NCBI GenBank assembly: GCA_018992685.1
Contig: JACVGT010000003.1
Coordinates: forward strand, 62,001-126,000
Direction of reading: 5' to 3'
DNA from: Theionarchaea archaeon
Lineage (GTDB): Archaea; Methanobacteriota_B; Thermococci; Methanofastidiosales; SZ-28-30
Length of the DNA stretch: 64,000 nucleotides
The notes beneath the pieces are model-generated. The model worked only from the letters and a program-made list of their open reading frames with translations. It was not told the DNA's origin and did no database searches. How positions within the stretch are numbered: the first letter of the stretch is position 1; each line of letters opens with the position of its first letter. Of this stretch, positions 1-64,000 are shown one piece after another. The position numbers and the translations under genes were made by a program.

Positions 1-217
1 ACAAAGATGAGTAAACAACGTCTTTTCTGTTCAACCTTACAAATACTATTCAAAGTGATGAAATGAGACGTACGACAATCAAGTGAACACCTTTTTCTTC
101 CCAAATTTCTGCGTTCAGACACTACATTTGAGAAGCATCTGACTGTCAGATCATCCCTACTCTTCAGAGGGGCTGTCAATGGAAAAGAACTTAAGGAGGT
201 CGAGGAGTAGGAGGATC

Positions 218-988
218 ATGGCACGTGCACGGACTGGTGATTCCATCGCTGCAATGCTCCTGATCATGGGCATTTTCTTCTTGGAAATGGACTATCTACT
301 GGCAGGCATAGCATTGTTGGGGGCGGCAGGGTGTTGGATCTACAAAACCCAAAAAGTATGGCTGCTGGCAATCTATATTACCGTGGTTGGATTGTTTCTT
401 TTCTTAATTCTGAGCGGGATTACTGCCATAGGTGTAGAGATCCTCATGATTTTGGTTCCCATCATTTTCGCCTGGGATTCACTCTTGATCTACCGGACTG
501 AAAGAAGGATGAAGAAAGTCATGAAAAACCTCAGGGCAAAAGACTTCGAGGTGGAGGTCATCCCCGGCACTGTACCTTCCTACTACCTGAAGGTGTACAG
601 CTTGAAGTCCCCGTACTTGGTGAGGGTGATCTGTCGGGAGGACGTGGTGAAAGGCTTCTATGACACCAGAACAAACGTCTGGGTTGCCAGGGAATCTGAG
701 TCCTTCCCGGTTTACACCTCTACGCCCGAGAAAATATGGAAAACAGTAGTGTCCACTCATCCCGACGGGACCATTCACAGAATAGAATGTAAAGATAGAT
801 TTGAATTCCTGGTGGGAGTTGAGGTCTACAACGAAGCGGGAACCAGGACTGATTTGAGCTGGCGACTCCATAGAGATCTGTACGAAACCTGGGATACAGC
901 CTCCCAAGAATGGAAGACACGTCGCCGTGGATGGCACCCTCCCGGGCTTTTCATGTACAAGGTCACAGCATTTCTGGGACTTTCATGA
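218..988 (+). CDS. Four-TM membrane protein with C-terminal soluble domain, unknown function
   Basis: I do not recognise the family. With the start chosen here the protein has 256 residues: four hydrophobic segments at about 10-25, 26-42, 47-65 and 67-92, then a charged soluble domain of about 160 residues that presumably sits in the cytoplasm. An upstream in-frame ATG at 179 exists, but the 13 codons between it and 218 consist of purine-rich ribosome-binding sequence (GGAGG at 195-199, GAGGAG at 202-207, AGGAGG at 209-214), so the ATG at 218 is the better start. The first 217 bases of the window hold no other gene. The next gene converges from the opposite strand with one base between stops. 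Confidence 0.6.
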   Translation: MARARTGDSIAAMLLIMGIFFLEMDYLLAGIALLGAAGCWIYKTQKVWLLAIYITVVGLFLFLILSGITAIGVEILMILVPIIFAWDSLLIYRTERRMKKVMKNLRAKDFEVEVIPGTVPSYYLKVYSLKSPYLVRVICREDVVKGFYDTRTNVWVARESESFPVYTSTPEKIWKTVVSTHPDGTIHRIECKDRFEFLVGVEVYNEAGTRTDLSWRLHRDLYETWDTASQEWKTRRRGWHPPGLFMYKVTAFLGLS

Positions 989-989
989 T

Positions 990-2153
990 CTACTGCAGGT
1001 ACCTGAGATTTGAGGGGCACACCTGGCTTTCATATATTGTTCTGGGATTGATACTCTTGTACGCCTCCTGTACTATGTCTTCGCCAACAGTGTAATTGAA
1101 TATGTAAGGGCTGAACAGCGGATTGGTGATGAATTCCATCTGCTTTTCTGCACGTTTCTGCGTGGTCAGTCCCATTTGCACCAAGTATTCCACAGCTTCT
1201 TCAGGGGGGCAATCCTCCTGGTGAACCATGAGGGCTGCATTCCCACTGGACCGTGACAGTGTCTTGAAAGCTTCTGCAATTGCTGCTTCAGTCTCTACAT
1301 CGAGGTTAGCCTGAAATTTCGCGTTTAAGTACTCATAGACTTTCTTTCTGTCCTCGAAGATCAGGTTCAATCCTGCATTACCTACTCCTTCACTGATCAA
1401 GCATTCTGGGGTATTATACACAAAGATGGAAGCTTCCAGGAATCCCTTTTCATTGTAGAGGATTTTCTCTTTGATCACGTGATCCGTGTGATGGCCAGGA
1501 TACCCCTCGTGGAATATAAGAGAGGGAAGCCCTGCTATCTGTACGGGAATGTCTGTGTTGATTTCCACTCTGGACAGATAGGCTCCCAGATACCAGTTAT
1601 AGCCACTCCAGGGTTTGTCATGTACGAGGACAAAGTCAATGTGTTCGTTCTCAGGCAGCGGGTAGAGATCATAGGTTCTTTTTCTCCCCTCGGCACACAA
1701 TTCCTGGATCATGCTCTCCAGTCGTGATTCGGAGACCTCTCGGGAGGTCCGCCATTCATCAACAGCTTCATGGATTCTATCTGTCTTGAATATGTCTTTG
1801 AGTATCTGTATTTGTCTATCAAGGTGTGAATCGGGTGTCTTCTCAGGAGTGATGTCAAAGAACAGCTCAACTTTCCGGGTGTAGTCCATCTCTTCTCCCC
1901 GCAGCACGCTAATGGTGGTCTTGATACCAGTAATCTGCTTTTCTAGGTATATTCTGCGGGCTTTGTCTTCTGCAGGTACAGTGGCTTCCAGGTGCTCGGC
2001 CTGGGCCAAGAGTTGGTCCAAGGACTGCTTCTCTTCCTTCTCAGTCCTGGTTTTCAGCTCGGGGGGCCCGCAGTATGCATCAACAAATCCTTCAAAATGC
2101 TTTTCAACTCTCAGAGCCAGAGTGACGTAGTCTTCTCCCCACGTGGTGGTCAT
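990..2153 (-). CDS. DUF885-like zinc metallopeptidase
   Basis: A 387-residue soluble protein. The motif HEGYPGHH at residues 215-222 matches the HEAxPGHH signature of the DUF885 family, whose members are predicted zinc peptidases, and SEGVGNAG at about 254-261 sits where that family carries its third-ligand EG motif. The N-terminal 180 residues are helical and charged. There is no signal peptide, so it should act in the cytoplasm. It is shorter than typical bacterial members (about 550-600 residues), lacking part of the N-terminal half. The start is supported by a TATA-like element CCTTTTTAAGG at about 2173-2183, 25 bases before the ATG, predicting a leaderless mRNA. Family assignment is fairly secure from the motif; the substrate is unknown. 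Confidence 0.65.
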   Translation of the reverse strand: MTTTWGEDYVTLALRVEKHFEGFVDAYCGPPELKTRTEKEEKQSLDQLLAQAEHLEATVPAEDKARRIYLEKQITGIKTTISVLRGEEMDYTRKVELFFDITPEKTPDSHLDRQIQILKDIFKTDRIHEAVDEWRTSREVSESRLESMIQELCAEGRKRTYDLYPLPENEHIDFVLVHDKPWSGYNWYLGAYLSRVEINTDIPVQIAGLPSLIFHEGYPGHHTDHVIKEKILYNEKGFLEASIFVYNTPECLISEGVGNAGLNLIFEDRKKVYEYLNAKFQANLDVETEAAIAEAFKTLSRSSGNAALMVHQEDCPPEEAVEYLVQMGLTTQKRAEKQMEFITNPLFSPYIFNYTVGEDIVQEAYKSINPRTIYESQVCPSNLRYLQ

Positions 2154-2228
2154 GGTACGACTTCCGGCACGTCCTTAAAAAGGTTGTACTTTGACCTCTC
2201 GAGAGAAAGCCCCACAAAAACCAAAACT

Positions 2229-2236
2229 CTTATAAG
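2229..2236 (+). promoter_or_regulatory. TATA box of the secreted TPR protein gene
   Basis: CTTATAAG centred about 25 bases before the ATG at 2257. That spacing places the transcription start at or next to the start codon (leaderless). Confidence 0.55.
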
Positions 2237-2256
2237 TCTGATGGAGAATAACCATC

Positions 2257-3570
2257 ATGAACAAGGTATGTGCTCTCATCCTGTTTCTGCTCATTCCTTA
2301 CCTGGCTGCATCTCAATTAGAGGTCACTTCCTTCACGTTCTCCCCACAGGAGCCTCAGCCGGGAGAACAGGTAATCCTTACAGTCCGATTGGCCAATAAG
2401 AGTTATGATCAGGATATTGAGGCAACCTGCAGACTGTTTGTCAATGATGAGTTATATGATGTGAAAGTGGTTCCGGTTGGTCACCGTTCTTCCTCAGGAG
2501 TTACTTTTGAGTGGATAGCTCACCCAGGAGAGCATCACTTTGCGCTTCATACATCCTACTACCAGGAACAGATAGAGTATTCTGATACCTTTCACCAGAA
2601 CCTCACCGTCCCGGGATCACAGGAAGAGTATGACTACTTTTCAGAAGCAGTTTCCCTGTATAACAGTGAGAAATACCTGCAGGCAAAGGTGGTCTTCGAC
2701 CAGGCACGGAAAGCATTTGAAGATAAGAATGATACAGATAATGCTGTGTTGTGCGAGGAGTACATTCTGAAATGTGAGCAGTATATTGAAGCGAATCAGT
2801 GGTACACTCAGGCAGAGGAAGCATACTACCAAGAAGATTATGTCAATGCGCCAGTATACTACCAGCGGGCAATGTCATTTTATGCTCTGCTGGGCGACGG
2901 AAGGGCTGCTGAATGCCAGGCACGCCTTGATGAAATAGAGGAAATTCAGAAAAAGGCCAAGGGAGAGGGATATCTCTCATATGCATTTCTGCTGTTGCCT
3001 GCAGGTGCTCTGGTGGTGGCAGTGTGGTGGCTGAGGAAAAAGAAGGGGAGTCCTGAATTGCCTGATTATGTGCCGGAAAAGAAGCTGGAAAAACGCCAGC
3101 AGAGAAGGCAGGAGAAGCCCTTGTTCAAAGATGCAGTCGAGCCCGGCATTGTCAGGACCCTTGATGCCATTGAATCACAACTGGATACGCAGAGCCCTGA
3201 TACCTTCAAGTCTTTGGTGCGAGAATTCAAAAAACAGGAACAGAAGTTCGTTCAAGAAGAGCATGGGCCGGAAGAGGCCCAGCAGATTGAGCAGAATATG
3301 GAAACCCTCAAAGACAAGATCAAGGAAAGAGGGAAGAGGCTCCAGGACATTCAAAGATTGAAGGACCTCTCCAGTTCGTGTGATGCGCTCCTCAGTGGAC
3401 CAGTAGGCAATCTTGTGGACGCATACAACCAGTACGCACGGCTGCAGAATGAACTGGACAAGATTTCCGGTACAGAGTCCCCAGAAGAGGAAGAAGTAAA
3501 AGAAAAACTGAAAGAATACTACAACTTCATTCAGGAGAAAGCAAAGTCTGAGCAATCTGAGTCGCTGTAG
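2257..3570 (+). CDS. Secreted/membrane-anchored CARDB-TPR protein with cytoplasmic coiled coil
   Basis: 437 residues. Residues 1-19 form a signal peptide. About 20-115 is a beta-rich segment resembling CARDB/Ig-like domains (SPQEPQPGEQVILTVRL). About 120-230 contains TPR-like helical repeats rich in Tyr, Ala and Glu (for example SEKYLQAKVVFDQARKAFE). A transmembrane helix at about 243-258 ends in RKKKG, and the last 170 residues are a charged coiled coil that should be cytoplasmic. The layout suggests an extracellular protein-binding module linked through the membrane. The protein at 55352-56692 has the same plan. Its 3' end overlaps the convergent C_GCAxxG gene by 44 bases. Function unknown. 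Confidence 0.65.
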   Translation: MNKVCALILFLLIPYLAASQLEVTSFTFSPQEPQPGEQVILTVRLANKSYDQDIEATCRLFVNDELYDVKVVPVGHRSSSGVTFEWIAHPGEHHFALHTSYYQEQIEYSDTFHQNLTVPGSQEEYDYFSEAVSLYNSEKYLQAKVVFDQARKAFEDKNDTDNAVLCEEYILKCEQYIEANQWYTQAEEAYYQEDYVNAPVYYQRAMSFYALLGDGRAAECQARLDEIEEIQKKAKGEGYLSYAFLLLPAGALVVAVWWLRKKKGSPELPDYVPEKKLEKRQQRRQEKPLFKDAVEPGIVRTLDAIESQLDTQSPDTFKSLVREFKKQEQKFVQEEHGPEEAQQIEQNMETLKDKIKERGKRLQDIQRLKDLSSSCDALLSGPVGNLVDAYNQYARLQNELDKISGTESPEEEEVKEKLKEYYNFIQEKAKSEQSESL

Positions 3571-3952
3571 CTATGAAGGACTTGCACGTTTCGTGCATGG
3601 TTTTCTCTCGGTAGTGCTGTTTTCCCTGTTCTGTGGTGACGTCTTCACCTAAGAGCTCGCAGCACACGATGGTTCCATGCACTTTTGTGAATTCGTTCAA
3701 GAATTCTTTGACCAGGGTTTCTACATGGGTTTTGGATGGGATATCCTCTGGAGTTTTCCGGCCATATACCACTCCAATGCCCATGAGAGCACCGGTCACT
3801 GCTCCACATACACTACCCATCTTCATTCCAGACCCAAATCCCTCACCAATGGCAGGGATACAGGAGCACGTCTTTCCTGCGCTCTCAGATAGGACCAGGA
3901 GCACGGATTGAGTGCAGTTAAATCCTGAATCGAAATACTCTGTCGCTTTCAT
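3527..3952 (-). CDS. C_GCAxxG_C_C family redox-active protein
   Basis: 141 residues. It resembles the C_GCAxxG_C_C family of small Cys-rich proteins thought to take part in redox reactions: an N-terminal FNCTQSVL with Cys13, a C-x-C pair at TCSC, the core GSVCGAVTGALMGIG in place of the name motif, then CC before ELLG and a C-terminal Cys in HETCKSF. The ATG overlaps the stop of the upstream thioredoxin-like lipoprotein gene (ATGA, 3949-3952), so the two are translationally coupled, which supports a shared redox role. Members elsewhere are sometimes annotated as split-soret-like or oxidoreductase accessory proteins; the reaction is not known. Confidence 0.7.
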   Translation of the reverse strand: MKATEYFDSGFNCTQSVLLVLSESAGKTCSCIPAIGEGFGSGMKMGSVCGAVTGALMGIGVVYGRKTPEDIPSKTHVETLVKEFLNEFTKVHGTIVCCELLGEDVTTEQGKQHYREKTMHETCKSFIATATQIAQTLLSPE

Positions 3953-4722
3953 GGGTACACCTTCAGATCTTCAATGGAGACCACAATGGAGGACCCTGTC
4001 ACAGTGTGATGAACCGAGACAAGCCCACCACAGGTTCCTCCGTGCGGGAGAAGAGTGTCTCGCTGCCACCTGCCTGCATTCTCGCCATCATACAGCAGAT
4101 CATCCTTGAGGTACAGCCAGTTTGTCTCACAGTTCTGAGACCCGGAAAAGACGAATAGGGTGGCTGTCTTTGAAATGAAAATGAACAGACGGCGGTTTTC
4201 ATAATCCAGATAGTACAACGTTTCGGGGAGGAAAGCACTGGTGGGGATGAGTATGTCTGTGTCCTGTATCAGGTATTCGACTTTATGCATACCCACAATA
4301 GTCTCATCTGTGATCTGCTGGTAGATGCGGGTCAGAGAATCGGATTCTTGAAAGTGCACGTACACCTCAGAGCCCATGTGGACGTAAATGGCGGGATAGT
4401 AGGAGAAATGGAACGTGTCAAAGATTGCCAGGTTTTCTTGCCTGCTGACCCAGATGATATCGAGATGGTATGTCTCATAGAGTTCTTCCACAAGGGGCTT
4501 TACCGTCTCGCAGGTTGAGCAGGTAGGACTGTACAAATACAGTACCACAGGAGAGAATTGATCCATCAATTCCAGGATCTGTGCATCAGTGAGGTCTTTG
4601 TACACGCGAGGCCCACTGGATGGTTGGGGTGTTGACGATGGCGTACTTGATTCAGATGGCCCAGGAGTCTGTCCAATACAGCCTGCAGCCAGCAGCAGGA
4701 GAATGATCCATCCACGCTTCAT
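3949..4722 (-). CDS. Lipoprotein with thioredoxin-like domain
   Basis: 257 residues from the start chosen here. The N-terminus is a lipoprotein signal (MKRGWIILLLLAAGC, lipobox LAAGC), followed by a Ser/Thr/Pro linker and a thioredoxin-like domain with the CxxC motif YSPTCSTCETVKPL at about residues 65-78. The C-terminal 120 residues are unassigned. It is therefore predicted to be anchored outside the membrane and to handle thiols or disulfides there. An in-frame ATG at 4788 would put 22 unlikely residues before the signal; the ATG at 4722 has GGAGGTGAT about ten bases upstream and a TATA-like TTTTTAAAT further up. It is coupled by ATGA overlap to the C_GCAxxG gene. Confidence 0.68.
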   Translation of the reverse strand: MKRGWIILLLLAAGCIGQTPGPSESSTPSSTPQPSSGPRVYKDLTDAQILELMDQFSPVVLYLYSPTCSTCETVKPLVEELYETYHLDIIWVSRQENLAIFDTFHFSYYPAIYVHMGSEVYVHFQESDSLTRIYQQITDETIVGMHKVEYLIQDTDILIPTSAFLPETLYYLDYENRRLFIFISKTATLFVFSGSQNCETNWLYLKDDLLYDGENAGRWQRDTLLPHGGTCGGLVSVHHTVTGSSIVVSIEDLKVYP

Positions 4723-4822
4723 ATGTAGAACCATCACCTCCACATTTAAAAAGGTGTGGATTTCCCGGTTCACGGAACTGCGCACCACAGGTCCTTACCT
4801 ACCTGGCAGGCGCGGAGGAGAG

Positions 4823-5620
4823 TTACTCTCCATACCTCCTTCTTCTCTTCTGAAATTCCCGGATGATTCTGAGAAAGTCCACTTTTCTGAAGGCAGGGAA
4901 GTATATGTCACAGAAGAATAGTTCTGAGTATGCAGCCTGAAACAGGAGAAAATTGCTCAGCCTGACTTCTCCCCCTGTTCTGATAATCAGGTCAGGATCA
5001 GGTCCTGCTCTGTACAAGTGTTCCTTTATGACTTTTTCTGTAATATCGTTCACCCTGAATCCGCCCTCAGTTATCTTCTTCGCCACCTTCTTGAAAGCCT
5101 CAATAATTTCCAGCCGGCCCCCATAGGCGATGCACACGTTAAAGAACTGGTTATCATAGTTCTGGGTTGCTTCTTCTGCAGTTTGGATGGCTTTTCTGAC
5201 TTTTTCAGGAAGAAGGCTCAGATTGCCCAGGGCCCGTATGCGGATTCTGTTCCGGTGTATCCTCTCATCCTCGGCAATTTCGTAAAATTTTTTTTCAAAA
5301 AGGTCCATCAAATGGTTAACTTCCTTCTTGGATCGGTTGAAGTTCTCTGTAGAAAAAGCATACACGGTGATTTCTTTGATCCGCAGCTCACTGCACCAAT
5401 CCAGAATCTCTTCGATCTTATAGGCCCCTTGCTGATGTCCCTTCAGGGTCAATACTCCAATTTCCCTGGCGAACCGCCTGTTTCCATCCATAATGATGCC
5501 AATGTGTTTCGGGATGGTCCCCTTGTGAATTTCATCAATGAGATGCGCTTCATATATGTAATACACAGGGCGCATAAGGAATGAAGGAATGTGTGAATAA
5601 AGGAAAGATTTCAAATGCAT
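4823..5620 (-). CDS. uppS: cis-Prenyltransferase (undecaprenyl/polyprenyl diphosphate synthase family)
   Basis: 265 residues, the normal length. It condenses isopentenyl diphosphate onto an allylic diphosphate to build the long polyprenyl (dolichol-type) carrier used in archaeal protein glycosylation and surface glycans. Diagnostic motifs are HIGIIMDGNRRFA (39-51, with Asp45 for Mg-diphosphate binding), GHQQG (61-65), AFSTENFNRS, and the C-terminal RTGGEVRLSNFLLFQAAYSE block. A TATA element (ACTATATAAA at 5645-5654 on the minus strand) lies about 30 bases before the ATG. The carrier made here would be needed by the glycan cluster at 44-53 kb, although the two are far apart. Confidence 0.93.
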   Translation of the reverse strand: MHLKSFLYSHIPSFLMRPVYYIYEAHLIDEIHKGTIPKHIGIIMDGNRRFAREIGVLTLKGHQQGAYKIEEILDWCSELRIKEITVYAFSTENFNRSKKEVNHLMDLFEKKFYEIAEDERIHRNRIRIRALGNLSLLPEKVRKAIQTAEEATQNYDNQFFNVCIAYGGRLEIIEAFKKVAKKITEGGFRVNDITEKVIKEHLYRAGPDPDLIIRTGGEVRLSNFLLFQAAYSELFFCDIYFPAFRKVDFLRIIREFQKRRRRYGE

Positions 5621-5722
5621 GCTGAAACGTTACCTATTCCTTTTTTATATAGTTTATCATGGAACGCTGTATTTAGTGAAAGTTCACTACACATTTCTGT
5701 GTAATCAGACACCTGCAGGAAT

Positions 5723-6289
5723 TCATCTGTCCGCGACTCCGGAACCCCAGGGGGCATCACACGTATCTCTGAATGCAATATCAGAAACAGGTTTTCGGTC
5801 TTTTGGCTTGGGGTCTTCAGCCGGGTACCCTGCGGTCACCAGTGCTACAACCACTGCTTTCTTGGGAAGGTTCAGTGTTTTCTTGACTCTCTCTTCTGAG
5901 AACCAGCCAATCCAGCATGTCCCAAGCCCTCGTGCATGTGCTGCAAGCAGCAGATATGTCACTGCATTGGACACATCGGAGACCTGCCACTTCTTCAGGA
6001 CGATGGAGGGAGTATACCATGCAACAAAAACCACAGGAGCTTCTCCGATTTGCTTGCTGAAAGGAATGATAGCATCGCGCAATCCGCCTCTCAGGCTCGC
6101 TTTCTTTTTCTGGTCTCTTACCACTACAAATCGCCAGGGTTGATTATTGCTGGAAGAAGGTGCCCATCTGACTGTTTCCAGGAGTTCTTCAATGAGCCTG
6201 TCTGGTACAGGCTTGTCCAGATACGACCGGATACTTCTCCTTGTCTTCAGTCCTTCAATGAGGGTTATGTCCTTCATTTGAATCACCAC
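5723..6289 (-). CDS. Nitroreductase family flavoprotein
   Basis: 188 residues. The FMN-binding signatures of the nitroreductase fold are visible: RRSIRSYLDKPVP near the N-terminus, APSSSNNQPWRFVVV at about 43-57, and the C-terminal GLGTCWIGWF with LVTAGYPAEDPKPKDRKP. The family transfers hydride from NAD(P)H to varied acceptors and the substrate cannot be inferred. The start codon region overlaps the stop of the upstream Ogg gene by seven bases, so both are probably made from one mRNA beginning at the Ogg promoter. A second in-frame ATG lies four codons in. Confidence 0.88.
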   Translation of the reverse strand: MVIQMKDITLIEGLKTRRSIRSYLDKPVPDRLIEELLETVRWAPSSSNNQPWRFVVVRDQKKKASLRGGLRDAIIPFSKQIGEAPVVFVAWYTPSIVLKKWQVSDVSNAVTYLLLAAHARGLGTCWIGWFSEERVKKTLNLPKKAVVVALVTAGYPAEDPKPKDRKPVSDIAFRDTCDAPWGSGVADR

Positions 6290-7083
6290 GTTCTATTTGA
6301 ACGGTGGTAGTGAAATAGATAGTGGTTGGCATATCCTGCATAGGGGCCGAAGTACTGCCTGCCAAAGGTCCCTGCATCCACCGAAGGACTGTACAGCTGC
6401 GTGATGCATGCCTTGATATGAGTGTCACAGGGAAATGCTTCCAGATTGTCCAAGGAAAACAGGAGAACACAGTCTGCCACTTTCTGGCCCACGCCTGGAA
6501 GCTGAAGCAGCGCCTTCTTGGCCTCCTGGTACGGCATCGTTCTCAGATCATGAAGGGCGAATCCATCAGCTACCGCCTGCGCTGTCTTCTGCACGTACAC
6601 GTCTCTGTAGCCCAGCCCGCATGTCCGGAGTACATCAAGAGGTGCATCAGCCAGAGCCTCAGGTGATGGAAACTCATATCCTCTATGGGAGGGCAGAGGC
6701 CTGCCAAACGTCCTGCACAGTGTCTCAACAATCTGCCTGATACGGGGAACGTTGTTAAAGGATGAGCAGATAAAGGAAATGAGACACTCCCACGGGTCCT
6801 GACGGATCAGACGGAGCCCATACAATGCGGTTATTGCCTTGTGCATGTGACGATCTTTGTCAATAGCAGAAATGATGAGGTCCAGGTCATCATCCAGTCT
6901 GAAGTACCATGTCAGGAAATTTTCATCGCAGGTACAGTGGGTACCTTCATTTTCAAAGAGGCGAATGAATTCTCCTCTGACAATCCCCTCCCAGGTTCCA
7001 TTGAGGTTCTGCCACCTGAACACCTGCCCGGAATTCAGCGTGTGATGAAGGTTCAGTGGCTGGGAAAGATGGACAGTGTGCAT
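6283..7083 (-). CDS. ogg: 8-oxoguanine DNA glycosylase/AP lyase (OGG1-type)
   Basis: 266 residues. Base-excision-repair enzyme with an N-terminal OGG1-like beta domain (NSGQVFRWQ at about 17-25) and an HhH-GPD domain. The helix-hairpin-helix LPGVGQKVADCV (195-206) carries the predicted Schiff-base Lys201, and the downstream PCDTH supplies the catalytic Asp220. SFICSSFNNVPRI matches the OGG1 family helix. A TATA-like GCTTAAAAGTTC at about 7102-7113 (minus strand) lies 25 bases before the ATG, predicting a leaderless message that continues into the nitroreductase gene. It lacks the Cys-rich 4Fe-4S motif of EndoIII/MutY. Confidence 0.88.
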   Translation of the reverse strand: MHTVHLSQPLNLHHTLNSGQVFRWQNLNGTWEGIVRGEFIRLFENEGTHCTCDENFLTWYFRLDDDLDLIISAIDKDRHMHKAITALYGLRLIRQDPWECLISFICSSFNNVPRIRQIVETLCRTFGRPLPSHRGYEFPSPEALADAPLDVLRTCGLGYRDVYVQKTAQAVADGFALHDLRTMPYQEAKKALLQLPGVGQKVADCVLLFSLDNLEAFPCDTHIKACITQLYSPSVDAGTFGRQYFGPYAGYANHYLFHYHRSNRTW

Positions 7084-7137
7084 TGCGCCTGGTAGTGACC
7101 TGAACTTTTAAGCATTTCACCCATCCTTCCGGCCGGT

Positions 7138-8706
7138 CTATCTGTTCCGGGGGTTCTTCCTCACGAGATCATAGACGATCACGGCACATGCAGCCAATAG
7201 AATTCCATACACCAGCTCAGTTCTGAGGACAGCACGGGGAATAACTCCTGTCTTTTTCGTCGGAGCCCTGTACAGTTCCCATTTTTCAGTCTCTCCGATC
7301 TTTATGAGCTGGGAAGGTGCCTGTCTGCCCCGTGGCAAGACAAAAACAGACGCAGATTTTGGATCTGGCTCGTAATCAGATGAAACCTCCTGCCACATTC
7401 CCAGAGTCTGAGGTCTACCTGTGGCAGCAGTGACCAGGCATCCCATCATTCCGCTGGGAATAAAGACAATCTCGTCTTCCCGAGAGTTCTTCTCGATAAT
7501 CTGTACCATTGCCAGGTTTTCCGGATTCAGATAGGAATCTGAGGGCAATTTAAGGAGTATGAGGAACAGTGACGGAATTCTGAGAGTGATACGTGATTGC
7601 GGTCTCTGATCTACTGGGGGCCGTCCTTCCTGGATTGAGAGGCGAGGTGCACTCTCCCCTCTCGGGATTCCGGAGTCGACAGTTCCTGCACCTCCTATCC
7701 CTCTATTCAGGTCTCTTCCTCCCATCATGCCTACAGTTGGTGCAACCAGAGTTAGCACCAGTAATGAAGCCACCACAAGGAAACTCCTCTTTCCCGGTGA
7801 AACCAACCCCTCAAGGTGGGACAGAAAAATCCCGGAAAGCATGGAAAGAGGAAGCAGTGCGTGGCCAGTGAATCGTCCCGCATACGACATGGCTATGGGT
7901 GCCATGCATACCAGAATACACACAGGAATCAGGAACTCACCTCTCTTCTTTATGCATATGACACTTCCCAGCACTCCCAACAACCAGGGAGCGACGAGTA
8001 CCAGCACTCTGGAACTGGGAGAATTCGCAGATAGACTGCTCAGATTTGTCACAATGTGGAGGAGCCACGGTATATAGAGAATTAGAGAACCTCCTGCGAC
8101 CTTGATACCAGCGAGAGCCTTCTTACTCACTACACTGTACAACAGGAGGGCACAGACCACAATGGGCGCCATGCTGATGTGCGTATACAGACAGCCAGCC
8201 AGGACCACCACTGCTGCAAGGTATTTCCCTCTGTCAAACCAGTAGAACAAGAGAGGCACAGCCACGAGAACCAGGCCAGCAGCCGATGTGACAGACTGCA
8301 GATTGAAATATTCATAACAGGACGACAAGACCAGCACAGAATAAAAAGCGGTTCGAGGGGAGTAGATTTCTCTGGAAAACCACCACAGCGTCCCCAGAGA
8401 TGCAGGAAACATTATGAAACTGGTAATTCGAGAAACAGTTGCAATATTCGAAACTTCTGAGAAAAGCATCATGATGACATGGAGCAGCGGGGGGTATAGA
8501 TGGGGCCTTCCCAGGGGGGCAAACTCCCAGAAATCCCACAGAACGATTCCCCCAGCTTTCTCGAAAGAGACTGCAACTGAGGCATGGTAGTAGATGTCAA
8601 CAAAAACTGGATACAGATCCCATCGCGCAACAAGCAGCACACAGATGGCTCCTATTATACCTGCAGACAGCAGGTCATAGATGCGAGAGTCCTTGGCAGC
8701 TGTCAC
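7138..8706 (-). CDS. Polytopic membrane protein, GT-C glycosyltransferase-like
   Basis: 522 residues with about ten to twelve hydrophobic segments. The first extracytoplasmic loop contains VDIYYHASVAVSF and then FAPLGRPHLYPPLLHVI; an acidic residue in this loop and a later PP pair are typical of GT-C-fold enzymes that use polyprenyl-phosphate sugars. A soluble segment between about residues 330 and 470 separates the membrane domain from a final helix at about 498-514. I infer a membrane glycosyltransferase or related transporter; sequence alone does not settle which. Its start overlaps the stop of the small upstream ORF (ATGA at 8703-8706), implying coupled translation. Confidence 0.5.
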   Translation of the reverse strand: MTAAKDSRIYDLLSAGIIGAICVLLVARWDLYPVFVDIYYHASVAVSFEKAGGIVLWDFWEFAPLGRPHLYPPLLHVIMMLFSEVSNIATVSRITSFIMFPASLGTLWWFSREIYSPRTAFYSVLVLSSCYEYFNLQSVTSAAGLVLVAVPLLFYWFDRGKYLAAVVVLAGCLYTHISMAPIVVCALLLYSVVSKKALAGIKVAGGSLILYIPWLLHIVTNLSSLSANSPSSRVLVLVAPWLLGVLGSVICIKKRGEFLIPVCILVCMAPIAMSYAGRFTGHALLPLSMLSGIFLSHLEGLVSPGKRSFLVVASLLVLTLVAPTVGMMGGRDLNRGIGGAGTVDSGIPRGESAPRLSIQEGRPPVDQRPQSRITLRIPSLFLILLKLPSDSYLNPENLAMVQIIEKNSREDEIVFIPSGMMGCLVTAATGRPQTLGMWQEVSSDYEPDPKSASVFVLPRGRQAPSQLIKIGETEKWELYRAPTKKTGVIPRAVLRTELVYGILLAACAVIVYDLVRKNPRNR

Positions 8707-8921
8707 CTTCCCCTTCTGGACATCTCTATTAATAAATGTTCAGGTTGCTCTGGGCTCTCGCTATTCTTCACGACCTCAAATCGCGATTCAGTGGCAATCA
8801 ATCCTGAAAGCTCCTCCATCTTTGTGAGCCGCCCATCTTCTCCCATTCTCACGCCACTGAGTCTGTTTCTCAGGGCAATCTCACAGTATGCCCACACCAT
8901 CTTCCACGAACCCTCAAACAT
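8703..8921 (-). CDS. Small hypothetical protein, coupled to the GT-C-like gene
   Basis: 72 residues, rich in Glu, Arg and Ser, with no hydrophobic segment or known motif. Support for it being real: a purine-rich ribosome site (GAGGGAGAAGAAGGG) directly before the ATG, a stop that overlaps the next start as ATGA, and a TATA-like element about 28 bases upstream (TTATTTATG on the minus strand, 8945-8954). Function unknown. Confidence 0.5.
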   Translation of the reverse strand: MFEGSWKMVWAYCEIALRNRLSGVRMGEDGRLTKMEELSGLIATESRFEVVKNSESPEQPEHLLIEMSRRGR

Positions 8922-8952
8922 CCCTTCTTCTCCCTCTAACTAGCATAAATAA

Positions 8953-8969
8953 CCGAAAGCTTTATATAG
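8953..8969 (+). promoter_or_regulatory. BRE/TATA promoter driving a candidate structured RNA
   Basis: CCGAAAG followed by CTTTATATAG fits the archaeal BRE/TATA consensus closely on the plus strand. Transcription would start near 8991, far ahead of the first coding start (9130), so the transcript begins with the structured segment described next. The TATA core also reads on the minus strand but with a weaker BRE. Confidence 0.6.
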
Positions 8970-8990
8970 TGTTGTTAATCAATATTACAT

Positions 8991-9091
8991 AGCAATCTTC
9001 GGAGGTGTTACCAGGATTGCGACTCTGATTTCCAGGGGTTGGGGTTTCTCCTAACACGAGAAAAGGGTCCCAGGAAGCCCCAACCTTTTTT
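8991..9091 (+). ncRNA. Candidate structured RNA (ncRNA or 5' leader with attenuator)
   Basis: Two hairpins fill the stretch from the predicted transcription start to a T run. Hairpin 1: GCAATC (8992-8997) with GATTGC (9015-9020), enclosing GGT/ACC (9004-9006/9010-9012). Hairpin 2: GGGGTTGGGG (9035-9044) with CCCCAACCTT (9078-9087; eight Watson-Crick and two G-U pairs) stacked on TTTCTC (9045-9050) with GAGAAA (9058-9063), loop CTAACAC, and a 14-base asymmetric bulge (9064-9077). T6 follows at 9086-9091, overlapping the end of the stem. It may be a stand-alone small RNA or a leader of the redox operon at 9130, which has its own TATA-like sequence at about 9101-9114. It matches no riboswitch class I can recall. 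Confidence 0.45.
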
Positions 9092-9129
9092 GAAAAAAGT
9101 ATTTAAGTTATAAGAGAGGAGAGAAACAG

Positions 9130-9543
9130 ATGAAATATATCTGGTTGGTAGCAGTATTCATCGGGATTGCAGGTATTTTCCTGGGATTCCAGCGCTATCA
9201 AGTAGACCACACAGAAGCTTTTGGAATGTATCCGTGTTTTCTGTGTGCAGCAGTGGATCCCGAGATGGACGTGATGGTATTTTCTGCTGTAGAATGCCCA
9301 TCATGCGATCTTGCAGTGGAACGGGTATTGCGGTTCTGCAGGCTGACGGGAATTCAGTACCGGGGTGCTTACTATGACGACTCACAGGAGACAGGTGCAG
9401 TCCTGCAGGAGCTGGGATTGGAGAAGAGAACAGATTTTCTGGTGGTAGTCTTTCACAGGGGAGTCATTATAGGAACCAGTACCAGTGCTGGTGCAGTAGA
9501 GGAGTACCTCTCTGACATAGCAAAGGAGGTGGCCCGGCTGTGA
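9130..9543 (+). CDS. Membrane-anchored thioredoxin-like protein
   Basis: 137 residues. An N-terminal hydrophobic helix (about 3-19) anchors a domain with a thioredoxin-like strand and redox motif, VFSAVECPSCDLAVERVLRFC (CPSC at about 57-60), ending in LVVVFHRGVIIG and a C-terminal helix. A second Cys pair, CFLC, at about 36-39 precedes the domain. The Trx domain should face outside. The GTG start of the following Fe-S protein overlaps its stop, so the two are coupled and probably exchange electrons or thiols. GTATTTAAG and TTATAAG (9100-9114) give a promoter 20-25 bases upstream, with a purine-rich site before the ATG. Confidence 0.65.
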   Translation: MKYIWLVAVFIGIAGIFLGFQRYQVDHTEAFGMYPCFLCAAVDPEMDVMVFSAVECPSCDLAVERVLRFCRLTGIQYRGAYYDDSQETGAVLQELGLEKRTDFLVVVFHRGVIIGTSTSAGAVEEYLSDIAKEVARL

Positions 9544-11225
9544 CGTACAAGGCTCCTCGGAGACTTGCCCAGCTTCTGACAATCATTGTGGTGAGTACTG
9601 GGGCTGTGGGTATTACGTTGTACTTTGTGGTGGTGCCTTTTCTGTATGCTCCCTACCAGTATTCTTCTGTTTCCGATCCACTAAGGATTCTGCAGTTTTA
9701 CATACTGGAGAACGCTATCCCATGGTTTCCCCTGGGGATTCTAGTCCTGGTATTCGCCATTTTTGGTCGGTTTTTTTGTGGGTGGGCCTGTCCTTTTGGA
9801 TTCTTCCAGGACATTGTCCACGTGTTTCGAGGCATAGATCTCCCCAGATCACTGCACAGTGTCATGACAAACGTGAAGTACGGTGTGCTGGTGGGAGTGT
9901 TTGCGGTGTGCTACTACACGGGAACTCCCTACTTTGATCGAATCAACCCTTTTGGTACGCTGGTAGCTGCAATTCCCCGCATGCTGGTGGTGGGATTTGC
10001 TGTGGACACCTGGATTATCATCCGGCTGACCATATTCTTCTTACTACTGATTTCATTTCTGTTTGTACACCGGTTCTGGTGCCGGTATTTATGTCCGGTG
10101 GGAGCCATGGCCGCAATCTTCAACAAGATTTCCCCCTTTCACCTCCAGTTTGATCCCTCTCGATGCTCACGGTGTGAGGACTGTCTTGAGGTCTGTCCCA
10201 CACGGGTGAACATTTTTGAAGTGGCCCGCAAGAGACCAGCAGAATGTATTCTATGTGGTGATTGCGCAGATGCTTGTTCTCAGCAGGCGCTGTCGTTGTC
10301 ATTTTCTGAAAAGGTTGTTATTGAGAGATACATTTCTCCTGAGGAATCATATGGACCATTGCACTATCCTCTTCCCCCCACACAGTATCCACAGAGAGGC
10401 TATCCTCCAGAGGGAGAGGACAAACCCATTTCTGACGTGAGTTTGAGAAAACTGAGGGGAATCAAAGGGAGGATCATCTGTTTTTATGAAAAAGAGAAAG
10501 AGATCCCCGCGTACCTCAAAGAGATTGAGAACCTTCCCAACATACAGAGCTGGCTGGTCAACATGCAGGAAAGCATCAACCTTGTCCAGCACTATCTACT
10601 CAAAGGACCTGCCTTATATATCAATGGACGAGTCTACACCGGGGACATGGGGGAGGATGCAGTGGTGTCCTACATGGTGAAAGACTATTTCATGCTGAAA
10701 AGGCTGAACCTTGTCTTCGATACCTCACGCTGCAGGCCCTGCAAAACCAGAGATTGCATGAATGTGTGCGAGAGAATAGACGTCACATTTGAATCCAGAA
10801 TCGAAGTTCATCCTCTGGCTGAGATGGACTGCTTTGCCTGCGGCGAATGTATTGTGGCCTGCAAGAGGGGGGGAGTGGGATTGGTTTATGGAGAACCCAA
10901 GATCAACTTTGAATTGAACCTTGCTCATCTTGAATCCCTCCAGGAGAAATTGCTGGAAACAGAACCCATGACCTTGAAAGCCTTCATTGAAAGAGATTCT
11001 GTACACTGCAATAAGGTCATTACCATGATGGCTGCTCTTGCTTTCCTGTCCAGAGGAAGAATCAGCTTTGAGCTAATCGATGCCCTAGAAGAACCTGAGA
11101 GGGCGAAAATTCACGAAATTAATTTCCTGCCAACGATTGTGGTGGGGCAATTCAAGACCCTGGGAGTCCCCACAGAGGGATCGCTGGTGCTCCTGATTAG
11201 AAGAAATGCAAGGTGGAAGGCATGA
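9540..11225 (+). CDS. NapH/CcoG-like membrane Fe-S protein with two thioredoxin-like domains
   Basis: 561 residues, GTG start overlapping the upstream stop. Residues 10-180 hold about five membrane helices with CGWACP (80-85) and CRYLCP (181-186), the two CxxxCP motifs of the NapH/CcoG/RdxA family. A 2x[4Fe-4S] ferredoxin domain follows (Cys 209, 212, 215, 219; 236, 239, 242, 246). About 308-385 looks like a thioredoxin fold without cysteines (GPALYINGRVYTGD). A second 2x[4Fe-4S] domain has Cys 398, 401, 406, 410 and 431, 434, 437, 441. The C-terminal 85 residues again resemble a thioredoxin fold with a single Cys490 and cis-Pro-like FLPTIVVG. It presumably moves electrons across or along the membrane; this order of domains is unfamiliar to me. 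Confidence 0.75.
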   Translation: MTYKAPRRLAQLLTIIVVSTGAVGITLYFVVVPFLYAPYQYSSVSDPLRILQFYILENAIPWFPLGILVLVFAIFGRFFCGWACPFGFFQDIVHVFRGIDLPRSLHSVMTNVKYGVLVGVFAVCYYTGTPYFDRINPFGTLVAAIPRMLVVGFAVDTWIIIRLTIFFLLLISFLFVHRFWCRYLCPVGAMAAIFNKISPFHLQFDPSRCSRCEDCLEVCPTRVNIFEVARKRPAECILCGDCADACSQQALSLSFSEKVVIERYISPEESYGPLHYPLPPTQYPQRGYPPEGEDKPISDVSLRKLRGIKGRIICFYEKEKEIPAYLKEIENLPNIQSWLVNMQESINLVQHYLLKGPALYINGRVYTGDMGEDAVVSYMVKDYFMLKRLNLVFDTSRCRPCKTRDCMNVCERIDVTFESRIEVHPLAEMDCFACGECIVACKRGGVGLVYGEPKINFELNLAHLESLQEKLLETEPMTLKAFIERDSVHCNKVITMMAALAFLSRGRISFELIDALEEPERAKIHEINFLPTIVVGQFKTLGVPTEGSLVLLIRRNARWKA

Positions 11226-11776
11226 AAACGGTGGTGGGCATTACAGGTGCTTCAGGAACGATCTATGGGATCAGGCTTCTGCAGGTCTTGCCGGGTGAGA
11301 AGTTCGTGGTGGTTACTGAAAATGGGAAGGCCCTGATCACTGAGGAAACTCAGTATTGTCTTGAGGACATTAAGGGCATGGGGACGGTTTATGAAGATCA
11401 TGAACTGGATGCTCCCTTCTCCTCAGGGAGTTTTCTCTTTGACAGCCTGGTGGTGGCCCCTTGTTCGACCTCAACATTATCCAAGATTGCCTGTGGAATT
11501 TCAGATACACTGATTACCCGATGTGCATCCGTGGCTCTCAAGGAGCGGAGAACCCTGGTGCTCGTTCCCCGGGAAACACCACTGAGCACAGTCCTGCTGC
11601 AGAACATGGCAAAGTTGTCCATGCAGGGAGCTTCCATCCTGCCTGCCATGCCTGCTTTCTATCAAAAGCCTCAGACAGTGAAAGACATGGTTGATTTCGT
11701 GGTGGGAAAGATCCTGGATCAACTAGGAGTAGAACACCAGCTGTTTCAACGATGGAATCCTCTCAAAGTTCCCTGA
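11222..11776 (+). CDS. ubiX: UbiX-type flavin prenyltransferase
   Basis: 184 residues. UbiX/Pad1 enzymes attach dimethylallyl phosphate to FMN to make the prenyl-FMN cofactor of UbiD decarboxylases. Visible signatures: VVGITGASGTIYGIRLL (N-terminal FMN-binding loop), LVVAPCSTSTLSKIACGISDTLITRCASVALKERR, and LVPRETPLSTVLLQNMAKLSMQGASILPAMPAFY near the C-terminus. The ATG at 11222 overlaps the preceding TGA (ATGA); a GTG at 11213 is possible but the purine-rich AGGTGGAAGG just before 11222 favours the later start. No UbiD partner is in this window. Its place at the end of a redox operon suggests the UbiD-linked chemistry or a related flavin step is tied to that Fe-S protein. Confidence 0.88.
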   Translation: MKTVVGITGASGTIYGIRLLQVLPGEKFVVVTENGKALITEETQYCLEDIKGMGTVYEDHELDAPFSSGSFLFDSLVVAPCSTSTLSKIACGISDTLITRCASVALKERRTLVLVPRETPLSTVLLQNMAKLSMQGASILPAMPAFYQKPQTVKDMVDFVVGKILDQLGVEHQLFQRWNPLKVP

Positions 11777-12004
11777 GGATGACACAGGCAGAATTCTGAC
11801 TGGGACAGATCTGGTAGGTCCCGCTCACTTGGATCATGGACAAATGAGTCCTGGAGCAGCTCTCTCATGTTTTCCTGGAAGGTTCAATCGTACTATTTCA
11901 GGAGATTTATGAAGGAAAACCATCTTATTTTCTATTTGGAATTCATTTCTTGTCTTTTCTCAGCACTATTCTCCTCTGCTCCTTCTTTCTACTCGTATCG
12001 TAAC

Positions 12005-12013
12005 CTTTATATA
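12005..12013 (+). promoter_or_regulatory. TATA box deciding the htpX start
   Basis: CTTTATATA centred 26 bases before the ATG at 12035. This rules against an in-frame ATG at 11867 that would add 56 residues. Confidence 0.65.
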
Positions 12014-12034
12014 ATTCAGAGAACACCTTCAGGT

Positions 12035-12898
12035 ATGAAGACTGCTCTCCTCATGGGTATTCTTACAGGCCTCCTTATGGCTACAGGCTACATCATCGGG
12101 ATGGTGGTGGGCATTGATCCCTTCATCATGGTGACGGTTGCATTTGCTCTGGCCATGGCGCTGAATCTTGTGTCCTACTGGTATTCAGATAGAATTGTCT
12201 TGAAAATGTATGGAGCAGATACTGTTTCTGAGAATATTGCTCCTGAACTGTATTCCATGATCTCCCAGCTCGCTCTGAAAGCAGGAGTTCCCACACCCAA
12301 GATTGCCATCATCAACAGTGAGACTCCCAATGCTTTTGCCACAGGACGGAACCCTGACAATGCCGTGGTGGCAGTAACAAGTGGTGCTCTCAGCTTGCTG
12401 CGCAGAGAGGAGTTGGAAGCAGTACTGGCTCATGAACTGGGCCACATCAAGAACAAGGACATGTTCATCTCAACAGTAGCTGCTGTTCTTGCAGGAACTA
12501 TTGGATATTTGGGATTCATGGGGCGCATGATGCTGTGGACCAGAGGGTCACGGAGGGATTCTGGTTATGAACAGCTTATTGGAGTAGTGCTTCTTGCTGT
12601 TTTCATTCCTCTGGCAGCTTTGATGATCCGTCTGGCCATTTCACGCGGCCGCGAATATCAGGCAGATGAAAGTGGAGCCGTCATTTCTGGAAACCCCAAT
12701 GCACTGGCAGATGCACTGATCCGCATAGAAGACGTGGTCGCCCGCAGGCCCCTCAGGCAGGGAAGCCCTGCCACAGCCCACCTGTTCATTGTCAATCCGT
12801 TCAAGGCAGATAGCCTCATCCAATTACTGTCTACCCATCCTACCACGGCTTCACGGGTAAAAAGGCTGCGGGAATTGGCGCAGACTCCCTACCGATAG
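12035..12898 (+). CDS. htpX: HtpX-type membrane zinc metalloprotease
   Basis: 287 residues from this start, the usual HtpX length. M48-family integral membrane protease that degrades damaged membrane proteins. Two N-terminal membrane helices (about 3-24 and 28-48), the zinc motif HELGH at 133-137, two further helices (about 144-165 and 183-203), and the third ligand Glu207 in REYQAD. NAFATGRNPDNAVVAVTSGAL matches the family strand before the active site, and STHPTTASRVKRL its conserved C-terminus. Monocistronic by its own leaderless promoter; no regulator is adjacent. Confidence 0.92.
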   Translation: MKTALLMGILTGLLMATGYIIGMVVGIDPFIMVTVAFALAMALNLVSYWYSDRIVLKMYGADTVSENIAPELYSMISQLALKAGVPTPKIAIINSETPNAFATGRNPDNAVVAVTSGALSLLRREELEAVLAHELGHIKNKDMFISTVAAVLAGTIGYLGFMGRMMLWTRGSRRDSGYEQLIGVVLLAVFIPLAALMIRLAISRGREYQADESGAVISGNPNALADALIRIEDVVARRPLRQGSPATAHLFIVNPFKADSLIQLLSTHPTTASRVKRLRELAQTPYR

Positions 12899-12935
12899 AC
12901 CAAACCTTTATATTCTTCAAATGCTATTCCCCCCT

Positions 12936-14186
12936 ATGAAAGTCCCCTACGGCAGCAAATTGGCCTTGTACCGCCTGCCTGACATGTCGCTGGCAGACAT
13001 TGTGAAAAGGGCTGCTCAGGAAAAGGTGACTGGATATATCAGGGTGACGACAGAGAAAGAGGAACTCGTTGATTTCTACATCTTCCTCTTGAGAGGAGAT
13101 GTTGTAGGTGGGTATTCAGAATCTGGCAAGGAACAGGTGTTCGGTGACCCTGCATATACTGGTGCTTTTTACCCCTTTGACAAAGGATTAGTTGACGTGA
13201 GGGGTCTGGGGGAGTCGGTGGTGTCTCTGCTGGCAGGTAACTATCCTGAAATGGCAGTGAGTACCTCTACCATACCCGACATTCCTGAGGAGGAACGCGT
13301 GCCGGAAGACACCCGATACCTGGTGATAGCAAACATGAGGATACCACAGGGTGATCTGCTGGACTTTCAGTTGGCTGTCCATGTTACTGATTTCTGGGAG
13401 CTCCTTGATGATCTTGAACAGCGTGCCCTCACTGGATATTTCAGAATTTTTGCAGAAGAAGATGAAGCTCCTCGAGATGGCTGCGTGTTCTTCTCAGGAG
13501 GGAAAGCAGTGGGTGCATTGTATGAGTCAGCAGCGGAGTTGAAGTATGGAGATGAAGCTCTATTCAAAATACTGTTCATATTTTCCTTAGAGAAGGGAAT
13601 TATTGATTTTCATGAGTTGAAACCCATATATCTGAAGACTGTGTTGAAGTATTCTGCCCTCAAGCTGTCTGGAACTCCTCAGGAGGTCTTCCACCGTATA
13701 GAAGAGGAGGAACTGGAAGCCATAACAAAGGTCCGCTCTTACTTTGGGATTCCAGAGGGAGACCAGGTTATTTCTACCCATGTACGAGAGCTGGCTGCCC
13801 TGGAAATTCTGCTCCGGACTCTCAAGGACAGAGGAATCGAAGGATATCTGGTGCTGTCCTCACACAGAGGGGCGGGTATCATGATTGTTCAGGGAGGTCT
13901 TCCTCGCGCTGCATTCCACCAGTCAGGCGACAGAGAATTGCAGGCAGGGAAAGCTCTGGAGGCATTCATGGATCAGATCCAGGAAGAAACGAATGTCAAG
14001 ATATTCACGCTCTCCCGTGAAGAAGTGGAAAAAGCCCTGAACCGCAAGGAAGCCTCTATCAGGGATTCAGACTCTGTGAGCGAGGCCATTGTGCATGAAC
14101 TGGGAGAAGATCTCTTCATTGAAATCAAGGAAGCTCACCGGTTCAAAGCAGAGTTTGAAAGGCGGAGGAAGAAGGTCAGTGATTAG
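12936..14186 (+). CDS. Three-repeat sensor-like protein (DUF2226/DUF4388-like)
   Basis: 416 residues, soluble. Three copies of one motif can be aligned by eye: a helical lead-in, then TGYIRV...DFYIFLLRGDVVGG (about 32-60), TGYFRIF...GCVFFSGGKAVGA (about 165-195) and EGYLVLS...GIMIVQGGLPRAA (about 305-330). The pattern G-Y-hydrophobic...F-hydrophobic-G-G is that of DUF2226 and bacterial DUF4388 domains, often found with signalling proteins. The last 60 residues are a charged helix. An in-frame ATG at 12921 lies only about 12 bases after the TATA box CTTTATATTC (12905-12914); the ATG at 12936 sits 26 bases away and is preferred. Role unknown. Confidence 0.55.
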   Translation: MKVPYGSKLALYRLPDMSLADIVKRAAQEKVTGYIRVTTEKEELVDFYIFLLRGDVVGGYSESGKEQVFGDPAYTGAFYPFDKGLVDVRGLGESVVSLLAGNYPEMAVSTSTIPDIPEEERVPEDTRYLVIANMRIPQGDLLDFQLAVHVTDFWELLDDLEQRALTGYFRIFAEEDEAPRDGCVFFSGGKAVGALYESAAELKYGDEALFKILFIFSLEKGIIDFHELKPIYLKTVLKYSALKLSGTPQEVFHRIEEEELEAITKVRSYFGIPEGDQVISTHVRELAALEILLRTLKDRGIEGYLVLSSHRGAGIMIVQGGLPRAAFHQSGDRELQAGKALEAFMDQIQEETNVKIFTLSREEVEKALNRKEASIRDSDSVSEAIVHELGEDLFIEIKEAHRFKAEFERRRKKVSD

Positions 14187-14226
14187 AAAGAGAACACTTC
14201 GAAACCATCGTTCATGACAGCAGTTG

Positions 14227-15360
14227 CTATTTGAATGCCAGTTTTATCAATGGTGGTGTAATGAAGGTGGTTACCAGCACTATGGCCACTGTCAGTGAAT
14301 AAACCAGAGATGAGATGACACCAGCTGTCAGCCCCATGGACGCGATGATCAGCGCCACTTCCAGGCGAGGGACCATTCCAACGCCAACCTGCAGAGCTTC
14401 ACGTGGAGAAAGACCTCCCACAACCGCCAGGATTCCTGATCCCAGAACCTTGCCTCCAATGGCTGCAACCACCACCAGGACTGCCATTCCCAGCATGGTG
14501 ATCTCATGAAGGTTGGTATTCACACCAATGTTGACAAAGAAGAGAGGAACAAAAAAGCCATATCCTATTGCATTGATCTTGCTCTCAACGGATTCCTTTC
14601 GGGAGCTTCTACTCATGACAATACCAGCAATAAAAGCTCCTGTGATTCCTGCTACCTGTGCTCGCTCTGCTATAACAGCCATGGACAACACGAAAATAAT
14701 GGCCACAGCCAGGGACGCTTCCTGCGTTCGCATTCGTGTGACCCAGGTGTCCAGCCTATCAGAAAGCCAGAACCCTGCTTTCAAACTGACTATGAAGAAC
14801 AGGGCCATGACACCAGTGAGCTCCAGGACACCCAGAACGGAGAATTCCTGATCAAGTGAAACTCCTCTCACAACGGTAAACACAATAATGCCGATGACAT
14901 CGTCAATAACAGCAGCTCCCAGGATGGTCATCCCCACACTTGTGTTAAGCTTCCCGATATCCATGAGCGTTCTCACGGTAATCCCCACACTCGTTGCAGT
15001 GAGGATTGTACCCAGGAAGAGTGAATCGACTGTGTTCCATCCATACGAATACCCTACCAGAAAAGCAAGACAAAAAGGAAGTCCCACTCCTCCCAGGGCC
15101 GCAAGCAGCGAGACCAGGCCGGTTTTCTTCATTTCCTCAAGGTCAGTTTCAAGCCCTGCCAGAAACATCAGAAGAATAATGCCGATTCCTGAAATATCAT
15201 TCATGGCGGGGTCAGGGGAAAAAAGGCGGAGCAAGGAGGGACCAAGAGCAAGACCCACCAGGAGTTCCCCCAAAACAGATGGAAGTTTAGCTCTTTCGGC
15301 TAATTCTCCTCCAATTTTGGCCATCAGCAAAAAAAACATAATCTGTATTAGAAATTCCAT
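14227..15360 (-). CDS. CPA2-family Na+(K+)/H+ antiporter
   Basis: 377 residues, about eleven to twelve membrane helices. Monovalent cation/proton antiporter of the NapA/KefB type. Signatures: the N-terminal GELLVGLALGPSLL, GLETDLEEMKKTG, TATSVGITVRTLMDIGKL (the unwound helix), and GAAVIDDVIGIIVF with the Asp-Asp pair that in NapA-type transporters binds Na+ and H+ and makes exchange electrogenic. There is no C-terminal TrkA-N regulatory domain. The CBS-domain gene ten bases upstream is in the same orientation and is the probable regulatory partner. Confidence 0.88.
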   Translation of the reverse strand: MEFLIQIMFFLLMAKIGGELAERAKLPSVLGELLVGLALGPSLLRLFSPDPAMNDISGIGIILLMFLAGLETDLEEMKKTGLVSLLAALGGVGLPFCLAFLVGYSYGWNTVDSLFLGTILTATSVGITVRTLMDIGKLNTSVGMTILGAAVIDDVIGIIVFTVVRGVSLDQEFSVLGVLELTGVMALFFIVSLKAGFWLSDRLDTWVTRMRTQEASLAVAIIFVLSMAVIAERAQVAGITGAFIAGIVMSRSSRKESVESKINAIGYGFFVPLFFVNIGVNTNLHEITMLGMAVLVVVAAIGGKVLGSGILAVVGGLSPREALQVGVGMVPRLEVALIIASMGLTAGVISSLVYSLTVAIVLVTTFITPPLIKLAFK

Positions 15361-15370
15361 GATATCACTG

Positions 15371-15883
15371 TCATATGAGTATTCTCAAGATGAGGAGCAG
15401 GTCCTTGACTCCTATGAGGCCAATGCACTTCCTGTTCTTGGTCACGGGCAGATGTCGAATCTTGTTATTGCGCATGATACGGGCAGCATCCTCCAATTTT
15501 GCATCAGGAGAAATGCAAATTGGATTCCGGGTCATAATGTCACCGACTGTTTCTGCACTTCTAAAAAACAGAGATCTGTACCCCAGCCCACCAATGCCGG
15601 TATGAGGAAGGGGTTTAGAAATCAGCTTCATCAGATCACTTTCTGTCACCAATCCCACAACGTCTCCCTTAGAACTGACAACGGTAAAACAGGTTTCCTC
15701 CTTTTCTTTGAGCTCATGCAGGAGATCCTGAAGAGACATGTCCTCCTTCACTGAAGGGATGTCTCTCATGATGTCTTTCACCTTCATTTTTGCAGGAAAT
15801 ACAATTTCTTTCCGAGTTTCAGCTTTCTGAGAGGTTTTCATCTCCTCGAGAGCTTCGTGCAGAAAACTCCTCTTGATGGGCAT
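15371..15883 (-). CDS. CBS-domain protein, probable antiporter regulator
   Basis: 170 residues. A paired CBS module: CBS1 from about 35 (VKDIMRDIPSVKEDMSLQDLLHEL to VVGLVTESDLMKL) and CBS2 from about 113 (VGDIMTRNPICISPDAKLEDAARIM to GLIGVKDLLLILRIL). CBS pairs bind adenine nucleotides such as ATP or AMP and gate transporters and enzymes. The first 33 residues are a charged extension. Promoter CCTTATAAG at about 15907-15915 (minus strand) is 28 bases before the ATG, so this gene leads the operon and the antiporter follows after ten bases. Confidence 0.82.
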   Translation of the reverse strand: MPIKRSFLHEALEEMKTSQKAETRKEIVFPAKMKVKDIMRDIPSVKEDMSLQDLLHELKEKEETCFTVVSSKGDVVGLVTESDLMKLISKPLPHTGIGGLGYRSLFFRSAETVGDIMTRNPICISPDAKLEDAARIMRNNKIRHLPVTKNRKCIGLIGVKDLLLILRILI

Positions 15884-16052
15884 CGTTGATTCTTTCTTAG
15901 AATAGACTTATAAGGTTTTCCCAGCAATGAAAATGGCTACCAGCAGGAGCAAAAGTGACAGGAAAGAACCCACAGCCTGACAAGCCCCCAGTATCTGACG
16001 GTCGAATGACGTGACGTACCACCAAAAAGAATGGACACAGAAGGGTACATTC

Positions 16053-16460
16053 TCAGCTGAACTCTAAGAATCTAATTTCCACTATTTCTGGTAGGCTTTT
16101 CAATTCTCTCTCCAGCTCACTGCTCACGACATCTGCCGTGCACATATCCAGCATTTTTACTGACGTGTACAGACCAGGGTCATCTTCTACCATTTCGCCT
16201 TCTGCATAGATGATGTTAATGTTGTGGGTCCCCAGCATGGAATCCACTTTGGCCATAGCCCCGGGAACATTTTTCATAAGCAGATTCATTTCCACCAGTT
16301 TGACCCCTGAGGATGCGAGCTTGGTAATAACAGCTTCCCGTGACCGCGTGTCTGCCTCGATGAGGACGTATGCACCTGAGTCGATTCTGAGTATCTCTGA
16401 GAGTTCTTGGGGAAGAATCAGCGACTTGCCTTTGACCTTGACGATCCAGTAATTCTTCAT
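16053..16460 (-). CDS. Small ACT-domain protein with AbrB-like N-terminus
   Basis: 135 residues. Residues 1-35 (KVKGKSLILPQELSEILRID...YVLIEAD) resemble a SpoVT/AbrB swapped-hairpin DNA-binding domain; residues about 55-135 are an ACT domain (VEMNLLMKNVPGAMAKVDSML then the strand NINIIYAEG), which usually binds an amino acid. I infer a ligand-responsive small regulator; that is a guess from domain types. GAGGTG precedes the ATG, and a TATA-like CTTAATAAG lies at about 16494-16503 (minus strand). Transcribed divergently from the large HTH regulator 500 bases away. Confidence 0.6.
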   Translation of the reverse strand: MKNYWIVKVKGKSLILPQELSEILRIDSGAYVLIEADTRSREAVITKLASSGVKLVEMNLLMKNVPGAMAKVDSMLGTHNINIIYAEGEMVEDDPGLYTSVKMLDMCTADVVSSELERELKSLPEIVEIRFLEFS

Positions 16461-16665
16461 AGCAACACCTCAAGCTCAGATTCCAGAAGCCTTCTTATTA
16501 AGGTTTTTGGCTTCTCATCGTACGTCACTTCTTGATTCATGAAGCTCATCATACAGGCAATTGAGGAAATGTCGCAGCTTCTCCAAGCTCCGGGCGGCTT
16601 CATGAATTTCACCATGATCCTGGCTACAAGTTCTTGATTATTGTTCCCTTTTGTACTTAAAAACC

Positions 16666-16688
16666 TGTAGATATTAGCTTAATCTACA
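16666..16688. promoter_or_regulatory. Inverted repeat TGTAGAT-9-ATCTACA
   Basis: Seven-base arms, T GTAGAT at 16666-16672 and ATCTAC A at 16682-16688, nine-base spacer ATTAGCTTA. It lies upstream of both promoters of the HTH regulator and shares its arms with the repeat at 16760. Operator function is inferred. Confidence 0.45.
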
Positions 16689-16759
16689 ATTTCCTTTCTC
16701 GTGTGAAAATCACAGTCCCATTTTTCGCAAGAATGACCCAACTCATGGTATATTCTGTT

Positions 16760-16777
16760 GTAGATTTCGCAATCTAC
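16760..16777. promoter_or_regulatory. Inverted repeat GTAGATT-4-AATCTAC
   Basis: Seven-base arms (16760-16766 and 16771-16777) around TCGC. Second copy of the GTAGAT/ATCTAC arms within 100 bases, consistent with an operator pair, perhaps for the adjacent regulator itself. Confidence 0.45.
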
Positions 16778-16962
16778 TGAGTCCCTGGGAGGGTAAGATT
16801 GGAGATTCTTGAGAAATTATGAAAGGATCGTAGAGTGTAACCCGAAAAACTTATATCCTCGGTGTGCTATAATAAGGTAGTCAGGAGAACTGAGCATATC
16901 AATCAAGACGGAACGAAAGGTTTATAAACGCTCAGTGGGAAGTCCAGAGAAAAGGTGTAGAA

Positions 16963-18099
16963 ATGGATAAGCGAGATCTTAAAATCCTGGAAAAGCTGTA
17001 CGAACATGGTCCGAAGAATCTGCCACAGTTGGTTCGTTCTCTAGAAATCCCTGAAAAGACTACCTACAGACGAATCAGAAATATGGAACAACGGGGATAT
17101 CTCATTGCCACAGTAAAACCTAACTACAAGGCCTTGCGAATGCGATACATCGTAGTTTTCTCTGAGGCTCTTTCTCACAAGGCAAAGGACATGTTATGTT
17201 CTCCCGACATCAAAGGTGTGTCCAATTGCATCGGATATATGAATGGATACTGCACTACTCACGCAGTAGCAGAGAAGAATGTAGATGACTTCAAACGCTA
17301 TGTAGAGTACCTGCGAGGAGAAGATATCGTCAGCAAGTATAGAATGTATGAGACTGTGCGGTTCCATCAGATTCCGGTAAAGTCGGACGCATATCTCGAA
17401 AGAAGACCCTTTGATTGGGATGCCTGGATTGATTCGGTGCAAGAAGGAAAACCAGAAGAAGAGAAAAAGAGGAAGAGAAAAACGAAGTTCGATAAGTTAG
17501 ACCTCTTCATGCTTAAGGAGCTGGAGCTTAACCCACGACAGGAATGGGTGGAGATCGCTGAAAAGTGGAAGAAGGTTACTGATGATGAGCTTTCCATTGA
17601 CTCGCTTTCCAAGAAGATTGGATGGCGATTCTCCAATCGTCATCAGAACCTGATTGAAACGTTTTTCGTGGCTGCTTCCAAGATGCGCGGAGAAAGACTT
17701 TTCGACTTGACCAATCTCTTCTACGTTGCATTGCATGCCAAGAATGAAAACTACGCTTACGGAATCGGACGGGCACTCAATGGTCTCTCCGGTCTTCCTG
17801 CCTTTGCATACTGGTCAAAGGTGCAGGGAATCCCATCTGTAATCTGCAAGTTCCAGATGTACAAAGAAGATTGTTTCGACTTCTTTGAAGCACTGTTGCG
17901 TCTGCAGGACTCAGGCGTCTTAACTGGTGTGGAAACCTACATGCTTTCACGACAGAAGGCACTTTCTCGAACAATTCCACTGGAACTGTTCGAGAGTGGA
18001 GACTGGAAGAAGATCAACTTCGAAGACTACAAGGGGGGTGAAAATTGTGAAGAAGTCTTCAGCACGACTACTGGCACTGGGAGGTCTGGTCAGCCCTGA
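16963..18099 (+). CDS. Large Lrp-like HTH transcriptional regulator
   Basis: 378 residues. Residues 1-60 form a winged helix (DLKILEKLYEHGPKNLPQLV..LEIPEKTTYRRIRNMEQRGYL). About 60-160 look like a sensing domain, then a basic linker (KKRKRKTK at about 168-175) and a second HTH-like and sensing half, ending in LFESGDWKKINFEDYKG. Two other large HTH proteins in the window (43056 and 62164) have a comparable build. GGTG six bases before the ATG and the strong BRE/TATA at 16912-16928 support the start. The last 17 codons overlap a separate small reading frame, and residues there (ENCEEVFSTTTG...) look less protein-like. Target genes unknown. Confidence 0.7.
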   Translation: MDKRDLKILEKLYEHGPKNLPQLVRSLEIPEKTTYRRIRNMEQRGYLIATVKPNYKALRMRYIVVFSEALSHKAKDMLCSPDIKGVSNCIGYMNGYCTTHAVAEKNVDDFKRYVEYLRGEDIVSKYRMYETVRFHQIPVKSDAYLERRPFDWDAWIDSVQEGKPEEEKKRKRKTKFDKLDLFMLKELELNPRQEWVEIAEKWKKVTDDELSIDSLSKKIGWRFSNRHQNLIETFFVAASKMRGERLFDLTNLFYVALHAKNENYAYGIGRALNGLSGLPAFAYWSKVQGIPSVICKFQMYKEDCFDFFEALLRLQDSGVLTGVETYMLSRQKALSRTIPLELFESGDWKKINFEDYKGGENCEEVFSTTTGTGRSGQP

Positions 18100-18181
18100 G
18101 CAAGCAGATCTCTCCGGCGACTGCAATCCGGGAGTGAAATGCAGGTCTTCGTGGAAACCTGCAGGGAATCATCCGGATTGA
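18047..18181 (+). CDS. Candidate 44-residue peptide overlapping the regulator's 3' end
   Basis: GTG start seven bases after GGGGGGTGA (18033-18041 region), a near-ideal ribosome site. The peptide begins MKKSSARLLALGGLVSPE and ends with CNPGVKCRSSWKPAGNHPD: a basic hydrophobic N-part with a GG pair, then a short Cys-containing, Trp-containing tail. It resembles a leader-plus-core layout but no known precursor family. Counter-evidence: its 3' half coincides exactly with a strong RNA hairpin (18124-18180), so the sequence may be constrained as RNA instead. Confidence 0.3.
   Translation: MKKSSARLLALGGLVSPEQADLSGDCNPGVKCRSSWKPAGNHPD
18124..18180 (+). ncRNA. Candidate H/ACA-like hairpin RNA or structured terminator
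   Basis: Lower stem CAATCCGG (18124-18131) with CCGGATTG (18173-18180), internal loop of 8 bases on the left (18132-18139) and 9 on the right (18164-18172), upper stem TGCAGGT (18140-18146) with ACCTGCA (18157-18163), a bulged C and a further TTC/GAA closing a GTG loop. All 18 pairs are Watson-Crick. An internal pocket between two stems followed by AAACG is the layout of an archaeal H/ACA guide, though the tail is AAA rather than ACA and I see no clear kink-turn. Long T tracts follow, so it may instead help end the regulator transcript. Confidence 0.35.
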
Positions 18182-18188
18182 AACGTAC

Positions 18189-18230
18189 TTCTCTTTTTCA
18201 TTTTGTTTTTTTTGTTTTATTTTTTCTCTT
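18189..18230 (+). terminator. T-rich terminator
   Basis: Dense T tracts (T5, T4, T8, T4, T6) directly after the hairpin and the small ORF, typical of archaeal polymerase termination. Confidence 0.55.
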
Positions 18231-18403
18231 GATCCTTTGTCCTCCTAAGCATCATATACAGGTCTCACACAGTTTTGATACAGTTTTCTCATATTGATAA
18301 TTCTTTAGATCTGAAAAGAGTGTTAATACAGGAATGGAATTCCTGAACTCCTTCCATCTTGGCCAGAATATTCATTCTCTTTCGCATTTCCATATCCTAC
18401 GGA

Positions 18404-18420
18404 CCGAAAGATTTATATAC
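18404..18420 (+). promoter_or_regulatory. BRE/TATA promoter of hsp20-cdc48
   Basis: CCGAAAG (18404-18410) plus ATTTATATAC (18411-18420). Predicted start near 18441 leaves a leader of about 28 bases that includes GAGGTGAT before the hsp20 ATG. An inverted repeat CAGGAAT-GGA-ATTCCTG (18329-18345) lies 60 bases upstream. Confidence 0.65.
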
Positions 18421-18468
18421 TTGAAGTTAACTTAACATTAGGTAAAGGTAAGAAAGAGGTGATAAATA

Positions 18469-18936
18469 ATGGCATGGGACATCTTTGATGAAATACAGAG
18501 GATGCAGGAAGAGATGGACCGGATGTTCAATGACTTCTTTCGACGTCCTTATTATCGATCACTGGGGCCAGGAAGGTCACCACAGGAATCGGAACTGAGG
18601 GCGACCCCCCGAAAGAGGGAAGCCTTAACTGACGTACAGGAGACTGACAAGGAGGTTATCATAACAGCAGAGCTGCCAGGAATGACCAAGGAAGATATTG
18701 AGCTGAGCATAACCTCTGAAAGACTGGAAATAAGGGCAGAGTCTAAAGATGAACATAGCGAGTCAAGAGAAGGCTTCAAGGCATCAGGAAGGCAGTACAC
18801 GGGCTTCTATCGGAGCATCCCGTTCCCAGTACCTGTGAAGGCTGACGAGGCCAGAGCAACCTACAAGAACGGTGTCCTGGAGGTCTTTCTGCCCAAGAAA
18901 GACGTCGCTGAATCAAGGAATATCGAGATAGACTAG
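18469..18936 (+). CDS. hsp20: Hsp20-family small heat shock protein
   Basis: 155 residues. ATP-independent holdase. The alpha-crystallin domain spans about 50-145 (VIITAELPGMTKEDIELSI; YRSIPFPVPVKADEARA; the hallmark ATYKNGVLEVFLPKK). The N-terminal region carries the usual FDEIQRMQEEMDRMFNDFF helix, and the C-terminal IEI serves as the I-x-I anchoring motif. It is followed after 44 bases by cdc48; holding and unfolding chaperones in one transcript suggest joint induction under protein stress. Confidence 0.93.
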   Translation: MAWDIFDEIQRMQEEMDRMFNDFFRRPYYRSLGPGRSPQESELRATPRKREALTDVQETDKEVIITAELPGMTKEDIELSITSERLEIRAESKDEHSESREGFKASGRQYTGFYRSIPFPVPVKADEARATYKNGVLEVFLPKKDVAESRNIEID

Positions 18937-18968
18937 TAGCATCAGTACTTTTCCTCTTTCTTTTTTGA

Positions 18969-21110
<2,142 letters not shown>

Positions 21111-21111
21111 A

Positions 21112-21160
21112 TCTTTCCCTTTCTTTCTTTGGCTTCTTCCTTTTCGGATTATTTTTTTCC
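21112..21160 (+). terminator. Pyrimidine-rich terminator after cdc48
   Basis: A run of T-rich tracts including T7 at about 21152-21158 immediately after the stop, without a hairpin. Confidence 0.45.
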
Positions 21161-21296
21161 TGCATTGTGATGCTGCCTTCCCCTCAGGGTGGCCTTACAC
21201 TCTGGAATTCTTGGCTTCATTGGCATCACATTGGGCACGTTTTCAAGATTCTCTTTTTGACCCGGGTGATTTGAACGACTGCATGACCATGCAAAA

Positions 21297-21307
21297 ACTT
21301 ATATAGG
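21297..21307 (+). promoter_or_regulatory. TATA box of the GH3-radical SAM operon
   Basis: ACTTATATAGG preceded by an A-rich BRE-like CAAAAA. Predicted start near 21327, giving an unusually long leader of about 155 bases before the GH3-like gene. Confidence 0.55.
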
Positions 21308-21348
21308 TCGTATCAGAAGACAAAGGTGGAGGAAAGGAGGATAGAACT

Positions 21349-21414
21349 GTGTGTCTATCTAAATACTGGGTGTCTGCTGTAGTTCTGGCTATATGCCAGG
21401 AAGCTGCAGCGTAG
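21349..21414 (+). CDS. Candidate 21-residue leader peptide
   Basis: GTG start eight bases after GGAAAGGAGG (21331-21340), the best ribosome site in the region. It reads MCLSKYWVSAVVLAICQEAAA then TAG. A second, siteless frame (21393-21464, 23 residues) would end inside the ribosome-site hairpin of the next gene. Translation of either could alter leader folding. No run of a single amino acid codon is seen. Confidence 0.35.
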   Translation: MCLSKYWVSAVVLAICQEAAA

Positions 21415-21480
21415 CTGTTCGCGAAGAGCGGACAGAGAACGCAGTAGTCCCTTTCTCCTCCTGATTTTGAGGAGGTGGAA
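21385..21480 (+). promoter_or_regulatory. Structured leader; hairpin hides the GH3 ribosome site
   Basis: Three successive hairpins: CTGGC/GCCAG (21385-21389/21395-21399); CTGTTCGC/GCGGACAG (21415-21422/21428-21435, loop GAAGA); and TTTCTCCTCCT (21452-21462) with AGGAGGTGGAA (21470-21480), loop GATTTTG, ten of eleven positions paired. The last contains the whole ribosome-binding site AGGAGGTGG of the ATG at 21483, so it should block initiation when folded. Translational control is inferred. Confidence 0.5.
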
Positions 21481-21482
21481 AG

Positions 21483-22991
21483 ATGAATACACATCTACTG
21501 CAGAGAGTAGAGAAACTTGCAGGAGACGATAGTGCTCTAGAACATGCTGAAAAAGTGCAAGAACAAGTTCTACGCAGTATTCTAAAGGCAAACAGAAATA
21601 CTGTATTCGGCAAGGACCATTCATTCTGTGAGATTGATTCCATAGAGTCTTACCAGAAGAGACTACCTCTGGCTCGTTACGATGACTTCAGACTGTATCT
21701 TGAACTGATGAAGGCCGGTGTCCCACATATCCTTCTAGCAGAGGATTTTCCTCGTTGGGCAGAAACCAGTGGAACGCTCTCTTCTCCAAAGCTGTACCCG
21801 ATTCCCGAGGTCATGGCAGAGCATTTTGGCAGAACCCTGGCCAAGATTGTGGTGAGCTGCGTGGAGGAAGAGCCATCCAGAAAATTCCTCCTGGAAGGCA
21901 AGATGCTCATGGTGGTGGCTGATGTGGCAAGCCGGTATGTAGCAGGCAAACCGGTGGGGTACATTTCAGGTGTGGTATCCCATGATGTACAGCAGCTGCC
22001 AGGGATGGCAGAGGCCTTCACTCCTTCTCAGAAGGTGTTAGCTATGGGAGATTGGGAAGAACGGTGGCTGGAACTGACGAGGCATGCTTCGAGAGAGAAT
22101 GTTACCATGAGCTGTTCCACGCCTCCCATTCTTCTGTCATACTTCAAGAAAGTGATTTCAGAATACCGTCCTCTCCTAGGCCTACCCGACACCATACCAA
22201 CGATCTGGCCCAACCTTGAGCTTATAACAGGAGCAGGGGTAAGAATGTCCCTGTACAGGAAGCAGTACCAGAAGCTTCTGGGAGACCAGGTGTGTTGCCG
22301 GGAGTTCTACTGTGCCACAGAAGGGTTCTTCGCCTATCAGAAAGATGAGAGAGAGGGGCTTACACCTATTCTCAACCATGTGTTCTACGAGTTCATTCCG
22401 CTTGACGAGTGGAACCAGATGGAAGAACCCCACAACTACAAGACTCATCCCCTGACGCGACTTTCCTACACTCGGGTTTCCCTCAACACGGACTACGTGC
22501 TGGCAGTGACTACTCCCGGTGGGCTGTACAGCTACATCATTGGGGATATCGTTCGGTTCATTGGGCCTGACAGACTGTTTTGGGTTGGCCGGCTAGGATG
22601 GGAAAGCAGTGTGGCTGGAGAGAAGTTCAACGAAATGCACATGTCCATGCTGAGGCAGTCAATGGAATCTACGCTGGGTGTTGAGATCACCAACCACATG
22701 GCAGCAGTGAAGGACGACCCTTTGCGGTACGTCTTTGCCTTTGAATTCGAGGAGAGCATTGATGTGAACACAGTCGTTGAGACAGTGGACAGGTCACTAC
22801 GGGAGGTAAATGCCATATATGATGATTTGAGGAAAAAAAATGTACTCAAATGTCCAGATATCGTTGCTCTCCAGAAAGGAACTTTTGATCGCTATATCAA
22901 GCGGAAACAGAAAGAGGAAAAGTCACTTGGGCAGATTAAGCCACCGTTGTTTGCAGATTCCGCCTTGATAGATGAGTTGGCAGAAGACTAG
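21483..22991 (+). CDS. GH3-family acyl-adenylating ligase (acyl-amido synthetase-like)
   Basis: 502 residues. GH3 enzymes activate a carboxylate with ATP and conjugate it, in plants to an amino acid. The three ATP-binding motifs of the family are present: SGTLSSPK (96-103), FYCATEGFF (275-283) and YSYIIGDIVRFIG (349-361), plus GRLGWESSVAGEK (369-381) in place of the family hinge. The C-terminal lid domain extends to about 485. GH3 proteins are well known in plants and some bacteria; an archaeal copy is unusual. It is followed by a B12-binding radical SAM gene after 26 bases, so the acyl substrate may be a product of that enzyme, or the conjugate its substrate. Neither substrate can be read from sequence. 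Confidence 0.8.
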   Translation: MNTHLLQRVEKLAGDDSALEHAEKVQEQVLRSILKANRNTVFGKDHSFCEIDSIESYQKRLPLARYDDFRLYLELMKAGVPHILLAEDFPRWAETSGTLSSPKLYPIPEVMAEHFGRTLAKIVVSCVEEEPSRKFLLEGKMLMVVADVASRYVAGKPVGYISGVVSHDVQQLPGMAEAFTPSQKVLAMGDWEERWLELTRHASRENVTMSCSTPPILLSYFKKVISEYRPLLGLPDTIPTIWPNLELITGAGVRMSLYRKQYQKLLGDQVCCREFYCATEGFFAYQKDEREGLTPILNHVFYEFIPLDEWNQMEEPHNYKTHPLTRLSYTRVSLNTDYVLAVTTPGGLYSYIIGDIVRFIGPDRLFWVGRLGWESSVAGEKFNEMHMSMLRQSMESTLGVEITNHMAAVKDDPLRYVFAFEFEESIDVNTVVETVDRSLREVNAIYDDLRKKNVLKCPDIVALQKGTFDRYIKRKQKEEKSLGQIKPPLFADSALIDELAED

Positions 22992-23017
22992 GTACATCAG
23001 GGGTGGTGAGAAATCTC

Positions 23018-24496
23018 ATGGTTCGATTCCTGCTAGTGAACAGTCACAAGTGGGAACCTCCATCCCCTCCTGCTGCTCTGGATTATGTAGCAGAGCAGTT
23101 GGAGGGTGAGGGTGTTGCCACGGATCTTGTGGATGTAGCCTTTACCAGTGAAGATGATGTGAGAGCCTTGCTTCAGACCACGCACTACGATGGTGCGTGC
23201 ATGACTATCCGCAACCTGGAACGCACCGCCTTTTCTGAGACTCTCCATTTTCCTCTCCCTGCCACGAGGTCCCTCGTCCACTTGATAAAGAGCTACTGCA
23301 AAGGGCCTGTTGTGGTGGGAGGAAATGGATTCTCCATCTTGCCAGAGAGGATTTTGGAGTATGTAGGAGCAGATTACGGCATCTACGGGTGTGGAGAGAC
23401 TTCTCTTCCTTTACTACTCAGGTACATACTCCATGGGGCAGGAAACATATCTGAAATTCCGTATGTGGTCCACCGTGAAGACGGCACAGTGAAGCGCAAC
23501 CCACCTGGACCCTTCAGAAGAGAGCTCCCTGTGGTGAAGAGAGGGCGAGTAGACTATCACATGTATTACAGCCCGGGCCACCAGCACTTTTCTGGATTTG
23601 GAGTCGTTGAGACTAAGAGAGGATGCCCTCACCGGTGCATCTACTGTGTTGAACCCTTCATCAAGGGGAAGCAAGTGCGAGTAAAATCACCTGGTTCTGT
23701 GGCAGCAGAAATTGACTGGTTTCTTGACCAGGGTATCAGCTACTTGTTCATTGCAGACAGTGAGTTCAATGCAGACTACGAAGCTGCAGTGAACCTGGTT
23801 ACCTACCTTAAACAACATGGATATCACCGGAAGATCAGATGGATTGCATATGTGACCCCCACTCTTTTTACAGAGGAACTGGCAGCACTCTTGTCCCAAT
23901 CGGGGGTTCTAAGTCTCATGATAGACTTCGGCCACGTCAACCCGACGATCCTCTCAAACCTTGGGAAGGCCCACACACCTCGGGACATTGAACGTGTCAT
24001 AGCATGGTGTGACGAATATGCCATACCCTTCAGGGGGAGTCTGATGCTGGGAGGTCCTGGGGAAACATATGGCACCATTGAGGAAGCTATAGAATTCTTC
24101 AAGAGGTACTCCTGCAAAGTATTCACGATTTTGGGGATCCGCGTGTTTCCCAATACTCCACTGGGAGAAGCTGTCCAGAGAGAAAGAATTTCAGAAAACC
24201 CACATCTCTGTGGAAAGGTACTCCAGAATGACGATCTCTTGGAGCCAGTCTACTATATTTCTCAGGACCTAGGAGAAAATGTCTTCACGTACTGCGAGAC
24301 CCTCACTGGTGACTCAGAGCAGTTCTATACAGTTACTTCTCCCTTCAGATTGACAAGAATCATGCACGGACCTTTCAGAGGAGTCCATCCTGAATATGAA
24401 CTCTATGGCTGTCCCAAGACCCGCTATCTAACCCGCCTTTCGAGAGATGCAGTTGAAGCTCCGCTTTTTGAGGAAGATGAGGAGAGGTCTTCATGA
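23018..24496 (+). CDS. B12-binding-domain radical SAM protein
   Basis: 492 residues. Residues about 1-150 form the cobalamin-binding Rossmann-like domain (FLLVNSHKW at the start, VVVGGNGFSILPERILEYVGADYGIYGCGE), without the classic DxHxxG motif. The radical SAM core follows with CPHRCIYC (Cys203, 207, 210) binding the 4Fe-4S cluster, GGPGET for SAM contact and FTILGIRVFPNTPLG. Such class B enzymes methylate unactivated carbons or rearrange rings. The ATG at 23018 is preceded by GGGTGGTGA with eight bases spacing; a GTG at 23003 lies within that site. It is in one operon with the GH3-like ligase. Substrate unknown. Confidence 0.85.
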   Translation: MVRFLLVNSHKWEPPSPPAALDYVAEQLEGEGVATDLVDVAFTSEDDVRALLQTTHYDGACMTIRNLERTAFSETLHFPLPATRSLVHLIKSYCKGPVVVGGNGFSILPERILEYVGADYGIYGCGETSLPLLLRYILHGAGNISEIPYVVHREDGTVKRNPPGPFRRELPVVKRGRVDYHMYYSPGHQHFSGFGVVETKRGCPHRCIYCVEPFIKGKQVRVKSPGSVAAEIDWFLDQGISYLFIADSEFNADYEAAVNLVTYLKQHGYHRKIRWIAYVTPTLFTEELAALLSQSGVLSLMIDFGHVNPTILSNLGKAHTPRDIERVIAWCDEYAIPFRGSLMLGGPGETYGTIEEAIEFFKRYSCKVFTILGIRVFPNTPLGEAVQRERISENPHLCGKVLQNDDLLEPVYYISQDLGENVFTYCETLTGDSEQFYTVTSPFRLTRIMHGPFRGVHPEYELYGCPKTRYLTRLSRDAVEAPLFEEDEERSS

Positions 24497-24655
24497 ACGA
24501 AATGTCTTTGAAAAATCTCCTTTGATGCTCTGGAGTGTGGCGTCAGGTGTTGGTCTTTCTGCCTGACATGGGAGTCACTACGTGCAACACCCAGCATTGC
24601 CTAGATATTTCTTCACGGGGATCCACAATATGATACTGTTGATCTCCCTACGTCT

Positions 24656-25351
24656 CTAGTGACCTGTAGCCTTTCCCAGGGTCATTCCGTAAAGCAGTAC
24701 CAGAAAAGCGATGATACACAGTGTATAGAATATCCAATCGAAGGCAGTACCGAAGTAGAAGGACCCGATTCCATTGGCCAGGCTATAGGTTAACCAGGCC
24801 GCTGCCACAAGAAGGACGCTGATTCTCCGGGGATTGTCGGGTTCGAGCCGCAACCAGATGTAGAAGAAAATCACAGCCACTAAGGATAGTATGGGAAAAA
24901 TGAATCCCGTGGCCACTACCACGAATACGTTTTTGAGAATAGCCTCTGTGGAAAGCGTGAAGGGAAAACACAGGATGACTGCCAGCATAACCACAAAAAG
25001 CAGGATGCTGAAGGGTTTGCGCATGAATGAGTGCGCCTTGAAGTACAGGAGAGATGTGCCGTAATACAAGAGGGCAAGGGACAAAGCAGCCAGAAAGGCA
25101 CCCAAGAGGGCAAAGTACATGTTAGTAGTGGGATCATCAAAGTAGCGCATGGAGAGAATGGGAATCTGCGACAGACCAAAAAAGGAAAATCCAGTTCCCA
25201 GTATCAATGGAACTTCCGATTTCTTCTGAGAGTAAATCCTGAAAAAATACACTGCCAGCAAGAATTTCACACCAATGCTTACAAGGGTACTGGTCCATCT
25301 CAGAATCTCCAAAGTAAGGATTATGATCACCTCTTCTCCCCCTTTTTCCAC
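24656..25351 (-). CDS. Seven-TM membrane protein, unknown function
   Basis: 231 residues with seven hydrophobic helices at about 7-35, 46-66, 78-100, 112-132, 138-165, 176-195 and 203-222. Short charged loops and no recognisable catalytic motif; it resembles the many archaeal 7TM histidine-kinase-less sensor-like proteins in outline only. Start uncertain: a GTG at 25351 and another at 25330 (preceded by GGGGGAG) are both in frame, with BRE/TATA AACCGAAAACTATTTAAG at about 25359-25376 on the minus strand. Upstream is the divergent PHP phosphatase gene. Confidence 0.5.
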   Translation of the reverse strand: MEKGGEEVIIILTLEILRWTSTLVSIGVKFLLAVYFFRIYSQKKSEVPLILGTGFSFFGLSQIPILSMRYFDDPTTNMYFALLGAFLAALSLALLYYGTSLLYFKAHSFMRKPFSILLFVVMLAVILCFPFTLSTEAILKNVFVVVATGFIFPILSLVAVIFFYIWLRLEPDNPRRISVLLVAAAWLTYSLANGIGSFYFGTAFDWIFYTLCIIAFLVLLYGMTLGKATGH

Positions 25352-25492
25352 CCATTTTACTTAAATAGTTTTCGGTTGAGGCTGCAAGATGTTGTTTTGA
25401 CTCGAACCAAGGATAGAGGAGAATTCTCATGAACACATGTTGAAACGTACGTGATCTTGCTCATGGGATAATCACGCCCATATGTGGGAATC

Positions 25493-25529
25493 AGGAGAAG
25501 GTTCGTAGAAACCTTTTTTAGGTTCTCCT
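25493..25529 (+). promoter_or_regulatory. Leader hairpin before the PHP phosphatase gene
   Basis: AGGAGAA (25493-25499) pairs with TTCTCCT (25523-25529). Inside, AACC (25510-25513) can pair either back to GGTT (25500-25503) or forward to GGTT (25521-25524), two exclusive folds around a T6 run. Located 16 bases before the ATG. Confidence 0.3.
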
Positions 25530-25544
25530 TTGTCCTGAGGGGAC

Positions 25545-26303
25545 ATGATTGACTATCACATTCATTCCACGTTTTCCATCGATGGAAGATCACATGCCAG
25601 AGACTATCTGTTCTCAGCCATGGTCCTCGATCTCGAGGAAATTGGCTTCTCAGAACACGTGGATCTGGATCCCACGTTGGGAGGATTCAACTACCTGGAC
25701 TACCCCGGGTATGAAGAAGCTCTTGAACACCTGAAGGTTGAATCCCCTGTGGTCATCAGGCGCGGAATAGAGGTCAGTCACCAGAAGCATCTGGAACCAT
25801 CGATCCGGGACTACATATCCTCTACATCATGTGACTATGTGATAGGATCTGTTCATGAAGTGGATGGCGTGACAATGGATGACACTTTTCTAGACCATTC
25901 AACTCCTCACTCTTATTTTGAAGCAGTCCAATCGATGGCAGCTTCTGGTCTGGTGGATGTGGTGGGCCACCTTGAGTATTTCAAGAGGTGGGGAGGTAAC
26001 TACTCTTCTTCAGACTGTAAATCAGTCATTTTGCCCGTATTGCAGACGATTGTTGAGAAGAGCCTGGTCCTGGAGATCAATACTTCCGGGCTGCGCCATC
26101 CTGTGTGTGACACCTACCCGTCTCTCAACGTCCTGAAGTGGTACAGGGACCTTGGAGGGATCCTCATAACACTGGGGTCTGATGCCCATGAAGCTTCCCA
26201 GGTTGCATTCCAATTCGAACCTGTGCTTCTCCAGCTCAAGGAAATTGGGTTTAGTCATCTCGTCACCTTTGACCACAGAACCCGTAGCTATCACCGTTTT
26301 TGA
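25545..26303 (+). CDS. PHP-domain phosphatase (histidinol-phosphatase-like)
   Basis: 252 residues. Metal-dependent phosphoesterase of the PHP superfamily: DYHIHSTFSIDG (residues 3-14, first metal ligands), GFSEHVD, the central Glu in RRGIEVSHQK, GSVHEVDG, VVGHLEYFKRWG, LEINTSGL, and the C-terminal GSDAHEASQV. This is the HisK-type layout; the enzyme may dephosphorylate histidinol phosphate, but no other his genes are nearby, so another sugar or nucleotide phosphate is possible. Initiated after GGGGACATG with no strong ribosome site beyond CTGAGGGG. Confidence 0.8.
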   Translation: MIDYHIHSTFSIDGRSHARDYLFSAMVLDLEEIGFSEHVDLDPTLGGFNYLDYPGYEEALEHLKVESPVVIRRGIEVSHQKHLEPSIRDYISSTSCDYVIGSVHEVDGVTMDDTFLDHSTPHSYFEAVQSMAASGLVDVVGHLEYFKRWGGNYSSSDCKSVILPVLQTIVEKSLVLEINTSGLRHPVCDTYPSLNVLKWYRDLGGILITLGSDAHEASQVAFQFEPVLLQLKEIGFSHLVTFDHRTRSYHRF

Positions 26304-26346
26304 TTCCAGGACTCTCACTTCCACTCCTGCTTTTCTATCCCCACTA

Positions 26347-26363
26347 CCGAAAAGTTTATATTA
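26347..26363 (+). promoter_or_regulatory. BRE/TATA promoter, leaderless gene
   Basis: CCGAAAAG plus TTTATATTA, centred 25 bases before the ATG at 26384. Confidence 0.6.
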
Positions 26364-26383
26364 TGCAACATTGATTAATAACT

Positions 26384-27088
26384 ATGATTAAAGCTTTCGC
26401 CATCACCATGTTAATAGCAATAATGGGAAGCTCGATCTCGGAATTCAGTCTTTCTCCACATGATGAGTTCAGACTGCATTTCCAGCATGATTACGTGTTC
26501 AGTATAGAAGAATGCGGTGCCCAGTGTATTACCTTGACCGTTTCTCAGATGACTGATGGAATCCCCACATGGACGGGTCAGTTGTTTGACCTCCAGGAGA
26601 AAAAGAGTTATCCACTGCAGATGGAATTTGAGGACGTTCAATTCGAGTCTGTCTATGTAGTGTCCATTGATGCAGTAAGTGTCTTGAGGATCAGCTATCG
26701 GGAACCTGTGGTCACACAGTCTCAGGAGCGGCTGGTGAAAGCTTCCTCTGAGAAGGAGACAATGAGAACCGCCTCGTGGGTGATCATTCTTGAGCTGAGT
26801 GCGGTAGTTTTTTTGGTTTTCTTGGCGGCCTACCGCATCCTGCACAAAGACAAGAGCAGGTCACCTGAGGAGGAAGGTGAATTTACCGGGAGCCCACACT
26901 TGCCTCGTCCTGTTCTAGGATTTCATGACGAGTGGCAGCCGGGAATCCCACGTTGTGAAGAGGAAGACTCAGATCTAGAACTGCTTCAGCGCATCAGGGA
27001 ACTGGAGAACCTCAAAGAAATGGAGATGCAGCGCAGAATGAGGAGAAGGCAGGAAGAAGCAGAAAACATGGGACTGGACTGGATCTAA
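26384..27088 (+). CDS. Secreted-domain single-pass membrane protein, unknown function
   Basis: 234 residues. Signal peptide at 1-19 (FAITMLIAIMGSSIS), extracellular beta-rich domain of about 100 residues with Cys44 and Cys48 (EECGAQC) that may pair, one transmembrane helix at about 131-148, and a cytoplasmic tail ending in a Glu/Arg/Met-rich helix (ELENLKEMEMQRRMRRRQEE). No family recognised. The tail converges on the DUF835 gene with three bases between stops. Confidence 0.55.
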   Translation: MIKAFAITMLIAIMGSSISEFSLSPHDEFRLHFQHDYVFSIEECGAQCITLTVSQMTDGIPTWTGQLFDLQEKKSYPLQMEFEDVQFESVYVVSIDAVSVLRISYREPVVTQSQERLVKASSEKETMRTASWVIILELSAVVFLVFLAAYRILHKDKSRSPEEEGEFTGSPHLPRPVLGFHDEWQPGIPRCEEEDSDLELLQRIRELENLKEMEMQRRMRRRQEEAENMGLDWI

Positions 27089-27091
27089 CAA

Positions 27092-27697
27092 TCAGATACA
27101 GACAGATTCTTTTTCCAGGAATCCCATTTCTTTCTCCGAGAAAGCTTCGGGATCCACGGGAATGAGTATAATCCCCCCGTGACGGGAGATGACTTCACGG
27201 ATGATGTAGAGCTGTTTGAGAACTGGTTCGAATTTGTTGTGGACGATGAGGTATTCCAGTCCATCCAGCAGGATGACGGGGTCCTTCTGGTCAAATACGG
27301 CTTCACTGATTATGTAGGACAGCTTGTGCAGCTGCGTTGGGTACAGGACATTCTCATCTTCTTTTTGACTCAGCCACAGAGTGGGGGCCTCACACAGGTT
27401 GTAGACAGTTCTTATTCGAGGAGGGCTCATCCGGGTTATGATAAGACCGGTGGCATTCTTACTGAACCAGTCTGCAAAAAGTGAATAGGAGCGTCCCACA
27501 TCTCTTCCTTTTACCAGATACATGGTTCCTTTTTCCAGATGCGGTCGTTCTGAAGGTACTTCTGTGGGCTGGGCAAAAAATCGGGTCAACTTGAAAGCAG
27601 CGAGAGCAAGAAGGGCCAGTACTGCAGTGTGTAGCCCTGAGTACTGAACCATGCTTTGAATTACTACCCTTGTCTCAGCCTGTATCACGAGCACCAT
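27092..27697 (-). CDS. DUF835-domain membrane protein
   Basis: 201 residues. An N-terminal hydrophobic helix at about 22-38 anchors a DUF835 domain (about 60-195): LVKGRDVGRSYSLFADWF, GLIITRMSPPRIR, then VILLDGLEYLIVHNKFEPVLKQL and GGIILIPVDPEAFSEKE, the most conserved blocks of the family, which is related to RecA/KaiC-type folds and common in archaeal signalling proteins. The start at 27697 directly follows GGAGGAAAAGC, itself placed right after the gyrB stop; a longer frame reading back into gyrB is rejected. It is co-transcribed with gyrB. Confidence 0.72.
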   Translation of the reverse strand: MVLVIQAETRVVIQSMVQYSGLHTAVLALLALAAFKLTRFFAQPTEVPSERPHLEKGTMYLVKGRDVGRSYSLFADWFSKNATGLIITRMSPPRIRTVYNLCEAPTLWLSQKEDENVLYPTQLHKLSYIISEAVFDQKDPVILLDGLEYLIVHNKFEPVLKQLYIIREVISRHGGIILIPVDPEAFSEKEMGFLEKESVCI

Positions 27698-27707
27698 GCT
27701 TTTCCTC

Positions 27708-29672
<1,965 letters not shown>

Positions 29673-29759
29673 CTACAAAGGGATACCATTCCGCATGAGG
29701 TATCTCTTTTCCTCAGCGGATGAAAAGACTGCTTCAGTCATGAGAAAAGAGAATACAGA

Positions 29760-30329
29760 TCAGCTTACAACTTTGGCTTTGACAATTTCAACTCTTCTCA
29801 AAGGATACACACTCTTTGCAGCTCTGAAAGCATCAGAAGCCACTTTGCTGAGGAATAGCTCCTGTACGAATTGCTCAAGCGTCAAATTCGAAGCAGATTC
29901 TGAAATTGCTTGACTGATCGCCTTTCGCAAAGCCGCTTCCTGCTGGTTGGTGGTAGTCCGGTAGCACAGCCCTGCCGCAGTGACCCGTACCTTCTTTCCA
30001 TCTTTCGTGGCAATGTCGGTGATGGCCTCTACTTTCGTGTTCCGTCTCCTAATCTGAGCCCTCATGTACGAGCGAGAAACCTCGTGACGCAGAAACTCGG
30101 TATGAGCTTCATTGCCCTGCACCTCGTTTATCTTGAAACAGAGTTTGAGGTGACTTTTCTTGAAGTCTCCACTGAGTTCCTTTCCACTGACATCCACAGT
30201 TCTTCCAATGAGTTTCTTGGGGTCATCTGTAGGAGTCTCCCCCACATGCTGCTTTCCGAACATGGAGGGAGCATAGATGCCATACCATTCTTTTGCTTTC
30301 CATGGGTCTTTCTTTCGAAGTTTTGCCAT
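29760..30329 (-). CDS. rps3ae: Ribosomal protein S3Ae (eS1)
   Basis: 189 residues. Archaeal/eukaryotic small-subunit protein eS1: KKDPWKAKEWYGIYAPSMFG at the N-terminus, GRTVDVSGKELSGDFKKSH, RSYMRAQIRRRNTKVEAI, and the C-terminal YPLRRVEIVKAKV. An in-frame ATG seven codons earlier (30350) is less likely because AAGGTGATTTG sits just before 30329. The promoter ACCTTATAAGG (about 30366-30376, minus strand) faces away from the adenosine deaminase gene. Confidence 0.95.
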   Translation of the reverse strand: MAKLRKKDPWKAKEWYGIYAPSMFGKQHVGETPTDDPKKLIGRTVDVSGKELSGDFKKSHLKLCFKINEVQGNEAHTEFLRHEVSRSYMRAQIRRRNTKVEAITDIATKDGKKVRVTAAGLCYRTTTNQQEAALRKAISQAISESASNLTLEQFVQELFLSKVASDAFRAAKSVYPLRRVEIVKAKVVS

Positions 30330-30540
30330 CAAATCACCTTGATAGAGCACACGAGAAATTTCCCCCTTATAAGGTTAATCCTCGGTGATCATCATAGTAC
30401 AAGATGACACAGACTCTTATTGGCTCGTTTTAAAGGTTTCCCTCATGAGACGTCAATATGAATAAGGGCAGCTCTTTTCAGAGGGTCAAGCTGGGGATAG
30501 GTTAAAAAGCGTTGGGCGTGAGCTGCAATCACGGAAGAAT

Positions 30541-30572
30541 CTGAGACCTTTGAATCACTGTCTCAGAAAGGT
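30541..30572 (+). promoter_or_regulatory. Overlapping alternative stems in the adenosine deaminase leader
   Basis: CTGAGAC (30541-30547) pairs with GTCTCAG (30560-30566); ACCTTT (30546-30551) pairs with AAAGGT (30567-30572). The stems overlap at 30546-30547, so they compete or stack as a pseudoknot. A TATA-like GTTAAAAAGC at 30501-30510 would start the transcript just before them. Confidence 0.3.
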
Positions 30573-30598
30573 TACAGCAAGAAGGGAGAGCGATCTCA

Positions 30599-31645
30599 AT
30601 GTTACCTTCAGAAACCATAGGACACATTGCAGTAAACGTGCCAAAGGTGGAACTTCATCTTCATCTAGAAGGGGCCATTCCTTTGGAAACACTGTTCCAC
30701 CTCATTCAGAAAAAGGGAGAACCTTCTATTGAAAATATTGACGATCTGCAAAGAAAACTGACGTACACTGACTTCGATCACTTTATTGACACATGGATCT
30801 GGAAGAACACCTTTATTACGGAGGAAAGAGACTTTGAGTGGATTACGTACGATGTACTGCGTAGTCTTACTTACCATCATGTGAAGTATGTGGAGGCCTT
30901 CTATTCACCGAGTGATTATTTTGGACAGGGATTTTCCACACAAAAGATTACCGAGTACGTTATCAAGGGCAAAGAAAGGGCCTACCGTGAATGTGGTATT
31001 CAGTGTGAACTGATCCTGGATGTTGTCCGGGGGAACAGTCTGGATTTGTGCATGCAGCAAGTTGAGGATGTGGAACCGTACCTGGGAAAGGGTGTGATTG
31101 GCATTGGACTTGGAGGAAGAGAGCAGAAATACCCTGCAGACACGTACAGCCTGGTATACAGGCAGGCCAAACAGAAAGGGTTCAGAGTTACAGCACATGC
31201 GGGAGAAGCAGATGGTCCTAAATCCATCTGGGCAGCCATCAGGGCATTGGGCTGTGAACGCATAGGGCACGGCGTGAGAGCCTTTGAAGATCCTGAACTG
31301 GTGCGTCTGCTCAGGGAGAAGAACCTCCCCCTGGAAATGTGCGTGATCAGCAATGTCCGAACAGGAGTTATTCCTTCTGTTGAAGCCCATCCCATTACAG
31401 AGTACTTCAGAAAAGGATTGCTGGTTACTGTCAATTCTGATGATCCCACCATGTTCAACACCACGGTGAGCAGAGAGTACAGCGTGCTGGCAGAGCAATT
31501 GGGATTTTCTTTGGAGGACCTGAAACGTATTAGTTTCAATGGGATTACTGCTTCTTTCTTGCCTGAAAAGGATAAAGAATCATTGAAATGTTCTTTCGAG
31601 AAGGAGTGGGATGCCGTACTGGATACGTTCGTGCAGCACAGTTAG
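30599..31645 (+). CDS. add: Adenosine deaminase family protein
   Basis: 348 residues, the usual length. Zinc amidohydrolase that deaminates adenosine, or a related purine compound, to the inosine analogue. Active-site motifs: PKVELHLHLEGA (two metal His), GIGLGGRE, TAHAGEADG (third His and catalytic Glu), RIGHGVRA and VNSDDPTMF (Asp ligand and catalytic Asp). Aminodeoxyfutalosine or S-adenosylhomocysteine-related substrates cannot be excluded. GAGAG and AAGGGAG lie before the ATG. The XTPase gene follows with its own promoter. Confidence 0.88.
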   Translation: MLPSETIGHIAVNVPKVELHLHLEGAIPLETLFHLIQKKGEPSIENIDDLQRKLTYTDFDHFIDTWIWKNTFITEERDFEWITYDVLRSLTYHHVKYVEAFYSPSDYFGQGFSTQKITEYVIKGKERAYRECGIQCELILDVVRGNSLDLCMQQVEDVEPYLGKGVIGIGLGGREQKYPADTYSLVYRQAKQKGFRVTAHAGEADGPKSIWAAIRALGCERIGHGVRAFEDPELVRLLREKNLPLEMCVISNVRTGVIPSVEAHPITEYFRKGLLVTVNSDDPTMFNTTVSREYSVLAEQLGFSLEDLKRISFNGITASFLPEKDKESLKCSFEKEWDAVLDTFVQHS

Positions 31646-31693
31646 CCTTTGAAAGAGCGACAACATTTTTAAACCAGCAGGAAGATTTGAACC

Positions 31694-32230
31694 ATGGTGC
31701 ACTTCATCACATCCAATGCCCACAAATTTGCTGAAGTAAAGAAGCTGACAGACATTCCTCTGGTCCAGATGAATCTCCCCTATCCTGAGATCCAGGCAGA
31801 TACTCTCCAGGAAGTCGCGGAATATGGTGCTGAATATTGCTATGAACGAGTAGGAGAACCGTGCTTTGTGGAGGATTCAGGGCTATTCTGTGATGCGCTC
31901 CTGGGATTTCCGGGACCATACTCCAACTATGTGGATCGGACTCTTGGATGTGATGGGATCTTGCGCTTGGTTTCCCAGAATAGGAAAGCACACTTCACTT
32001 CTGTAATTGCCTACCATGACGGTTCAAAGGTCAACCTTTTTATGGGCGAGGTCGGAGGTACCCTCACAGAAACCAAAAAAGGCGAAAAAGGCTTCGGGTT
32101 TGACCCTATATTTGTCCCCGAAGGTGAAACCAGAACCTTTGCTGAAATGGAGACTGAAGAGAAAAACTTATATTCCCATAGAGGAAAAGCGTTTACAGCG
32201 TTTATTAGCTATTTGAATCAGGTGAGATAA
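31694..32230 (+). CDS. rdgB: XTP/dITP diphosphatase (RdgB/HAM1 family)
   Basis: 178 residues. House-cleaning pyrophosphatase that hydrolyses XTP and (d)ITP to monophosphates. Signatures: [15 protein letters not shown] near the N-terminus, [44 protein letters not shown] and SHRGKAF. ATTTTTAAACC at 31666-31676 is about 23 bases before the ATG. The stop and the S15 start share a base (TAATG), so it leads a tightly packed operon XTPase-S15-RecJ-SerRS-DUF6504. Confidence 0.93.
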
Positions 32231-32682
32231 TGGCAAAAATGCATTCAAAGAAAAGAGGAAAATCACGATCAAAACGTCCCCTGCGGACTGCTTCCCCCAC
32301 GTGGTCAGAGTACTCCAGAGAAGAGGTCACCGATCTCGTCCTGAGATACAGGAAGGAGGAGTTTTCACCGAGCACGATCGGGGTTGTGCTGCGCGATCGG
32401 CACGGCATTCCTTCTGTAAGACTGGCAACGGGGAAGAAAATCACCAAGATTTTGGAGGAACAAGATGAGGCTCCCAGTCTTCCTGAAGACTTGATGAATT
32501 TGATGAGGCAGGCTGTAAACCTGCGCAAACACATGGAAGAACATCCCGGAGACTTACATTCCAGGAGGGGGCTGCAGCTGTGTGAGTCCAAGATCAGACG
32601 TCTGGTCAAGTACTATCGCGGAAAGAAGCTCCCTGCAGACTGGAGGTATGAACCCGAAAGGGCCGAGCTTCTGGTGAGATAG
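32230..32682 (+). CDS. rps15: Ribosomal protein S15 (uS15)
   Basis: 150 residues, the archaeal/eukaryotic form with an extra N-terminal domain ([17 protein letters not shown], then [32 protein letters not shown]). The core helices carry [32 protein letters not shown], the 16S-binding segment. Its place after the XTPase and before a RecJ-like gene is a common euryarchaeal order. Confidence 0.96.
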
Positions 32683-32684
32683 AC

Positions 32685-33908
32685 GTGTCTGAATTCGAAG
32701 AGGCGCTTGTTGAAGCTTCCCGAACCCTGCAGGATAATCAACCTTTTCAGGTCGTCACACACGGAGATGTGGATGGAGTAGCTGCGGGCGCTCTTGCTGT
32801 ATCTGCGTTTGATTGCAGAGTGATTATTCAGAAGCGACTGGCTCTGCAGAACCTGGATTCTTCCCAGTTCACGCTGTTTCTGGATATGGGAAGCTCTCAA
32901 TCCCGAGAGATTGAAGAGAGGCTCTCACAGTACCTGATCATTGATCATCACCCTTCACCAGATTATGGTCCCCGGACTGTCAATCCATGGAAATACGGCA
33001 TTGATGGAACCCGTGAACTGTGTGCTGCATCCACCTTCTATCTCGTGATAAAGAGGTTGGGCGATGAATTCAAAAGACTGAGCTATCTCGGTCTGGTGGG
33101 TGCACTGGGTGACAGACAGAGTGTGGAACCCAGGAATGCTGAACTCTGGAAAGACGCAGTGGAGGCAGGAGTGCTCCACGGAACGGTCCTGTTCAATGCA
33201 TATGAGCTCTCAGAGTTCGTGCAGGTAGTCAATGCGTGCTGCAGAAACAGCAAGAAAGAACTGGGGATGGATGTATGTCTGCTCAGAAACTATCAACAGG
33301 GAAAGAGAGAGCTGGAAACATATAATCGTGTTTTTGAAAGAGATTTGCAGCACCTCACCGATAAATGGGAAATGATAATCAGAGAGAATGAAGGAAGAAT
33401 CTCTCTCTACATATACGATGATGCTATCACCAGAAAGTATGCTGGGGAACTGGCCACAAGACTGGCCCGGTCCTATGAAAGACCAGTGATCATCTTGGCC
33501 CATGATGGAGAAGGAATCAAGATCTCAGGGAGAGCCACTTCCGCACTTGTTAGAAAAGGTGTGCACCTGGGAAATGCATTTCAGGGATTCGGGGGTGGGC
33601 ATGATGTGGCAGCGGGTGCTTTTCTTGAGGATGAAGACATGATAGAAACATTTATACAGGTCACTGACCAAAGGCTTCATCGCATGATTGCTCCTGTCAG
33701 AGTAGAGCTTGATATTCCGGTCAAGGACGCTTCTCAGGTAATGAAAGCTTTGGCCGTCGATAACAAGGGATATGACACTGTTGACATTGTGGCAAAAGGA
33801 GATCACATCCTGGTGACTGCTTGGGGCCAGCCGGGAACAGTGAAGAATACTATCGATGATATTCTGGCCTGCGTCATATCTGCGTTGAGCATGATGGAGG
33901 GAGAGTAA
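32685..33908 (+). CDS. recJ: Archaeal RecJ-like DHH-family exonuclease
   Basis: 407 residues from a GTG three bases after the S15 stop. DHH/DHHA1 phosphoesterase: motif THGDVDGVAAGAL (26-38), FLDMGSSQSREIEE, DHHPSPDYG (motif III, about 87-95) and the DHHA1 signature GFGGGHDVAAGAF (about 305-317). Archaeal homologues include the GINS-associated nuclease GAN and aRecJ, acting on single-stranded DNA or RNA ends in replication and repair. The start of serS overlaps its stop (TAATG). Confidence 0.9.
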   Translation: MSEFEEALVEASRTLQDNQPFQVVTHGDVDGVAAGALAVSAFDCRVIIQKRLALQNLDSSQFTLFLDMGSSQSREIEERLSQYLIIDHHPSPDYGPRTVNPWKYGIDGTRELCAASTFYLVIKRLGDEFKRLSYLGLVGALGDRQSVEPRNAELWKDAVEAGVLHGTVLFNAYELSEFVQVVNACCRNSKKELGMDVCLLRNYQQGKRELETYNRVFERDLQHLTDKWEMIIRENEGRISLYIYDDAITRKYAGELATRLARSYERPVIILAHDGEGIKISGRATSALVRKGVHLGNAFQGFGGGHDVAAGAFLEDEDMIETFIQVTDQRLHRMIAPVRVELDIPVKDASQVMKALAVDNKGYDTVDIVAKGDHILVTAWGQPGTVKNTIDDILACVISALSMMEGE

Positions 33909-35185
33909 TGCTTGATATCAATTTGATAAGGGAATCACCGGAAATAGTGAAAGAATCCATGAGAAGACGTCAAATGGATACCGCTGTGGTAGATGAGGTT
34001 AGGACTCTGGATGAACAGTGGAGAGACGTCCTCACTGAAGGAAACAGGCTGCGGCACAGGAAGAACATTCTTGCAGATGAAATCAAAGAGTTGAGAAAGC
34101 AGGGAATGGATATTTCTGAGAAGATAGAAGAATCAAAAGCACTTCCACAGAAAATCCGTGATCTGGAAGAAAAAGAGAGGAATCTCAGATCACAAATTCA
34201 GCAGTCGATGTTGCAGATACCAAATCTGCTTCATGAATCCGTTCCGTACGGGTTGGACGACACTGAAAATGAAGAAGTGAAACGCTGGGGAACATTGCGG
34301 GAATATGATTTTGAACTGAAAAGTCATGTAGACGTCATGGAAGCACTGGGTTTACTCGATACGGAACGAGCAGGCAAGGTAGCAGGATCACGGTTCTTCT
34401 ACCTGAAAAATGAGGCAGTTCTCCTGGACATGGCGCTGATTCATGTTGCTCTCCAGCATATGAGATCAAAAGGGTTCAACCTCATGGAAACTCCTTACAT
34501 GCTCAACAGGAAATCAGTTGAGGGCTGTGTGGATATGAGTGCTTTTGAAGATGTTTTGTATAAGATTGAGGGTGAAGATTTGTATTTGACCGCCACGTCA
34601 GAACATACGTTGGCTGCCTATCATATGGATGAGATTCTTGAAGAAGAAGTGTTGCCTCTGAGATACGCAGGGTTCTCAGCATGCTTCAGAAGGGAAGCCG
34701 GGCCCCATGGAAAGGACACGAAGGGGGTGTTCAGAGCCCACCAGTTCAATAAAGTTGAACAGTTTGTATTCTGCACACCACAGCAATCATGGGATGAGCA
34801 CGAGAAGCTTGTCCAGAATGCAGAAGAAATCTTCCAGAAACTGGAACTGCCGTACCGGGTGGTCAATGTGTGCACAGGGGACCTTGGGGGAGTTGCAGCT
34901 AAGAAATATGATATTGAAGCGTGGATGCCAAAACAGGAAACATTCAGAGAGGTCGTATCCTGCAGTAACTGTACTGATTATCAGGCAAGGGAGCTCAATG
35001 TGAGGTTCAGAACTCCTGAAGGGAATGAGTTTGTCCACACCCTGAACAGTACTGCTCTGGCTACATCGAGGGCCCTGGTGGCCATCTTTGAGAATTACCA
35101 GCAGGAAGATGGCTCGGTGATAGTCCCCAGCGTGCTCAGGGATCTGGTGGGCTGCGACGTACTCACGCCGCCTGAAGGAACATGA
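33908..35185 (+). CDS. serS: Seryl-tRNA synthetase (canonical class II type)
   Basis: 425 residues. Charges tRNA-Ser. N-terminal coiled-coil tRNA-binding arm at about 30-105, then the class II core: motif 2 FRREAGPHGKDTKGVFRAHQF, the serine-binding TATSEHT, and motif 3 LNSTALATSRALVAIFENYQ. This is the common bacterial/eukaryotic type, not the rare form with a zinc site found in some methanogens. The next gene starts inside its stop (ATGA at 35182-35185). Confidence 0.96.
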   Translation: MLDINLIRESPEIVKESMRRRQMDTAVVDEVRTLDEQWRDVLTEGNRLRHRKNILADEIKELRKQGMDISEKIEESKALPQKIRDLEEKERNLRSQIQQSMLQIPNLLHESVPYGLDDTENEEVKRWGTLREYDFELKSHVDVMEALGLLDTERAGKVAGSRFFYLKNEAVLLDMALIHVALQHMRSKGFNLMETPYMLNRKSVEGCVDMSAFEDVLYKIEGEDLYLTATSEHTLAAYHMDEILEEEVLPLRYAGFSACFRREAGPHGKDTKGVFRAHQFNKVEQFVFCTPQQSWDEHEKLVQNAEEIFQKLELPYRVVNVCTGDLGGVAAKKYDIEAWMPKQETFREVVSCSNCTDYQARELNVRFRTPEGNEFVHTLNSTALATSRALVAIFENYQQEDGSVIVPSVLRDLVGCDVLTPPEGT

Positions 35186-35535
35186 ACACATTCTATTGTG
35201 AACCAATAACTGTCACCTTTGCCAGTGAACCGCTCCTGGAAAAGAAACCCGGCCCCCCCTCAGCCTTTGTGTGGAGAGAAACTCGTTACAGCGTTACCGC
35301 AGTGCTCAAGATGTGGCACGACTACAGCGTTCGTGGAACACTCCAGTCTTTCTATAATGAGAAGAGAGGTAATGCTCCTGAGATGACTCAGCGTGAGAGA
35401 GGCTCCTGGGGAGTGGGGAGAGACTACTACCGGGTTGAGACCGACTCTGGCGAAATCTTCGACGTCTATTATGACCGAGCCCCGAGAAAGCACACAAAAG
35501 GGGAGTGGATACTGCTCAGGAAAGTGGGGCCATGA
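35182..35535 (+). CDS. DUF6504-like small protein
   Basis: 117 residues, soluble and beta-rich. AFVWRETRYSVTAVLKMWHDY followed by RDYYRVETDSGEIFDVYYDRA and GEWILLRKVG matches the DUF6504 pattern (W-x-G/R-R-Y at the start, YRV-x-T-x-x-G, YYD, W-x-L). In bacteria such domains accompany DNA polymerase IV-type or repair genes; here it ends the serS operon by ATGA coupling. Biochemical role unknown. Confidence 0.6.
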   Translation: MNTFYCEPITVTFASEPLLEKKPGPPSAFVWRETRYSVTAVLKMWHDYSVRGTLQSFYNEKRGNAPEMTQRERGSWGVGRDYYRVETDSGEIFDVYYDRAPRKHTKGEWILLRKVGP

Positions 35536-35649
35536 ATTCTGAAGTCTTCTCAAGGTCATGTGGGGAACACGCTCGGAAAGGCCTGGACTCAATGAAAACA
35601 TTTATTAACCCCAGATCAATCACAGGGACAGTAGCATGAGGTTGTAACA

Positions 35650-35871
35650 ATGAACGACATAGAGTGGGAAAATATATTTCAGGATGAAGAGACTCTCCTC
35701 AAGGTGTCAGCCCTCTCTTACTTGGGACTAGCCCTGTACTTGTCTTTGAGGAAGAAATCACCTCCCAGGAAGGTGCAACCTCCTCCAGAAGAGCGACCCA
35801 AGAAGAGACCCCTTACTCTGAGTGAAATGATTGCAAAGATGATTGAAGAAACATATGGGGTTCAGAAATAG
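35650..35871 (+). CDS. Small single-TM protein, unknown function
   Basis: 73 residues: an acidic N-terminus, one hydrophobic helix (ALSYLGLALYLSL, about 21-33), then a basic Pro-rich tail (KKSPPRKVQPPPEERPKKRP) and a final helix. GAGGTTG lies eight bases before the ATG and CATTTATTAACC at 35597-35608 gives a promoter with a leader of about 20 bases. Size and independent promoter argue for a real gene; no homologue comes to mind. Confidence 0.5.
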   Translation: MNDIEWENIFQDEETLLKVSALSYLGLALYLSLRKKSPPRKVQPPPEERPKKRPLTLSEMIAKMIEETYGVQK

Positions 35872-36027
35872 GCTCCTTGTCAGATAGAAGCTTTCTTCAG
35901 AGTACCGTATCACCGATCTCTTGCCCCGGGGCTGCCACCGCCATTGCCTATATTATATGTGATTTTTCTACAAATACACTCTTGAAAGTACGTCATTAAT
36001 CATACCCTGTTGATATCGCTGCACAAT

Positions 36028-36036
36028 CTTTATATG
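36028..36036 (+). promoter_or_regulatory. TATA box of the micro-ORF/flippase transcript
   Basis: CTTTATATG centred 24 bases before the ATG at 36056, predicting that the mRNA begins at the micro-ORF start codon. Confidence 0.6.
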
Positions 36037-36055
36037 TCCCGATGCTATGAGCGCC

Positions 36056-36133
36056 ATGAGCGAGAGGCAGGTATTGCAGGAGACCTGTTCTCCTCGAATC
36101 AATGCCGAGAAGGCTAAGGAGTATGAGAAATGA
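36056..36133 (+). CDS. 25-residue leaderless micro-ORF coupled to the flippase-like gene
   Basis: Starts at the predicted 5' end of the mRNA and ends with TGA overlapping the next ATG (ATGA, 36130-36133). The peptide MSERQVLQETCSPRINAEK... is hydrophilic with one Cys. Just before its end AAGGCTAAGGAGTATGAG provides a ribosome site (AAGGAG) for the following gene. It may be a true small protein or only a device for coupling. Confidence 0.45.
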   Translation: MSERQVLQETCSPRINAEKAKEYEK

Positions 36134-37122
36134 GCAAAGTACGTTCCATAATCTTGCTGCTCGTGGGAGTCAGTATCCTCTTCCTGATGGTGCATCTTGC
36201 GGGAGCTGCTGACGTTGCAGATGTTCTGAGAAAGGCAGATGTCTCCTTTTTCGCACTGGCGTTACTGTGCGAAGGACTAGCGATTCTTCTGTGGGCATTT
36301 CGATGGAGAATCCTCCTGAGTCCCTTCAAGTCGGTGTCTCTGAGGAACACAGCCAAAGGGATCCTCATTGGAGTGTTTTTCAACAACATAACTCCCGTAG
36401 CCAGAGCGGGTGGAGAACCTTTCAGAGCATACTACATGGAGAAAAAAGAAGGTGTTCCCCTTGAGGATGCTTTTGCCACAGTGACTATTGATCGTATTCT
36501 GGACAGCGTTCCTTTCATGGTTATCATCACCGCCTCTCTTGCCTACTTTGTGATTCTTCTGGACATCAGTCTCAGAATAACTATAATTTTGTGTGTGGCC
36601 CTGTTCCTTAATTTAATGTTACTATCAGTGGTTCTGTACTTTTCTTTCAATTTGAAGGCAGCCAAGAAATTGATGTTTTCTATATTGCGATTTGTGGCCC
36701 ATTTCTCTAATAGACTGGAGAAGTATGAGAGCAGGATTGAGGCTGCAGTGGAACAATACCATGAAGCGGTGAGGACGCTTTCTTCACAGGGCGGGGATTT
36801 GATGAAATCTCTTTCGATATCATTTGGGTTTTGGCTTCTCATGATCTTGAGAAACTACATGATCGTTTTGGCCCTTGGTTATAAGATTAATTTCATGGTT
36901 ATCATGGTTATACAAGCCATGAGTATTCTTGTCGGGATTGTTCCCTTCCTTCCAGGAGGATTGGGGTCTATTGATGGAATTATGGTTTTCCTGTTCATGT
37001 CGTTCAAGTTCCCAGCAGCGGCTGCAGTGACTGTTTCTCTTTTGGATCGATTTGTCAGTTTCTGGATGATGATGGGTGTGGGAGCAGTTGTGGTATTTGT
37101 GGAGCGGCAGTACTTGAAATAG
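36130..37122 (+). CDS. UPF0104/LPG-synthase-TM-like flippase family membrane protein
   Basis: 330 residues, seven to eight membrane helices. The family signatures are NNITPVARAGGEPFRAYYM (about 86-104), an acidic TIDRILDSVPF and the C-terminal LPGGLGSIDGIMVF (about 277-290). It belongs to the lysyltransferase/flippase-like integral membrane family (UPF0104, PF03706), whose archaeal members lack the MprF catalytic domain and may move lipid-linked compounds. AAGGAG lies seven bases before the ATG, inside the preceding micro-ORF. Confidence 0.8.
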   Translation: MSKVRSIILLLVGVSILFLMVHLAGAADVADVLRKADVSFFALALLCEGLAILLWAFRWRILLSPFKSVSLRNTAKGILIGVFFNNITPVARAGGEPFRAYYMEKKEGVPLEDAFATVTIDRILDSVPFMVIITASLAYFVILLDISLRITIILCVALFLNLMLLSVVLYFSFNLKAAKKLMFSILRFVAHFSNRLEKYESRIEAAVEQYHEAVRTLSSQGGDLMKSLSISFGFWLLMILRNYMIVLALGYKINFMVIMVIQAMSILVGIVPFLPGGLGSIDGIMVFLFMSFKFPAAAAVTVSLLDRFVSFWMMMGVGAVVVFVERQYLK

Positions 37123-37203
37123 CGAACTGAAAGGTATCATCTTGAGTGGCAGAAGAGTGCTGGAACGACTATTGCATCAGTGTTATGTAGGGTTGGACAG
37201 CTC

Positions 37204-38178
37204 TCAACCTCTTTGAGATGATTTTTCCCTCTTTTCAGATTCTGGATTGCTCTCTCCTGAGAACGTCACATTGAGATGATCCACTTCCCCGAGTCTTTTC
37301 AAGACTCGCAATGCTCTCAATGTAATCCACTTTGAGGGCTTTCCTCGCTCCCCCAACAATTCAAACTTCTTGGGATATGTTCTCTCAAGAATCCACCTGC
37401 CTTCAGCCTGCTTTGATCGTACGAGGGTCACAGACTCATCCATTCTCTCGTCTCTTACACCCAGTTCTGTAAGAACGTCAAGTACATCCAGAACATCAGA
37501 TTGCCAGAACAGTGGAAAGGCAAACCGCGTCCAGGAAGGTTTCTTGGTTCTCTCCCCCTGAGCATCTCTTCGATACCAGTATATTCGATTCTCAAGATAC
37601 AGTTCAGCATTGCGCTCGATGACCTCTCTTACCTGTCTTGTGACCAGTGTAGATGGGAGCTTGGCAAGGGCAGAAAGAGCCTTGATACCCCCCATATAAC
37701 ATGCTGTTGGAATCACCTTGTCTTTCTCCAGAGGATACCACGCACAGGACCAGTCTTCCCCGGCACCAATGAGAAAATCAAGGGCTTTGTGCAGTCGTGA
37801 ATCTGCTTCGTATCCGAACAAGAGAAGAAATTTCATGATTATTCCAGTGAGGCAGAATTCATCTGTCAACCATTCCTTTTTCTTCCTGCTGGCAGCAGAG
37901 CTGAAGGATCCATCTTCCAATTGAAAGCTGAAGACGAATTCCAGCGCTTTCTCGATGCGTGGATCTCTCTCAAATCCCAGTTCAGACAGCAGCAATAGCT
38001 GGAACACGCTATTCTTATAGCCCCAGAGTCGTCGTGGATTTCCCCACGATCCCTGTTCATCTTGCAAGGAAAGGATCTTCATGACTGCTTCCTGACGGGT
38101 GATCAGCTGCCGCGATCTCTGAACTCTTGGATCGTGTTCTGGGATATCCAGTAGGTCCCTCAAGGTCCAATATTGCAC
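37204..38178 (-). CDS. Terpenoid-cyclase-like alpha/alpha-toroid repeat protein
   Basis: 324 residues, soluble. Repeats of the prenyltransferase/squalene-cyclase helical-toroid type: LSLQDEQGSWGN (about 36-47), FVFSFQLEDGSFSS, FLIGAGEDWSCAWYPL, RSKQAEGRWILERT. The Q-x-x-x-G-x-W/F spacing is that of QW repeats. The catalytic DxDD motif of cyclases is absent, so an enzyme activity is doubtful; archaeal proteins of this sort are widespread and uncharacterised. Only a GTG start (38178) is available after the in-frame upstream stop; a TATA-like CTATTTAAAG is at about 38235-38244 on the minus strand, leaving a leader of about 30 bases. Confidence 0.6.
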   Translation of the reverse strand: MQYWTLRDLLDIPEHDPRVQRSRQLITRQEAVMKILSLQDEQGSWGNPRRLWGYKNSVFQLLLLSELGFERDPRIEKALEFVFSFQLEDGSFSSAASRKKKEWLTDEFCLTGIIMKFLLLFGYEADSRLHKALDFLIGAGEDWSCAWYPLEKDKVIPTACYMGGIKALSALAKLPSTLVTRQVREVIERNAELYLENRIYWYRRDAQGERTKKPSWTRFAFPLFWQSDVLDVLDVLTELGVRDERMDESVTLVRSKQAEGRWILERTYPKKFELLGERGKPSKWITLRALRVLKRLGEVDHLNVTFSGESNPESEKREKSSQRG

Positions 38179-38393
38179 AGCTGGATTTGAATCAGAGAGG
38201 AGCAGTCACATTCATACAATTATTCCAGCTACCGCCTTTAAATAGCTTCTTCCGTCATCCGTCATCACGAGAATCTCTTGTATATCTGATGACGTGTGTT
38301 CCTGCCACGAATTGATCCTCCAGATGCCTGCACAGCAGTCATATCACGAGTATCAATCCATAGGTTTTTATTTCTCCTCGAGATGGTAAAGAA

Positions 38394-38921
38394 ATGCAGC
38401 ATGAAATTTCGGGAGAGCTGTTCCAGTGGATCAGAATTGACATTTCCTCAGAAAGCGTGTGGGGAAACCGCCATTACCTCCTGTGTAAGAGTGAGGAAAT
38501 CCAGAACAGGGGGGAGAATGTTTTCTTTGGGACTGGATGGATCGTCTTCGCAGGGAACGGAAAAATCAAAGAGTTCTACCTCCATGCTGCAGACAGCTTG
38601 ATCTTCAATAGCGCCAGCCTTTTAGCGTCAGATGTCACTGCAAACCAGACATCTTTATCCACTTCTTATCTGTCACTGGTAAAAGTCTCTGGCCCAGGAG
38701 TGGTATTTGCACACGGCAAAGACTTTGCAGAATTCTATCTTGAGGAATCTGAATTCATCGAAGCCAGGACAGATTGTATTGCCGCCATGGATGACAGTGT
38801 CACTTTTGAACTGGGAGCCAAAACCTCAGTGCTATCGGGGCCAGGAGCTGTTCTGCTGGATTGTGGATTCTCTGAGAAGGAGGAGGAATCAAAACCCTAC
38901 ACTTTTTTTGATCAAGTATGA
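38394..38921 (+). CDS. AIM24/TRAP-like beta-domain protein
   Basis: 175 residues, nearly all beta strand. The segment LVKVSGPGVVFAHGKDFAEFYLEESE...IEARTDCIAAMDDSVTFEL resembles the AIM24 family core, a beta-barrel of the TRAP-like class (G-x-G-x-hydrophobic-F followed later by hydrophobic-V-x-x-x-hydrophobic-A). C-terminal KEEESKPYTFFDQV is a tail. The stop overlaps the next ATG (ATGA), linking it to the RNA methyltransferase. GTTTTTATTTC at 38365-38375 is the likely promoter. Assignment is tentative. Confidence 0.45.
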   Translation: MQHEISGELFQWIRIDISSESVWGNRHYLLCKSEEIQNRGENVFFGTGWIVFAGNGKIKEFYLHAADSLIFNSASLLASDVTANQTSLSTSYLSLVKVSGPGVVFAHGKDFAEFYLEESEFIEARTDCIAAMDDSVTFELGAKTSVLSGPGAVLLDCGFSEKEEESKPYTFFDQV

Positions 38922-39850
38922 TTCAGAAGCTGGCAAAGACATATGGATATAGACAGGAGATTCTTGAAAGGTACTGTGAACTCTTTGGCGATGATATCGA
39001 ACTGTTCCTGAAGGCGAACGAGGCAGAGCCTCGGACATACATCAGAAGCAATTCGCTGAAGATTTCATCTTCTGAGCTGGAACAACGGTTATTGAAAAGG
39101 GGAGTGCAGTTGCGAGAGGTTGAACATGGGTTTCTCATTGAAAGATCCCCTTTTTCAGCAAGCTCCACTCCGGAATATTTGTTGGGATACTTTTATATCC
39201 AGGGGATTGCAGAAATGCAGATTGCACCTTTGTTACATCCCGAAGATGTGGTTATTGATATGTGCGCAGCACCGGGCGGAAAGACAACCCATTTAGCACA
39301 ATTAATGAGGAACGAGGGAGTCATATTAGCCCTGGATGTGAATGAGGAAAAAATAAAAGCGTTGAAGGCCAACATTCAGAGGATGGGAGTTACAAATACC
39401 ATCGTGTATGCTGTGAGTGCTCTTGATTTTTCCTACACGTGTTCCCGGATCTTGCTGGACGCTCCCTGTACAGGGTCGGGCATAATCAGAAAAGATCCCA
39501 CCCGAAAGTATTCACGGGGTTCCACAGATATTGCCTTTTGTTCGAGGCTGCAGAGGGATTTGCTCAGAAAGGGTGTGGAATCCCTGGTTCCTGGTGGCAT
39601 CCTGCTCTATTCAACCTGCAGTCTGGAACCAGAAGAGAACGAGATGGTCATTGATTGGTCACTGAGAGAACTTCCCGTCGTTGTGGAACCTCTTGAATTT
39701 ACCGTCAATGGGGTTTCTGCGGCAGAAGGCATCACCAGCCCCTTTGGCATGGTCCTTCACAGAGACATCAGGAAATGCAGGAGAATCTTCCCTCATGTTC
39801 ATGACAGTAACGGGATGTTTGTGGCACGGCTGAGAAAGTGTCATGACTGA
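38918..39850 (+). CDS. NOL1/NOP2/Sun-family RNA m5C methyltransferase
   Basis: 310 residues. SAM-dependent methylation of C5 of cytosine in tRNA or rRNA. SAM-binding motif I MCAAPGGKTTHLAQLM, motif II LALDVNEEK, motif IV LLDAPCTGSGIIRKDP with the Cys that releases product, and motif VI YSTCSLEPEENE with the catalytic Cys. The N-terminus has the family lead-in (PRTYIRSNSLKISSSEL) but no separate PUA or NusB domain. Whether it modifies tRNA or rRNA cannot be told. Confidence 0.92.
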   Translation: MIQKLAKTYGYRQEILERYCELFGDDIELFLKANEAEPRTYIRSNSLKISSSELEQRLLKRGVQLREVEHGFLIERSPFSASSTPEYLLGYFYIQGIAEMQIAPLLHPEDVVIDMCAAPGGKTTHLAQLMRNEGVILALDVNEEKIKALKANIQRMGVTNTIVYAVSALDFSYTCSRILLDAPCTGSGIIRKDPTRKYSRGSTDIAFCSRLQRDLLRKGVESLVPGGILLYSTCSLEPEENEMVIDWSLRELPVVVEPLEFTVNGVSAAEGITSPFGMVLHRDIRKCRRIFPHVHDSNGMFVARLRKCHD

Positions 39851-39925
39851 AGGTAAAAAGGTGGGAGGGCCGATTTCTCATTCAGGCGGGGAATGATTTT
39901 TAAACAGTGACTGCATCACCTTTCC

Positions 39926-40273
39926 ATGTATGAAGCAGGTCTCACCTATGCTCTGGTGGCTGGATTTACAGCTACGGTACTCATGTTGTACGCTGTGGAG
40001 AAGAGAGATGACCGTCTCTTTGTGTTTTCCCTGATGTTCCTGATCATTTCATGGAGTGGTATTGAATGGGCTCTGTGGCTGGAGGGGTGGAACTTGTTTG
40101 AGATGGTATTCACACCCATTGTTCCTTTGGCCAGCTTCTTTGTGGGTTGGACCCTCTTTGTGATATATGTAGCAGAGAAGTATTTCAAGAGGCGATACTG
40201 GATTACTTTCTTGATAGTTCTGGGATTCTTCACCTGGGTGTCCACATTCTGCATGAACTGTCTTGCTGATTAA
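39926..40273 (+). CDS. Small polytopic membrane protein, unknown function
   Basis: 115 residues with four hydrophobic segments (about 5-23, 30-52, 60-85 and 91-110), no catalytic motif. ATTTTTAAAC at 39895-39904 lies about 26 bases upstream of the ATG (leaderless). It converges on the thymidylate kinase gene with 27 bases between stops. Confidence 0.55.
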   Translation: MYEAGLTYALVAGFTATVLMLYAVEKRDDRLFVFSLMFLIISWSGIEWALWLEGWNLFEMVFTPIVPLASFFVGWTLFVIYVAEKYFKRRYWITFLIVLGFFTWVSTFCMNCLAD

Positions 40274-40300
40274 GTGCATTCCTGTTCTTGAATTGTTGCT

Positions 40301-40912
40301 TCAGAAGATCTTACTGATTTCTGATGCAATTGCTTCTTTCACATTGGGCAGCTCTCTGTTTGCGTCAATTTCAATCCATTTTTTCCCCAGAAAAGACTCC
40401 TGGCACAACCTGTCATACACGTGAACGACCTTCCCAAGGAAGGCAGTGTCAGCTTCGTGCCTGTCAAGTTCATCTTTCTGTCTTTTCTTCCGTATTCTTC
40501 CAATATTTGGAGGGACTCTCAAGTAGAACACGATATCTGGAAGTACAACTTCCAGGAGTCTGACGATGGTTTTGGCCTTTTCATAGTCGAGCCCATGGGC
40601 ACACTGAAAAGCAATTGTTGATGTAATGTATCGGTCAGCCAATACAACTTTACCTGACTTCAGGTGTCCCCTGATATCTGATTGATCCTTTAGTATGTCT
40701 GCAGCGTACGTTAGAAATTGTACAGAAGGAGAGAGATGTTTCTCCCCCAGAAGGAACTCCTCAATGACTCTCCCCCACGGACTTTCATAATCGGGGTAGT
40801 GGTAGGTTTCTGTCAGGATGCCTCTGGATTCTAATAGTTCATGGGCGTAAGTACACACGGTTTGTTTTCCTGATCCATCTATACCTTCAAAGGCCAGAAA
40901 GGTTCTACTCAT
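40301..40912 (-). CDS. tmk: Thymidylate kinase
   Basis: 203 residues. Phosphorylates dTMP to dTDP. P-loop FEGIDGSGKQT (8-18), the DRY motif ADRYITSTIAFQ (about 92-103), and a lid region rich in Arg/Lys (RIRKKRQKDELDRHE). Gln in place of the usual Thr/Ser after GSGK is a small variation. CCTTTTTATGC at about 40934-40944 (minus strand) is about 27 bases before the ATG. Confidence 0.92.
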   Translation of the reverse strand: MSRTFLAFEGIDGSGKQTVCTYAHELLESRGILTETYHYPDYESPWGRVIEEFLLGEKHLSPSVQFLTYAADILKDQSDIRGHLKSGKVVLADRYITSTIAFQCAHGLDYEKAKTIVRLLEVVLPDIVFYLRVPPNIGRIRKKRQKDELDRHEADTAFLGKVVHVYDRLCQESFLGKKWIEIDANRELPNVKEAIASEISKIF

Positions 40913-41077
40913 GGTGCAGATATTGTCTGAGCATAAAAAGGATTTCCTTTGACGAGAGTTCCCATCAGATATGTTGGGACCTCAGTAATCATGAAAGACA
41001 CTCATAGAGAGGCACATGAATAGAGGGGGAGGACCTGACGGAGCAAATTTATAAGGGTTCCTGTACTGTAGCATCTC

Positions 41078-42817
41078 ATGAATGTCAAAGCGATTGGTTT
41101 GGTAGTATTTCTACTTATAGCGTGTTCACACTCTGTTAATTCGCAGGGATATCAGGTGATGAATGCCTTTATTGAGACAGAGAGTGGAAAGCGCACAGTA
41201 GAAATCCGGTTTACCCCTGGAAATCAGGAGTGGGCAAAAGATATTTTCAATACGGTAAGAAAAGGGTTTCCGCTTCTAGAAGAACACATTGGGGTCCCTT
41301 GTCCTGTCGACTGGGACATTAAGATCATTGAGGCCAGCAGTCTTAAACAAGGGGTTGGAGGCGTCAACAGAGGTCCTGATGGCATCGAAGTTCCTGCTGA
41401 CACATCGCCAGGAGTGATAATCCATGAACTATCCCACTACTGGTTCGGGCAGCAGCCTTCCCTCAGGTGGAGCAATTGGGTGCTGGAAGGGTTTCCCGAA
41501 GCATATTCGGTATCTGTCCTGAAAGAGTTGGGACATTCTGAGGCCTACTCCTTGTGGTATGGCAGACTGGATCAATACGAAGAAGCCAGAGCAGCTATTG
41601 GAGACCTGCCCTTGAATGAAGTGGGATACACACCTAATTTTGAAGATCCCCGGGTCAGCATGCTGTACAGCAAGGCCATGGTATTCAGCACGTGGATGAT
41701 CTTGTACTTTGGGGAAGAGACCATGCACACAATTAATCAAAGAGTTATCTTTGAGAACCCCCTCTATTCTGAGGATTACCAGGCTATTGTTGAAGAGATT
41801 ACTGGAGAGGATCTAGACTGGCTGTTTTCAGGATGGGTCTACCAGGGCGATTACTTCTATCAGAAGGAAAAGGTGTCTTTCCGGTGGTTTGCAGGTGATG
41901 GAGACAACGATGGGATCAGTACTCTGGAGGAAATAAGGGCAGGCACTTCCCCGTTGGTGGGAGATACTGACGAGGACGGACTGCCAGATGGATATGAAGC
42001 ACTGATCAAGACTGATCCAAACAGCAAGGACACAGACAATGACGGACTTGAAGACGCGGAAGAGGTCTTGGTTAACATGGATGGGAAAAACACTGAATGG
42101 GGAGAACCCGTCCTCTCCGATGGGGAAGGTGGAAGCTCTCTTTCAGAGTCTCAGGACATCAGAGGACTTTATGCTGCTGCTGATAAGAGATACCTCTACT
42201 TTATGATAGAAATGGACAGCCCTTCAACAGTGTATCACACTGGCATACGGATTGATGTGGACAATGATGAGAAGACTGATTTCATCTTCTTCAGAGTGTA
42301 CGATAACCTTTACTTGAGTATCTGGGAAGAAGGAGAGTGGGTGGAGACTATTGCAGATCCTTCTCTCCTGAAGGGAACCTTCATGGTGGTGGACACGGTA
42401 ATGGAAATCAGGATACCGCGGAGAATGAGCCAGGTCACCTTTCCTGATACCTTCTCCGTGTGGGCGTACGAGTTCTCGGTCGTGGAAGGTGAGGTTGGAG
42501 ACAAGACTTCCACAGTGACTCTTTCTGTAGATGAACTGGTGCAGGACACGAGCAGCCCATTGAATCCAGATACAGATAGAGATGGGTTGCTGGACGGTGA
42601 AGATCCTAATCCTTTGGTTCCGTCTCCAGAGATATCATCCCCCGAGACTCCCTCAGCACCTCAGGAAGAGGAAGCACCACTCGAACCTCAGCCCTCAGAA
42701 TCCCCAGTACAGACTTCAGAACCACCCACAGCAGAATCCCCTCAGGAGACACCCCTTGCAGGGTGGGCTGCGGTTGCAGGAATGATTCTTTTCTTACGCT
42801 TCTTGAGAGCACGGTAG
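41078..42817 (+). CDS. Secreted M1-like gluzincin peptidase with calcium-binding repeats and C-terminal membrane anchor
   Basis: 579 residues. Signal peptide 1-22; peptidase domain with HELSHYWFG (116-124) and the third-ligand motif WVLEGF (Glu137), a spacing two residues shorter than in classic M1 enzymes. From about 271 come thrombospondin type-3-like Ca2+ repeats (DGDNDGISTLEE, DTDEDGLPDGYE, DTDNDGLEDAEE, and DTDRDGLLDGED near 505). Between them is a beta domain (about 360-490). A Ser/Pro/Glu-rich stalk leads to PLAGWAAVAGMILFLRFLRAR, a terminal helix plus basic cluster reminiscent of archaeosortase-processed PGF-CTERM tails but without the exact PGF. It is an extracellular, wall- or membrane-attached peptidase. 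AATTTATAAG at 41045-41054 is the promoter. Confidence 0.8.
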   Translation: MNVKAIGLVVFLLIACSHSVNSQGYQVMNAFIETESGKRTVEIRFTPGNQEWAKDIFNTVRKGFPLLEEHIGVPCPVDWDIKIIEASSLKQGVGGVNRGPDGIEVPADTSPGVIIHELSHYWFGQQPSLRWSNWVLEGFPEAYSVSVLKELGHSEAYSLWYGRLDQYEEARAAIGDLPLNEVGYTPNFEDPRVSMLYSKAMVFSTWMILYFGEETMHTINQRVIFENPLYSEDYQAIVEEITGEDLDWLFSGWVYQGDYFYQKEKVSFRWFAGDGDNDGISTLEEIRAGTSPLVGDTDEDGLPDGYEALIKTDPNSKDTDNDGLEDAEEVLVNMDGKNTEWGEPVLSDGEGGSSLSESQDIRGLYAAADKRYLYFMIEMDSPSTVYHTGIRIDVDNDEKTDFIFFRVYDNLYLSIWEEGEWVETIADPSLLKGTFMVVDTVMEIRIPRRMSQVTFPDTFSVWAYEFSVVEGEVGDKTSTVTLSVDELVQDTSSPLNPDTDRDGLLDGEDPNPLVPSPEISSPETPSAPQEEEAPLEPQPSESPVQTSEPPTAESPQETPLAGWAAVAGMILFLRFLRAR

Positions 42818-42841
42818 CAGCGTTCACACTCTGTTTTTTTA

Positions 42842-42867
42842 TGAGCTTCTGGAGAGTCAGAAGCTCA
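42842..42867 (+). terminator. Hairpin terminator after the secreted peptidase
   Basis: TGAGCTTCTG (42842-42851), loop GAGAGT, CAGAAGCTCA (42858-42867): ten perfect pairs, flanked by T7 before and a T7 tract after (about 42880-42888). Confidence 0.6.
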
Positions 42868-42949
42868 CTCCTTCGTTCTTTTTTTCGAGATTTCTTACTA
42901 CATTACTGGTAAGAAAGCCAGTCAGTCTCCTGAGAAAGACGTGATCTTT

Positions 42950-42966
42950 CCGAAAGACTTATAAAC
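42950..42966 (+). promoter_or_regulatory. BRE/TATA promoter of the HTH regulator at 43056
   Basis: CCGAAAGA plus CTTATAAAC; predicted start near 42988, directly on the palindrome at 42984-42995. Confidence 0.6.
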
Positions 42967-42983
42967 TATCTCACTAGTTGGTA

Positions 42984-42995
42984 GTTTAGCTAAAC
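42984..42995. promoter_or_regulatory. Palindromic operator GTTTAGCTAAAC
   Basis: Perfect 12-base palindrome covering the predicted transcription start of the regulator gene at 43056. Related arms occur upstream of the paralogous regulator at 62164 (63160-63179). A factor bound here would block initiation, suggesting autorepression. Confidence 0.5.
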
Positions 42996-43055
42996 ACGCT
43001 GACTGGAGCTTGGATTAAGGAAATAAATTCAAAAATGAAGGTTCTGGTGATCTAC

Positions 43056-44030
43056 ATGGGCGAATTATCGCGCCTGAGAAAAACGAGAAACTTTCACAAG
43101 ATATTTGAGCAAATTTTTGAGGTGCCTGGAATACCCATATATGAGATAGCCCAGAAAGTTGGAGTGTCTCGAAATACCGCGTCCAAGTACCTGCAGGAGA
43201 TGTATGAGGATCAAGTTCTTGTAGGACCTCAGCTCAGGCTGCTGCCAACGGTCAACTACAAAGAATTTGTTTATCTAATGAATTTTAAGAATCCTTTTCA
43301 CTTATTTGAGGGATTAAGGGAGTTCCCTCACGTTCTCTATCATGGAATGGCTTTTGGAGACTGGAATGCCATGGTAGTTACTGACCGGCTACTGGATTTT
43401 TCTCAACTGCTCGGGTTTGAGAACACTGTGTACCAGGGGGTACGATATCGATCGTACACTCCCAAGGTGGATCATCTTCTCTGGGAGAAAACATTTCATA
43501 GATGTGCTGATTATATGAAGACCTTTACCAAGAGAAGAGAACACAAGAGTCGGGTCCTGGCCCCTTCACTGGATTGGGGAGAAGATCAGTGGAACATATA
43601 CCAGGCGTTTCGGTTCAATACCAGAAAGACTGTCACTACCACACTGAAAAGAATTGGAGTACGCTATGAGACGTACGTTGCATGGATAGAGAATCTGGAC
43701 TCGCACTGTACGGTTCATGCTGGGTTCTATCCCGAAGGATACGAGACCTACATGACCTACTGCTTCTTGTTCTCAACAGAATATGAACAATCAATAAAGA
43801 CTCTCTTTTCTTTTTTCCCCACTACACCTGTCATCATCGAAGTGGGAGATCAATTGATGGTGTTCGTTAATGTTGCCCTCTCTGGTGTGAATAGAGAGTT
43901 ATTCTGTTCAATCTATGATATGAAAGCCCGGGACATCATACAGGGGTTCAAACAGGCAGTAGCAGTCTTTCATTACCCGCATGCCACACCGTGGAAAAGA
44001 TTTCTTTCAGAAGAGAAGCGTACCCAATAG
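43056..44030 (+). CDS. Large HTH regulator, paralogue of the one at 62164
   Basis: 324 residues. N-terminal helix-turn-helix (IPIYEIAQKVGVSRNTASKYLQEMYEDQVLVGPQLRLLP, about residues 25-60), a sensing region starting KEFVYLMNFKNPFHLFEGL, a second helical segment, and a C-terminal half with GFYPEGYETYMTYCFLFSTEYEQSI. The regulator at 62164-63108 shares the RNT-x-S/T-x-Y turn, the P-x-LRL, KE-VYFM-F-P and YPEG...Y segments. The ATG at 43056 follows GGTGATC and matches the paralogue's N-terminus; an ATG at 43035 is the alternative. It heads the surface-biosynthesis cluster and may control it. Confidence 0.65.
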   Translation: MGELSRLRKTRNFHKIFEQIFEVPGIPIYEIAQKVGVSRNTASKYLQEMYEDQVLVGPQLRLLPTVNYKEFVYLMNFKNPFHLFEGLREFPHVLYHGMAFGDWNAMVVTDRLLDFSQLLGFENTVYQGVRYRSYTPKVDHLLWEKTFHRCADYMKTFTKRREHKSRVLAPSLDWGEDQWNIYQAFRFNTRKTVTTTLKRIGVRYETYVAWIENLDSHCTVHAGFYPEGYETYMTYCFLFSTEYEQSIKTLFSFFPTTPVIIEVGDQLMVFVNVALSGVNRELFCSIYDMKARDIIQGFKQAVAVFHYPHATPWKRFLSEEKRTQ

Positions 44031-44181
44031 GCGCGCGTGGCGCTGTCTTCGACATTGTTGCTGTCAGAATAAAGCTCTCAAGCACGGGAATGATTCCACT
44101 CTGAACGATACGGCGCTACATGAAAAGGCTTATAAGACAAAACGAAGAGGGCTTACTGAGCGAAAGCGGAAGGTGAGAAGT

Positions 44182-44358
44182 GTGCCGAAGGAATCTACTT
44201 TCTCAGATACTCCTCTTTTCGGAGAAGAATCCTGGATTGAACCCCTCAGGATATTCTTTCGATCACCTTCTTACAACCTCTGGATCGTAGCTGGATTTTG
44301 TTACCATTTCTGCTCAGAGAGGAGGTTCTCTAATGACAAGAATTATCCAGACTGTTGA
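44182..44358 (+). CDS. Possible 58-residue leader ORF
   Basis: GTG start after GGTGAG in the 302-base gap 44031-44332; runs 26 bases into the next gene in another frame. The peptide (MPKESTFSDTPLFGEESW...) has no recognised motif and is Ser/Phe-rich. The gap also has a TATA box (GGCTTATAAG, 44119-44128) and a hairpin GAGA-GGAGGT-TCTC that puts the ribosome site of the next gene in its loop. The ORF may be chance. Confidence 0.2.
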   Translation: MPKESTFSDTPLFGEESWIEPLRIFFRSPSYNLWIVAGFCYHFCSERRFSNDKNYPDC

Positions 44359-45409
44359 AGACGTTAATAGGAATACGTGGAACGCCCTTGTGGGCACAGA
44401 TAAAGTGGAGACAACGTATGATTGGTTTCTATTCTGCGAAGACGTGAAGCTATCTCCATCCCTTACCTTCTGTCATGCAGTATATACAGAAGACGACGAG
44501 ATAAAGGGCATCATGCCAGCTTACTCTTATCCCATCTATCTGTACAACTTCGTCCGAGAGTCAGGCGTGCGTCCTTTGGCACGGTTGTTCCCGAGGATGA
44601 AGACCAGGTTCAACATGTCCAAGGTACACATTCCTCTTTCGTGCGACTTTCGATTTTTCGGAAATATGTCCTATTTTCACGCCTGCCTAAAGGGAATAGA
44701 AGAGCACATCAGAATCAATAATCATTTCCTTCTCGTTCTTCAGGATTATAAGGAGTCACTCAGCCTCCCAGGATATGTAAAAACAAATGGGTGGCCAGAG
44801 GTATGCCTGGATCCCTATCCTTCATGGGAGAGATACCTTGAATCACAGAAAGGCAAGAGAGCAAAAAGCATTCGGTATGAATACAGAAAAAGTGTTGACT
44901 TAGGAACAAAGACTTTCATGACGGACGACATCGATCAGTACACAGACCTGCTCTATGACATGTATCTGAACGTATGCGATAGGAACGAAGGCATGATTAC
45001 ATATCCCGGAGATTTCTTCAGGAAAATGGAAGATCATCTCTCGCCGTATTCGAGGTGTATATTTGCAGAAGATGGCAACGACATTACAGCATACCTCTAT
45101 CTTCTGGAGAACGAGAACTGGATCTCGTGCAAGTATGCGGGGCGAACCTACGAGTCCGAGGACCCGTATGTGTACTTTCGACTGATGTACGAGATGATAA
45201 AGTACGCTGCCCGGAAAAAGAAGCCAATTTCGGCAGAAAAAGCAGCATACGAGGCAAAACTGAGGAGAGGATTTAGAATTGTGCCACGGTTCAACTATCA
45301 TCGCTCATACTACCCCGTTGTGGGAGATTTATACCTCAAAATGTATAAGACGATTGTTCAGTTCAAGAAAATAGAGAATCTGGAACTTCTGGAATCCCTT
45401 CAGGATTGA
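44333..45409 (+). CDS. FemAB/BioF2-like GNAT acyltransferase
   Basis: 358 residues, soluble. Overall resembles the double-GNAT fold of FemAB-type aminoacyl transferases and the BioF2-like family: a first half ending near YLESQKGKRAKSIRYEYRKS (about 164-183, the R-K-x-x-RYE-R lead into the second half), then LLYDMYLNVCDRNEG, AYLYLLENENWISCKYAG, and a C-terminal KLRRGFRIVPRFNYHRSYYPVVG. Such enzymes add amino acids or acyl groups to lipid-linked glycans or cell-wall precursors. GAGGAGGT precedes the ATG. The flippase gene converges and overlaps by ten bases. Substrate unknown. Confidence 0.6.
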   Translation: MTRIIQTVEDVNRNTWNALVGTDKVETTYDWFLFCEDVKLSPSLTFCHAVYTEDDEIKGIMPAYSYPIYLYNFVRESGVRPLARLFPRMKTRFNMSKVHIPLSCDFRFFGNMSYFHACLKGIEEHIRINNHFLLVLQDYKESLSLPGYVKTNGWPEVCLDPYPSWERYLESQKGKRAKSIRYEYRKSVDLGTKTFMTDDIDQYTDLLYDMYLNVCDRNEGMITYPGDFFRKMEDHLSPYSRCIFAEDGNDITAYLYLLENENWISCKYAGRTYESEDPYVYFRLMYEMIKYAARKKKPISAEKAAYEAKLRRGFRIVPRFNYHRSYYPVVGDLYLKMYKTIVQFKKIENLELLESLQD

Positions 45410-46860
45410 ATTTCTTCCCGGTCGAAAAGGAATTTACGCAGATCAATGATCTTGAACGCCACAATGCACAACGCGTAGAATCCCATGCCCAGTCCAATGC
45501 CCAGGAACATTCTCTGGTAAAATGCGACAGCAAAGGCCAATACACCTAGAGAGAGGCATCCCATCTTCAAGATGTCTGATTTCACCGGAGTATAGTACGC
45601 ATGGTTTCTCATCTTCATACTCAGATACACAAACTTCACAACCATTGAGGTCAGTGTGGCAAGTGCAGCTCCGGTTATTCCCATTTTCGGAATGAGATAT
45701 ATATTGAGGAGTACGTTCAAAATAAGAGCGAATACGGTAATGTACATGGGAATCCTTGGCTTGCCCATCCCCTGAAAAGTGACAGAGAATATTGAGCAGA
45801 ACGACATGAAGAACATTGCCAGGGAGAGCACCATCAATGCAGTGGATGCCACAACATATTCGACTCCAAAGAAAAGTTTGATCAATCCCTCAGCATACAC
45901 TACAAACAGAATAGTCAGGGGAAAGGTGGCACCAGACGTGTATTTTAAAGCATCACAGAGGTATGTGCCCACGTAGCCTTTTTCTCTGGCCATGTCTTCT
46001 GAGACTGCAGGGAGCAGGGGCAGAGCCACACTTGAGGCGACAGATGTCATGATTCGGGCAATGGGAACTGCTGCATTGTACAGCCCAGCATATGTAACTC
46101 CCAGAAAGTAGGTAATGCAGAAGATGTCAAAGCTCATCAGAATCATCATGGACACACTGGTAATGGTTTTGGGAATGGCAAAGTCAATGAGCTTTCCCAG
46201 GAGACGTACTGACTTTGATCCCCCGGTGAGTGTGAGTTCGCCCCTGAACTTCCTTCTGTAGAACAGGTATGCAGCTGCCAATCCTGAGATGTCACCCAAG
46301 AGGATTCCGAAGACTGCACCCTCAGCGCCCATACCAGAAGAAACCAGTACTATGGCAGCCGCCAGGACTACGAGGTTGTACACCAGGAGTGAATAGGTGT
46401 AGAAAGGAGATTCCTGGTATCCCAGAAATATTCCGTCAATGACTAACCACAGAGCTTCTACAGGCATGACCAGAACCACAATTCTAATGAGGATGCCCAG
46501 GTCAGGTTCGTGGAAAATGGTGTTGGCAATGAAACTGGCAGCCAGGAGGACGAGTACAGTAACAACCAGAGACAGAGGAAAAAGATAGTGCATGGCTGTG
46601 GCCAGATAATTCTGAGCAGTCTTCATGTTTTTCCTGGCTATCTCTTCAGAAAGGTACTTTGAGAGGGCTGCTGCAAATCCTGTGAGAGTAAAGGAAGCAG
46701 TGATGATGATAACAGGTTCTACTGCACTGATAAGTCCGTATCCTCTTACATCCAGCATACGGGCCATGCTGATCTTGTAGAAGTATCGCACGAACCCAAT
46801 GGCAAACATAGCCATGAAGACATTAAAGGTATGGCGGGCCAGTCTGTTACTTCGATCCAT
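45400..46860 (-). CDS. Polysaccharide-type (Wzx/MATE-like) flippase
   Basis: 486 residues, fourteen predicted membrane helices. Matches the oligosaccharide flippase/polysaccharide biosynthesis family: RLARHTFNVFMAMFAIGF at the start, YGLISAVEPVIIITASFTLTGFAAALSKYLSEE with the conserved start of helix 2, and SVALPLLPAVSEDMAREKG. It is expected to turn lipid-linked sugar units across the membrane. The ATG at 46860 follows GAGGAG; an ATG 18 codons earlier is weaker. CTATTAAAAG at about 46916-46925 (minus strand) is the probable promoter. Neighbouring acyltransferase and adenylating genes suggest a modified glycan or glycolipid. Confidence 0.85.
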   Translation of the reverse strand: MDRSNRLARHTFNVFMAMFAIGFVRYFYKISMARMLDVRGYGLISAVEPVIIITASFTLTGFAAALSKYLSEEIARKNMKTAQNYLATAMHYLFPLSLVVTVLVLLAASFIANTIFHEPDLGILIRIVVLVMPVEALWLVIDGIFLGYQESPFYTYSLLVYNLVVLAAAIVLVSSGMGAEGAVFGILLGDISGLAAAYLFYRRKFRGELTLTGGSKSVRLLGKLIDFAIPKTITSVSMMILMSFDIFCITYFLGVTYAGLYNAAVPIARIMTSVASSVALPLLPAVSEDMAREKGYVGTYLCDALKYTSGATFPLTILFVVYAEGLIKLFFGVEYVVASTALMVLSLAMFFMSFCSIFSVTFQGMGKPRIPMYITVFALILNVLLNIYLIPKMGITGAALATLTSMVVKFVYLSMKMRNHAYYTPVKSDILKMGCLSLGVLAFAVAFYQRMFLGIGLGMGFYALCIVAFKIIDLRKFLFDREEIQS

Positions 46861-47083
46861 GGAGAACTCCTCGGCAGTTAACGATATGACGTCGTGATAC
46901 GCTACCCGAAGCACCCTTTTAATAGTTTGTGTTGAGGAGGAGAGGGAATCCCTTGGTGTGACATTTCATTGTGACAGTGTCCAGGAGACAGGAAGGGAAC
47001 GAATGGTGCCCTCGCCACAGATATTTTTCTTGCTGTAGAGGGAGGTTCTTTGGCTGTCGATAGTAAATGATTCCTGTTCGTGG

Positions 47084-48397
47084 CTATTTTCTGGGTTTGT
47101 GCGCAAGATCAACCTTCACGTGAGAGACTACTGTTCTGAACTTCCCTCTGCCAGTTTCAGGGATGTGATCCACCCGCTCAAATTCCACCGTCACATCTGA
47201 ACCCACAGCACATTTGACATTGGTCACGAGCAGATTCTCCAATTCTACCGTAAATGAAGGGTGAGGTATCACCTGTACGGTTATGTGCTCGCAGGTATTC
47301 TGAGTTACCCTGAACTGCTTGATATGAGGAATAGAAAAGAAATGCGCAATGAGGCGAGTGGGAGGTATCAATTCTCCAGAAGGCGAAACAATAAAATCGT
47401 CGCACCTCCCTTCAATATCCTTGAGAACAGGTAGTGTTCTGCCGCACTGGCAGGGCTCGTCAGAAGGGATTCCAATGTCCTGTAACCGATATCTGATGAA
47501 TGGCATGGCTCTATTCCACAAGTTTGTAACAACGATCTCACCTCGCTCTCCTGGAGCCACAGCCTCTCCATCTCTCAGGAATTCTACAATTCCCCCATCT
47601 ACGTCAATGTGCATGGAATGGTGTTTACATTCCCAGGCGATTGAGATCATTTCATATGCGCCATACTTATTATAGGTGGGGCAGTTGAAGATTCTTTCTA
47701 TGTAGGCTCTATGCCAGGGCAGTGAGAGTTCTCCTCCCAAGAGTATCATTCTTGGGTTACTTCTCACACGAGATCTTTCTGCTGCGTGAGCAAGAGCCAC
47801 CATAGCAGATGGATGCCCAGCCAGTATGTACGGACGCTCTTTTTCTATTTCCTTGACAAGTTCTGTATCAGATCGCCCTTCCATGATACCCTGGGTTCTC
47901 AGAAACGACATGTTCTCGTAAAGTTCATACTCTTCTGGGTCTCTGCAAAGGATACAGAACTTATGCCAAGGCCTCACTCCCTGGGCCAGGTGGCTTCGCA
48001 ATGATACTGCTCGCATCCTGCTGACTGCATATGGATCATGCAAGACTCTGAGCACGCTCCCTGATGCCCCCGAAGTCAACTCCACTGAACAATTCTCTTC
48101 AGAAAACCCTGCAGCTACACTTCTCACAGGATACCCCTCCTTGATTTCTGCCTTGGACGTGAAGGGGATCTTCTTCAGGTCGTCCAGCGTCTTGATGTCC
48201 CATGGGTTGATGCCTGCATTTCTAAATTTCTCTTTGTAAAGCAGGGTATTTCTGTATGCAAACCTCACGATATATCTCATTCGTTTTTCCTGGAATCTTT
48301 TCACGTATTCTGGAGAAGCATATTGTGTTTTGTATGCTACAGGAACGTATGCAAATGCTTTCCACATGAATTCACCTCTGACAAGACTCAGCAGCAT
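47084..48397 (-). CDS. PaaK/CapK-like adenylate-forming enzyme (copy 1)
   Basis: 437 residues. Acyl-adenylating enzyme of the phenylacetate-CoA ligase/CapK group: LTSGASGSVLRVLHD (about 107-121, P-loop-like), AGHPSAMVALAHAAE, ILLGGELSLPWHRA, YNKYGAYEMISIAWECK (aromatic/acidic motif), RYRLQDIG and CQCGRTLPVLKDIEGRCDDFI, where the Cys pair is part of a zinc site. C-terminal lid at about 345-430. CapK-type members occur in polysaccharide loci, where they activate carboxylates for attachment. A second start at 48367 has the better ribosome site AGAGGTGA. It reads opposite to copies 2 and 3. Confidence 0.8.
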   Translation of the reverse strand: MLLSLVRGEFMWKAFAYVPVAYKTQYASPEYVKRFQEKRMRYIVRFAYRNTLLYKEKFRNAGINPWDIKTLDDLKKIPFTSKAEIKEGYPVRSVAAGFSEENCSVELTSGASGSVLRVLHDPYAVSRMRAVSLRSHLAQGVRPWHKFCILCRDPEEYELYENMSFLRTQGIMEGRSDTELVKEIEKERPYILAGHPSAMVALAHAAERSRVRSNPRMILLGGELSLPWHRAYIERIFNCPTYNKYGAYEMISIAWECKHHSMHIDVDGGIVEFLRDGEAVAPGERGEIVVTNLWNRAMPFIRYRLQDIGIPSDEPCQCGRTLPVLKDIEGRCDDFIVSPSGELIPPTRLIAHFFSIPHIKQFRVTQNTCEHITVQVIPHPSFTVELENLLVTNVKCAVGSDVTVEFERVDHIPETGRGKFRTVVSHVKVDLAHKPRK

Positions 48398-48462
48398 TAG
48401 AGCGGAAAGAACTTCTAAAGTTCCTGGTTTGACCGCAATAGCAACTGCTCCAATGACTACTT

Positions 48463-48620
48463 CTACCTGTAGAAGATCTTAATAAGCTTTTCTTCAGCAT
48501 CCTGCAAGGAGATACTGACGTCTCCTGGGACCATTGGCATACCTGTTCTAAAATCTGTGCATAACCTCTTCAGGGGTATACTTGATGTGTGGTCTGAACC
48601 CATTGGATGGTGGCACAACC
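48463..48620 (-). pseudogene. Possible frameshifted coding remnant
   Basis: On the minus strand one frame reads ILLIKVVPPSNGFRPHIKY...EEVMHRF and stops at 48548-48550; the next frame continues RTGMPMVPGDVSISLQD... to a stop at 48463-48465. Joined by one frameshift they look like a protein C-terminus. Too short to identify, and partly overlapped by the promoter of the gene at 48649, so chance is quite possible. Confidence 0.2.
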
Positions 48621-48648
48621 TTTATTAGTAATATCCTAAATTTTTCAT

Positions 48649-49908
48649 ATGCTGCTCGAAACAGCTCGTCTCTTGTGGAAGATCCGAAATGAACAATGGC
48701 TTTCTCCTGAGATATTGGATGACATTCGACAAAAGAGACTGAGAGAAATAGTTCATCATGCGTACAACAATACTCGGTTCTACAGGGACTTGTTCACCAA
48801 GAATGGTATTGCCCCTTCAGACATCAAAACCAAAGAGGACTTGACTCTTCTTCCACCCACTACCAAGAGTGATCTTCAGGACAGGTTCCAAGACCTGGTG
48901 GCTGTCGGGTATTCTCCTGAGAACTGTTACGTGTACCACACGTCAGGGTCCACCGGTACCCCTGCTACCATGTTGTATGATTCCTTTGCCAAAGCCTACA
49001 CAGGGGCTGAAGACTACGTTTTCATGTTTGACGTGGGGTACAAGCCCTGGGAGAAGATTGCCTACACCAAGAGAACGCCCTGGACGTCCCATCCCTTACA
49101 GGCTCTTGGAATCATGCGGGCCTGCCACATATTGTCCTCTCTTCCTGAGGAAGAACAGGCGCGTCTCCTCCAGAAAGTGAATCCTTCACTCGTCGTTTCC
49201 TATCCCCTTCTTCTCCATTCCATTGCCAGGGCTGCTCGCAATGAGGGCTGCAACATCCATCCGAAGGCCGCAATCGTCGGTGGGGAACTCCTCACCCCAC
49301 AGGTACGCGCTTTCATTGAAGAGGTTCTCTCTACCTCAATCTTCGAGACCTATGCTACGGTAGAATTCGCCACCATAGCCAAGGAATGTTCTCTCCACAA
49401 CTGGCACATACACAGTACCCGCTGCCTGGTTGAATTCGTGGACGGAAGAATACTAGTTAGCGGGCTTATCAACAAAGCCCTTCCATTACTGCGTTATGAG
49501 ATTGGAGATAGAGGAGCACCTAAAGAAGGGGTCTGCCCCTGCGGAAGGGGGTACCCCATGATGCAGATTCTTGAAGGACGATCTGGAGATCTCTTCATTC
49601 TTCCCAATGGGAGGGAAATCCCTCCGCTCCGCGTGTTCAAGACACGGCTGATACTGGACAGCAATGAGGCGGCCAAAAGGTATCAGATAATCCAGGAGGA
49701 TTATGACCATTTCACCATTCGCGTGGTTCCCACTCCAGCTTTCACGGATGTCATAGCCCAGCAACTGAAAGCACAATTAGTAGAAGACCTGCAGTATCCT
49801 GCGACTGTGGACATTGAGGAGGTAGACACCATACCCCTGATTGATGACCGCAAGTTGAGGGTCAATATCTCTCGCGTCAGGAAGAAGTGCTGTGAAGATT
49901 CCGGATAG
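48649..49908 (+). CDS. PaaK/CapK-like adenylate-forming enzyme (copy 2)
   Basis: 419 residues. YHTSGSTGTPATMLYD (about 100-115) is the classic ATP-binding loop and the closest of the three copies to the consensus. Also SYPLLLHSIARAARNEG, AIVGGELLTPQVRAF, FETYATVEFATIAKEC, LRYEIGDRG and CPCGRGYPMMQILEGRSGDLFI. The lid domain differs from its neighbours in the segment IPPLRVFKTRLILDSNEAAKRYQI. CCTTTATTAG at about 48617-48626 predicts a leaderless message of its own. About the same length as copies 1 and 3 but clearly diverged from both, arguing for different substrates rather than recent duplication. Confidence 0.8.
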   Translation: MLLETARLLWKIRNEQWLSPEILDDIRQKRLREIVHHAYNNTRFYRDLFTKNGIAPSDIKTKEDLTLLPPTTKSDLQDRFQDLVAVGYSPENCYVYHTSGSTGTPATMLYDSFAKAYTGAEDYVFMFDVGYKPWEKIAYTKRTPWTSHPLQALGIMRACHILSSLPEEEQARLLQKVNPSLVVSYPLLLHSIARAARNEGCNIHPKAAIVGGELLTPQVRAFIEEVLSTSIFETYATVEFATIAKECSLHNWHIHSTRCLVEFVDGRILVSGLINKALPLLRYEIGDRGAPKEGVCPCGRGYPMMQILEGRSGDLFILPNGREIPPLRVFKTRLILDSNEAAKRYQIIQEDYDHFTIRVVPTPAFTDVIAQQLKAQLVEDLQYPATVDIEEVDTIPLIDDRKLRVNISRVRKKCCEDSG

Positions 49909-50028
49909 CTGCAGCTGTGGATCAGGGAACAAAGTGACTCAAAAAGACACCGATTGATGCGAGTGTGAGAAGATGAGAGACATTCATGAGAGGACTACAC
50001 TTATAAGGAACAAAAAGAAGGGAATCAA

Positions 50029-51285
50029 ATGCTAGTCCAGACACTGTCTTGTCTGCCACAGGTTCTAGCCAGGGAGTGGAAGACCACAGCTTCTATTCAG
50101 AGATATTCACTGGCTGAGATGCGCTCTCTATTACGAGAGGTATTTCGCACCAATCCATTCTACAAGACAAAACTGGAGAATCTCAATATTGAGAAAATAC
50201 GATCAATCGAAGATCTGTCTGCTATCCCTTTTACCACAAAGGGTGAGTTGCGGAAAGCATTTCCTGGTGCCATTTCTGAAGGGTACACTCCCGAGAAATG
50301 TGTCCATGAATCAACCTCAGGTTCGACAGGTGATGTGCTGAGCATCTATCATGATCCCTTCGCCTGCAGTTACTATGACGCGATATCTCTCAGGGAGTAC
50401 ATCGGACTACACATGTGGCCCTGGTACAAAATGTCGTACATCAGATTCGAGCCTCAACCCAGGAGGGCCTTCGAGCAGATAGGTCTCCTCCGCAAGTACT
50501 ACATCCCTGTTACTGCCTCTGCAGAAGAACAGCTTCGCCTGGCGCAGAGTCACAATCCACAGGTTATTAGCGGGTACCCTTCCTCACTATATGAAATAGC
50601 CCGTATTTACAGGGAGGATTCAGTCTCTTGGGATTTGAAAATGATCCTGTCGAACTCTGAACTGCTTACCGATTCCATGAGGGAGTACATGGAATCTGCG
50701 TTCGGCTGCCCTGTCTACAACGACTACTCTTCCTTTGAACTGCATAACATAGCGGCTGAATGCCCCTTTAAAAGCTTGCACATACATGTTGACAATAACA
50801 TTGTAGAAATCATCAGAGAAGGAGAACAGGCAGCTCCAGGAGAGACTGGTGAGATAGTGGTCACCAACATTAGAAACAGGGCCATGCCCTTCATACGGTA
50901 CCGGACAGGTGACTATGGAGCACTCGATGAAGAACCCTGCCCCTGCGGGAGAGGACTACCAGTTCTCAAGAGTATTGAAGGACGGAAAGACGAGTATCTG
51001 ATCTTGCCATCAGGGGGCCACGTTTCTCCCCGCGTATTTGATCCACTGGATTCAATCTTTCACCAGTACGTTTCCAAGTTCCAGATTATTCAAGAGCGGA
51101 AAGACAGATTTCTGATAAAGGTGGTCAGGGAAGGGAATTACCATGATGGCGTGACAGACATGCTTGTCAAGGAGGCTAAGAGGTGTTTTCCGCAGCCAAT
51201 AGAGGTGGAGGTCATACCAGTGGAAGATATTTCCAGAACTGGAAGGGGAAAGCTCCGTGCAGTCTTGTGCGAGGTGGCCTCATGA
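50029..51285 (+). CDS. PaaK/CapK-like adenylate-forming enzyme (copy 3)
   Basis: 418 residues. ESTSGSTGDVLSIYHDP (about 97-113), SGYPSSLYEIARIYRED, YNDYSSFELHNIAAEC, RYRTGDYG, CPCGRGLPVLKSIEGRKDEYLI. Closer to copy 1 than to copy 2 (for example shared NRAMPFIRYR and GRGKLRAV/GRGKFRTV). ACTTATAAGG at about 49999-50008 is 25 bases before the ATG (leaderless). Its stop overlaps the start of a GNAT gene (ATGA), which with the FemAB-like gene after it makes a three-gene operon: activate an acid, then transfer it. Confidence 0.8.
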   Translation: MLVQTLSCLPQVLAREWKTTASIQRYSLAEMRSLLREVFRTNPFYKTKLENLNIEKIRSIEDLSAIPFTTKGELRKAFPGAISEGYTPEKCVHESTSGSTGDVLSIYHDPFACSYYDAISLREYIGLHMWPWYKMSYIRFEPQPRRAFEQIGLLRKYYIPVTASAEEQLRLAQSHNPQVISGYPSSLYEIARIYREDSVSWDLKMILSNSELLTDSMREYMESAFGCPVYNDYSSFELHNIAAECPFKSLHIHVDNNIVEIIREGEQAAPGETGEIVVTNIRNRAMPFIRYRTGDYGALDEEPCPCGRGLPVLKSIEGRKDEYLILPSGGHVSPRVFDPLDSIFHQYVSKFQIIQERKDRFLIKVVREGNYHDGVTDMLVKEAKRCFPQPIEVEVIPVEDISRTGRGKLRAVLCEVAS

Positions 51286-52217
51286 TCCGGAGGCTTCGCA
51301 TCTCTGATACTGATCAGTTTGTGGAGATTTTGAACAGTGCCTTTGGCAGGGAGCTCCATCACATTGGAGGACAATATGGAGCCACCAAGAGGAAAATGAT
51401 GGTTCAGTATCTGGGAATTCGAATGCTGCAGAGACTGTTTGGAGATGTCAGGGATCTGCAGGACATATTTGCGTACTATGATGGGCGCACTGTGCTGGGT
51501 ATCACTCAAATGGTCCTCATGAACGCGCACAAGAATCACTGGTATTCTGAGATGACTGCAGTCAGGGAAAACCTCCAGAAGAAGGGAGTGGGCACAGCTC
51601 TGAAGCAATTCACCATAGAGTATTACACAGGGAAGGCACGACGGTTTTTTGGGAATTTGAGGGAAGAAAACGTGGCTTCATTGAAAACTAACGCTCGGGT
51701 GGGGTATGTCCCATATGTGAGGGATATTCTGTTCAAGAGAGAACCTTCCAGAAAAGGTGAGAGGAGACATATTGAAGGCTTCAGACACTTTAAAGGAGAT
51801 GAGAAAGGAGTATTCGATCTGTATATGAGAACCACTCCTCCAGACATTAGAGAACTGGAGGACAAAGTCCTCGATGACTTCGGTCTGGGGGCAGTGATGA
51901 AGGTACTGGCTCTTCTGGGCGCGGTCACAGGCGTAGGAGATAATCGGTACGTCATTGAACGTGATGGCAGAATCTGTGCCTACTTTTCCTTTGAAAAGCT
52001 GTGGTCAACCTACGAGAATGTTGAGCTCATGGTGGACCCTACATGCCCTGAAGGCCCGGACATGGTAAAGGATGTTGTCCTGGCAGTGTCACCCTCAAGT
52101 CACTTGGTCTGTTTTGTCCCCGAATACCGGGCAATTGAGAAGCAGGGGCTGATCAAGGCCGGGTTTGAGGAAGAAGAGCCATATCTGAGAATTGTGCGAG
52201 TTTTTCAAGGTGGGTGA
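51282..52217 (+). CDS. GNAT-fold N-acyltransferase
   Basis: 311 residues. The N-terminal half is a GNAT domain: RRLRISDTDQFVEIL, FAYYDGRTVLGITQMVL, then the acetyl-CoA loop AVRENLQKKGVGTALKQFTIEY (Q-x-x-G-x-G/A) and NLREENVASLKTNARVGYVPY. The C-terminal half (about 170-311) looks like a second, degenerate GNAT unit (YVIERDGRICAYFSFEK). The ATG overlaps the stop of the adenylating enzyme. It could move an acyl group from CoA or an adenylate-derived thioester to the cluster's product. Confidence 0.75.
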   Translation: MIRRLRISDTDQFVEILNSAFGRELHHIGGQYGATKRKMMVQYLGIRMLQRLFGDVRDLQDIFAYYDGRTVLGITQMVLMNAHKNHWYSEMTAVRENLQKKGVGTALKQFTIEYYTGKARRFFGNLREENVASLKTNARVGYVPYVRDILFKREPSRKGERRHIEGFRHFKGDEKGVFDLYMRTTPPDIRELEDKVLDDFGLGAVMKVLALLGAVTGVGDNRYVIERDGRICAYFSFEKLWSTYENVELMVDPTCPEGPDMVKDVVLAVSPSSHLVCFVPEYRAIEKQGLIKAGFEEEEPYLRIVRVFQGG

Positions 52218-52222
52218 GGTTA

Positions 52223-53251
52223 ATGAATGAGGAATCAGAGGTATCTGTACACAGGACTGTCCGTGATTTCACTGAGAAAGAGTGGAACAGGGTGGCGGGC
52301 AGTATGTTTCCTGAACGTTGCCATGGCTGGTATCGGGCTGTCGAAGATTCCCGGATGCGGGACTTGTACTATGTGGCGTTCAGGGAAAAGCGTACCCTGG
52401 CTGCAGCCCTTGGCTGCTATCCTTTTGTTGAGAAGCAATTCGGGATTAGTGTTCCCTTTCTTGAGGTGGGATGTCCTCTCGGCACAGCATCATCATTCTT
52501 CCCTCAGAACCCCGAGCATATTCCACCCCTTTTGAGAGGGATAGAACAGATCAGGAAACAGGAGAAGATCAGAGGAACACTGATTTTTGATCTCAAACAG
52601 GAAGAAGCTGATTTTGTCAAGGAAGGTCTTAAGGGATTCTCACTGTTCCGTGCACTGGAGAGAACGTACATTGATCTCGATTTCTCTGATTTTGACGACT
52701 ACCTGGATTCCCTCGATTCGAGTGACAGGAGGAGTATCAGGAAGACTCTCAATAGGGCTGAGAAGCGGTGGAAAATAAACCACGTTCTCACAGGCGAACT
52801 GTCAAAATGGGGGCACACTGCTCACCAGTTGCAGGGGTATCTGTGCGGAGAGCACCGTGACTTCCGTATGCATCTCAGTGAGCAGTTCTATGAAGCTCTG
52901 GAGACGAACATGAAGGGCTCAGCAGAACTGACTGTGTTCCTGAAAGACGACATACCTCTGGCCACTGGGCTGGTGCTTAACTCTCAAGAAGCAGCTGTCC
53001 ACAAGTTCCCGGGAATAGATCCTCAATACAGACAGTATCAGGCTTATTTTCTGCTGTACTACGAGGGGATCAGAACAGCCATTGAACGGAAGCAAAAAAG
53101 AATCTATTTCGGCACGACTACCTATGGTTTCAAGGAAAAGATAGGCTGCGGAAGAGAACCGCTGCTGGGGTTTGTCAAGTTCATGAATCCAGTGACCACT
53201 CGTTTGTTGGGACACTATCTTGCCTGGAGATCATCGCAAATGAATCGGTAG
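52223..53251 (+). CDS. FemAB/BioF2-like GNAT acyltransferase (second copy)
   Basis: 342 residues. Same general fold as the gene at 44333: an N-terminal GNAT-like half with GWYRAVEDSRMRDLYYVAF, a central LDSSDRRSIRKTLNRAEKRWK (the S-x-x-R-R-x-x-R-K helix of the BioF2/FemAB group) and a C-terminal acceptor-binding half with FLKDDIPLATGLVLN, YQAYFLLYYEGIRTAIERK and YFGTTTYGFKEKIGC. GGGTGAGGT precedes the ATG; a GTG at 52214 lies inside that site. Last gene of the operon begun at 50029. Alignments by eye to the 44333 protein are weak, so they are distant relatives. Confidence 0.65.
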   Translation: MNEESEVSVHRTVRDFTEKEWNRVAGSMFPERCHGWYRAVEDSRMRDLYYVAFREKRTLAAALGCYPFVEKQFGISVPFLEVGCPLGTASSFFPQNPEHIPPLLRGIEQIRKQEKIRGTLIFDLKQEEADFVKEGLKGFSLFRALERTYIDLDFSDFDDYLDSLDSSDRRSIRKTLNRAEKRWKINHVLTGELSKWGHTAHQLQGYLCGEHRDFRMHLSEQFYEALETNMKGSAELTVFLKDDIPLATGLVLNSQEAAVHKFPGIDPQYRQYQAYFLLYYEGIRTAIERKQKRIYFGTTTYGFKEKIGCGREPLLGFVKFMNPVTTRLLGHYLAWRSSQMNR

Positions 53252-53419
53252 CTCAGATTGTCGTTCTCAAGGAAAAGAAGAGAAAGACGAGAACCTGGGT
53301 TTCATTTGTCCTATTTGAGTGCGGGGACCAAATTGAAGCCAGAAGGATCAGAACACAGCTGCAAAGATGCAGAGTATCATTCCTATGCTCTCTGAGGTAA
53401 TTTGACGCCCTCCGGTAAT

Positions 53420-53428
53420 ATTATAAAG
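53420..53428 (+). promoter_or_regulatory. TATA box deciding the RecA-HAD start
   Basis: ATTATAAAG centred 26 bases before GTG at 53450. A TTG start at 53402 would lie upstream of this box and is rejected. Confidence 0.6.
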
Positions 53429-53449
53429 GTAACCTGCAAAGAACCCTCG

Positions 53450-54766
53450 GTGACAGAAGAGCTTACTCCAACGGAGATACTGGAACTGGAACTTCCTCCA
53501 GGAATAAGTGTCCTGATTGTCGGTCCTCCTGGGAGTGGGAAGACTATTCTTGCCCAGCAGCTGGTATATCGGGCTTTGAGAAAAGGAAAGTCTGCCATTG
53601 TAATGGCATCCAAGAGTCAGATTAATGCACTACGCCTGCAGGAGAAGATTTTCGGATGGGATGTTTCTCTGGACCTCAGCGAAGGAAGGCTGGGCCTCAT
53701 GGAAATCGAGAACGTCGGTGATCCAGCAGAACTGAATATTGGGCTTGCCCAGATCATACAGGAAGTGACGCCTCCTCTGGCCCTTGTGGTTGTGGATTCA
53801 TTGACAGTGCTGATGGTGGCCATGGAAGAGAGGAACATTATGAAGTTCACAGAAGGACTGGCCAGGAAACTTCAGGACCACAGAGTCAGTTCACTGCTCC
53901 TTGCTACTCCCACCAAGGAGACGGAGGATTTTCTCACCAAGATGAAGTCGCTGGTTTCGTCTGTCATCGAAATACGCCTGACTGAAATCGGGACAATCCG
54001 CAGGTACATGCGGATTTTCAAATTCCTGGACAGAAAGCATTCAACCTTATGGTACCCTTTTGAGATTACAAATGAAGGGATCAGGTTTGCAGCCTCTGCG
54101 GTAAAGACTCCAGATACTTTTCTATTTGATTTGGATGGCACCTTGGTGACCATGGAACTGGATTTTGTGAGCATCAGAAAAGAAGTGGACGACATTCTTG
54201 TCAGATGGGGATATCCTGGTGAGCTTCTGGATGAGGTCAAGTCCACGCTGGAAATCATCCAGGATGCAGTGTTCTACCTCAAGACTCACAACCAAGACGG
54301 AGAAGGACTGAAGAAGGAGGCAGAGACGTATCTGGAGCAGGTGGAGATGGAAGCTGCATCCAGAGCTCAGCCCATCCAGGGAGCCAGGACTGTTCTGCAG
54401 ATACTGAAGAAAAAGAAGAGGAAAGTGGGAATCATTACCCGGAATCATCGTGAAGTAGCATGTCGGGTGTTGAAGCGATGCAACCTGGAACAGTATGTGG
54501 ACCTTCTGCTGGCAAGAGATGATGTCGAACGGGTCAAGCCCCATCCTGACCATGTTCTCGAAGCTATAAAGAGACTGGGATCAGAGCCTGAGAAGACAGT
54601 GGTCCTGGGAGACCATCACTACGAGATTGAGGCGGGAAATGAGGCAGGCTGTTTTACCATTGGCGTCCTGACTGGGTCGGGAACCAGAAAAACCTTGAAA
54701 GATGCAGATCTCATCTTGAATTCTGTTGAGGATTTAAGAGAAGTATTTAGAACTGTGGGACGATAA
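53450..54766 (+). CDS. Fusion of a KaiC/RecA-like ATPase and a HAD-superfamily phosphatase
   Basis: 438 residues. Residues about 1-205 are a single RecA/KaiC-like domain: Walker A GPPGSGKT (25-32), Walker B LALVVVDSLTVL with Asp116, and a C-terminal beta hairpin (GTIRRYMRIFKFLDRKHS). Residues about 223-438 are a HAD hydrolase: TFLFDLDGTLV (nucleophile Asp227), a cap domain, GIITRNHREVA, VKPHPDHVLEAI and TVVLGDHHYEIEAGNEAG. The junction is in one uninterrupted frame. I do not know this fusion from characterised proteins; it suggests nucleotide-driven signalling linked to phosphate removal. Monocistronic; the DUF429 gene overlaps it tail to tail by 20 bases. Confidence 0.8.
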   Translation: MTEELTPTEILELELPPGISVLIVGPPGSGKTILAQQLVYRALRKGKSAIVMASKSQINALRLQEKIFGWDVSLDLSEGRLGLMEIENVGDPAELNIGLAQIIQEVTPPLALVVVDSLTVLMVAMEERNIMKFTEGLARKLQDHRVSSLLLATPTKETEDFLTKMKSLVSSVIEIRLTEIGTIRRYMRIFKFLDRKHSTLWYPFEITNEGIRFAASAVKTPDTFLFDLDGTLVTMELDFVSIRKEVDDILVRWGYPGELLDEVKSTLEIIQDAVFYLKTHNQDGEGLKKEAETYLEQVEMEAASRAQPIQGARTVLQILKKKKRKVGIITRNHREVACRVLKRCNLEQYVDLLLARDDVERVKPHPDHVLEAIKRLGSEPEKTVVLGDHHYEIEAGNEAGCFTIGVLTGSGTRKTLKDADLILNSVEDLREVFRTVGR

Positions 54767-55244
54767 TCATGTCCTGTTTTCCAAAGGCGGTGTACTGTCC
54801 TTGGAGATAGAATTTTCCTGTTATGGCGGCTACTGCTGCATCCAGTTCGTGGGGGTTGGCTGGGACCTCGTCGATCTCGTAGGAGGCAAGATCTTCCACT
54901 CCAGCGATTCTGAGGATTTTCTTTGCAGCATAAGGGTACACTTCAATTACCGGACAGGCAATGCGATCTCTTATTGCCATCCCTCTCTGCGTGAGAGACT
55001 GCATGCCCTTGAAGGTGAGAGGAAGTATAGGGAAGCGGGTTCGGAGTTCTCTGTCACCATCTCTGAAGGGCTTCCCATGGAATGAGAGAGGAGCATCGAT
55101 TGCTGCAAGATCAATGCTGTTCTCACCGAGTATGGTGAGGATTTCAGTGTCCTCGTATATGGTATAGAACCGGGTCCTGGCATTGAGGATACACAGTCCC
55201 GTAGGTCGAGATGCTACTCCAGCCAAATCTATGCCTGCAATCAT
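54747..55244 (-). CDS. DUF429-family RNase H-fold protein
   Basis: 165 residues. MIAGIDLAGVASRPTGLCIL at the start and LAAIDAPLSFHGKPFRDGDREL at about 47-68 match DUF429, an RNase H-like fold family with a conserved G-I-D and I-D-A-P. The C-terminal NPHELDAAVAAITGKFYLQG carries the last acidic residue of the fold. Nuclease or nucleotide-related activity is suspected but not shown for the family. CCTTATTACC at about 55266-55275 (minus strand) is about 26 bases before the ATG. Confidence 0.72.
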   Translation of the reverse strand: MIAGIDLAGVASRPTGLCILNARTRFYTIYEDTEILTILGENSIDLAAIDAPLSFHGKPFRDGDRELRTRFPILPLTFKGMQSLTQRGMAIRDRIACPVIEVYPYAAKKILRIAGVEDLASYEIDEVPANPHELDAAVAAITGKFYLQGQYTAFGKQDMIIVPQF

Positions 55245-55351
55245 ATACTGAATGCGAGGGATATGGTAATAAGGATGTGTACACTATCTCAGGATTACGC
55301 TTGAAGAGGGAAACCGCAAACCATATATATGGAAGTTGTGTAGAAAAAGAG

Positions 55352-56692
55352 ATGATTAGCAAAGGATTGCTTCTGCTGGGCATTGTTATCCCTTATCTTC
55401 TGATGGTTCCTACTCAGGAAAAGATTACCATTACACAATTTGACCAGTACTATGTTTTATTGCCATCAGGGAATCTGGGAGCCACCTGGGACATTACCAT
55501 TTTACCCGAAGGCTATGTGAATAGCATGATTCTCCATGCCTTTTTTTCGAAGAGAGCGTATGTAAATGATGTAATTGTATCCGATGCTCAAGGCAGTCTC
55601 AACTCACGGATGATTGACAGGGAGGGCGTTCCCCTGATGGAAATAACCTTCAGAGAGCGACTGATCCAAGGAGAGGAATATCACTTTACGTGTGAGCTGG
55701 ATGTGTGGAAGGCCGTGGACATCGGAGAAACAGAAGGAAGTTTCACCTTACTCACAGGATACAACTTCCCCATTGAGAAGCTCAATGTCACAACCGAACT
55801 GCCCACGGGGTCCAAGTTGAGGAGCTACTTTCCCGCAGACGGAAAGGTGACTTCAGGAGAGAAATCTTCAGTCTTCTGGTCCATGGGTTCTGTTCCTGCA
55901 GGATACAATATCCAGATCAGTGTCTCGTTTGATCTCCTGTCTCAGGCTTTTGCCGACGGCTTATTCGCAGATGGAGTGAACCTTTACAACCTTCAGGATT
56001 TCGACAATGCTGCTGAAAAGTTCCAGCAGGCTGAAGACGTCTACCAATCACTGAACCTGCACCAGAACGTGACTGAGTGCAGCGTCTATTTGGATCGTAT
56101 TGAAGGAATGAAGATCGGACTTCCCGTTTTTGAAGAAGCTCTCACCCTGTATCAGAACAGAGACTATGCGCAAGCAGCTCTGAAGTATGCTGAAGTACTG
56201 GCCGTGTACCAGCTGCATCAAATACCCACAGACGACGTTGATGAATATATTGAGAAATGTAATACATTCGTTGAAGCCTACAGCGAGCTCGAAAAAGGAG
56301 ATGAACAGACTGACATGGGAAACCTCACAGAGGCTGTCAATCACTATAAGAAGGCCAGAGAGCTTTTTTCCCAGCTCGGGGATACTGTCATGGTTTCACA
56401 AGTTGATTCCACAATTCAACAGGTTACACAAGCTACCCCGCAGCCAGAGGACGCGCCCACTGAGAGGAGGGGAGGGAAAGGTGTGGTACTGATTGGACTG
56501 GTGGCCGTAGTCGGCATTGGAGTTGCATTGTATGTCATGAAGATGAAGAAGCCCACCCCTCTGCGTACTGAGGATGAGATTAGGGAAGAGATGCGGCAGC
56601 TTAAAGCACGATTTGTCTATGGAGAAATCAACAAGACAGAATATGAAGAACAACTCGCTTCTCTGGAGCAGCAAATCAAGGAATTCAAGTGA
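55352..56692 (+). CDS. Secreted/membrane-anchored TPR protein with cytoplasmic SHOCT-like tail
   Basis: 446 residues from the ATG at 55352, chosen because CATATATATGG (55322-55332) lies 25 bases upstream; a frame open from 55211 would hide the signal peptide (SKGLLLLGIVIPYLLMVP). The extracellular part has a beta-rich domain (about 20-195) and then TPR-like repeats (LYNLQDFDNAAEKFQQAEDVY; LYQNRDYAQAALKYAEVLAVY; MGNLTEAVNHYKKARELFSQLGD). A transmembrane helix at about 382-398 is followed by a short helix EDEIREEMRQLKARFVYGEI that resembles a SHOCT domain. Same design as the protein at 2257-3570. Next is the secreted clostripain-type protease on the other strand. Confidence 0.65.
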   Translation: MISKGLLLLGIVIPYLLMVPTQEKITITQFDQYYVLLPSGNLGATWDITILPEGYVNSMILHAFFSKRAYVNDVIVSDAQGSLNSRMIDREGVPLMEITFRERLIQGEEYHFTCELDVWKAVDIGETEGSFTLLTGYNFPIEKLNVTTELPTGSKLRSYFPADGKVTSGEKSSVFWSMGSVPAGYNIQISVSFDLLSQAFADGLFADGVNLYNLQDFDNAAEKFQQAEDVYQSLNLHQNVTECSVYLDRIEGMKIGLPVFEEALTLYQNRDYAQAALKYAEVLAVYQLHQIPTDDVDEYIEKCNTFVEAYSELEKGDEQTDMGNLTEAVNHYKKARELFSQLGDTVMVSQVDSTIQQVTQATPQPEDAPTERRGGKGVVLIGLVAVVGIGVALYVMKMKKPTPLRTEDEIREEMRQLKARFVYGEINKTEYEEQLASLEQQIKEFK

Positions 56693-56901
56693 TTCTTCTC
56701 GATTCTGGGAAAAGGTGAAGGGAGCAGGTACACTCATATGCAGTTTTCCCTTTTTCAGCTGGTGAACTGAATGGAACTGATTGGAGTGAGTTGTAGTCAC
56801 ATATCCGCTAAAAAAAAAGATGAAGGAGGAATGCGGGGGTGATCTCTTTTTCTTGACCCTCTTTTTGCGAGCATTTTCGGTTACTGTGCCCTTATTTCTC
56901 T

Positions 56902-58749
56902 TCACAGCTCGTCAAGGCATTTTTCAGCCCTTTCCATGGCAGCTGTTGCCTGCAGTGCCCAATAGTTGGCTGCTATGTAGTTACTTTTTTGGTAGTTTTC
57001 TTCTGCGAGCCTGAGATATTCCTCGACCTGATTGAGCAAGTCTTCACATGGTGTTGTGTCTTTTCCTTCACTTTCCAGCAAGGCGAATTGCTCATTGAGC
57101 GATTCCAGAATGTTTCGTGCTTCTTGTATTCGATTATTGGCCAGCGTCTGGATTTGTTGGTTGCTGTCGGTGGGTTTGGTGATTAGCTGGGCGGCACCAG
57201 GAATTGCGACTTTGTTCGAAATTGCCAGGGGAGAAAATACTGTTTCAGAAGAAACGCTGTCTGTCCCCGAAGCATTGCCTGAGAATAGTACTACACCTCC
57301 AGTACTCCCTGAAAAAACGGTGTATTCCCAGACGAAGTTGACAGACTGACCGCTCACCAGATCAGCCTTAACCGGAGCAGGCCCTGAACTCAGTGCTGCT
57401 GAAGCTGTTCCTATGGTGATTACTGTTAAAGGAGAAGGAGTGACAGCAGTTATTGTGACACCTGAGAGGTTCGTTACTTCCATTGTGACAGTCACCGTAT
57501 CACCAGAGAGAGCGAGGTCGGGCTCTGCAACCAGTGTTGCACTCAGCGGATAGGTGGCACTGTAGTACTGTTTGAGGAACTCATCCCAGAATGTATTCTC
57601 TGCCAGCGCAGTGGACGTTTCATAGCTTGATTGGTATCCCGTGGATGTTGAGGGAAAGTAGATGGACATCCCATGGGCATTACGGCTCCCGTATCCGTGA
57701 CCTTCTGCAACCACCGCTTGATCTATGGCTTTCATCACCTGGCCAGCATCGCGCTGAAGCGTGGGATGAGGTACAGAACTGGCTATGAGCTGAGCGAAAT
57801 GGTATAGATCAATGTAGTCTAAATCTGAAAACGCTTCTGCTTGAGTTCTGGCTGCTTGAATGAGTGGTTCATATCCTTTTGCTCCAGCCAGATGTTGGGC
57901 AAATACATTCAGTGATTCCACGACCGTGCTGGTGGGGTTTAGATGTGCTGCAGACTGCGTTTCTGGTCCCAGTCTTCCGTAAAAATTGACGTATGTTTCT
58001 ACTATCTTGCTGCAAACAGCTTCCAAGGAAGCCTCAGGAGTATTGACCAAATAGTCTAGGAATCCTATGTAGTCCCAGCCGTCTCCCGGTTCATATTCTT
58101 CTGAACCCACAGCAAAGTGAGCGAAGGGTAAAATCTCATGATCGACTTCCACCATAGCCATAAAGCAGGCATCGAATCCCACAATATCCAGCGGACAGTC
58201 CCCATTGCAGGTGATACTGTCCAGAGCCGTTCTTACCTCGGACAATGAAAGCTCGTCACTATCGGTGTCGTCAACGCACACTGCCCTGACCGGGGCTGGG
58301 ACTCCCTTCCATCCAGATCCATGATCCCAGAATACGAGCAGGTAGTGATCTGCTGAATAATTGGTCTGGGCCCACTGTACAAAATCCACTAGTGTATTAG
58401 GGTTTCCCATATTGACTTCGCCCAGGTCGCCAACCAGCTCGGAGGTAATGAGCGTATCGTACCCGTTCGTATCACGGGTAACACGGTATCTCTTGGCAGT
58501 TTCCCAGTCTCCATTGGAGTTGTCATAATCGTCATGTCGATCAATTTGCACGACAATGTTGACTTTGGATGTTGAGCCGACAGCTTCCATCTCGTTGAGA
58601 TCATCGATGGCAGAAGGCTCCAGGTTGTTGTCTCCGTCCATGTACACCATGACTGTCCAGTTGGCTGTTGCATGAAGGGGAAAAGGGGCTACAGAAATCA
58701 GAATGCAGAATAAAAGAGGGGCAACTACGGTCAATTTCTTGCTGTACAT
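56902..58749 (-). CDS. Secreted clostripain-family (C11) cysteine protease
   Basis: 615 residues. Signal peptide with VVAPLLFCILISVAPFPLHA. Peptidase C11 domain from about 30 to 390: WTVMVYMDGDNNLE, LLVFWDHGSGWKG (catalytic His) and DIVGFDACFMAMVEV (catalytic Cys), then GSEEYEPGDGWDY. About 400-520 is an Ig/CARDB-like domain (TVTMEVTNLSGVTI), and the last 95 residues a helical domain (RIQEARNILESLNEQFALLES ... AANYWALQATAAMERAEK). No C-terminal anchor is visible, so it should be released or held by other proteins. The ATG at 58749 follows AGGAGG; another at 58767 is weaker. BRE/TATA at about 58797-58813 (minus strand). Confidence 0.88.
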   Translation of the reverse strand: MYSKKLTVVAPLLFCILISVAPFPLHATANWTVMVYMDGDNNLEPSAIDDLNEMEAVGSTSKVNIVVQIDRHDDYDNSNGDWETAKRYRVTRDTNGYDTLITSELVGDLGEVNMGNPNTLVDFVQWAQTNYSADHYLLVFWDHGSGWKGVPAPVRAVCVDDTDSDELSLSEVRTALDSITCNGDCPLDIVGFDACFMAMVEVDHEILPFAHFAVGSEEYEPGDGWDYIGFLDYLVNTPEASLEAVCSKIVETYVNFYGRLGPETQSAAHLNPTSTVVESLNVFAQHLAGAKGYEPLIQAARTQAEAFSDLDYIDLYHFAQLIASSVPHPTLQRDAGQVMKAIDQAVVAEGHGYGSRNAHGMSIYFPSTSTGYQSSYETSTALAENTFWDEFLKQYYSATYPLSATLVAEPDLALSGDTVTVTMEVTNLSGVTITAVTPSPLTVITIGTASAALSSGPAPVKADLVSGQSVNFVWEYTVFSGSTGGVVLFSGNASGTDSVSSETVFSPLAISNKVAIPGAAQLITKPTDSNQQIQTLANNRIQEARNILESLNEQFALLESEGKDTTPCEDLLNQVEEYLRLAEENYQKSNYIAANYWALQATAAMERAEKCLDEL

Positions 58750-58944
58750 CTTTTTCCTCCTATTCATCTTATTCTTCTAATAAGGATTAGTATCTTTATA
58801 AAGCTTTCGGTAATAAGTAAGAATTCCATGTGATTTTCAACGATACTTCAAGATTTGCAAGTTCAAATTTTGAGAAAAGTTCTCACATAGCTGCAAGATA
58901 TGTAATAGTAGAAGTTCATGCATGATTAGGTCTGGTCAGAAAAT

Positions 58945-59349
58945 TCAGTCGACGTGAGAAAGAGTAATATGCATCTTCTGACGAGGATTCTTCATCTTGC
59001 TGATGAGATCCCTATTGAGGTCGATGGCAGCTTTTGAAGCATGTATCAAGAGAGTTCGGGGGCACAGGAATGAACTCTTTCTTAGTATGATTGCTCTCGT
59101 ATCGGTGAATTGCAGGGAAGGATGGATGAAGCCAGTAATTCTTTCCACTATACCGCCTGCTGCGATCACAAGTGTGACATGTGAATTCTTCAGAGAGAGC
59201 AACTCGTCTCTTAGATCGGACAATGCGTGAGAGGCACGAACTCCTATGATGCAGTCTCCTTTTCTGGTAAGCCAGTCCTCCGTGGTGACTTCGATAGTGG
59301 TACGGTGCAGGGCTAACATATTTGGATGGCCGTATGCTGTAATGTCCAT
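58945..59349 (-). CDS. DUF371 protein
   Basis: 134 residues. The N-terminus YGHPNMLALHRTTIEVTTEDWLTRKGDCIIGV is the diagnostic block of DUF371, a family confined mainly to archaea: G-H-P-N, H-x-T-T-x-E and the GDCI. The C-terminal half is beta-rich with ILRKSSFLCPRTLLIHASKAA. Function unknown. It shares a TATA box with the divergent GNAT gene 51 bases away and is predicted leaderless. Confidence 0.88.
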   Translation of the reverse strand: MDITAYGHPNMLALHRTTIEVTTEDWLTRKGDCIIGVRASHALSDLRDELLSLKNSHVTLVIAAGGIVERITGFIHPSLQFTDTRAIILRKSSFLCPRTLLIHASKAAIDLNRDLISKMKNPRQKMHITLSHVD

Positions 59350-59367
59350 GAACCCTGTTGGGACAAA

Positions 59368-59378
59368 GGCTTAAATCT
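59368..59378. promoter_or_regulatory. Single TATA box serving two divergent leaderless genes
   Basis: GGCTTAAATCT reads as CTTAAATC on plus and GATTTAAG on minus. Its centre lies 24-25 bases from the DUF371 ATG (59349, minus) and 26 bases from the GNAT ATG (59400, plus). No other AT-rich element exists between the two genes. Confidence 0.55.
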
Positions 59379-59399
59379 ATTGCTCTTCTACGCACTGGC

Positions 59400-60194
59400 A
59401 TGATACGGAAGGCCGTCGGAGCCGATGAGGAGGATCTGAGACGACTGTGTATGGCTGTGAATGAAAAGGATTACGTTCTGAACCTTCTGTCCGGGTGGCT
59501 GAAGGAGGGTTCGTTGTGCGTACACGAGAAGGAAGGGGCCATTGTGGGCATGATACGGTGCACCTCTTCCAGAGATCATCAGGGACACCTCGGCGCAGTG
59601 AGAGTTCATCCCCGACACCGGAGACGGGGCATTGCAGCTGCCTTGACTGAGCACTGCATTGCACAATGCCGGGCTCCAGTGGTCAGGCTGGCCGTTGTGG
59701 ACAACGAAGCCAGCGAGAACCTCGCCAGAAAGATGGGATTCACCCAGGTGGCAGTGTTCACTCCACTCACTCACCCTCTTCTGGATGTGTCTCCCGTGTC
59801 ATACAGAGCAGGGACAGGAAAAGAGGCCCTCCGCCTACTCAGAACCTCCGGAATGTTCAAAGAGAACGCTTCTCTGCTTTCCACCAGTTTCATGTTCTAT
59901 ACTCCAACAGAGGAGCTCTTGGATCCCCTCTTTGTTGCAATGAGTCAAGACCAGGAGCATCTGATAGTAGTTGATTTTATGGTTGAAGAGGCTTTGGGAT
60001 ATGCATCGCAGATTGCCTACTGTGATTGTGACCCTCAGCTTGTTCGCGCAGCCCTCTATGAGTCCCAAGAGAGAGGCATGAAAGAGGTCTGGGCAATCAT
60101 CCCCAAGAAAGACACGGTGGTGAATATGTTGACAGCACTTGGATTCGAGGGGCGGGGAAAGACCATCAAAGTGTTCGAAAGGCAAGCAGAATGA
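59400..60194 (+). CDS. GNAT N-acetyltransferase
   Basis: 265 residues. GNAT domain in the first 140 residues: IRKAVGADEEDLRRL, then the CoA loop GAVRVHPRHRRRGIAAALTEHCI (R/Q-x-x-G-x-A) and DNEASENLARKMGFTQVAVF. The second half repeats the fold in degenerate form (LVRAALYESQERGMKEVWAIIPKKDTVVNMLTALGFEGRGKTIKVF), so this is a tandem GNAT protein. An upstream in-frame ATG at 59358 lies before the TATA box and is rejected. Acceptor unknown. Confidence 0.82.
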   Translation: MIRKAVGADEEDLRRLCMAVNEKDYVLNLLSGWLKEGSLCVHEKEGAIVGMIRCTSSRDHQGHLGAVRVHPRHRRRGIAAALTEHCIAQCRAPVVRLAVVDNEASENLARKMGFTQVAVFTPLTHPLLDVSPVSYRAGTGKEALRLLRTSGMFKENASLLSTSFMFYTPTEELLDPLFVAMSQDQEHLIVVDFMVEEALGYASQIAYCDCDPQLVRAALYESQERGMKEVWAIIPKKDTVVNMLTALGFEGRGKTIKVFERQAE

Positions 60195-60258
60195 ATCACT
60201 TTGCTTGGAATACATGTTTTCTTTCTTCTGTGTTATCTTGGATCACTTTCATAGAAAG

Positions 60259-60270
60259 CTATATATAGGG
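60259..60270 (+). promoter_or_regulatory. Promoter of albA
   Basis: GCTATATATAGG preceded by AGAAA; leader of about ten to fifteen bases with GAGGTG before the ATG. Confidence 0.6.
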
Positions 60271-60298
60271 AAGACTGAACACAGTACGAGGTGTTTGC

Positions 60299-60601
60299 AT
60301 GCCGGAGAAGAAAACGAAGCAAGAAGTGAAAGATGAAGACGTCGTGTACATCGGTAGAAAGCCGGTGATGAGCTACGTGCTCGCTGCCGTAACTCAGTTC
60401 AATATTGGAAATTCAAACAAGGTGGTGCTCAAGGCCAGAGGGAGGGCTATATCCAAAGCTGTCGACGTGTCTGAGATTGTCAGGAACAAGTTCATTCAAG
60501 AGCTCAAGGTCGATGACATAAAGATCGGGACAGAGGAGGTCAAGCGCGAAGACGGGTCTGCATCAAATGTGTCCTCCATTGAGATCTACATGTCGAAGTA
60601 G
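60299..60601 (+). CDS. albA: Alba chromatin protein
   Basis: 100 residues. DNA- and RNA-binding architectural protein of archaea. [20 protein letters not shown] holds the conserved GxKPxxxY with the basic residue that is acetylated in Sulfolobus Alba (here Arg-Lys), [25 protein letters not shown] is the helix-strand-helix, and [21 protein letters not shown] the DNA-gripping hairpin. The first 12 residues are a charged extension. A T-rich stretch (60617-60640) follows the stop. Confidence 0.96.
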
Positions 60602-60800
60602 TCCACCTCATCATATTTCCTTTTTAATTCTTTCCTTTTCCTGGAGCCAGTGGCATGTGATTCCGAACTGCAATATGATTCTACTTATTCTCTCACTGTC
60701 TGGGGAGGTACCAGATTCTTCTCACGTCCAATGATCTGGCTTTTCCACAGTGGCAGTGATGAGAGTAAACCTTTTTATTTCCACCAAAGAAACCACACCC

Positions 60801-61754
60801 ATGATGCGAGGAAAACTGGACCCAGAAAGGCTCAAGAATCTTGTTATGCCTTATCTGGGAGCACTGAACCCCATGGTTTGTGTTCCTCCGAGGCTAGGTG
60901 AGGATGCTGCAGTGATAGACCTGGGCTGCACGTACCTAGTACTCGCTTCAGACCCCATTACCGGAGCAATAGATAATATCGGCATGTATTCCGTCAATGT
61001 GAATGCTAACGATGTAGCCTGTATGGGGGGGACTCCTCAATTCTTCTTGTCTGTGATATTACTCCCTGAGGCTTATACTGATAGCCAGCTGCAAAAGATA
61101 GCTTCAGATATCTCAAACGAGGCCAAGACCCTCAATGTGGCCATTGTGGGGGGACATACAGAGACCTTTCCCTTTGATGACCCAATAGTAGTGGGGACAA
61201 TGGTGGGAACCACTGATACTGTTGTCACGTCTGCAGGAGCACATTTTGGTGATAATATTCTCCTCACAAAGGGAGCAGCAATTGAAGGAACCAGTATTCT
61301 TGCCACAGATTTGTATGACGTGCTCAAAGAGAAGGTAGACCTCCATCTCCTGAAGAGGGCACAGAAGTACCTCGCGCGAATTTCAGTGGTAGAGGAAGCC
61401 TTGCTTTCCAGAGAATACGCTACAGCCATGCATGATCCCACAGAAGGAGGAATTGCAGGGGCTTTGAATGAACTTGCCGATGCCTCCAAGGTCGGGTTCT
61501 CTGTGGACACGGACAAGATTCCAGTGTCTCAGGAGACGAGGGCTATCTGTTCTGCACTCTCTGTAGACCCACTGAGGCTCATCAGTTCAGGTTCACTGCT
61601 CATCACCGTTCCGAAAAATACCACTCCCGATCTTGTGGAGTCGCTGAAAAAGAACGGAATACCGGTTGCCATAATTGGTGAAATCACAGAGGGCAGAAAT
61701 CTTGAACCTGCAAAACAGGATGAATTGTGGCGAATACTTGAAGAGTCTCCATAG
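60801..61754 (+). CDS. AIR synthase-family protein (HypE-related)
   Basis: 317 residues. PurM/HypE/ThiL/SelD-type ATP-binding fold: PPRLGEDAAVIDLG (about 34-47), SVNVNANDVACMGGTPQFF, AIVGGHTETFP, LTKGAAIEGTSILA, then the C-terminal HDPTEGGIAGALNELADAS and SSGSLLITVP. The HDPTEGG form is typical of HypE and its close archaeal relatives, which dehydrate a thiocarboxamide in hydrogenase maturation; the C-terminal PxxCx motif of true HypE is absent, so another substrate is likely. The ATG at 60801 is chosen because CTTTTTATTTCC (60770-60781) lies about 25 bases upstream; a frame from 60750 would precede it. Confidence 0.8.
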   Translation: MMRGKLDPERLKNLVMPYLGALNPMVCVPPRLGEDAAVIDLGCTYLVLASDPITGAIDNIGMYSVNVNANDVACMGGTPQFFLSVILLPEAYTDSQLQKIASDISNEAKTLNVAIVGGHTETFPFDDPIVVGTMVGTTDTVVTSAGAHFGDNILLTKGAAIEGTSILATDLYDVLKEKVDLHLLKRAQKYLARISVVEEALLSREYATAMHDPTEGGIAGALNELADASKVGFSVDTDKIPVSQETRAICSALSVDPLRLISSGSLLITVPKNTTPDLVESLKKNGIPVAIIGEITEGRNLEPAKQDELWRILEESP

Positions 61755-61763
61755 AATTTATGA

Positions 61764-61991
61764 TCAAATGGCAATCATCGTAGAAGTCATCTGAACAGAT
61801 GGGATGGTTCTCACATTTTCTGTAATAAAGGTATCCAGTTTCTTCAGTTCATCAACAGTGATCTTGGCAATGACATCATACTCCCCGTACACCACGTAGG
61901 CTTCTTCCACATAAGGCATACTTTTCATCTTCTGGACAACCTCTCTTTCTTTTCCTGCGTCTGTCACGCACAGTACAAATGCTGTAACCAT
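61764..61991 (-). CDS. Stand-alone Lrp/AsnC ligand-binding (RAM) domain
   Basis: 75 residues, consisting only of the Lrp/AsnC C-terminal domain: TAFVLCVTDAGKEREVVQKM, YVEEAYVVYGEYDVIAKITV and the closing strand QMTSTMIAI. There is no helix-turn-helix. Such stand-alone RAM proteins bind amino acids and modulate partner regulators. GGTTTATAAGT at about 62021-62031 (minus strand) is the promoter, 35 bases before the ATG, with TGGTGAG as ribosome site. It lies next to, but is transcribed separately from, the HTH regulator at 62164. Confidence 0.82.
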   Translation of the reverse strand: MVTAFVLCVTDAGKEREVVQKMKSMPYVEEAYVVYGEYDVIAKITVDELKKLDTFITENVRTIPSVQMTSTMIAI

Positions 61992-62163
61992 GTTCTCACC
62001 AGATGTGAGGGGTTTCCTGTACTTATAAACCTTTTGATTTCCAGTTCCAAAGTCCTACTGAAGTGATCTCTCTCGTTCTCGAAACATAAACCCTCTGGAA
62101 AGCTGCAGCACCCGGATTCGGACCATACGTGAATTGAATCGACAGACACTCTCAATTTCCCTC

Positions 62164-63108
62164 TTATAGCGGATGTTCTCTCCTATTCTGGTAGATGGGA
62201 AGCACGTATTTCAGGTCTTCTGCAATTCCATTGTCCTGCATCCAGTGAAGGATGCCGAAGAATTCTGTGAAAGAAGAACTGCGCAGAATGTTGACCCAGG
62301 CAACGAGATGATTCTCCACTTTGAAGGTCAACCCCGTGCAGGGGAGCTGCAGGAGGAAGTCTGACAGCCCTTTCTCGTAGTCAGTCTTCAGGAGGAGGTA
62401 GAAATCCGCATACATGGAAGCTCCTTCAGGATAGTAGGGGACTGTGACAATGCAATTTTCTTTGACTCGATCATAGCTCTGATAGAAGAGCCACTTCGAG
62501 ATCTTGTGTTTCTTTACAATTTCAGTGAACGTTCTTCTCATATTGTACTTCAGATCGTAAAATAACCGCCATTCCAAATCAGTCCAGACGATTTTTCTTG
62601 AGGGGAGGTCTGTAGAGAGAAACCCTGGTTCCAATTTCTCCTCCTGCAAGTTTTTCTTGAATTCATCGAATACATCCCGATAGGTCGTATGTGTCACGTG
62701 GGTGAAGGAGTAGTCTCCTCGAAATCCTTCCAGTACTGTTTCTTTATGACTGGGATGCGACTCGAAATCCATGGGAGAATCCGTAAACACAATCAGGTCA
62801 AAAGCACCTGACGTTAAACACTGGAAAATTACTCGGGGATTCCCTTCGAGTTCTTGAAAAACTCTCATAGGTTTGTCAAATTGCATGAAGTACACATATT
62901 CCTTCAGATCTTGAAACATCTTGAGTCGTAGTCCGGGAGGGAAAAGGATCTCGTGGTCGATCATGTGGTTGTAGTGAGAGGTTACTGTATTCCTCGCCAG
63001 CCCCAATTTGCGAGATATGCTTGTGAGGGAAATCCTTTCATCCTGAACAAGTTGCTCATAAATGCTGAGACGAATATCCGCTTTTTGTGGTTCAGTCAAT
63101 CTGCTCAC
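62164..63108 (-). CDS. Large HTH regulator, paralogue of the one at 43056
   Basis: 314 residues, GTG start. Helix-turn-helix at about 22-55 (ISLTSISRKLGLARNTVTSHYNHMIDHEILFPPGLRLKMF), sensing region opening KEYVYFMQFDKPMRVFQELEG, a second HTH-like segment (MRRTFTEIVKKHKISKWLFYQ) and PYYPEGASMYADFYLLLKTDYEKGL. These segments align with those of the regulator at 43056. CTTTATATAG at 63141-63150 (minus strand) is the TATA box, and an inverted repeat with GTTTAGCT-type arms sits just upstream of it. Ligand and targets unknown. Confidence 0.65.
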   Translation of the reverse strand: MSRLTEPQKADIRLSIYEQLVQDERISLTSISRKLGLARNTVTSHYNHMIDHEILFPPGLRLKMFQDLKEYVYFMQFDKPMRVFQELEGNPRVIFQCLTSGAFDLIVFTDSPMDFESHPSHKETVLEGFRGDYSFTHVTHTTYRDVFDEFKKNLQEEKLEPGFLSTDLPSRKIVWTDLEWRLFYDLKYNMRRTFTEIVKKHKISKWLFYQSYDRVKENCIVTVPYYPEGASMYADFYLLLKTDYEKGLSDFLLQLPCTGLTFKVENHLVAWVNILRSSSFTEFFGILHWMQDNGIAEDLKYVLPIYQNRREHPL

Positions 63109-63159
63109 TTTATCTACCCATGTTTTTTTATACAGAAAGTCTATATAAAGATTTGTACC

Positions 63160-63179
63160 GTTCAGCTCGATAGCTAAAC
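63160..63179. promoter_or_regulatory. Inverted repeat GTTCAGCT-4-AGCTAAAC
   Basis: Arms 63160-63167 and 63172-63179 are complementary at seven of eight positions. The arms match the palindrome GTTTAGCTAAAC before the paralogous regulator at 43056. Located upstream of the TATA box of the gene at 62164, so binding here could activate or exclude the basal factors. Confidence 0.45.
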
Positions 63180-63205
63180 TGGCACAATGTACTATCGCCC
63201 CCCTC

Positions 63206-63230
63206 GAGATCGGTCCACTGGACCGATCTC
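63206..63230 (-). terminator. Perfect 12-bp palindrome at the end of the asparagine synthase-like gene
   Basis: GAGATCGGTCCA-C-TGGACCGATCTC. It includes part of the TGA stop codon (63229-63231) of the minus-strand gene. Probably a 3'-end hairpin; there is no T run after it on the minus strand, so an operator role is also possible. Confidence 0.4.
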
Positions 63231-64000
63231 ACACCTTCTTTTGGCAGTATTTCTGGGACAGAGCATTCAGGAGCGAGGTGTGAGCTCTGACAATGTGGTG
63301 GATACCGCTCCCGTATTGCAGTGCTTTCTTAGATTTTGAAACAAGTGGCTTCGGGATACCGGCCAAAGCTGCGATCTTTCTGAGGAATTCCTTTCTCCGG
63401 GGGACAAAGTGACGATACGTTGGCACGCCCAGTACTGCTTCTACAAGGTCAGTACCCAGGTAGGGGTACCGTATTATTTTTGAGAAATGTTCAGCAACCT
63501 CACAATCCCGTTCCAGTCCCAGATAGAGATTCTCAAGATCCTTTCTCATCACAGGGTGGACGTGAACTCCCTCCCTGAATGCTTTTTCATATTTGAAGTA
63601 TCCGCCAAAAAGCTCATCTGCTCCCTGGCCAGATATGAGAAGAGTTCCTTCATATTCCCGACAGAGGAAAAAAAGGAGCAGCCCAATTTCAACATTCAGC
63701 AGTGTCACCTCAGAGAGCAACGCACAGACCTGAGGAATGGCTTCCACGATATCATGCGGGGACACCACTATCTCTAGAAGTTCTTCTCCAAGAATGGAGG
63801 CTGCCTCTCGGGCATTTGCTATGTCCTGGGAAGTCTGTAGGCCACAGCTGATAAGAAAGCTGTCAGAAAGAAAAGCCAGCAAGGTACTGTCAATTCCTCC
63901 CGAAAACATGACGGCTGATCCCTTGTCGGTCTGTTGTTGAGTAGTCTTTCGCAGTATGTCCAGAACTTCTGCAGGATTGTCAGTGAACCTCTCTTCCAGC
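63229..64000 (-). CDS. Asparagine synthase-like ATP-pyrophosphatase domain protein (5' part outside window)
   Basis: The frame runs off the right edge; 256 residues are visible. PP-loop SAVMFSGGIDSTLLAF binds ATP; CGLQTSQDIANA, ISGQGADELFGGYFKYE and LRKIAALAGIPKPLVSKSKKALQYGSGIHHIV are the conserved blocks of the AsnB synthetase domain. Reading upstream of the PP-loop gives LEERFTDNPAEVLDILRKTT, as in the linker before this domain. Whether an N-terminal glutaminase domain precedes it cannot be seen. Archaeal small AsnB-like proteins often lack it and may act in other amide-forming reactions. Confidence 0.82.
   Translation of the reverse strand, partial: LEERFTDNPAEVLDILRKTTQQQTDKGSAVMFSGGIDSTLLAFLSDSFLISCGLQTSQDIANAREAASILGEELLEIVVSPHDIVEAIPQVCALLSEVTLLNVEIGLLLFFLCREYEGTLLISGQGADELFGGYFKYEKAFREGVHVHPVMRKDLENLYLGLERDCEVAEHFSKIIRYPYLGTDLVEAVLGVPTYRHFVPRRKEFLRKIAALAGIPKPLVSKSKKALQYGSGIHHIVRAHTSLLNALSQKYCQKKV

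Follow-up and report, generated by a model that had tools for sequence, protein, structure and literature searches.

The stretch of DNA analysed here (the window, 64,000 nucleotides) is taken from contig C5 (positions 62001-126000) of an archaeal genome of 3.03 Mb (G000) and includes a gene for a GH3-family acyl-adenylating ligase, the N-terminal, central and C-terminal domains of which all score above the Pfam cut-off (8e-29 to 2e-12). A close orthologue (86% identity) was found in just one other genome, that of Theionarchaea archaeon SZ_28-30 (the relative, G001), and both genomes have in addition a GH3 paralogue at 30-31% identity (contig C12 of G000, L006; contig C68 of G001, L007). The two genomes being the sole members of their family among the relatives searched, the comparative evidence is limited to two species and one paralogous gene in each; the leaders of these genes are referred to below as the four leaders. 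The features of the locus are as follows.

21280..21293, + strand: promoter-proximal palindrome TGCATGACCATGCA, kept in the relative
21299..21305, + strand: TATA box TTATATA; the distance from TTATATA to GGAGGAAA is 29 bases in each of the four leaders
21327..21356, + strand: site UGGAGGAAA...ACUGUGUGUCU, complementary to a candidate small RNA (sRNA), at the predicted mRNA 5' end and spanning the ribosome site and GTG of a supposed short ORF
21339..21360, + strand: hairpin 1 of the predicted closed state, its loop presenting ACUGUGUG; pairs kept in the relative
21364..21446, + strand: predicted three-way junction whose two hairpin arms are 21376-21410 and 21415-21435; the relative's substitutions all keep the pairing
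21439..21462, + strand: 3' strand ACGCAGU-A-GUCC-CUUUCUCCUCC, predicted to pair either with the 5' site 21328-21352 (Shine-Dalgarno open) or, via 21451-21462, with the Shine-Dalgarno site (closed)
21451..21482, + strand: hairpin sequestering the Shine-Dalgarno site, 12 pairs and one bulge; one loop base differs in the relative and the rest is invariant
21470..21478, + strand: Shine-Dalgarno (SD) site AGGAGGTGG of the GH3 gene, recognized from its sequence, inside the hairpin and before the ATG at 21483
21483..22991, + strand: GH3-family acyl-adenylating ligase, 502 aa (Pfam GH3, GH3_M, GH3_C)
23003..24496, + strand: B12-binding radical SAM protein (Pfam), the next gene, 11 bases past the GH3 stop

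The radical SAM gene is probably in the same operon as GH3. From the TATA box the transcript start is predicted at ~21323-21328, upstream of all leader elements, and the palindrome is a possible operator. In either genome the promoter signature CATGCAAANNNTTATATA is free of mismatches at the two GH3 genes and at no other place. Both genomes have, ~13 kb upstream of the paralogue, a transcription-factor-like gene with a promoter one mismatch away from this signature (L097:1501-1518, G000:C12:46421; L094, G001:C68:17159); no GH3-type leader lies behind it, and its product might be a regulator of both GH3 genes.

The original prediction, of a leader with three hairpins, two short ORFs and a final stem hiding the SD of the GH3 gene, described elements that are all present in the window: GGAAAGGAGG at 21331-21340, a 21-codon GTG frame at 21349-21414, a 23-codon ATG frame at 21393-21464 and the stem 21452-21462/21470-21480, which is in fact slightly longer (21451-21462/21470-21482, with one bulge). 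The structure of the leader goes beyond chance (z = -4.3, none of 200 dinucleotide shuffles being equally stable), and the SD hairpin alone has z = -2.8 against shuffles. Against a background sample of 460 kb of the same genome, also used below for sRNA targets, the cost of opening the SD, 12.3 kcal/mol, ranks first among 243 SD-bearing genes (mean 3.5, sd 2.4). By a lenient criterion, an SD-like 5-mer precedes a start candidate in these 243 of the 380 genes sampled, so that most genes there are not obviously leaderless, contrary to what had been supposed for the window. Rfam gave nothing in the leader at E <= 5, on which ground a known riboswitch or other Rfam family was rejected as its identity; there was no match at the gathering score anywhere in the window, and none for the paralogue leader or the candidate sRNA.

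Between the two species the leader is 90% identical to its counterpart while the 4-fold degenerate sites of GH3 are 60% identical (115/191), and from the palindrome and TATA box through the ATG the alignment is nearly gapless, with the intergenic DNA farther upstream having diverged. None of the 50 pairs of the SD-closed structure is broken in the relative, where five changes are one-sided and one, the compensatory C-G to U-A at 21390/21396, is two-sided, and ~45 bases around the SD are conserved almost completely. Covariation is slight (one compensatory pair) because the system is carried by two genomes only, and with two sequences shuffled controls cannot separate such a signal from chance. 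Searches of 21 genomes of the order, by DNA similarity and with a covariance model, recovered the leader from the two Theionarchaea genomes alone. These sequence comparisons show the RNA structure of the GH3 leader to be real.

The supposed ribosome site of the 21-codon ORF together with its GTG start makes up a two-part motif, GGAGGAAA...ACTGTGTGT. The corresponding pattern, GGAGGAAAN{2,30}CTGTGTGT, is found at three places in each Theionarchaea genome and in none of 19 further genomes from the order, with a reversed control likewise giving none and a chance expectation, by our own estimate with equal base frequencies, of ~0.04 per genome. The three places are the GH3 leader, the leader of the GH3 paralogue and, as the reverse complement, a conserved intergenic RNA gene. 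A single 11-base half-site occurs at background frequency, matches to a looser pattern, which would be other targets of the sRNA, include none common to both genomes, and a third GH3 homologue (L008/L009) has no motif match at its gene. The leader of the paralogue, ~155 bases, follows the same plan: promoter CATGCAAANNNTTATATA, then TGGAGGAAA and ACTGTGTGT, with the SD in a terminal hairpin and GGAGGAAA exactly 29 bases past the start of TTATATA. What the leaders of GH3 and its paralogue have in common is the 5' site, the promoter and the SD hairpin only, the three-way junction being absent from the paralogue. The part of the supposed ribosome site and GTG that is conserved is explained, as far as sequence can tell, by complementarity to a small RNA encoded elsewhere.

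The third place lies outside the window:

G000:C22:20311-20426 (= L044:1444-1559), - strand: candidate sRNA gene, ~116 nt; in the relative, L043 in G001:C121

It is 97% identical between the species, and its flanks 66-68%. Its conserved 5' end is 25 bases after the start of TTTATATA, a TATA box, in both genomes, and at its 3' end is a terminator-like GC-rich hairpin, GGGCTCC...GGGGCCC, with a T-run. The neighbours, named from reading of their translations, are a metG-like gene and a gene for a thioredoxin-like membrane protein, and the gene that follows has a TATA-like element of its own. The candidate is predicted to be an independent transcription unit distant from its target, on another contig, with a TATA box, a terminator-like end and conservation as a block. 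A search of 115 genomes of the phylum yielded it in the same two and in none of the other 113. Its predicted fold, in which part of the loop (CACAC) is paired, has no clear advantage in stability over shuffles (z = -1.15). BLAST matches of the sRNA on contigs C23 and C27 (L047, L052) were set aside as chance, no leader architecture being seen there; the one in L047 at ~1501-1518 (G000:C23:59257-59274), an exact match of 18 bases in the TCCTTTTCCTCCAGGG region with no large ORFs around it, has E = 0.04 and is probably due to chance.

A second candidate intergenic sRNA is in the window itself, at 8953-9098 on the + strand, where the BRE/TATA element CCGAAAGCTTTATATAG is followed by a stretch ~95% identical to the relative without gaps, at the end of which are a long GC-rich hairpin, GGTTGGGGTTTC...GAAGCCCCAACC, and T6 (z = -2.06; no Rfam match).

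When the loop of the first candidate, ACACACAGUAUCCUCUCCUUUUCCUCCA, was scored against 102,000 windows of 45 bases from the 460 kb, the best targets after its own locus were the paralogue leader (-40.2 kcal/mol) and then the GH3 leader (-34.8), the margin of the latter over the best unrelated target (-33.0) being small. The complementarity to the target mRNAs is specific, and what lends it weight is that both top targets are GH3 leaders, at equal distance from the TATA box and conserved in both species. The ranking is not fully independent since the motif that led to the sRNA was taken from the leaders; facts about the third locus that are independent are its strand, promoter, terminator and conservation. 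Predicted dimers of sRNA and leader gain 25-30 kcal/mol, with the SD hairpin closed in all four. Pairing of the sRNA with the leaders is well supported on this comparison of sequences, and we infer that the candidate sRNA and the leader RNAs are transcribed and that the pairing occurs in the cell.

What would such pairing do? The 3' strand at 21439..21462 resembles the sRNA loop, and in the paralogue the 3' strand, CACAGUAUUUCUCUCC, reads almost the same as CACAGUAUCCUCUCC of the sRNA loop. In each of the four leaders two mutually exclusive structures, one of which hides the SD, can be drawn, with energies that are approximate. The predicted SD-open helices of the GH3 leader are GGAGGA/UCCUCC, AAGG/CUUU, GGAU/GUCC and ACUGUGU/ACGCAGU, of which one pair (21340) does not survive in the relative; GAGA and GAGAUACUGUG pair with CACAGUAUUUC and UCUC in the paralogue. 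The open state of the GH3 leader is 2.5 kcal/mol above the minimum, the two states lying within the error of the energy model. For the four leaders, opening the SD costs 2.5, 5.2, 3.5 and 2.6 kcal/mol with the 5' site free and 13.8, 15.8, 7.1 and 8.2 with it blocked. Shuffling the 5' site raises the cost in the free state, values as low as those observed being obtained in 12, 5, 25 and 7 of 400 shuffles respectively; modelled SD occupancy itself hardly changes for the paralogues. The three-way complementarity is suggestive rather than proof, as the anti-SD arm will partly complement any GGAGG-like 5' sequence. Sequestration of the SD by a leader that refolds, as originally predicted, is nevertheless supported by the conservation, by the substitutions that preserve pairs and by an alternative pairing that would free the SD in all four leaders.

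The mechanism that we propose is that the GH3 mRNA would start at ~21325 and its first ~27 nt would pair with 21439-21461, so that the SD is accessible (ON); in the other state (OFF) the SD would be paired with the C/U-rich part of the 3' strand. The sRNA loop, like the leader's own 3' strand, would bind the mRNA 5' end, and on its binding the C/U arm would be released to close over the SD, giving less translation of GH3 and probably also of the radical SAM gene behind it. The same sRNA would act on the paralogue mRNA with its same architecture, and since it matches both GH3 leaders in the same way, one sRNA may switch both genes off. That the leader is an RNA switch under a trans-encoded sRNA, which represses GH3 by driving sequestration of its SD, is the reading we favour, with somewhat better than balanced confidence; that the effect is repression, and comes about by closure of the SD through strand exchange, is inferred. 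The proposition that two paralogous mRNAs are repressed through strand exchange by an archaeal sRNA encoded in trans on the chromosome, with a loop that mimics the 3' strand of the leader, is advanced tentatively, as a serious possibility.

The sRNA might pair with both GH3 mRNA 5' ends and yet have another effect, protecting them from nucleases or blocking a ribosome standby site, with activation then being conceivable. That all four leaders have the site where the mRNA is predicted to begin would suit this, and sRNA154 of Methanosarcina mazei does stabilise some mRNAs (PMC5867862). However, it leaves unexplained why the bound strand is in all four cases complementary to the arm that hides the SD, and why 45 bases around the SD are almost completely conserved, and we regard it as unlikely. 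Control purely in cis, by a ligand riboswitch or a temperature-sensitive SD hairpin, to which the likeness of the antisense RNA gene would be irrelevant, could draw on the strong and conserved three-way junction and on an SD hairpin that is the most stable of those of 243 genes. Refolding in response to a ligand had been suggested originally, and here the refolding is supported while nothing, with no relevant Rfam match at E <= 5, points to a ligand. As the paralogue leader is without the three-way junction, and the conserved antisense copy would go unexplained, cis control alone seems distinctly improbable.

Does the leader instead encode a peptide, with translation of the 21- or 23-codon ORF opening the SD hairpin? 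In the window the spacing of the SD to the GTG at 21349 is good and the 21-codon frame is uninterrupted in the relative. However, seven of its 21 codons differ between the species and all seven changes are non-synonymous (K-I, V-A, A-V, I-M, C-Y, Q-R and E-Q), the very substitutions that preserve an RNA stem or sit in loops. The SD of this ORF, AGGAGG here, is weakened to AGGAAG in the relative, the start of the 23-codon frame is lost there (ATG to GTA), and in the paralogue leaders an additional T, an indel between species, puts the comparable frame out of register. Neither short ORF is therefore a conserved feature; where conservation of both stem and ORF in relatives had been proposed as a check, the stem is conserved, one loop base of its hairpin being the sole difference, and the ORFs, judged by their codon changes, are not. 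A leader-peptide attenuator was rejected on these grounds, and such control is hardly to be credited. Very improbable too is that the third locus is no sRNA gene but a DNA element or a 5' leader, with the motif serving as a protein-binding site common to the three places. The sRNA fold has little advantage over shuffles, but antisense to the motif there are a terminator and, 25 bases upstream of a sharply conserved start, a TATA box; the gene that comes next carries a separate TATA box.

Returning to the proposed closure of the leader by an sRNA, there are bacterial trans-acting sRNAs, DsrA, RprA and ArcZ, that act on a helix of the rpoS leader which hides the SD, and do so by opening this inhibitory helix. 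The likeness is in a trans-encoded sRNA and an SD-hiding leader helix; the sign is opposite in that the candidate here would promote closure. In archaea, sRNAs with known targets are few and those described mask ribosome-binding sites or stabilise mRNA (PMC5867862). Of these, the intergenic sRNA162, sRNA154 and sRNA41 of M. mazei pair with mRNAs and repress initiation of translation (PMC3510493, PMC5867862). Whereas they mask the ribosome-binding site directly or stabilise the mRNA, the effect of the candidate would be by refolding, its site, unlike theirs, being ~115-145 bases upstream of the SD; Rfam, with no match, gave no sign of a sequence relation to them. Closest among the cases described is RNAI of the staphylococcal plasmid pSK41, an antisense RNA whose action on the rep leader causes a downstream stem-loop to form and hide the ribosome-binding site, with RNAI of pT181 as its transcriptional counterpart, where a 'pre-emptor' in the repC leader otherwise pairs with the 5' arm of the stem (PMC5703833). 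Common to these and the present case is that an RNA bound to an mRNA leader makes, or would make, a downstream stem-loop form. The plasmid RNAs are counter-transcribed at the same locus as their targets and control copy number in bacteria; the candidate sRNA, by contrast, is not counter-transcribed from its target locus, being encoded on another contig and pairing imperfectly with two paralogous mRNAs in an archaeal host. There is a warning in this for the reading of leaders: an ORF there, however convincing and with a strong SD, can in truth be a site of RNA pairing. The case offers, from sequence alone and in uncultured archaea, an sRNA, two targets and a falsifiable mechanism of strand exchange, and, if true, it would bring to an archaeal chromosome a type of switch described, in the literature cited, for counter-transcribed RNAs of bacterial plasmids.
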